This document shows positions 1 to 20,885 of a DNA stretch of 20,885 nt, in pieces. Position numbers and translations under genes: made by a program. The DNA is from a virus. Numbering within the stretch: position 1 is the first letter of the stretch; the number at the start of each line of letters is the position of its first letter. Below the pieces are notes generated by a model that saw only the letters and a list, made by a program, of their open reading frames with translations, was not told the DNA's origin and ran no database searches. The DNA lies in the IMG/VR virus record IMGVR_UViG_3300044742_000432, positions 1-20,885 of that record. The stretch is one strand, 5' to 3'.

Positions 1-33
1 CGCGCGACCAAAGGGAAGGGGAACAAGAAGTGA
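1..33 (+). CDS. C-terminal end of an upstream gene (partial)
   Basis: An open frame enters from the left edge and stops at TGA 31-33, reading ...RATKGKGNKK. It overlaps the next gene by GTGA (GTG start at 30), the coupling used by many neighbours here. The tail is lysine- and glycine-rich. Only ten codons are visible, so function cannot be judged; the call rests on the overlap pattern and the absence of any gap or promoter before the next gene. Confidence 0.4.
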   Translation, partial: RATKGKGNKK

Positions 34-410
34 GCGTTCCTGTGTTCGACACCATAGAGCAGGAAGTTGAGCATCTGCGAAAGCAGGTATCCGACCTCCA
101 GGCTCACAACAATCAGGCGCTCGCTGCCAAGCGTATCGTCGCTTTGGCCGGTGACTACTGCCTTGATAAGTGGGGCAGGGACTACAAGGCCAGGGGGCGC
201 AAGCTTCTTGAGGAATCAGCCGAACTTATGGTCCGACTCTCCAACGAGTGGGAACTGAAACAGCACGGCAAGAAAGCCGTTTGTGAGGAGATCGGAGACG
301 TGCAGATCGTACTGTGGAGCATCGCCCGGCTGCTCGAAGTGGACGCCACCGAGTGCGCGCTCGATAAATTTCCTCAGGTGGTAGCCAAGTTTGGGGTGGT
401 GACCAAATGA
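30..410 (+). CDS. MazG-like nucleotide pyrophosphohydrolase family protein
   Basis: This 126-aa protein resembles the short phage MazG-like (all-alpha NTP pyrophosphohydrolase) proteins, which hydrolyse (d)NTPs to monophosphate and pyrophosphate with Mg2+. Visible support is an EESAE motif at about residues 61-65 and EEIGD at about 86-90, matching the paired ExxE and ExxD metal-binding helices of the family. The first 30 residues are a short coiled coil. The start is GTG at 30 behind a GGGAAGGGG Shine-Dalgarno; the end overlaps the ATPase gene by ATGA. In phages such proteins are thought to adjust nucleotide pools or alarmone levels; that role is inferred here. Confidence 0.75.
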   Translation: MSVPVFDTIEQEVEHLRKQVSDLQAHNNQALAAKRIVALAGDYCLDKWGRDYKARGRKLLEESAELMVRLSNEWELKQHGKKAVCEEIGDVQIVLWSIARLLEVDATECALDKFPQVVAKFGVVTK

Positions 411-1744
411 CCCGCCGCCTCAAGTCTGTCAAAATCTCGAACATCAAGGGTATCGAATCGCTAACCTTTGATACCGGTGCCGTGACGGTCTTAAAAGGGC
501 GGAACGGCGCCGGGAAAACTTCCGTGGTCGATGCGCTGATCAGCGTCTTTGAGGGAGGGCACGATGCAGCCCTGATCAGGAAGGGGGCCAAGGAGGGATC
601 GATCCTCCTGGCCCTCGATGACGGCGTCACCATCCGCAAGACCATCAAGCCGGAGAAGTCCACGCTCGAAGTCAGGACCGCCGACAAGGGTAAAGTGAAC
701 GCCGAGGCCACCTACGTCAAAAAGCTCGCCAGCGGGCTGAAGTTCAACCCGGCGGCGTTCATCAGCATGACCGGCAAGGAGCGGGCCGAGGAGCTCTCGA
801 AGGTCATGCCAGTCGCCTTCAGCGGGCAGGAGGTGAATGCCGCGGCCAACGAAGCCATCCTGCACCCGCAGGAGTCCATCGACCTCAAGCGCTACATCGA
901 GATCCGGGAAGGGCGCTACGCCTCCCGGACCGAGGTCCGGCGCGAGCAGGAAGCCGCGGAAGGCTTTATCATTGAAACCGAGAAGGCACTGCCCACGGGC
1001 ACGCAAGCCTCCTGGCAGGACCTCGTCGAGATGCTCCGTTCCCAGGTGGGCGAGGCCAAGGCCAGCCTGGAGCGGGAACTTAGTGAGGTGGAGCGCAAGG
1101 CGATCGGCGTCGTCAACGGGATGCGGGACACCCTGGACGGGAAGCTCGCCGCGCTGAAGAAGGAATACGACGAAGCGGTGGCCACGCTCAACTGGAACTA
1201 CAACTCCGGCCAGGCGGAAGTGGTCAAGAGTATGGAGGCCGAGAAGCACGATCTGCGTGCCGCCGCAGCCGCCCAACTCGAGGACCTCTCTACCAGCCTC
1301 GGCCAGGCCGAGCAGTCCCTCACCGAGCAGCATAGGGTGGAGGGCCAGCGCACCCAGCTGGAGAAGATGCGCACCTCCGCCCAGGCGCTCCAGAAGCGCT
1401 GGGTCCAACTCGACAACGCCGTCAAAGGGCTCGACCGCCTCAAGTCCGAGAAGCTCTCGAAGTTACCTATTCCCGGCATCGAGGTGCGGGTCGAGAAGAA
1501 CATGCCCGAGGTCTATGTTGACAATGTTGCCTGGCCGCATGTGAATAAGTCCATGCAGTGCAAAATCGCCATCACCATCGCCGCGCAGGCGCTCGGTGAC
1601 TTACCACTGATGGTCCTCGATGAGTCCGAAGTCCTCGACTCCGACAGCATGAAGTTACTCATCGGCGCGGCCAAGGACTTAGGGCTGCAGATCATCATGG
1701 CGCGCGTCGAGTCCGGCGCTGAGTTACAGGCGGTGGAGGCTTGA
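407..1744 (+). CDS. Rad50/RecF-like AAA ATPase with central coiled coil
   Basis: The 445-aa protein has SMC/Rad50-type architecture. Residues 31-38 (GRNGAGKT) form a Walker A P-loop after an N-terminal strand pattern typical of RecF/Rad50. A charged heptad-rich coiled coil covers roughly residues 150-340. A C-terminal lobe has a Walker B-like LMVLDESEVLD near 400-410. The ABC signature is degenerate (NKSMQCKIAI in place of LSGGQ), as in many phage RecF/OLD-like ATPases. It probably binds DNA ends or acts in recombination with a nuclease; no nuclease gene directly adjoins it. ATG 407 overlaps the MazG-like gene by four bases. The long antisense frame beneath it is a codon-bias shadow. Confidence 0.82.
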   Translation: MTRRLKSVKISNIKGIESLTFDTGAVTVLKGRNGAGKTSVVDALISVFEGGHDAALIRKGAKEGSILLALDDGVTIRKTIKPEKSTLEVRTADKGKVNAEATYVKKLASGLKFNPAAFISMTGKERAEELSKVMPVAFSGQEVNAAANEAILHPQESIDLKRYIEIREGRYASRTEVRREQEAAEGFIIETEKALPTGTQASWQDLVEMLRSQVGEAKASLERELSEVERKAIGVVNGMRDTLDGKLAALKKEYDEAVATLNWNYNSGQAEVVKSMEAEKHDLRAAAAAQLEDLSTSLGQAEQSLTEQHRVEGQRTQLEKMRTSAQALQKRWVQLDNAVKGLDRLKSEKLSKLPIPGIEVRVEKNMPEVYVDNVAWPHVNKSMQCKIAITIAAQALGDLPLMVLDESEVLDSDSMKLLIGAAKDLGLQIIMARVESGAELQAVEA

Positions 1745-2202
1745 AAGCCATCACCATTTATCAACCGTGGGCGACTTTAATTAGCCTAGGTGTGAAAAAG
1801 TATGAGACCCGCAACTGGGCCCCCGAGGACTATCGGGGGCCGCTCGCCATCCACGCCGGTAAGAAGACCGACAACTTACCCCTGTTCTGGGAGGACGACT
1901 TCCTGGAGGTGCTCCAACCGGCCGGCTTCAACCACCCGGAGGAGCTACCGCGCGGCGCCGTCGTCTGCATAGCCACACTCGAAGAGTGTGTGTCCACTAA
2001 CTTCCTGCAGTTCCCTCCGGACTCGCCCGCGGACTGGATGGCCTTCGGGGACTTCGGCCCGGACCGCTTCGCCTGGAAACTTACTAACATCAAGCGCCTG
2101 GATCCACCGATCCCGGCGCGCGGTTATCAGAACTTATGGGATTGGGACGCGCCACGGGAGGTGTTGGCGTTACTCAGGAGTTCAGATGGGGATCAAGGAT
2201 AA
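1741..2202 (+). CDS. ASCH-domain (PUA-like) protein
   Basis: The N-terminus reads KAITIYQPWATLISLGVKKY followed by ETRNW and IHAGKK. This is the hallmark of ASCH/PUA-like domains (a QPWA motif, then a YETR turn and a strand ending in HAGK). ASCH proteins are beta-barrel folds that bind RNA or modified bases; some are RNases or N4-acetylcytidine amidohydrolases. At 153 aa this is a single-domain protein. The start is TTG 1741, overlapping the ATPase stop (TTGA). No GGAGG precedes it, so translation is probably coupled. The C-terminus overlaps the next gene. The target RNA or base is unknown. Confidence 0.8.
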   Translation: MKAITIYQPWATLISLGVKKYETRNWAPEDYRGPLAIHAGKKTDNLPLFWEDDFLEVLQPAGFNHPEELPRGAVVCIATLEECVSTNFLQFPPDSPADWMAFGDFGPDRFAWKLTNIKRLDPPIPARGYQNLWDWDAPREVLALLRSSDGDQG

Positions 2203-2566
2203 GAAACGATTCGCGGAGTTAGACGCCCTGATCCGGGCAGGTTACGGCGACATGAGGCAGGATGATATCCCGGACTCGGTCATGATCGCCGCCGAGGATG
2301 GTGTCGAGATCAAGGAGCGGGGGCCCGCCCGGGACACCCGTTGGGCCCGGTCCATCGATGAGGTAGTGGAGTTTGTGAAGCGGGTCCGGCCTCCCGAGAA
2401 GAAAAAAAAACGAGTAATCACACCGGAACAGCGCGAGCGGATTAACGCCAACGCGCGCGCCCGGTGGTTCTACCGGTACGGCCCGCGCGACCGGCCAGGG
2501 AAAGGGAACCATGCCAATCTTGAACATAGCGGGAGTAACTCCCGAGACGCTTACTCTCCGAGGTAA
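2186..2566 (+). CDS. small basic protein of unknown function
   Basis: A 126-aa frame begins at ATG 2186 (MGIKDKKRF), eight bases after a CAGGAG Shine-Dalgarno and inside the end of the ASCH gene. The middle is strongly basic (PPEKKKKR, then TPEQRERINANARARW), which suggests nucleic-acid binding. The KKKK stretch is written as a run of nine A residues at 2402-2410, a possible slippage site, although the alternative frames stop soon after it. The last 56 bases overlap the next gene. I do not recognise a family. Confidence 0.6.
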   Translation: MGIKDKKRFAELDALIRAGYGDMRQDDIPDSVMIAAEDGVEIKERGPARDTRWARSIDEVVEFVKRVRPPEKKKKRVITPEQRERINANARARWFYRYGPRDRPGKGNHANLEHSGSNSRDAYSPR

Positions 2567-3005
2567 GCACAACGCTTTCATGTTGACGATGGCCGCCAGC
2601 GGGGACATCTCCGCCAAGCTGGCCAAGATCATGGGTTGGGAGTCGCTGCTCTACGACGACGGCGAGCTCCGCGAGAACTGGGATTCCATTGAACTCGAAA
2701 GCTCGGTCGGCGCCGGCGAGATGGTACTTACTCCCAAGGCCGGCAAAGACCTGGCGCTCTCGATCGGCATCTCCGGGGCCGAGAGCTTCAAGGCCATCCG
2801 CAAGGGCGGTGACGATAGCAATGAGACCCGCCTGACCTTTAAGATCAAGACCGCCGTCGAGAACGCCGAGGCGGTCCTGGGCGCCTTCTGGCGGGCCAAC
2901 CAGAACGCCGAATGTAAGATGCGGATTACATATGCCGTCCAGGCCAAGTTATTCGAGCCGGAGCAGCCGGACGACGACCGGCAGATGAAGTTACCGGAGG
3001 AGTAA
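2511..3005 (+). CDS. hypothetical phage protein, 164 aa
   Basis: The frame runs from ATG 2511 behind a good Shine-Dalgarno (AGGGAAAGG) to TAA 3003-3005, inside an unbroken operon. The protein is acidic with alternating strand and helix character and no cysteine cluster or obvious catalytic motif. Its C-terminus is charged (EPEQPDDDRQMKLPEE). The start lies within the previous gene, so translation is probably coupled. No family is recognised; soluble cytoplasmic by composition. Confidence 0.65.
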   Translation: MPILNIAGVTPETLTLRGKHNAFMLTMAASGDISAKLAKIMGWESLLYDDGELRENWDSIELESSVGAGEMVLTPKAGKDLALSIGISGAESFKAIRKGGDDSNETRLTFKIKTAVENAEAVLGAFWRANQNAECKMRITYAVQAKLFEPEQPDDDRQMKLPEE

Positions 3006-3365
3006 GTGACCACCTGGTGGAAACACGACGTACCGGATGACTGGCAGTTCCTCAAACGCTGGGGCGATGGCTACTGCTTCAGGCGCAATGGTCTGCGTGT
3101 CATCGTCGACTGTGCCGAGAAGGAGGACGGGAACCTCTGGATTCATCTGTCTTACTCGCGTAAGGACTGGCCGCCGACGCATGCCGATACCGTCCTGGTC
3201 AAAGAAGCGTTCCTCGGCGATCGATACGCTTACTCAGTGCTGCCGCCGAAAGAACGCTACGTGAATATCCACGCAAACTGTCTGCACTTATGGGCCCGCC
3301 TCGATGGCACGCCGGTCTTGCCTAAGTTCGATGACGTATTGGAAGGGATCGGAAGGTCGATATGA
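3006..3365 (+). CDS. DUF7694-like small phage protein
   Basis: The 119-aa protein starts at GTG 3006, directly after the stop of the previous gene, with GGAGGA upstream. It has the pattern of short phage proteins that I recall as DUF7694: an aromatic N-terminus (DDWQFLKRWG), a central IHLSYSRKDWPPTHAD strand-turn, a VKEAFLGD segment, and a C-terminal VNIHANCLHLWARLDG. The family has no known function. It ends in an ATGA overlap with the next gene. Family assignment is from memory of the motif order. Confidence 0.6.
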   Translation: MTTWWKHDVPDDWQFLKRWGDGYCFRRNGLRVIVDCAEKEDGNLWIHLSYSRKDWPPTHADTVLVKEAFLGDRYAYSVLPPKERYVNIHANCLHLWARLDGTPVLPKFDDVLEGIGRSI

Positions 3366-3826
3366 GAACTTACGGTAAGACAAAGAACTGTGGGGGTTGC
3401 CGCTTTTGGAGCGAAATGGTGGCCTATGCCGATGGCGGCGGGCCCGTTAAAGCAATGTGTCTGGCGGTTGGCGGTCCAGCGCACGGCAAATATGTTAGTG
3501 CGGGACAGCAATGCGAAAGCTGGAAGAGCGGGCACTTCGGAGCCGTTGACGATCCTCCAAATTACGGCGAGGAGACGCGAGCCCTGTATGCGGAAGAGGA
3601 GGCGAAGGCGGGCCTGAACCTCAAAGGCTTTCGAGGCAAGTGGAAACAAGCTATGCAGCTTGCTCGGGAGAATGAACGGACGGACGACAATCATCTCTTG
3701 CCTTATTGGGAGCGCGTGCGTTTGTTGTTTTTGGAGTTAGGTGGTCAATACATCGACCAGGATGTCCGTGATCGGGAACAAGTACGTGCCAAGCTCTACA
3801 AAGAAACCCAAGATCCCCAAGGCTAA
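3362..3826 (+). CDS. cysteine-motif phage protein (putative zinc binding)
   Basis: This 154-aa protein starts with an ATGA overlap at 3362. Its first 50 residues hold a CGGC pair (residues 10-13) and two later cysteines (MCLAVGGP and QQCESWKSG), a spacing compatible with one zinc site. Such N-terminal CxxC-rich modules are frequent in small phage proteins. The rest is helical and charged. Its final codons, GAT CCC CAA GGC TAA, lie inside a 34-nt repeat shared with the next gene junction. Function unknown. Confidence 0.6.
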   Translation: MRTYGKTKNCGGCRFWSEMVAYADGGGPVKAMCLAVGGPAHGKYVSAGQQCESWKSGHFGAVDDPPNYGEETRALYAEEEAKAGLNLKGFRGKWKQAMQLARENERTDDNHLLPYWERVRLLFLELGGQYIDQDVRDREQVRAKLYKETQDPQG

Positions 3827-4031
3827 GTCGGAGCCCGAGGAGCTTTGGATTCCCGTGGATCAGAACGTGGAAGCCAAGAACCTGTTAGCTGTAAATGGGT
3901 GCGTGGTATTGCGGTCCACGCTGCCGTCCGGAGAGGAACGCGGGCGCATCGTTCTCGGCCCCGGATCGACCGGGAAACTGGCCGTGCTTTTGCGGAGGTG
4001 GCTGCATGGCAAGCAAGCTCCCAAAGGCTAA
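3762..4031 (+). CDS. small hypothetical protein sharing its start motif with the next gene
   Basis: The frame continues in +3 past the end of the previous gene and stops at TAA 4029-4031. Start choice is uncertain: GTG 3741, ATG 3762 or GTG 3786 are in frame and none has a strong Shine-Dalgarno; ATG 3762 is used here. The N-terminus contains PKAKSEPEE, which reappears as the first residues of the next gene. The C-terminus (GKQAPKG) parallels the end of the previous gene. The body is a short beta-rich domain without recognised motifs. Confidence 0.5.
   Translation: MSVIGNKYVPSSTKKPKIPKAKSEPEELWIPVDQNVEAKNLLAVNGCVVLRSTLPSGEERGRIVLGPGSTGKLAVLLRRWLHGKQAPKG
3810..3843 (+). repeat. gene-junction direct repeat, copy 1
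   Basis: This 34-nt segment matches 4015-4048 at 31 of 34 positions. In both copies one frame ends an upstream gene (CCC MAA GGC TAA) while a second frame encodes PKAKSEPEE near the start of the downstream gene. Confidence 0.85.
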
Positions 4032-4356
4032 GTCCGAGCCCGAGGAGCGGTTCGCGCTTACCTGGAGGACGCTGGGCGGCCCTTCCTACGAGCGGGAGTA
4101 CCAGTTCCACCCAACCCGTAAGTGGAAGTTCGACTTTTGCTGGCCCAACGCCTCGATCGCCGTCGAGATCGAGGGCGGCGCCTGGGAGGGAGAGCACCGC
4201 GGCCGCCACCTCCGGCAGCTTGGTTTCACCGACGATTGTGTCAAATACGCAGAAGGCGCTCTCCTGGGCTGGCGCGTAATTCGCCTGACGCCGCCCATGA
4301 TCCAGCCGGCGCTCCTCGAGAGGATTATCCTGGCGGTCAGGAGGGCCTCCCCATGA
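4006..4356 (+). CDS. DUF559/Vsr-like PD-(D/E)XK endonuclease
   Basis: The 116-aa protein fits the small restriction-endonuclease-like fold of DUF559, Vsr and phage resolvase-type nucleases. The core reads KWKFDFCW followed by IAVEIEGGAW, giving the D and ExE metal ligands (about residues 45-63). A GRH segment, a KYAEGALLGWRVIRLTPPM helix-strand and a basic C-terminus follow, in the usual order. It probably cleaves or nicks DNA at junctions or mismatches; substrate is inferred. The start is ATG 4006 behind GGAGGTGG. The first ten residues lie in the repeat shared with the previous gene. It ends in an ATGA overlap. Confidence 0.78.
   Translation: MASKLPKAKSEPEERFALTWRTLGGPSYEREYQFHPTRKWKFDFCWPNASIAVEIEGGAWEGEHRGRHLRQLGFTDDCVKYAEGALLGWRVIRLTPPMIQPALLERIILAVRRASP
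4015..4048 (+). repeat. gene-junction direct repeat, copy 2
   Basis: Second copy of the segment at 3810-3843, with three mismatches. It covers the last five codons of the preceding small gene and codons 4-15 of the nuclease gene. Confidence 0.85.
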
Positions 4357-4448
4357 GGCACCTGTACTTCCTGATCATGCTGAAGCAGGTCTGCCGCCTC
4401 CACCGTTTCCTGAAGCGCAGGTACCCTGACTGCGACCCGTGTGCTTGA
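4353..4448 (+). CDS. 31-aa basic small protein
   Basis: A short frame begins at ATG 4353, overlapping the nuclease stop by ATGA, and ends at TGA 4446-4448. The product is basic and contains three cysteines, two of them in a DCDPC pair at the end, after a hydrophobic start (RHLYFLIMLKQV). A GGAGGGCC Shine-Dalgarno lies 10 bases upstream. Its last codons fall in the first copy of the 19-nt repeat. The tight coupling supports translation; function unknown. Confidence 0.45.
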   Translation: MRHLYFLIMLKQVCRLHRFLKRRYPDCDPCA

Positions 4449-4455
4449 TCGTAAA
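4437..4455 (+). repeat. 19-bp repeat, copy 1 of 3
   Basis: CCGTGTGCTTGATCGTAAA. It differs at one position from copy 2 (4828-4846) and at two from copy 3 (4918-4936). This copy spans the stop codon of the 31-aa gene. Confidence 0.8.
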
Positions 4456-4458
4456 ACT

Positions 4459-4647
4459 ATGGACGCCAAAGAGATACTTGACCGGAACGTAATCGAGGTG
4501 GAGAAGCTGCAAACCGCCTACGAAATCCTGAAAGGTTTCGCCGAGAAGCGAATAGCCGCTCTCGACAAGCAACTCCAGGATGAACGGAAGGAGAACTACC
4601 GTCTTCGCCTCAAGATCCAGGAGTTGGAGGACAAACTCAGTGGATGA
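4459..4647 (+). CDS. coiled-coil mini-protein, paralogue of the next gene
   Basis: The 62-aa product is almost entirely alpha-helical with heptads of Leu, Ile and charged residues (for example KEILDRNVIEVEKLQTAYEI), predicting a coiled coil. ATG 4459 is chosen because MDAKEILDR aligns with VDDKEILER, the start of the next gene; GTG 4441 in the same frame lies inside the 19-nt repeat and is the alternative. It ends by overlapping the next gene (GTGGATGA). This looks like one half of a tandem duplication that has diverged. Confidence 0.55.
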   Translation: MDAKEILDRNVIEVEKLQTAYEILKGFAEKRIAALDKQLQDERKENYRLRLKIQELEDKLSG

Positions 4648-4864
4648 CAAAGAGATACTCGAGCGGGTCCGGGAGGCCATCGCCTGCCTGGACGAGGCCC
4701 AGCTTGACCTTCCCCTGAACACCCGCGACCAGCGCAAACTCCATACCCGCATCCAAGATGCCGGCGACCGGCTGGTCGAGGTGCGGGAAGAACTCCAGGT
4801 GAGGATCGAGGCGGCCGAGAACCTCCGCCGTGTGCTTGAGCGTAAACCGGGGTCCACCACTTGA
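4640..4864 (+). CDS. coiled-coil mini-protein, paralogue of the previous gene
   Basis: The frame starts at GTG 4640, eight bases before the end of its neighbour, and encodes 74 mostly helical residues. The first nine codons match the start of the previous gene both in DNA and protein (DDKEILER against DAKEILDR). The C-terminus VLERKPGSTT is encoded by the second copy of the 19-nt repeat. It is the last gene of the first plus-strand operon, and hairpins begin six bases after its stop. Function unknown. Confidence 0.55.
   Translation: MDDKEILERVREAIACLDEAQLDLPLNTRDQRKLHTRIQDAGDRLVEVREELQVRIEAAENLRRVLERKPGSTT
4828..4846 (+). repeat. 19-bp repeat, copy 2 of 3
   Basis: CCGTGTGCTTGAGCGTAAA, inside the end of the second coiled-coil gene, 391 bp after copy 1 and 90 bp before copy 3. 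Confidence 0.8.
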
Positions 4865-4869
4865 TCTAG

Positions 4870-4920
4870 TGGCCCCGGATCGGCAATGTCAACCTGTCGT
4901 TGTCAGGTTTACAGGGGCCA
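4870..4920 (+). other. nested hairpin after the first operon
   Basis: TGGCCCC (4870-4876) pairs with GGGGCCA (4914-4920). Inside it, TGT-c-AACCTG (4887-4896) pairs with CAGGTT-t-ACA (4904-4913) around a 7-nt loop. No T-run follows, so it is not a classical terminator. It could be a factor-dependent termination structure, a processing site or part of a structured RNA. Confidence 0.6.
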
Positions 4921-4936
4921 TGTGCTTGAGCGTAAA
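4918..4936 (+). repeat. 19-bp repeat, copy 3 of 3
   Basis: CCATGTGCTTGAGCGTAAA, outside any convincing gene and overlapping the 3' arm of the hairpin at 4870-4920. A frame from GTG 4922 stops after 28 codons and has no ribosome binding site. Confidence 0.8.
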
Positions 4937-4949
4937 TCCTTAAAAACCC

Positions 4950-4979
4950 TTGCAAAGCGGGCAAACGGTAGCGTAGGAT
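4950..4979 (+). promoter_or_regulatory. candidate sigma70 promoter of the replication module
   Basis: TTGCAA (4950-4955) and TAGGAT (4974-4979) are separated by 18 bp. Transcription would start near 4986, at the base of the next hairpin, leaving a leader of about 115 nt before the nuclease gene at 5101. This is the only good match in the 236-bp gap. Confidence 0.5.
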
Positions 4980-4981
4980 TG

Positions 4982-5092
4982 TCCATCCGAGTCAAGCGGC
5001 GAGGGTAGCTCCCCCACCGTTCGGATGGAATTTGCCGGGATCTCACGGGCGGGCTGCCTAATCCAGCCTGCCCCCCGGTGAGCCAGATTAGG
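4982..5092 (+). promoter_or_regulatory. structured leader upstream of the replication module
   Basis: TCCATCCGA (4982-4990) and TCGGATGGA (5021-5029) form a perfect 9-bp stem. Next, 5043-5054 pairs with 5070-5081 (ten pairs, two mismatches). CCTAATC (5057-5063) can instead pair with GATTAGG (5086-5092), which reaches into the GGAAGGG ribosome binding site of the gene at 5101. Two mutually exclusive pairings beside a Shine-Dalgarno suggest translational control or attenuation; the ligand or trigger is unknown. Confidence 0.5.
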
Positions 5093-5100
5093 AAGGGCAT

Positions 5101-5856
5101 ATGACAAAACCGAACGGCGCGTCGTCTGACGGGCCAACCATCAAACCAATCGAGACCGTGTACCGCGGGCACAGAATGCGCTCGCGCCTTGAGGCCCGCT
5201 GGGCCGTCTTCATGGACTGCCTCGGCATCGAGTGGGAGTACGAGAAAGAGGGCTACGACCTCGACGGCGTCTGGTACTTACCCGACTTCTGGCTTCCGAA
5301 GCAAGGTATGTGGATGGAGGTCAAAGGTTCAGGGACCGGCGATTGGAAAAACAAAGCCGAGAGGTTGTCACTACTAAGCGGGCATCCTGTAGCGGTCTTC
5401 ATAGGTGACTGCGCTCCAGTTAGCCATAGTCATCCAGGGTTCAAGAATACGGCTAGGATCGCGCGAGATGGCGCGTGGCAACACCACGCCGGTTGCTGGG
5501 TGATATGCGAAAACTGCGGCCACCTCGAGATCAACGGGCACCGCGACGGCGCATGCCCCTCCTCAGGGAAGATCTGCTCTGGGAATATAACTTACTTCTT
5601 ATCTTTCGATGGACACTCCCCCAGGATACTAACCGCGTTTGCTATAGCGAAGCATGTTAGATTGGACGACCGGGAATTCATGGGGAAACTAAGCCCAGCG
5701 GCACTTACAGACTACACGGTGAGCGCCGCCGCGAACATGATGCTAGAGGTTCTCTCATCCGACTTCGCCAGGGCGAAGTTCTCCTCCTGCGCAGAGGCCC
5801 TCTATGATGACGTGAACGACGAAGGGCCGAATTCGTTTAACCCAGCAGTAGATTAG
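5101..5856 (+). CDS. phage-type PD-(D/E)XK nuclease with Cys cluster
   Basis: Residues 20-80 match a nuclease module seen in many phages and mobile elements. It has YRGHRMRSRLEARWAVF with the conserved RSRLEARWA helix, then EYEKEGYDL, YLPDFWLP with the metal-binding Asp, and WMEVKG giving the ExK end of the catalytic site. After about residue 130 come a CENCGH pair and two later cysteines (GACPSSGKIC), likely a zinc ribbon, and then a helical C-terminus. The 251-aa protein is longer than the minimal nuclease. It starts at ATG 5101 behind GGAAGGG and leads the replication operon, so a role in replication or recombination intermediates is inferred. Confidence 0.78.
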   Translation: MTKPNGASSDGPTIKPIETVYRGHRMRSRLEARWAVFMDCLGIEWEYEKEGYDLDGVWYLPDFWLPKQGMWMEVKGSGTGDWKNKAERLSLLSGHPVAVFIGDCAPVSHSHPGFKNTARIARDGAWQHHAGCWVICENCGHLEINGHRDGACPSSGKICSGNITYFLSFDGHSPRILTAFAIAKHVRLDDREFMGKLSPAALTDYTVSAAANMMLEVLSSDFARAKFSSCAEALYDDVNDEGPNSFNPAVD

Positions 5857-5865
5857 GCCACCGAA

Positions 5866-6774
5866 GTGAACGAAGACAATTTGTCTCGCGGCTATGTTGC
5901 TCTGTACCGGAGCATCATCGACAACCCGGTTTTCACCCAACTCCCAGCCGAATATTTCAAAGTCTTCATCTTCTGCCTCGTCCGAGCCGCCTATAAGCCG
6001 CGCCAATACTGGAACGGTCACGCGATGGCGGACCTCCCGATCGGCGCGTTTTGCGGTAACACGGGCGAAATAGCGGCGAAAACAGGAATCGCGCCATCGA
6101 CGGTCAGGCGGGCACTCCAGGCGCTTGAAAATAGCCAGATGGTAGTCACCAAATCGACAAACAAATTTTCCTTGTATACCGTTGTAAACTTTAACGCTTA
6201 CCAGAACGGCAGTATTCCTGCCGACAATCAAACGGCAAACAACTGGGCAGTCAACCGGCAAACAAGTGAGCAGTCAACCGGCAAACAAGTGAGCAGTCAA
6301 CCGGCAAACAACCGGCGAGCATCTGTAATAAGGGAAGAAGAAGCTACTCTTCCGCTTCCTGCGGAAGCGGTTGCGGAAGCGGTTGCGCCCGCCCGCCCGA
6401 AGAAGCCCGCGGCGTTCGATAGCGACAAGTTTTTCGATGAGCAGTTCTGGCCGATCGTCTGGAACACGCGGGATAAAAAACCGGCGAGGAAGGCTTGGAA
6501 CCGGATCGTCAAGGACGAGACCGGCGCCGCCAGCATCATGGAGGCTGCGGTGAAGCAAGGCCCATTCCTCAAGGCCGAAGCCGAGCGCGGCAACCGGAAT
6601 GCGCAATACGTAAGCTCGTGGCTCAACAAAGAGCACTACAAAGAAACCGCGGCCCTGCTGCCGTTCGAGGAGCCGCCGACCCGCAAATACACCGACGAAG
6701 ACCGGGCGAGAGACCTCGCCGAAATGAACGCGCAAGCCGCGAAGCAAGGATTACCGCCAGTCAAGAGCTTTTAA
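5866..6774 (+). CDS. phage replication initiator (winged-helix, replisome organiser type)
   Basis: Residues 10-110 form the winged-helix domain typical of phage replisome organisers: YVALYRSIIDNPVF, then a helix-turn-helix TGEIAAKTGIAPSTVRRALQ (67-86) and a wing. A low-complexity linker (about 115-182) is followed by a C-terminal domain beginning DEQFWPIVWNTRDKKPARKAW, similar to the FWxxYPxKxxKxxA region of helicase-loading initiators. The linker is encoded by four 23-bp repeats likely to be the origin iterons. The start is GTG 5866 with a weak Shine-Dalgarno. The stop abuts the ATG of dnaB, as in lambda-type O and helicase pairs. Confidence 0.8.
   Translation: MNEDNLSRGYVALYRSIIDNPVFTQLPAEYFKVFIFCLVRAAYKPRQYWNGHAMADLPIGAFCGNTGEIAAKTGIAPSTVRRALQALENSQMVVTKSTNKFSLYTVVNFNAYQNGSIPADNQTANNWAVNRQTSEQSTGKQVSSQPANNRRASVIREEEATLPLPAEAVAEAVAPARPKKPAAFDSDKFFDEQFWPIVWNTRDKKPARKAWNRIVKDETGAASIMEAAVKQGPFLKAEAERGNRNAQYVSSWLNKEHYKETAALLPFEEPPTRKYTDEDRARDLAEMNAQAAKQGLPPVKSF
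6224..6315 (+). repeat. four 23-bp iterons inside the initiator gene (putative replication origin)
   Basis: A core TCAAMCGGCAAACAA recurs at 6228, 6251, 6274 and 6297, exactly 23 bp apart. Units 6247-6269 and 6270-6292 are identical. The first (6224-6246) matches at 18 of 23 positions and the last (6293-6315) at 19. Because 23 is not a multiple of three, each copy is read in a different frame, so conservation acts on DNA and not protein. The position, in the linker between DNA-binding and C-terminal domains, is that of ori in lambda O. Confidence 0.75.
6352..6383 (+). repeat. inverted repeat and tandem 12-mer beside the iterons
   Basis: CCGCTTCC (6352-6359) and GGAAGCGG (6363-6370) form an 8-bp stem around TGC. 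The right arm belongs to a 12-bp unit, TGCGGAAGCGGT, repeated at 6360-6371 and 6372-6383. A purine-rich stretch (6327-6342) separates this from the iterons. It could be the unwinding or primosome part of the origin, or simply encode the AEAVAEAVA linker. Confidence 0.55.
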
Positions 6775-8091
6775 ATGCCACTAGAATCCCTCCCAAACCT
6801 ACCAGAAGCCGTCGAGACCGAGAAAATGGTCCTGGGGGTCCTCCTCAGCGCCCCGGACGCCACCAGCGCCATCCTGACGCTGGAACCGCATGATTTTTAC
6901 TTAAACCAGCACCGGCAGATCTTCAACGCCGCCCGGTGGTGCGAGGAATCCGGCCAGGAAATCACCGTCATGACCGTCTACCAGCGGCTTAAGGACGCCG
7001 GCCATCTCGAGAGTGTGGGCGGCATCACCTACCTCAGCGGGATCAGCGGGATACCGCATATCTACGGTCTCGAGTCCTACCTGGGAACGCTCCGGCTCAA
7101 GGCCGCGTTGCGGCGGGCCGCGCTCGCCTTCCACGAGCAGAGCGAACTCATGTGCATGCCCGGCGCCGGTATCGAGGAGCTCCGCGCCGCCGACGCGGCG
7201 TTGCGCGAGATCAGCGCCAAAGCCGAGCAGAACCCTCCGAGCCTGCTGAACCTGGGGGAGAGCATGAACAAGCACGGCGGGATGACGCCGTTTATGCGGC
7301 CGGATCGGCGCCAGGCCATCCCCTCGCCGTGGACGCGCTTCAACGAAATGCTCTCCGGCGGCGGGTTCCTGCCCGGGCAGCTGGTGATCCTGGGGGCGCG
7401 TCCCAGTTTGGGCAAGAGCGCCTGCGCGGCGCTGATGGCGCTCGATGCCCGGGACCGGGGCGTCGCCGTGTTCTCACTCGAAATGGGCGCCCGGGAGATC
7501 TGGTTCCGCATGATCGCCTCGCAGGCCGGTCTGCCGCTCCGGGTAGTCACCGAAGGCGATATTTCCGGCGACGACATCAGCCGCCGCTTACACGCCGCCA
7601 CCACCGAGCTCTCCGAGAAACCGCTGTATGTCGACGACACGACCGGGGCGAATGTGCCGGCCATCGTCGCCGCGGTGCGCAAGCGCCCAGGAATCCAGAT
7701 GGTGATCCTCGACTATCTCCAACTCGTCAGCCCGTTGCGCAAGCGCCAGAACCGGGCGGAGGAGGTAAGCGAACTGAGCCGGTCCCTGAAGATTGCTGCC
7801 CGCGATCTGCAGGTTCCATTTCTGGTGCTTTCGCAGTTAAATCGCATGCCCGCCAAGGACGGCCGGGCGCCGGAGCTACAGGATCTGCGTGAATCAGGGT
7901 CGATCGAGCAGGACGCCGACATCGTGCTCTTCCTGCACGCGGAGCCGAAAGAAGTCAAAGCGGCTATCCAGGAAAAGCGGGCGAGCCTGTTAGACCTAAT
8001 CGTAGCCAAACAACGCAACGGGGCAACCGGGACCGTTGGCATGAAGTTTAACCCGGCCAACATGAAGATTTGGGAGGTGGATAAGGTATGA
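6775..8091 (+). CDS. dnaB: replicative DNA helicase, DnaB family
   Basis: The 438-aa protein has the two-domain DnaB layout. The N-terminal helical domain (about 10-115) opens with PEAVETEKMVLGVLL. The RecA-like motor carries Walker A GARPSLGKSA (207-216), Walker B MVILDYLQLV (309-318), the LSQLNR motif (352-357), DLRESGSIEQDAD (370-382) and a KQRNGATGT arginine-finger region (412-420). It unwinds DNA 5' to 3' ahead of the replisome as a hexamer and would be loaded by the initiator encoded just upstream. It starts at ATG 6775, immediately after the initiator stop. The ATGA at its end couples it to a small gene. No intein or truncation is visible. Confidence 0.95.
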   Translation: MPLESLPNLPEAVETEKMVLGVLLSAPDATSAILTLEPHDFYLNQHRQIFNAARWCEESGQEITVMTVYQRLKDAGHLESVGGITYLSGISGIPHIYGLESYLGTLRLKAALRRAALAFHEQSELMCMPGAGIEELRAADAALREISAKAEQNPPSLLNLGESMNKHGGMTPFMRPDRRQAIPSPWTRFNEMLSGGGFLPGQLVILGARPSLGKSACAALMALDARDRGVAVFSLEMGAREIWFRMIASQAGLPLRVVTEGDISGDDISRRLHAATTELSEKPLYVDDTTGANVPAIVAAVRKRPGIQMVILDYLQLVSPLRKRQNRAEEVSELSRSLKIAARDLQVPFLVLSQLNRMPAKDGRAPELQDLRESGSIEQDADIVLFLHAEPKEVKAAIQEKRASLLDLIVAKQRNGATGTVGMKFNPANMKIWEVDKV

Positions 8092-8237
8092 AACGCAAGC
8101 CGCCGGAGAAGGTCTCCATTCAGCGGTATCTCGCCGAGCGCGAGGGGAAGGTGTGGACCCGCCCGGATACCCAGGCGGTCCTCAAGGCTATGCAGGACGA
8201 CCGTATCATTGCGATCCGGACGGCCCGGGCTTCGTAA
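8088..8237 (+). CDS. 49-aa basic protein at the end of the replication operon
   Basis: The frame starts at ATG 8088, overlapping the dnaB stop by ATGA, and ends at TAA 8235-8237. The product is basic (RKPPEKVSIQRYLAEREGK, then WTRPDTQAVLKAM) with two predicted helices. A ribosome binding site (GGGAGGTGG) lies upstream. The stop abuts the stop of the convergent minus-strand gene, forming TAATTA. The translational coupling supports it being real; function unknown. Confidence 0.6.
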   Translation: MKRKPPEKVSIQRYLAEREGKVWTRPDTQAVLKAMQDDRIIAIRTARAS

Positions 8238-8663
8238 TTAGGCAGGGACCGGCGGCTTGGTGGGGCAGTGCTCCTGGAGCATCTTGCGGTCTTTCGGATG
8301 CCACTGCTTTCCGCAGAGCTCACAGAACTGCACCTCCGGCGGCCAGGTCCCGTCCTTCGGGTACCGGGGGAGGTGGCCGTGGCGCCGGAGGAAGTGGGCG
8401 GCGCACAAGCCGCCCGGGCGGGTAGCCGGCCCCAGGCAGGGGGAGTTACCCCTGCCTTTCGTCTTGGCGGAACACCGGGGGAGGTCCGGTAGCAGAGTCC
8501 GTACCGCCGGTTCGGCCTCGGGGTCATTGACCAGGCAGTCCCGCAGGATCTCCTCGACATCTTCCACCGTGAGCTTCGCCAGGGAGGCGATCTCGAAGAC
8601 GCCGCGCCCGGCGCGGAACTCGCGCCAGACGGCCCGGTCGGCACTGTGGTCCCGGAGCCTCAC
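8238..8663 (-). CDS. helix-turn-helix / zinc-finger protein, 141 aa
   Basis: The start is taken as GTG 8663, which overlaps the stop of the gene upstream (GTGA); longer starts would run deep into that gene. A FEIASLAKLTVEDVEEIL segment (about 24-41) resembles a helix-turn-helix. A cysteine-containing middle follows (PRCSAK, then SPCLGP and GLCAAH). A C-terminal finger CELCGKQWHPKD...EHC has C2HC spacing. This composition suggests DNA or RNA binding. It is the last gene of the integrase-side operon and ends against the replication operon with no terminator. Family not recognised. Confidence 0.6.
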   Translation of the reverse strand: MRLRDHSADRAVWREFRAGRGVFEIASLAKLTVEDVEEILRDCLVNDPEAEPAVRTLLPDLPRCSAKTKGRGNSPCLGPATRPGGLCAAHFLRRHGHLPRYPKDGTWPPEVQFCELCGKQWHPKDRKMLQEHCPTKPPVPA

Positions 8664-8947
8664 TTTGTGGCCCCCTTTTTCACCGGTTTCGGCTTCGGGC
8701 TGATGCAGATCTCCGTACCGTACGTGCCGGTATCGGATTCCTCGACCACGAACCAGATCGCCCGCCCGTCGTCGAGCGTGAGCAAGGGATGGTGGATCCA
8801 CTTGTTGCGCTGGCCGTCATAGTGCTCGCCCCAGTTCACCGCCGTGATCGTGCGTCCGATGAGGTCCCGTTTTTGGGCGGCGAACTGGCTCGTGCCCGCA
8901 TGGGACCATGGGATGCTCTTGCCGATCGGCTCGTCGTCGTCGCTCAC
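8660..8947 (-). CDS. hypothetical protein, 95 aa
   Basis: The frame starts at GTG 8947, overlapping the upstream gene by GTGA, and ends in a GTGA overlap with the next. The first residues are acidic (SDDDEPIGK). The centre alternates strands (TITAVNW, LLTLDDGRAIWFVVEE) and the tail is lysine-rich (KPKPVKKGATK). The pattern suggests a small beta-barrel, but no family is recognised. Confidence 0.6.
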   Translation of the reverse strand: MSDDDEPIGKSIPWSHAGTSQFAAQKRDLIGRTITAVNWGEHYDGQRNKWIHHPLLTLDDGRAIWFVVEESDTGTYGTEICISPKPKPVKKGATK

Positions 8948-9348
8948 GGCTTCTCCTTTTCGGCCTTCTCTTCCGCTTCGAGCTTCGCCAGGGCGGCATA
9001 GAAGCCGACCAGGATGCCCATCGTGTAGAGCGACCCCCCGATAGCGCGGAGCTTGCCGGCGATTTCAAGCTCCGCTTCCTGAACGTCCTTGGCGGTGGGT
9101 TCGGCTTTCGCGCCGGTGTTAAAGCCGTGCTCCATGCACTCCTGGGTGATGTCGATGATGAACTTCTGGTAGCCTTCCGACTTCCAGAGGATCGCCTCGA
9201 TCTTCTGAACCCCTTCGTTCGACCAGTGCCCCAGGTAGTTGAGCCGCTTGATGGTGTCCCAGACCACTTTGTTTTTCAAAATGGCCGCGACCGTCGCGCG
9301 CATCTGGTCCTTGGTTTCCTCGCTCGGTTCGGTATGTTTGTGGCTCAT
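8944..9348 (-). CDS. hypothetical helical protein, 134 aa
   Basis: ATG 9348 (MSHKHTEPSEE) overlaps the stop of the upstream gene by ATGA, which decides the start. The protein is largely helical with an aromatic central part (VVWDTIKRLNYLGHW, AILWKSEGYQKF), a glycine-flanked hydrophobic segment near residues 108-122 (GSLYTMGILVGFYAAL), and a charged tail. The hydrophobic stretch is short for a membrane span and could be a buried helix. No family is recognised. Confidence 0.6.
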   Translation of the reverse strand: MSHKHTEPSEETKDQMRATVAAILKNKVVWDTIKRLNYLGHWSNEGVQKIEAILWKSEGYQKFIIDITQECMEHGFNTGAKAEPTAKDVQEAELEIAGKLRAIGGSLYTMGILVGFYAALAKLEAEEKAEKEKP

Positions 9349-9800
9349 GAAACCACCGGCGGCTTGCACTGGATGGCGCCGTTGCTGTCGACCAGGACGC
9401 GGCTGCCATCGGCCCAGGTGAATTCCGCGCTCGCCGCGCCGGACTCGACGACGATGTAGCTGAGTTTCTGCAGACCCGCCATCATCTCGCCCACGGTGAT
9501 GCCGCCGTGGACCCACTCTCCCATCGGCGTGGCGGCGGCCACGGCCGCCCCGGCGGCCAGTCTGGCTTTCTTGCGTTGGGCGAGCCAGACCTTGTGAGCC
9601 GCGGTATTGCTGATGCCTTGCGACTTCTCGATCTGAGCCACTTCGCGCTGGCGTTGTTCGGTCCAGATCTGGTTGGCGTCGTCCATGCTGATTTCTTTAT
9701 TGATCGCAATCCGCGCCACTTCGCGCCGCCGCTCGCTGTAGTCCTCCATGTAGGCCATCCGTTTGGCCCGCTTCTGCTCTTCGGTAAATTTCAATCTCAC
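9345..9800 (-). CDS. hypothetical charged coiled-coil protein, 151 aa
   Basis: The start is GTG 9800 behind AAAGGA. The N-terminal 80 residues are very rich in Arg, Lys and Glu, helical, and contain two related segments (SMDDANQIWTEQRQREVAQI and ISNTAAHKVWLAQRKKARL). This suggests a duplicated helix-turn-helix or coiled-coil unit. The C-terminal half is a small strand-rich region (YIVVESG, EFTWADGSRVLVDSNG). It lies between the integrase and a run of coupled small genes. Family unknown. Confidence 0.6.
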   Translation of the reverse strand: MRLKFTEEQKRAKRMAYMEDYSERRREVARIAINKEISMDDANQIWTEQRQREVAQIEKSQGISNTAAHKVWLAQRKKARLAAGAAVAAATPMGEWVHGGITVGEMMAGLQKLSYIVVESGAASAEFTWADGSRVLVDSNGAIQCKPPVVS

Positions 9801-9815
9801 GTTGGTTCCTTTGGT

Positions 9816-10625
9816 TCAGAGTTTGATGGCGTCACACGCCGGATTCTCGAGATCGACCGTACTGTTCAGATACCGGTCGGTGATGGCCACGGACGAGTGG
9901 CCGAGGGTCAATTGAATCTGGGTTAAATCGGCTTTGCCTTTGAGCGCGAGCTTGGCGAAGGTGCGCCGCAGATCGTGCGGCGCCAGCTGCGGGACGCCAA
10001 TGCGCTTGCCCGCTTTCTTGACGATGGCGTGGAGGTGGTCGGCGGTCAACCCTTCCTCGGCGACCGAGGCGCCGCGCCAGACGCGCCGGATGACCTTGCC
10101 CTTCGAGATGCCCGCCGCGGCGAGCCACCCCTGAAGCGCAGAATTGGCCCAGGACGGCACGGGAACCGTCCGGACCCTGCGCCCCTTCCCCACCATGTCC
10201 AGGAGCACCACGCGCCCGTCCAGCGTCTGGACGTGGGCAACCTCGAGACCGGCGAGCTCCTCCCTCCGGAGCGCGCACCCGGCCAGGAGCGCGAGGATGC
10301 ACCGGTCCCGGGCGTCCTTGAGCCGGCTGCCCCCCGCGAGGAGGTCCCGCACCTGCTCGATGGAGAGCCAGGTTCCCATACGCACGCCGCGCACCGGGAT
10401 GGCCTTGAGCTCCTGGATGGCCGGATCGGCTCCCTCGGCGCGCGCCTTGAACTTCAGCGCGCTCAGTTTGACGTTGCAGGTGGCCGGCGCCGCGCCCCGG
10501 TCCCGGTAGCGGGCGATGTAGTCCATCACCCCCAGCGCGGTCAGCGGCCCGTCGAAGTCGTTCCAGACGGCGGCGTAGCGGGCGCGCGAGTGCGGCGAGT
10601 TGAGGCTCTTAAGGCTTAGGTTCAT
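9816..10625 (-). CDS. int: tyrosine recombinase / integrase (XerC/D-like)
   Basis: The 269-aa protein has an N-terminal SAM-like core-binding domain (about 10-70) and a C-terminal catalytic domain holding the full set of active residues: Arg120 in CALRREELAGL, Lys147 in VGKGRRVR, His217 and Arg220 in PHDLRRTF, His243 in LGHSSVAIT, and the nucleophile Tyr252 in DRYL. It should catalyse site-specific integration or resolution. It is short, as in Xer-like and simple phage integrases lacking an arm-binding domain. ATG 10625 is preferred over GTG 10628 because it is spaced five bases from AGGAGGT. No att repeat is recognisable beside it. Confidence 0.92.
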   Translation of the reverse strand: MNLSLKSLNSPHSRARYAAVWNDFDGPLTALGVMDYIARYRDRGAAPATCNVKLSALKFKARAEGADPAIQELKAIPVRGVRMGTWLSIEQVRDLLAGGSRLKDARDRCILALLAGCALRREELAGLEVAHVQTLDGRVVLLDMVGKGRRVRTVPVPSWANSALQGWLAAAGISKGKVIRRVWRGASVAEEGLTADHLHAIVKKAGKRIGVPQLAPHDLRRTFAKLALKGKADLTQIQLTLGHSSVAITDRYLNSTVDLENPACDAIKL

Positions 10626-10887
10626 CACTCACCTCCTCCACGACGACGAACCGGATATCGCCACCGACCTTGATGGACACCGTTTGCTTAAACCGGAGAA
10701 GCTCTTCATCCATCGCGTCCTGCTCCTCCCCCGCCGCCAGTTTCTGGTAGACCCGCGCCCCGGCAAAGAAAGTCACCCGGAGCGTTTCGACCGTCTCGGC
10801 TTCCTCGGGCGTAGTCGGTTCCGGCGCGTAGCCGTGGAAGACGAGTTTCAGGTAGCGGAGGAAGGCTTCCTCGAGCGGTGCGCTCAT
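10609..10887 (-). CDS. small acidic phage protein, 92 aa
   Basis: ATG 10887 overlaps the stop of the upstream gene (ATGA) and sets the start. The helical, acidic product contains the sequence VTFFAGARVYQKLA after a glutamate-rich helix. Short phage proteins with an FFAGA motif are common in replication and recombination regions of temperate phages, but have no known role. The end overlaps the integrase start by 17 bases, and the GAGGAGGTG encoding its VEEV serves as the integrase ribosome binding site. Confidence 0.6.
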   Translation of the reverse strand: MSAPLEEAFLRYLKLVFHGYAPEPTTPEEAETVETLRVTFFAGARVYQKLAAGEEQDAMDEELLRFKQTVSIKVGGDIRFVVVEEVSDEPKP

Positions 10888-11072
10888 TGCTTCACCGCCA
10901 GCCGCGCCCAGAGGCTCAGAATGAGCCGCGCGAGCACCTGCTCGCACCGGTTGAGCTCCTCGGTCAGCCAGAACCGCCCTTTGATGGTGAGGATCTCGAC
11001 CGTGCCATCCGCATGGCCGATCGCCTCGAAGGCGGGCATGCAGGTTTCGTCAGGAATGGTTAAAACTATCAC
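10884..11072 (-). CDS. small hypothetical protein heading the integrase operon, 62 aa
   Basis: The first gene of the leftward operon from the divergent region. Two starts are possible: GTG 11072, ten bases from a GAGGTG Shine-Dalgarno, and TTG 11081, only two bases from it. GTG is preferred. The N-terminus alternates strand residues (VIVLTIPDE) and the C-terminus is an amphipathic helix (LTEELNRCEQVLARLILSL). The palindrome TTTGCGCAAA lies exactly between ribosome binding site and start. Function unknown; a regulatory role for integration is possible from position only. Confidence 0.6.
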   Translation of the reverse strand: MIVLTIPDETCMPAFEAIGHADGTVEILTIKGRFWLTEELNRCEQVLARLILSLWARLAVKQ

Positions 11073-11082
11073 TTTGCGCAAA
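11073..11082. promoter_or_regulatory. palindrome TTTGCGCAAA, site A
   Basis: A perfect 10-bp palindrome between the Shine-Dalgarno (11083-11088) and the GTG start (11072) of the leftward operon. Identical sites lie at 13373 and 18030. It could be an operator, or could occlude initiation as an RNA. Confidence 0.6.
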
Positions 11083-11095
11083 CACCTCTAATGGA

Positions 11096-11125
11096 ATAGT
11101 ACGATATCGTTTGTTGAATAATCAA
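11096..11125 (-). promoter_or_regulatory. leftward sigma70-like promoter for the integrase operon
   Basis: On the minus strand TTGATT (11125-11120) and TACTAT (11101-11096) are separated by 18 bp. The predicted start is near 11089, just before the ribosome binding site. Its -35 box abuts that of the rightward promoter. Confidence 0.6.
11101..11110. promoter_or_regulatory. palindromic operator candidate ACGATATCGT
   Basis: A perfect 10-bp palindrome in the spacer of the leftward promoter and just upstream of the rightward -35. A second imperfect dyad, ATCA-AA-TGAT (11121-11130), lies in the rightward spacer, with centres 20 bp apart. The arrangement suits a dimeric repressor such as the RHH protein encoded next door. 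Confidence 0.5.
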
Positions 11126-11143
11126 ATGATCCGTGCATACAAT
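11114..11143 (+). promoter_or_regulatory. rightward sigma70-like promoter for the RHH gene
   Basis: TTGAAT (11114-11119) and TACAAT (11138-11143) are separated by 18 bp. The start would be near 11150, giving a leader of about eight bases before ATG 11158, so the message may be almost leaderless. Confidence 0.6.
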
Positions 11144-11157
11144 AAGATGTGAAGTCT

Positions 11158-11421
11158 ATGAAAATAGTAGGAACCTCGGTGACCGAGGACGAACTCGCCC
11201 TGCTCAAGGACCGCGCCATCAAGGCGGGCCTGTCGGTGAGCGCGCTGATCCGCGAGGGTCTGAAGCTGCCGCGCGCCCGCCGCATGGGGCGCCCCGGCGA
11301 GCCGATTGCCTGCCCCCGCTGCCACGAGATCATCTCCATGACCTCGTTCGTCGCGCACACCAAAGAGCACATGAAGGCCGACCGGAGCGCGCGCCAGAGG
11401 GAGCGCCGCAAGCATGCCTGA
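11158..11421 (+). CDS. ribbon-helix-helix regulator with C-terminal zinc finger
   Basis: Residues 1-42 have the beta-alpha-alpha pattern of CopG/Arc-type ribbon-helix-helix repressors: MKIVGTSVTEDELALLKDRA, then LSVSALIREGL, which bind DNA as dimers through the N-terminal strand. Residues about 52-71 (CPRC...HTKEH) form a C-X2-C-X11-H-X3-H zinc finger, followed by a very basic tail (RSARQRERRKHA). This pairing is uncommon. It is the first gene right of the divergent promoters and is likely to control them. ATG 11158 has only a weak Shine-Dalgarno (GAAG); GTG 11149 is the alternative. Confidence 0.7.
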   Translation: MKIVGTSVTEDELALLKDRAIKAGLSVSALIREGLKLPRARRMGRPGEPIACPRCHEIISMTSFVAHTKEHMKADRSARQRERRKHA

Positions 11422-11728
11422 GGGACCCACTGCGCAAGAGCTCGCCCTCGATTCGGTCTGGACCTCGGTGATGGCGATCGCCGAGCGCGACGGGCTCATC
11501 CCGCTGAACAAGCTCCCCGGCCTCTGGATCTTCGAAGTCGGCGACTACGTCGTTTCGCTCAACCCGCACCCCGAGAAGATCGGCGACGTCGACAAGTTCC
11601 ACATCCTGGTCGAGTGGCACCAGCTGCCGGCCGGCATCCTCAACTGGGACCACGCCGAGTTCGTGCACAGCGACAACTGCAACATCCACCTGTTCGACGA
11701 GGCGCTCAAGGAGCGGGCCGGGCGATGA
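11414..11728 (+). CDS. hypothetical protein, 104 aa
   Basis: ATG 11414 overlaps the end of the RHH gene and follows a GGGAGCG Shine-Dalgarno. The product is acidic with strand-rich central segments (LWIFEVGDYVVSLNPHPEK and FHILVEWHQLPAG) and a histidine- and asparagine-containing stretch (FVHSDNCNIHLF). The signature resembles no family I can name. It ends in an ATGA overlap with the next small gene. Confidence 0.6.
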   Translation: MPEGPTAQELALDSVWTSVMAIAERDGLIPLNKLPGLWIFEVGDYVVSLNPHPEKIGDVDKFHILVEWHQLPAGILNWDHAEFVHSDNCNIHLFDEALKERAGR

Positions 11729-11862
11729 TCTGGCGCGTGGGCTGGCGGCGGTACCTCTGGTGGATGCCGTTTCAGCCGTGCATCGGCTGCCCGCGCTGGC
11801 ACTGGCGCGTCTTTCGCGGTTATTGCTCGCGCGTATGCCACGACAATTCCGAGTCCTGGTAG
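11725..11862 (+). CDS. 45-aa Trp- and Cys-rich mini-protein
   Basis: Starting at ATG 11725 (ATGA overlap), this short frame encodes six tryptophans and two cysteine pairs, CIGC and CSRVC, spaced as in a small treble-clef or zinc ribbon (QPCIGCPRWHWRVFRGYCSR). It is too regular to be chance in a coupled position. It ends at TAG 11862, just before two leader hairpins. Function unknown; a zinc-binding module is likely. Confidence 0.55.
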   Translation: MIWRVGWRRYLWWMPFQPCIGCPRWHWRVFRGYCSRVCHDNSESW

Positions 11863-11875
11863 TATCGAATGTCCA

Positions 11876-11901
11876 CTTGGCTTCCTCGGAGGAAAGCCAA
11901 G
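11876..11901 (+). other. hairpin between the mini-protein and MBL genes
   Basis: CTTGGCTTCC (11876-11885) pairs with GGAAAGCCAAG (11891-11901) with a single bulged A and a 5-nt loop. No T-run follows, so it is not an intrinsic terminator. It directly precedes a second hairpin and may be part of the same folded leader. Confidence 0.6.
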
Positions 11902-11914
11902 CGGATTGCCCCCG

Positions 11915-11949
11915 GGTGTGCGCGGAACGGTTCCAGTCTCGCGCACACC
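11915..11949 (+). other. 10-bp leader hairpin upstream of the MBL gene
   Basis: GGTGTGCGCG (11915-11924) and CGCGCACACC (11940-11949) form a perfect stem. The loop contains a second dyad (GGAAC and GTTCC at 11924-11934). The ribosome binding site GAGGTGAAAGG follows at 11957. Confidence 0.65.
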
Positions 11950-11972
11950 TCCCGTAGAGGTGAAAGGTGACA

Positions 11973-12917
11973 ATGGAAATGCTGGCCGTTCTGCAATCGG
12001 GGAACTCCCCCGGCGAGGGACTGCAGTCCCAGAGAGACTCGTCAGAACAAGACGAAAACAGCACTCTGCCTTCGGCAGGTAGTCCTGGTTCGAATCCAGG
12101 CGGCCAGCTTAAAATCGCGATCCTGGCCACCTCCAGCGCCGGGAATTCGTCGTTCGTCAGCGATGGAGTCAGCCGCCTGTTGATCGACTGTGGACTGTCG
12201 CTCCTCGAAACGACTACGCGCCTGGCGGCGATCGGCGAGTCCGTAGACAACATCGACGCTGTGCTGCTCTCGCACCCGCACGGCGACCACTGTGCGGGCC
12301 TTCCGACGCTCATCAAGCGCTGGCGCCGCGGCGGGCGCTGCGTGCCCGTCTACTGCTCGGTGGCGACCTTTGACGCCCTGCCCAACGTGATCCCGCCGCA
12401 CTGGTACCGGCACGTCGCCCAGTTCGACCACTGGCAGATCGGCGAGATCCGCTGCGAGACGTTCGTCGTGCAGCACGATTGCGGCGAGCCGCTCGGCTTC
12501 ACCGTGCAAGTGGGCGATCAGCGCGCCACGTTCGCCTTAGACCTCGGGGCTATCGATGACCCGCTCGCCGAATACTTCACCCAGTCCGACTTCCTGCTCC
12601 TCGAATCCAACCATGACCCGGACATGCTCGCCGCCGGCCCGTACTCCTACCGGCTCAAGCAGCGCATTGCCAAGACGCACCTGTCCAACGAATCCGCCTG
12701 CGCGTGGATCTCGGAGTACATGGGTTACCGCACCCGGTACCTGCTCCTGGGGCATCTGTCGGAGACGACCAACGATCCGGCCATCGTGCGCCTGATGGCG
12801 CAACATCACCTCACCCGGCTCAAGCTCACGCCGGTGTTCCAGGTTATTTCGCCGGGAGCTTCGTCGGGGCCGTGGTTGTTGGCGCCGCTTGCGCGGCCGG
12901 GTCCGGGCAAGGAATAG
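11973..12917 (+). CDS. MBL-fold nuclease, YycJ/WalJ-like
   Basis: From about residue 47 the protein is a metallo-beta-lactamase-fold hydrolase close to YycJ/WalJ (VicX): KIAILATSSAGNSSFV, LLIDCGLS, HPHGDH (101-106), QHD (168), ALDLG (190) and the family-typical ESNHD...GPYSYRLKQRI...HLSNE (211-240). These supply the two-metal site; relatives are 5' exonucleases. Upstream of residue 47 the frame runs through a tRNA-like structure and encodes a low-complexity Ser/Gly/Pro tail. The start is ATG 11973 behind GAGGTGAAAGG; no canonical start exists nearer the domain. The end overlaps the convergent gene by 74 bases. Confidence 0.8.
   Translation: MEMLAVLQSGNSPGEGLQSQRDSSEQDENSTLPSAGSPGSNPGGQLKIAILATSSAGNSSFVSDGVSRLLIDCGLSLLETTTRLAAIGESVDNIDAVLLSHPHGDHCAGLPTLIKRWRRGGRCVPVYCSVATFDALPNVIPPHWYRHVAQFDHWQIGEIRCETFVVQHDCGEPLGFTVQVGDQRATFALDLGAIDDPLAEYFTQSDFLLLESNHDPDMLAAGPYSYRLKQRIAKTHLSNESACAWISEYMGYRTRYLLLGHLSETTNDPAIVRLMAQHHLTRLKLTPVFQVISPGASSGPWLLAPLARPGPGKE
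11981..12108 (+). ncRNA. tRNA-like structured RNA element (128 nt)
   Basis: GCTGGCCG (11981-11988) pairs with CGGCCAGC (12101-12108), an 8-bp acceptor-like stem. Directly before the 3' strand lies a canonical T-arm: CCTGG-TTCGAAT-CCAGG (12084-12100). Between are CTGCC-TTC-GGCAG (12066-12078, like a long variable arm), TCGTC-AGAACAA-GACGA (12039-12055, anticodon-arm size but G at position 33), GGGAC-TGCA-GTCCC (12017-12030), and CGGGG-AACTC-CCCCG (11998-12012). No normal D-arm or encoded CCA is present. It could be a degenerate tRNA, a Y-RNA-like (YrlA) tRNA mimic, or a structured coding leader. Confidence 0.6.
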
Positions 12918-13155
12918 ACGTGCCGCCGGGCGCGGCGCCGTCGATCACGGTGGCGGTGTAGTAGCCGCCCATGATGAACGTATCGCTGGCAATCGGGAGG
13001 GTCACCTGGAAGGACGCGCGCGGCACCAGCCCCGGCAGCGCCGCTTCCTGGAGGTTGATCGAGACGCCGTCCGTCGCCGGGGTTTCGCCGGTGGCGGGGA
13101 TCGTCGCGAGGTTCTTGTTCTGGCAGCGGAAGTTGACCGTAAGGCTGGTGGGCAT
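12844..13155 (-). CDS. hypothetical protein, 103 aa
   Basis: Last gene of the leftward set. ATG 13155 follows GAGAGGTAAG. The product is strand-rich (SLTVNFRCQN, DGVSINLQE, ASFQVTLPI, TATVIDGAAPG), suggesting a small immunoglobulin-like or jelly-roll-like beta domain, with a proline- and threonine-rich tail. Its 3' 74 bases are antisense to the end of the MBL gene. Family unknown; it would fit a decoration or binding module, but that is only a guess from composition. Confidence 0.55.
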   Translation of the reverse strand: MPTSLTVNFRCQNKNLATIPATGETPATDGVSINLQEAALPGLVPRASFQVTLPIASDTFIMGGYYTATVIDGAAPGGTSIPCPDPAAQAAPTTTAPTKLPAK

Positions 13156-13164
13156 CCCGCCATC

Positions 13165-13362
13165 TTACCTCTCGCATTCGCAATTCTGCCAACTGCGCCC
13201 GCACCCCTCGCAGAAGCCGGACCATAACGGGGGCGCCGGTTCCGGGTCAGCCGCCCGTAACTCTACCTTCTCAGCGGGCGCCGCCGCCGCCGTCCCGGCG
13301 CCCGCCACTTTGGCGAGCCGCGCGAGGCGCATCTTCTCGTTCCACTGTTGCCCGGACGTCAT
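13165..13362 (-). CDS. 65-aa protein with C-terminal zinc ribbon
   Basis: The frame is taken from ATG 13362. The first half is helical and alanine-rich; the end (GFCEGCGRSWQNCECER) holds four cysteines as CxxC...CxC, a typical zinc knuckle at the C-terminus of phage mini-proteins. The ribosome binding site is poor and a promoter lies about 26 bp upstream, so the leader would be short. Palindrome site B sits ten bases before the start. Longer in-frame starts would cross the promoter and hairpin and are rejected. Confidence 0.55.
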   Translation of the reverse strand: MTSGQQWNEKMRLARLAKVAGAGTAAAAPAEKVELRAADPEPAPPLWSGFCEGCGRSWQNCECER

Positions 13363-13372
13363 ACTTTGCCAT

Positions 13373-13382
13373 TTTGCGCAAA
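13373..13382. promoter_or_regulatory. palindrome TTTGCGCAAA, site B
   Basis: Same 10-bp palindrome as at 11073 and 18030. It sits between a leftward -10-like box (13388-13393) and the start at 13362. A nearby dyad, GATA-CAC-TATC (13385-13395), overlaps that -10. Confidence 0.55.
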
Positions 13383-13387
13383 CTGAT

Positions 13388-13415
13388 ACACTATCTGACA
13401 AATCCCACATAACAA
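13388..13415 (-). promoter_or_regulatory. weak leftward promoter candidate
   Basis: On the minus strand TTGTTA (13415-13410) and TAGTGT (13393-13388) are 16 bp apart. It starts just after a strong hairpin, suggesting a new transcription unit for the two genes at 12844-13362. Confidence 0.35.
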
Positions 13416-13419
13416 GGCA

Positions 13420-13452
13420 GGGGACGCTGTACCCACGCTGGGGCGCGTCCCC
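13420..13452 (-). other. nested hairpin closing the upstream operon
   Basis: GGGGACGC (13420-13427) pairs with GCGTCCCC (13445-13452), with an inner CCCA-CGC-TGGG stem. On the minus strand it follows the stop at 13461 by eight bases. The trailing sequence TGCCTTGTTAT is only partly T-rich, so it is a weak intrinsic terminator or a processing hairpin. Confidence 0.5.
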
Positions 13453-13460
13453 CGGCCCGT

Positions 13461-13802
13461 TCACTCCTTCGGACGCTTGGGGCAGTTCGCCCAGTGCGTT
13501 CTCACCGTCGAGCCCGACACGATGAAGCCGCAGCCCCACCAGCAAGGCACCGACACGCCCACCGATCGCCCGGTATTGTTCGGGTCGCCCTTCTTGCGCC
13601 CGCGTTTCTTGGGCTCCAGCGGTGGCGGGAATTCCGCCACCACCTTACCGTCGCCGATCACGAACACCGGGCAGCCGGTATCGCGATGCCACTGCTCGCC
13701 GTGTTTCAGGGCCGCCGCCTTGGTCTTGTAGACCGTGGTCCTAGAGTCCTCGTAGGTGGACTCCGTGCCGTCCGCCCAATGAATGTTGAGCCAGTAGGTC
13801 AT
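13461..13802 (-). CDS. C2HC zinc-finger protein, 113 aa
   Basis: ATG 13802 overlaps the upstream stop by ATGA. The N-terminal half is a compact strand-helix region (WLNIHWADGTESTY, then VYKTKAAALKHGEQW) ending in a strand pair (VFVIGDGKVVAEF). A basic linker (KKRGRKKG) leads to a C-terminal finger CWWGCGFIVSGSTVRTHW plus NC, spaced C-X3-C-X11-H-X3-C. Small phage proteins with this layout are presumed nucleic-acid binding. Last gene of a long operon; a hairpin follows. Confidence 0.6.
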   Translation of the reverse strand: MTYWLNIHWADGTESTYEDSRTTVYKTKAAALKHGEQWHRDTGCPVFVIGDGKVVAEFPPPLEPKKRGRKKGDPNNTGRSVGVSVPCWWGCGFIVSGSTVRTHWANCPKRPKE

Positions 13803-14203
13803 ACGAGTTCCTCCGCCGGCAGGTCAGCGATGCACTCGTGCGCGAGCCGGGGGAACACGTCCATGCCCTTCCTGGTGCGCTTCAGGCGCTCCTCGATGTT
13901 CGCCGTCACCCGGTTGATGGCCGCCACGACGTTAGCGTCCTTGTCGAGCAACTCGCCGCCGGTCAGGTGCGCACAGTGCTCTTCGCGGTAGTGCGTGGCG
14001 TAGTTGTAGACCGCGTACACGATCCGGCGCCCGTCATCGTGTTCGAGGACGTTGATCTCCCAGTCCGACTCGCGATTGGGTTCGTTCCCGATCTGGGCGC
14101 CGTGCCGATCGTTGTGAGAGGCGCTGGCCAAGAGTGGCCAGTCGTCCTCCTTGATCTTGACCGGCGTCCGGCCCGTCAAAGCAATCGTCTTCTTGTCTGC
14201 CAT
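13799..14203 (-). CDS. hypothetical protein, 134 aa
   Basis: ATG 14203 (MADKKTIALTG) follows GAGGTGAAG at ideal spacing; longer starts lie inside the upstream gene. The first half is strand-rich with RRIVYAVYNYATHYREEHCAH at its centre. The second half is helical (ANVVAAINRVTANIEERLKR), ending LPAEELV. The GAGGAACTCGT encoding EELV carries the next gene's ribosome binding site. No family is recognised. Confidence 0.6.
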   Translation of the reverse strand: MADKKTIALTGRTPVKIKEDDWPLLASASHNDRHGAQIGNEPNRESDWEINVLEHDDGRRIVYAVYNYATHYREEHCAHLTGGELLDKDANVVAAINRVTANIEERLKRTRKGMDVFPRLAHECIADLPAEELV

Positions 14204-14205
14204 AT

Positions 14206-14601
14206 TCACTTCACCTCTTCCTTGTTCAGTTCTTCCGCGTCCGCCTCGGCGCACTCGGTGCACACCGTCTTGCCGTTCTCGGTGTGATCGATTTCCTTGT
14301 CCGACTCCCCGCACTGATCGCAGTCGCCGTAGCCCTCCCGGTCGAAGCCCGCGTTCGTGCCCTGCAACTCCCCGCACTCTTCGCCGCGCTCGCACTCCTG
14401 GTAGCTATCGAGCGGCGCGCCGCACGCGCAGGTATCCATGAGTGGCCGGTTTTTCTCCAGCCACTCGGTCACCACCATCTGGACCTCTTTCAGTTCGGAT
14501 TCGTCCAGATAGCGCAGATGCGTGCCCTCGTCGCTTTCGATCGCCACGTAGAGCACGTCGTCGCCTTCGTCGTCGAAGCCGCTGAAGGTCTGGTAATACA
14601 T
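14206..14601 (-). CDS. acidic protein with two zinc-ribbon regions, 131 aa
   Basis: ATG 14601 overlaps the upstream stop (TGATG) and lies seven bases after AGGAGG; GTG 14604 is one codon earlier. The N-terminus is a strand-rich domain with FDDEGDDVLYVAIESDEGTH. From residue 58 there is a cysteine series: CACG, ECERGEEC, CDQCGE and CTEC, enough for two zinc sites, in a very acidic background. The C-terminal EEVK is the encoded ribosome binding site for the next gene. Function unknown. Confidence 0.62.
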   Translation of the reverse strand: MYYQTFSGFDDEGDDVLYVAIESDEGTHLRYLDESELKEVQMVVTEWLEKNRPLMDTCACGAPLDSYQECERGEECGELQGTNAGFDREGYGDCDQCGESDKEIDHTENGKTVCTECAEADAEELNKEEVK

Positions 14602-14894
14602 CACTCCACCTCCTCGGTAAGTCCGGCCTCTTTGCGCTCGATGGCAGCAATGGTTGCCTCGTCGTTGTCGAAGTCATCGACCGTGCCGGTGTAGCCGCAC
14701 GCGCGGCAAATGGCCGGTGAGGAGCCGTCCCATTCGTGCGAGCCGTCGTCCGCTTCGTCGGCGTCCGTCTGGACGTTATCCATGCTGTTTTCGGTGATCC
14801 GCACCCAAATGGTGGCGGCCACGTCGATGTTGTGCGCGCCCTTGCACTGAGGACACCAGAAACGCCGCTCCGGTAACACTTTCTTCTTTGCCAT
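14601..14894 (-). CDS. zinc-ribbon mini-protein, 97 aa
   Basis: The start is ATG 14894, sharing its A with the upstream TGA (TGATG) and preceded by GAGGTGAAG. A four-cysteine ribbon is split across the protein: FWCPQCKGAHNI near residue 14 and ICRACGYTG near residue 70, separated by an acidic insert (TDADEADDGSHEWDG). This is the classical rubredoxin-like CxxC...CxxC arrangement. Probably a small binding or adaptor protein; target unknown. Confidence 0.62.
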   Translation of the reverse strand: MAKKKVLPERRFWCPQCKGAHNIDVAATIWVRITENSMDNVQTDADEADDGSHEWDGSSPAICRACGYTGTVDDFDNDEATIAAIERKEAGLTEEVE

Positions 14895-15223
14895 CACTTC
14901 ACCTCTTTCTGTTCGTCTTCGTACTTGGCCGCGCACTGCGGGCAGAGTACGTTATCCTCGAAGTCCTCGATCCAGTCCGCCGCATCCGGCGGGTTCACCT
15001 CGGTGCGGTCGCACCGGGCGCACTGCTTGATGCCCGCGTCCTCGTCACTGACCCAGATCCACGCGGCCACATACGCGCCCGGGTCGCCGCCAAACGACAC
15101 GACCGCGCCGTCGTCCACTTCCAGTTCGCCGTCCCGGCACTGCTCGCGCGCCGCCTCGCGGTACGCCTCGGCGATGGCCGTCTGCTGCTCGGCTTTCTCT
15201 TCGTCGGACATGATCGTTTCCAT
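14894..15223 (-). CDS. zinc-ribbon protein, 109 aa
   Basis: ATG 15223 follows the upstream stop directly and lies eight bases after GGAGG; ATG 15211 is possible. The N-terminal 35 residues are an acidic helix (DEEKAEQQTAIAEAYREAA). A strand region (VVSFGGDPGAYVAAWIWV) is followed by CARC at about 68-71 and CPQC at about 95-98, a CxxC...CxxC ribbon. The protein ends in EVK, encoded by the next gene's ribosome binding site. Confidence 0.62.
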   Translation of the reverse strand: METIMSDEEKAEQQTAIAEAYREAAREQCRDGELEVDDGAVVSFGGDPGAYVAAWIWVSDEDAGIKQCARCDRTEVNPPDAADWIEDFEDNVLCPQCAAKYEDEQKEVK

Positions 15224-15574
15224 CTATTCGTCCTCCGAATCGGTCTGAGCCTCGTTCGGGAAGTCTTCCCACGCGCAGTGGCAGAGCCGCGACACCTCGT
15301 CGCGCGCCGCGTCTACGCCTTCGTCGATGTACGCCTCGCGCGCGTTTTGCGCCGCCCAGTGCATGATGTCCTGGATCATGTCGCGGATCGTGTCGCCATC
15401 CGCCCGCCCGCCCTCGCCTTTCACGTTCGAGTAGGCAATGAGCCCTTTCTCCGCCGCCTCGGCGCGCTCGCGGTTGCGGGCCGTCAAGGCGTAGGGTTTC
15501 GGTTTGGCTTCCTTGGACGCGATGAGCCGCCGGAGCCCTTCGCCCACCAGATCCACCTTCACTTTCTTCGCCAT
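15224..15574 (-). CDS. hypothetical helical protein, 116 aa
   Basis: ATG 15574 overlaps the upstream stop (TGATG) behind GGAGGTGAAG, overriding a longer frame. The N-terminus is basic (AKKVKVDLVGEGLRRLIASK). The rest is helical, with DTIRDMIQDIMHWAAQNARE and an acidic end (FPNEAQTDSEDE). Cysteines occur as CHC, but there is no second pair for a metal site. No family is recognised. Confidence 0.58.
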   Translation of the reverse strand: MAKKVKVDLVGEGLRRLIASKEAKPKPYALTARNRERAEAAEKGLIAYSNVKGEGGRADGDTIRDMIQDIMHWAAQNAREAYIDEGVDAARDEVSRLCHCAWEDFPNEAQTDSEDE

Positions 15575-15867
15575 CACTTCACCTCCTCGAAATGAATCCG
15601 GAACTTCCGCCCGTCGCGCTTGGTCTGGATGATTTCGCCCTCCGCGAAGGTCACCGACTCGATGAACAGCAGATCGCCGTGTTCCTCGCCCATGTCCTCG
15701 GCGTCCGGCTCGTAGCGCAACTCCTGCTCCTCCGCTTGGCGCTCGGCCAGCCGGTGCGCCGCGTCCATGCCAAACTTGTCGTCGCCCTCCTGGATATCCA
15801 TGAGTTCGCAACTCAGGCAGTCCTCGTCCGCGCCATACGCGCGCCACTGCAAAATCGTAAGTATCAT
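15574..15867 (-). CDS. hypothetical acidic protein, 97 aa
   Basis: ATG 15867 follows GAGGTGAAAGGACACAA, the same leader as the gene starting at 17104. The protein has a CLSC pair near residues 17-20, a glutamate-rich helix (AERQAEEQELRYEPDAEDM), and a C-terminal strand set (DLLFIESVTFAEGEIIQTKR) ending in FEEVK. The tail encodes the next ribosome binding site. Probably a small beta domain; function unknown. Confidence 0.58.
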   Translation of the reverse strand: MILTILQWRAYGADEDCLSCELMDIQEGDDKFGMDAAHRLAERQAEEQELRYEPDAEDMGEEHGDLLFIESVTFAEGEIIQTKRDGRKFRIHFEEVK

Positions 15868-15890
15868 TTGTGTCCTTTCACCTCAACCTT

Positions 15891-16283
15891 TCAGCCAATC
15901 TGTTCGAACAAAGACCCGTTTGCTTCGTGCCATGCCTCGACGGCATCGAAGTGGTGCTCGACGGCTCCGGTGAACCGGTCCGGGTCCGCACCCCAGTTGC
16001 GGCTCACCTTGTGCTCGCGCACCCAGAGCCGGAAATAGTCGCGCCAGTCGTCGATGACCTCCTGGTGCGTCTTGCCGTCGCAACCCTCTTCCGCCGCCTC
16101 GTAGCAGCGGTTCGCCCGCTCGGCTTCATTGATGAAGTCCGAATCGCGCTCGCTGGTGAACGATTGCAATTCCTCCAGCCGGATAAACCAATCGACGAAG
16201 CGCTTGATGCGCCGCGACGACGACGGCGAGAGCCGGAGATTTCCTCCGGCCCGCAAAATCTCATCGCCCAGCTGTTCGCTCAT
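15891..16283 (-). CDS. hypothetical helical protein, 130 aa
   Basis: ATG 16283 (MSEQLGDEILRAGG) lies after GGAGGACTAA at good spacing; the longer frame reads through the upstream gene and is rejected. The product is almost all helix, with aromatic patches (RFVDWFIRLEELQSF and DDWRDYFRLWVREHK) and a C-terminal HHFDAVEAWHEANGSLFEQ. No metal or nucleotide motif is present. It could be a four-helix bundle that binds a host protein; this is only inferred from shape. Confidence 0.58.
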   Translation of the reverse strand: MSEQLGDEILRAGGNLRLSPSSSRRIKRFVDWFIRLEELQSFTSERDSDFINEAERANRCYEAAEEGCDGKTHQEVIDDWRDYFRLWVREHKVSRNWGADPDRFTGAVEHHFDAVEAWHEANGSLFEQIG

Positions 16284-16287
16284 CGCG

Positions 16288-16641
16288 TTAGTCCTCCTCC
16301 AGTGCCGTCTGGAGGACCCACTCGACGAAGCCTTGCTTGGTTTTGCCAGCCGCGACCTCGTCGCGCCACTGCATGATCTTCGAGCCGCGCCCGCCCAGCG
16401 TGCCCGCCGGAGTGTCTGCCACCACCACCGGAGGTCCTGAGAACAGGATGAAACGGCGCGACCACCGCGTCCAGAAGGCTTCGAGCGTGGAAAACTCGAA
16501 GTCCTCCGGGACGACCTCGCCGTAGTCGCCCACCTGAATCTGCGGCCCGCAATCGCCGTCCATTTCCCTGAGGTACACCGGCAGCATTTCGCAGCCCGCT
16601 GAACCCGCCGCGACCGTGCCAATCCGCATCTTGATATCCAT
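16288..16641 (-). CDS. hypothetical protein, 117 aa
   Basis: ATG 16641 (MDIKMRIGTV) overlaps the upstream TGA and follows GGAGGTGAAG; GTG 16644 would add one residue. The first half is strand-rich (GTVAAGSAGCEMLPVYLREM, then QIQVGDYGEVV). The middle (FSTLEAFWTRWSRRFILFSG) is aromatic and helical, and the end is an amphipathic helix. No family is recognised. The ribosome binding site of the next gene (GGAGGACTAA) overlaps its stop. Confidence 0.58.
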   Translation of the reverse strand: MDIKMRIGTVAAGSAGCEMLPVYLREMDGDCGPQIQVGDYGEVVPEDFEFSTLEAFWTRWSRRFILFSGPPVVVADTPAGTLGGRGSKIMQWRDEVAAGKTKQGFVEWVLQTALEED

Positions 16642-16802
16642 CACTTCACCTCCACATGCAAACGGTCAAACACCCGCAGAGCGTAGGCGCGCGCCGTCGC
16701 CGCGTCGCCGCCCGCATTGGCGTCGTTCACTATTTCGTCCTCGATGAACGCCTCGCGTGCGTCCTGATCGACGAGATCACCGTACTCGTTTCGCCACAAC
16801 AT
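16641..16802 (-). CDS. 53-aa acidic mini-protein
   Basis: A short frame from ATG 16802 (TGATG overlap, GGAGGTGAAG before it) to TGA 16641, filling exactly the space between two coupled genes. The product begins MLWRNEYGDLVDQDAREAF and ends RLHVEVK. It is acidic and helical, and its last codons are the next gene's ribosome binding site. Coupling on both sides makes it convincing despite its size; function unknown. Confidence 0.6.
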   Translation of the reverse strand: MLWRNEYGDLVDQDAREAFIEDEIVNDANAGGDAATARAYALRVFDRLHVEVK

Positions 16803-17104
16803 CACTTCACCTCCGCGTAGTGCGCCTTCGCCAGTTGGACAAGCTCGTCCACCGCGCGCGGCGAAAACACCGCATCGTGCTGCGTATCGATGGCCTTCTG
16901 CGTCACGCGCGCCGCCGGGTACCGCCGCACCTTGACGTAGAAGTCCACGAAGATCGTGGTCGAACGCACCATGCCGTCATGCCAGTAGACCGTGGCGTCC
17001 GATACGATGTTCTGGTCCTGTTTGAAAGTCCCCAAGTGGAGCACCGCCTCGCCCATCGGGCGCGCGAGGTCCAATTTGATCTCGGTCCTTGCCTGTTTTG
17101 CCAT
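16802..17104 (-). CDS. hypothetical protein, 100 aa
   Basis: ATG 17104 (MAKQARTEIKLDL) follows GAGGTGAAAGGACAA; the longer frame would cross a leader hairpin. The protein has an N-terminal strand region (EAVLHLGTF, IVSDATVYWHDG) and a strongly beta middle (TTIFVDFYVKVRRYP), then a helix ending in AHYAEVK. It may be a small barrel. It begins a transcription segment after an 85-bp gap containing hairpins. Confidence 0.58.
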   Translation of the reverse strand: MAKQARTEIKLDLARPMGEAVLHLGTFKQDQNIVSDATVYWHDGMVRSTTIFVDFYVKVRRYPAARVTQKAIDTQHDAVFSPRAVDELVQLAKAHYAEVK

Positions 17105-17111
17105 TTGTCCT

Positions 17112-17178
17112 TTCACCTCGAAATGTGGGAAATATCCCGCCGGAGCGCGCCGCCTCACACTAGCCGCGCGCCCTCCGG
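17112..17178 (-). promoter_or_regulatory. leader with hairpin and conserved CCGGYGGGAT element
   Basis: On the minus strand CCGGAG-gg-CGCGC (17178-17166) pairs with GCGCG-CTCCGG (17150-17140). It is followed by CCGGCGGGATATTTCCC (17143-17127) and the ribosome binding site. The latter 17-mer recurs in the leader at 19010-19026, matching at 14 of 17 positions. Confidence 0.5.
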
Positions 17179-17188
17179 GGTACTTCGC

Positions 17189-17557
17189 CTACGTGCAGTG
17201 GGGTTCGATGAAGATGGCGTACTCGCCGCGCCAGTTATCACCGTGCCAATCCTTGCCTTCGATCGTCACCGTCACGCAGCCGCCGTCCATGCCAAACGCC
17301 TGCCACAACTGGCCCGTCGTCTCTTCGTCCCGCATCAGCACCAGCCGCGCGCCTTTCACCCACGGCTGAGGCTCGATGCTGAGGTAGGAACCATCGACGA
17401 TCCACTCGGCCAAGTAGGCATTGACGTGGAAACTCGCCATCCCGATCTGTAGCTGAGAGTGCATCCACAACGGCGCGCCGTCCGTCCCCTCATCGTCGGG
17501 TACGCTCGGCTCGTTTACGTCCCACTCGAAGTCCGTCACCCGCAGGACCGGCGTCAT
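17189..17557 (-). CDS. hypothetical protein, 122 aa
   Basis: ATG 17557 overlaps the upstream stop by ATGA, fixing the start. The protein is acidic and strand-rich throughout (VLRVTDFEWDVNEPS, LQIGMASFHVNAYLAEWIVD, ARLVLMRDEET, CVTVTIEGKDWHGD), consistent with an all-beta fold. It ends near a hairpin-containing gap. No family is recognised. Confidence 0.58.
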   Translation of the reverse strand: MTPVLRVTDFEWDVNEPSVPDDEGTDGAPLWMHSQLQIGMASFHVNAYLAEWIVDGSYLSIEPQPWVKGARLVLMRDEETTGQLWQAFGMDGGCVTVTIEGKDWHGDNWRGEYAIFIEPHCT

Positions 17558-17952
17558 TGCGCCACCTCCTCTACCCAGTACCGGGCCGGTGGCTCCTGCC
17601 ACGCGCCTTCGGCATCCCAGTACTCGGCCAGTTTGTGGGCGTCCGCCAACAGCGGCTCGATTGACGTGTGATAGTCGCAGATGACGTCCGGACCGGAGTT
17701 CCCGTACACGAAATAAACTTCGCCCAGTAACTTGGCCGGTGGTCCGTTGTGCTCGTTCGAGATGGCGTCCAGATAGACGTGGTCCTCGTCCGTCGTGAAC
17801 ATCGCCGCCATGATGTCGCCAAGCGACCGGCTGTTCCACAACGTCACCTCGTCGCCGTCGTGCACGCTGATGTTGTGCCCCTCGCGGAGCGCTTGCGAAA
17901 GGAACGCCATGACGATCTGGCGTTCCACGTACTGCCGCATCCTGATACTCAT
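17554..17952 (-). CDS. conserved-looking mobile-element protein, 132 aa
   Basis: ATG 17952 follows AGGTGAAG. The layout resembles a short protein type that I recall from plasmids and phages: an N-terminal helix (RQYVERQIVMAFLSQALREG), ISVHDGDEVTLWNSRS, then a helix MAAMFTTDEDHVYL, a strand LLGEVYFVYGNSGPDVICDY, and a final helix. Its function is unknown, and the resemblance is from memory. It leads an operon after a strong terminator, a palindrome and a leader hairpin. Confidence 0.6.
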   Translation of the reverse strand: MSIRMRQYVERQIVMAFLSQALREGHNISVHDGDEVTLWNSRSLGDIMAAMFTTDEDHVYLDAISNEHNGPPAKLLGEVYFVYGNSGPDVICDYHTSIEPLLADAHKLAEYWDAEGAWQEPPARYWVEEVAQ

Positions 17953-17971
17953 TTCTTCACCTGACTTTCCC

Positions 17972-17988
17972 AGCGGGGAGTACCCGCT
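17972..17988 (-). other. leader hairpin of the 17952 gene
   Basis: AGCGGG (17972-17977) and CCCGCT (17983-17988) form a 6-bp stem with a 5-nt loop, about 12 bases upstream of the ribosome binding site on the minus strand. Confidence 0.5.
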
Positions 17989-18029
17989 ACATTGATTATG
18001 CCCACAACAAATAGCCGCCCGCCACTTTA

Positions 18030-18039
18030 TTTGCGCAAA
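18030..18039. promoter_or_regulatory. palindrome TTTGCGCAAA, site C
   Basis: Third copy of the palindrome, in the gap upstream of the leftward operon starting at 17952. It may overlap a weak -35 (TTGCGC with CTATTT 18 bp further on). The rest of this 209-bp gap holds a terminator (18131-18155) and an 11-bp direct repeat GGTCAGCCGCC (18043 and 18059). Confidence 0.5.
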
Positions 18040-18130
18040 GCCGGTCAGCCGCCTATCGGGTCAGCCGCCCGCACCGCGCATTTTCCCGCTGCCGGCGGAT
18101 TTTCGCGCCGGTTTTTCGCCGCGGCCCGGG

Positions 18131-18155
18131 AAAAAGGTCCCCTTGCGGGGACCTT
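18131..18155 (-). terminator. rho-independent terminator of the 18.2-19.0 kb operon
   Basis: On the minus strand AAGGTCCCC-GCAA-GGGGACCTT followed by three further T residues. The stem is a perfect 9 bp with a 4-nt loop, seven bases after the stop at 18162. It cleanly separates this operon from the one starting at 17952. Confidence 0.9.
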
Positions 18156-18161
18156 CGCCGG

Positions 18162-18578
18162 TCAGTAGTCATCCAGAAAGTGGGTTTGATTCCCGTGATC
18201 GTCGAAACGCTCGCCGGTTTCCTCTCCCCAGTACCGGGGGTGCGCCAACTCCTGCCCCCAGCAGTTGTAGAAGCGCCCACACTTGCACTCGGTGTCGCCT
18301 TCGAGGTGCACGATCCGGCCACACTCGCACTGGCCCTGCGCCGGTTCCCGGTACGTCCGCTGGTACCGCTCGATGACCGGCAGGGAGTCCCGGTATTCGA
18401 CGCAGAAGAGCATGCGCACGATGTTCGACATTGCCGCCTCTGACTTCTCGAGAGGCTTCAGGATGAAGCCTTGCTCGTCGCAGTCCACACTGATGCCGCA
18501 GCCGCGCGCCTTGTTCGACCACACGCCTAGCTTGTAGTCCGTCTCGGTCACCCGCTTGCTCGGTTTGAACATCTTCAT
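18162..18578 (-). CDS. phage zinc-ribbon protein, 138 aa
   Basis: ATG 18578 follows GGAGGTGGCGAA and overlaps the upstream stop. The C-terminal half carries CECG and CKCG pairs (about residues 84-102) and continues FYNCWGQELAHPRYWGEETG, an arrangement I associate with small phage and plasmid proteins ending in a WGEETGE-type tail. The N-terminal half includes GCGISVDCDEQGFILKPLEK. Likely a zinc-binding adaptor; function unknown. Last gene before a strong terminator. Confidence 0.65.
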   Translation of the reverse strand: MKMFKPSKRVTETDYKLGVWSNKARGCGISVDCDEQGFILKPLEKSEAAMSNIVRMLFCVEYRDSLPVIERYQRTYREPAQGQCECGRIVHLEGDTECKCGRFYNCWGQELAHPRYWGEETGERFDDHGNQTHFLDDY

Positions 18579-18826
18579 TTCGCCACCTCCACCTTTTTGT
18601 CACCCGCGAACATCGGAGCCGGGGGAATCCACCCCAACTCGGTCAGCCGCACCTCCAGGACCGCGCACTCCGCGTCAGTCGCGCATAGCTCTTCGGTCCA
18701 TGCCGCGCGCTCTCCCCGGTCATCGCAGTCCGGCGCGCGCCTCGCCGTTTTCGCCGCCCAGATGGCACCGGCCACGGTCGCCGCCACGGCTATCAGCGTC
18801 ACAACTTCCCACACGCGGCGCTTCAT
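18575..18826 (-). CDS. single-span membrane protein, 83 aa
   Basis: ATG 18826 overlaps the upstream stop by ATGA. Residues 6-25 (WEVVTLIAVAATVAGAIWAA) form one hydrophobic segment after a positive N-terminus (MKRR). The positive-inside rule predicts the short N-terminus in the cytoplasm and the remaining 55 residues outside, unless it acts as an uncleaved signal. The outer part has three cysteines (PDCDD, LCATDAEC). It might be a small envelope or superinfection-related protein, but there is no direct evidence for that. Confidence 0.62.
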   Translation of the reverse strand: MKRRVWEVVTLIAVAATVAGAIWAAKTARRAPDCDDRGERAAWTEELCATDAECAVLEVRLTELGWIPPAPMFAGDKKVEVAK

Positions 18827-18984
18827 TTCGCCACCTCCTTCGCCGTCTCAGCCTTCACCAGACCGGAGCCGCCGCAGACCGTGCACCGCGCCGCCGATTC
18901 CTGCAGACTGCTGCCGTAACCGTGGCAGTGCGGGCATTGAACCAGCCCGTATTTGGACGGATTCATCATCATGTCGATATTCAT
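18823..18984 (-). CDS. DnaJ-type zinc-finger mini-protein, 53 aa
   Basis: ATG 18984 follows GAGGTGAAAGCG. Nearly the whole protein is one zinc module with CPHCHGYG and CTVCGGSG, i.e. two CxxCxGxG motifs as in the central domain of DnaJ, without a J-domain. Such free-standing fingers occur in phage and plasmid small proteins. It may bind unfolded protein, tRNA or a partner; unknown. It ends EVAK, encoded by the next gene's ribosome binding site. Confidence 0.68.
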   Translation of the reverse strand: MNIDMMMNPSKYGLVQCPHCHGYGSSLQESAARCTVCGGSGLVKAETAKEVAK

Positions 18985-19009
18985 CGCTTTCACCTCAAAA
19001 CTGGAAATA

Positions 19010-19026
19010 GGGAAGAATCCCACCGG
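19010..19026 (-). promoter_or_regulatory. leader element CCGGTGGGATTCTTCCC
   Basis: This 17-mer, upstream of the DnaJ-like mini-gene, matches the leader element at 17127-17143 at 14 of 17 positions. In both cases a GC-rich hairpin precedes it and GAGGTGAAAG follows. GGGA and TCCC arms make a short internal stem. Confidence 0.5.
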
Positions 19027-19063
19027 AAAAATCGCGCCAGGATGCCCTACAAGCTCCTGGCGC
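19027..19063 (-). terminator. intrinsic terminator after the gene at 19086
   Basis: On the minus strand GCGCCAGGA (19063-19055) and TCCTGGCGC (19042-19034) make a perfect 9-bp stem, followed by GATTTTT. The 12-nt loop is somewhat large. Because the next gene follows closely with no clear promoter, it may work as an attenuator. Confidence 0.75.
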
Positions 19064-19085
19064 AACCCTAGTGACCCTGCCGTAC

Positions 19086-19646
19086 CTAGCCAAAAAGGAA
19101 ACAGCGGATGATGCGGTAGACCTGACCGGCCAGCCGGGAAATCACCGGTTCCTCGAAGTGTTTGCCGTCTTCGCCGAACGCATCCCGCTGCGCCTTCGCC
19201 AGCAGGTTGAAACCGCGCACGGCTTCGAGGACGGCGTCATGCAGTTCGCCGTCCGGCCCCCCTTCCCACCCCAGCTTCGTGCCGGTCAACGCCGCGATGG
19301 TATCGGGGTCCGCGTGGAGCGCTGCCGCCAGCACGGGATCAACCCAGTACCGCCCGATCGCGCGATGGTCCGCATCCTCATAGCCGCCGTCGTCCGGCCA
19401 GACTTCCGACTCGGCGAGCGGGCCGGAGATTTCCGGAGCTTCCGGCAGCACCGCCACCGTCGCGATGGGGTCCATCCCTTCCTCCTGCCACACGCGCACC
19501 GTCATCGCGCCGTCCTGGGGACCGTCCGCGTCAACGAGCACCAACTGCCGCTCGTTCCAGGAAATGAACAGACCCGGGTACTCCGGGTCCGCGCTCCTTT
19601 CGCACGTCAGCACTCCCAGCTTGGTCTGCGCCATCATCTTCGTCAT
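19086..19646 (-). CDS. hypothetical protein, 186 aa
   Basis: The preferred start is ATG 19646 (MTKMMAQTKLG), placed after GAGGTGAAAGGC. The in-frame ATG 19664 overlaps the upstream stop by ATGA, but would translate this ribosome binding site as NEVKG. The N-terminal half is strand-rich (PGLFISWNERQLVLVDADG, MTVRVWQEEGM) and the C-terminal half helical with GELHDAVLEAVRGFNLLAKA. It is acidic, with no metal motif. An intrinsic terminator follows. Family not recognised. Confidence 0.6.
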   Translation of the reverse strand: MTKMMAQTKLGVLTCERSADPEYPGLFISWNERQLVLVDADGPQDGAMTVRVWQEEGMDPIATVAVLPEAPEISGPLAESEVWPDDGGYEDADHRAIGRYWVDPVLAAALHADPDTIAALTGTKLGWEGGPDGELHDAVLEAVRGFNLLAKAQRDAFGEDGKHFEEPVISRLAGQVYRIIRCFLFG

Positions 19647-19660
19647 GCCTTTCACCTCGT

Positions 19661-20497
19661 TCATTGAATTCCCATCACCCGGCGCGCCGTGGAGCGCGCC
19701 GACTCGGACGCCTGGATCTGAATGAGCGCCTCGCGCGCCTGTTCTTTTCCGCCACCGTGCACGCGGAACGTGATCACGGATTTGGCCGCGCGCAAAGCCG
19801 CGTCATCGAAGCAAAGACGGCACTCCCGGCACGTCACGCCGCGCGTCTGATTGGGACACGGCACGAACTTCACGCCGTCCGCTACCCACGCTTTGCCGTC
19901 CGCCGGATGGCTTTCAACCACCAGCGCCGCCGCATAGCCGCGCTTCATAGCCGCCGCGACATCGGCGCGCGTTTCGCAGCTGGCCAAGATGGAGATCTTG
20001 CCCCACGCTTGCCGCGCAATCGTCCGCCACGTATGGCAGTAGGACCAAACCGGCATCCCCGGCCACCCCTTTGCCGCCAGCCGACCTAAAAGACCACGGT
20101 AATGCGCCTTCGAGCGCTTGATATACCGGTCCGCCGCGCGCGCCAGAATCTGCGCCGCCGACACCGTGCGGCAATCGCCGACTACGTGCAACCGGAGCGG
20201 CCGCGCGCCTATCAGGGCGTCGATGACGCGCGCCTCATCCCGGGCAATCCGGCGCGCATCCGGCGTTTTTTTCCCCGATCCGGCGCCGCGCGCCACCGGC
20301 CCGGCAAATTTTCCGCCCAGTGTGGCGCGCCGCAGCTGCCGCTCCTGCAATCCGGTCAGATCGTGGCCACCGTAGCAGCCCTTCCCGTAGAACGCGCAAC
20401 CGGTCCAACAGGACGCGAACGAGACATACGTCGCAGAGCAGTCCCCCAGCTTGGCGTTCTTCGAGGCTTCCACACCCCGGGAGTAGTGGCCGGTCAT
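19661..20497 (-). CDS. DUF7227-like cysteine-rich phage protein, 278 aa
   Basis: The order of motifs fits the phage family I recall as DUF7227. The N-terminus has SKNAKLGDCSATYVSFASC with CWTGCAFYGKGCY. The middle has RPLRLHVVGDCRTVSAAQIL and VWSYCHTWRTIARQAWGKIS, then ILASCETRADVAAAMKRGYA. The C-terminus has FVPCPNQTRGVTCRECRLCF, then ITFRVHGGG. The N- and C-terminal cysteine groups could bind a metal or Fe-S cluster, and the alternating strand-helix core suggests a TIM-like barrel. The biochemical role is unknown. ATG 20497 overlaps the small gene upstream. Confidence 0.7.
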   Translation of the reverse strand: MTGHYSRGVEASKNAKLGDCSATYVSFASCWTGCAFYGKGCYGGHDLTGLQERQLRRATLGGKFAGPVARGAGSGKKTPDARRIARDEARVIDALIGARPLRLHVVGDCRTVSAAQILARAADRYIKRSKAHYRGLLGRLAAKGWPGMPVWSYCHTWRTIARQAWGKISILASCETRADVAAAMKRGYAAALVVESHPADGKAWVADGVKFVPCPNQTRGVTCRECRLCFDDAALRAAKSVITFRVHGGGKEQAREALIQIQASESARSTARRVMGIQ

Positions 20498-20664
20498 CCG
20501 GCCACCTCCTCTGGCATTTCGGACGCCATGACCGCGCGCGCCGATAGCGGATGCTTCGACAGGATGTCGATAGCCATCGAGGCATTGTCGTAGACGTCGC
20601 CGCCACGGATGCCAAGCGATTCGAGCATGGTCAGCGCGCCTTCGAGCGCTTCCTTAACAGTCAT
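20494..20664 (-). CDS. 56-aa helical mini-protein
   Basis: The frame starts at ATG 20664 behind AAAGGTGAAAAG and overlaps the next gene by ATGA. It encodes an acidic two-helix protein (TVKEALEGALTMLESLGI, then ASMAIDILSKHPLSARAVM). Its last codons (PEEVAG) carry the GAGGAGGTGG ribosome binding site of the 278-aa gene, indicating translational coupling. Function unknown. Confidence 0.6.
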   Translation of the reverse strand: MTVKEALEGALTMLESLGIRGGDVYDNASMAIDILSKHPLSARAVMASEMPEEVAG

Positions 20665-20700
20665 ATGGTTCTTTTCACCTTTCCCGGCCTGATCTTCATA

Positions 20701-20745
20701 GCGGAGGTGGCCACCCTCCGCGACCGGCGCGCCACCCGCGCCGGT
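20701..20745 (-). other. two tandem GC-rich hairpins between genes
   Basis: ACCGGCGCG-CCACC-CGCGCCGGT (20723-20745) and GCGGAGG-TGGCCAC-CCTCCGC (20701-20721) lie one base apart in the gap between two leftward genes. Neither has a T-run, so they are more like processing or stability elements or an attenuator. No promoter is obvious in this 91-bp gap. Confidence 0.55.
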
Positions 20746-20755
20746 TTCACTGTCC

Positions 20756-20885
20756 TTAGAGGTTGTCTACCCGCTTGATCTCCGGCACGATGAACTCCGG
20801 CATATCCCACTGCCACGCGGCGACACCCTCCGCTTTCCATTTCTGTTGCTCCGCCGCGCGCGCCTCGCGTATCTCCTCATGGCGG
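20756..20885 (-). CDS. C-terminal end of a gene entering from the right edge (partial)
   Basis: An open minus-strand frame from the window edge ends at TAA 20756-20758. The visible 42 residues begin HEEIREARAAEQQKWKAEG as a charged helix, then WQWDMPEFIVPEIKRVDNL. The helix-plus-tail could belong to many families. Tandem hairpins follow its stop. Start and function are outside the window. Confidence 0.55.
   Translation of the reverse strand, partial: RHEEIREARAAEQQKWKAEGVAAWQWDMPEFIVPEIKRVDNL

Follow-up and report, generated by a model that had tools for sequence, protein, structure and literature searches.

We have found a tRNA-like RNA element of 128 nt at the start of an MBL-fold gene in the virus record IMGVR_UViG_3300044742_000432 of IMG/VR, all 20,885 bases of which were analysed and are called the window below. 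By its covariation the element is an RNA kept by selection on its fold, and three further phage loci have it at the same gene. The reading which we favour, with a probability of about one half, is that it represents a new tRNA-mimic RNA of phages, inserted in frame between the ATG and the second codon of the gene and selected for its fold; the transcripts would then have two mutually exclusive fates, either translation or processing in the manner of a tRNA. tRNA mimics are known from the 3' ends of plant viruses, from tmRNA and from a few mammalian transcripts.

The element and its fold

A first-pass annotation had placed a tRNA-like RNA at positions 11981-12108, overlapping the start of the MBL-fold gene, and both its stems and its coordinates check out. 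All are found where it had located them: the closing stem of 8 bp (GCTGGCCG/CGGCCAGC), the T-arm CCTGG-TTCGAAT-CCAGG, which directly adjoins the 3' strand of the acceptor, and four further hairpins. The window also has genes for a DnaB-type helicase and a tyrosine recombinase. The features of the region are the following:

11957-11975 (+): SD-like GAGGTG/AAAGGTG and start ATG (11973-11975), just 5' of the element
11973-12917 (+): MBL-fold gene, translated through the element (Pfam PF12706, PF00753)
11981-11988 (+): acceptor-like stem, 5' strand GCTGGCCG, pairs with 12101-12108
11989 (+): equivalent of U8, a T in the four copies
11992-11994 (+): putative D-stem, 5' strand TGC, pairs with GCA at 12061-12063
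11995-12000 (+): D-loop AAYCGG, equivalent to A14 R15 Y16 Y17 G18 G19; fits the tRNA consensus in the four copies
11998-12012 (+): hairpin H1, CGGGG/CCCCG; in L012 the outer 3 bp alone hold
12001-12059 (+): D-loop insertion of about 59 nt, with the rest of H1, H2 and H3 (alignment columns 21-79)
12017-12030 (+): hairpin H2, GGGAC TGCA GTCCC, with two compensatory pairs
12031-12065 (+): core AGAGAGACTCGTCAGAACRAGACGAAAACAGCACT, including hairpin H3 (12039-12055, 7-nt loop AGAACRA)
12061-12063 (+): putative D-stem, 3' strand GCA, preceded by A21 at 12060
12066-12078 (+): hairpin in the position of the anticodon arm, CTGCC TTC GGCAG, 5-bp stem and UUY triloop
12079-12083 (+): variable loop of 5 nt with invariant U48; an A15-U48 Levitt pair is possible
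12084-12100 (+): T-arm, loop TTCRANY; three pairs changed on both sides
12101-12108 (+): acceptor-like stem, 3' strand, followed by TTAAAA; CCA is not encoded

The window copy of the element (W) has a minimum free energy of -56.0 kcal/mol, while dinucleotide shuffles give -43.8 +/- 3.9 (z -3.2); none of 200 shuffles was as low. The homologous elements have z values from -3.7 to -3.9.

As judged from its sequence, the element is the body of a tRNA without anticodon, which carries a domain of three hairpins in the D-loop. All 17 tRNA positions tested fit in the four copies: U8, A14, R15, Y16, Y17, G18, G19, A21, Y48, the pair G53-C61 and the T-loop TTCRANY. When the window sequence is shuffled, the eight D-side positions together with at least three of four D-stem pairs at fixed offsets are found at a frequency of only about 1e-5 to 2e-5. 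The first-pass annotation had seen no D-arm; we find instead a 3-bp stem (11992-11994/12061-12063) and a D-loop (11995-12000), split by the insertion of about 59 nt. This stem is invariant and complementary in the four copies and shows no covariation: its fit to the tRNA layout is what argues for it. Hairpin H1 shares G18 and G19, so that it competes with the elbow. An anticodon loop with G at position 33 had also been described, but the hairpin whose loop has 7 nt does not occupy the place of the anticodon arm, and the one which does (12066-12078) has a loop of 3 nt. This triloop is TTC or TTT in the four copies, and a seven-nt anticodon loop with U33 is absent; with a UUY triloop in this position there is no anticodon and decoding is impossible.

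Homologous elements and covariation

An alignment-based search and a search for the core of the element led to the three further carriers, L011, L012 and L013, all of them from uncultivated phages. Several records are equivalent: L011 corresponds to L049, L012 is the same as L052 and has an element identical to that of L050, and L013 is the same as L051. A corrected pattern scan of viral contigs gave the same four contigs and one unrelated match (L066). The copies have a size of 126-128 bases.

In the alignment of the four copies all 123 cells of the six helices of the tRNA-like structure are paired (100%), whereas slid registers give only 29-51%. Eight base pairs have changes on both sides, with 12 such cells, and none of 500 shuffles reached the covariation score of the alignment. 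A chance fold is thus ruled out. The changes are found in several helices. In the acceptor, pair 8 changes from G-C to U-A in L012, and L011 has lost one pair on both sides: its stem has 7 bp vs 8 bp in W, L012 and L013. H2 appears as GGGAC/GTCCC, GGGGC/GCCCC and GGAGC/GCTCC; the arm in the anticodon position has the compensatory variants CCACC/GGTGG and TCACC/GGTGG; the T-stem changes from CCTGG/CCAGG to GGGGG/CCCCC and GCGGG/CCTGC. In the T-loop the variation is limited to positions 57, 59 and 60, as it is in tRNAs. Over its 35 nt the core differs by 0-1 changes between copies with about 72-74% identity of their genes, a conservation which may partly reflect recent exchange, the element being known from four related phages. 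The first-pass annotation had proposed to look in homologous loci for compensatory changes, and to take broken stems together with a conserved N-terminal peptide as evidence against an RNA. The four copies demonstrate the reverse: the stems hold through their substitutions while the encoded peptide drifts.

Comparison with known RNAs

Neither ARAGORN nor Rfam at gathering level gave any match for the window element, and permissive Rfam scans (E up to 10) returned weak, unrelated matches only. In BLAST the 26 nt at the 3' end are similar to phage tRNA-Asn genes, with no longer family match. We also searched for a tRNA of the host which might have donated this 3' end, but its pattern is absent from genome_contigs.

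The element differs from a canonical tRNA by its UUY triloop, the 59-nt insertion in the D-loop and the D-stem of only 3 bp; it shares with it U8, A14, R15, Y16, Y17, G18, G19, A21, Y48, the T-arm, the acceptor and a variable loop of 5 nt. We reject a functional tRNA in spite of the acceptor, the T-arm with TTCRANY and G18 G19: there is no anticodon, and ARAGORN and Rfam are negative. A tRNA-Sec of bacterial type or an allo-tRNA is rejected from the 5-nt variable loop, the lack of an anticodon and the acceptor, which has 8 bp in W, L012 and L013 but 7 bp in L011. A tRNA-Cys, suggested by GCA in the loop of H2, was dropped since this loop becomes TAAC in L012; a pseudoknot GTTCTG/CAGAAC was also dropped, as it is broken in L012. 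The relationship to YrlA and the bacterial Y RNAs which the first-pass annotation had suggested finds no Rfam match at gathering level. A search of the phage DNA examined for an antisense target of the core gave nothing notable: the 12-13-nt matches corresponded to the element itself, to the self-complementary stem of H2 and to a single 12-nt match in L058.

With tmRNA the element has in common a tRNA-like top half without anticodon and an overlap with a reading frame. However it has only about 128 nt, no pseudoknots were seen in it, and its extra domain is placed in the D-loop instead of replacing the anticodon arm. We reject tmRNA because the fused frame has no tag stop, pair 3 is U-A and not G3-U70, and ARAGORN and Rfam are negative.

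The closest architecture is that of mascRNA and menRNA (from MALAT1 and MEN-beta), which are also tRNA-shaped modules within a longer transcript and are recognized by RNase P and RNase Z through the tRNA elbow; they have a reduced D-arm and a compact loop in the anticodon position and keep the elbow guanines and the T-loop (PMC11693755). The element has every part of this architecture: acceptor, T-arm, elbow guanines, reduced D-arm and compact anticodon-position loop. It differs by its presence in phages and not in mammals, by its in-frame position in a coding sequence and by its D-loop insertion of about 59 nt, and there is no sequence match.

Insertion site and evolution

The element is inserted exactly between the ATG and codon 2 of the MBL-fold gene. 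Empty sites are found in L002, L003, L014 and L015, where the MBL gene begins directly with its ATG; L002 and L003 are close relatives without the element which were found with the MBL protein as query. L012 and L014 form a pair of filled and empty site and have in common the upstream gene (82% identity over 296 nt): L012 reads ATG-[126 nt]-CTT-AAA and L014 reads ATG-CTC-AAA, each one behind a terminator-like hairpin and an SD. No further copy is present elsewhere in the ten records searched: the 73-kb records of non-carriers hold none and the carriers hold one each.

The identity between W and L013 is 26% immediately upstream, 94.5% within the element and 77-82% downstream. Only seven of the 126 in-frame sites of the element differ (2 synonymous and 5 non-synonymous), vs 74% identity in the rest of the gene, with pS 0.43 and pN 0.20. 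The 5' two thirds of the element are near-identical in W, L013 and L011, despite proteins which differ by about 30%; the element of L012 is far more diverged, at a similar divergence of the gene. This pattern hints at an exchange of the element between phages. A single insertion with vertical descent is also possible: in the tree of MBL proteins L013, L011 and L012/L016 group together (97/95; L016 is a fragment with the same MBL protein as L012). The position of W is not fixed; in a tree without L016 and the outgroup it joins the other carriers weakly (77/72).

In L011 the element and the MBL gene are kept apart by an HNH homing-type endonuclease gene, found by eye from its translation at 3477-3905 on the opposite strand, just 3' of the element. 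The RNA fold is still intact in this copy. A precedent for an exchange of the element between phages is SegB of phage T4, a homing endonuclease of the tRNA region (PMC2988022).

The upstream region

A conserved leader is found 5' of the element or of the empty site in the window (11874-11960), L002 (3520-3615), L003 (3700-3795) and L011 (3240-3345). It has a hairpin with the loop CTCGGAGGA, whose stem sequence varies between phages. In W, L002 and L003 there is a second long hairpin with the apical sequence GTTCCAGTYT, and a CACCTC/GAGGTG hairpin may cover the SD. The window leader also gives a sub-threshold Rfam match to the Moco riboswitch (19.8 bits vs a cut-off of 36).

A terminator-like hairpin with a T-run, detected by eye, immediately precedes the SD which belongs to the MBL gene or to the element in L012 (3822-3880), L014 (3945-4000) and L011 (3285-3345): expression in these phages would apparently depend on read-through or antitermination. 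In L012, L013 and L011 the 8-10 nt adjoining the element on its 5' side are alike (ATAATAAATG, CAATAATAATG) though the genes further upstream differ; W has GACAATGGAAATG. In L002 and L003 a small ORF (about 67 aa, with IGxIxNIGG at its end) is located between the leader and the MBL gene, and L013 has it 5' of the element; the window lacks it. Phage gene products of L012 (about 3690-3775) and L014 (about 3800-3892) have a PEP-CTERM-like C-terminal signal VPEPxTYGLMG...RRR, which may be a hint of the host.

Reading frame and the MBL-fold protein

The open frame of the MBL gene runs straight through the element, from the ATG at 11973 to 12917, as the first-pass annotation had described. In W an in-frame ATG (11979-11981) ends with the first G of the acceptor 5' strand. 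The SD and ATG are found at the 5' edge of the element in the four copies. The element measures 126 nt in each of the three fusions (W, L012 and L013), where it is in frame and free of stops; L012 keeps the frame through offsetting indels relative to W. A start codon at the ancestral start of the MBL protein is absent in the carriers with fusion. In all likelihood, as judged from this arrangement, the element is also translated.

Residues 1-45 are encoded in or before the element, and the MBL domain begins near residue 46. The tail encoded by the element is predicted to be disordered: the AlphaFold pLDDT is about 28 over residues 1-39, and in the core it mostly exceeds 90. It had been described as a low-complexity tail which YycJ-like proteins do not need. 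Other members of the family indeed lack this tail: relatives without the element are common, so that the protein has no need of it.

The product had been called an MBL nuclease. The fold stands, but there are no firm grounds for calling it a nuclease. Its closest relatives of solved structure, all of them distant, are the cyclic-nucleotide phosphodiesterases Apyc1 and YhfI and folds of ELAC/RNase Z type; Apyc1/YhfI give the best profile match and are among the best fold matches. The protein has the MBL fold and HxHxDH motif of these class II phosphodiesterases, but it is about 16-19% identical over the fold. It appears to resemble Apyc1/YhfI at least as much as nucleases. Apyc1, whose activity is the cleavage of cCMP/cUMP, is an anti-Pycsar protein (PMC9117128); a phosphodiesterase with an anti-defence role would be as likely as a nuclease.

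Origin and possible function

In the reading which we favour, a ribosome which starts at the ATG would melt the element and translate it into the disordered tail at the N-terminus of the MBL protein. When folding comes first, the acceptor and T stems of the element would lock the region just 3' of the ATG. Initiation would require the acceptor strand to be single-stranded, so that, judging from the fold, the message and the tRNA-like state should exclude each other. An element with a tRNA elbow is a likely substrate for the RNase P and RNase Z of the host, and both enzymes process mascRNA and menRNA, whose D-arm is likewise reduced and whose arm in the anticodon position has a compact loop; this parallel suggests that the phage element is cut in the same manner. 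Such cuts would sever the ribosome-binding site from the gene and free a stable RNA with the shape of a tRNA. Most likely the element is cut in this way from part of the transcripts, and the near-invariant core would be the working part of the tRNA-scaffold RNA. The freed RNA would act through this core in the D-loop (12031-12065), and expression of the MBL gene would be limited at the same time. Some features count against a processed tRNA mimic: H1 can tie up G18-G19, the D-stem has just 3 pairs which never vary, and no CCA is encoded. The first-pass annotation had thought of a decoy, a processing substrate of the nuclease or an autoregulatory leader, each of which would be a conceivable mechanism.

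It is possible, but rather doubtful, that the element acts only in cis: a tRNA-like fold at the start codon would hold back translation initiation on the MBL gene, a tRNA-processing enzyme or the MBL protein itself might feed back on it, and there would be no task for a free RNA. The element does abut the ATG and SD in the four copies, and translation requires the melting of 12-13 stacked pairs of acceptor and T-stem. However a plain hairpin would suffice as a roadblock: a full elbow and a core with 0-1 changes in 35 nt exceed what is needed, and the L011 element is intact though the HNH gene cuts it off from the MBL gene. We also consider unlikely a selfish insertion, tolerated as it is open and in frame and spread by recombination or homing, although several features agree with it. 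The boundaries are sharp, with presence or absence at one site, the 5' two thirds are near-identical between carriers with quite different proteins, and in L011 the element is followed directly by a homing-type gene. Rickettsia palindromic elements and similar MITE-like sequences give a precedent of in-frame fusion (PMC2229807): they also have 100-150 bp, a terminal inverted repeat, a folded RNA and an in-frame location in a protein gene. The phage element differs from them by its tRNA shape with covariation, and by a single site with one copy per phage and no dispersed family seen. Furthermore no target duplication was seen by eye and the carriers are compatible with one clade; a tRNA fold with compensatory changes implies a function of the RNA.

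The exact removal of 126 nt would join the ATG to CTT-AAA and give the M-L-K start of L014 and L015, so that a tRNA-shaped intron, excised by tRNA-processing enzymes with rejoining of the ends, comes to mind; empty sites exist and an HNH gene adjoins the element in L011. We find it highly improbable: an intron has no need to be 126 nt long, stop-free and in frame, as the three fused copies are, nor to keep its frame through offsetting indels as in L012. A related scheme is very unlikely as well: the host enzymes of tRNA maturation and a ligase would splice the phage message, and the excised piece would persist as a tRNA-scaffold RNA with a functional domain in the D-loop. Hardly any weight can be given to a chance fold, a tRNA pseudogene or an attachment site left beside a phage integrase. 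A tyrosine recombinase gene is found 1.4 kb away and the 3' 26 nt recall phage tRNA-Asn genes; but the compensatory changes extend over four phages, both strands of the acceptor are present, and genome_contigs has no tRNA with this 3' end.

If our reading is correct, the element would be a natural tRNA scaffold which has kept the elbow, dropped the anticodon and gained a conserved domain in the D-loop, placed in frame behind a start codon. A single sequence would then be under selection both as a message and as a tRNA look-alike, within a gene for a protein that has anti-defence phosphodiesterases among its relatives by fold. It becomes testable whether phages employ the RNase P and RNase Z of their host as a switch for a gene or as a means of setting a decoy free.
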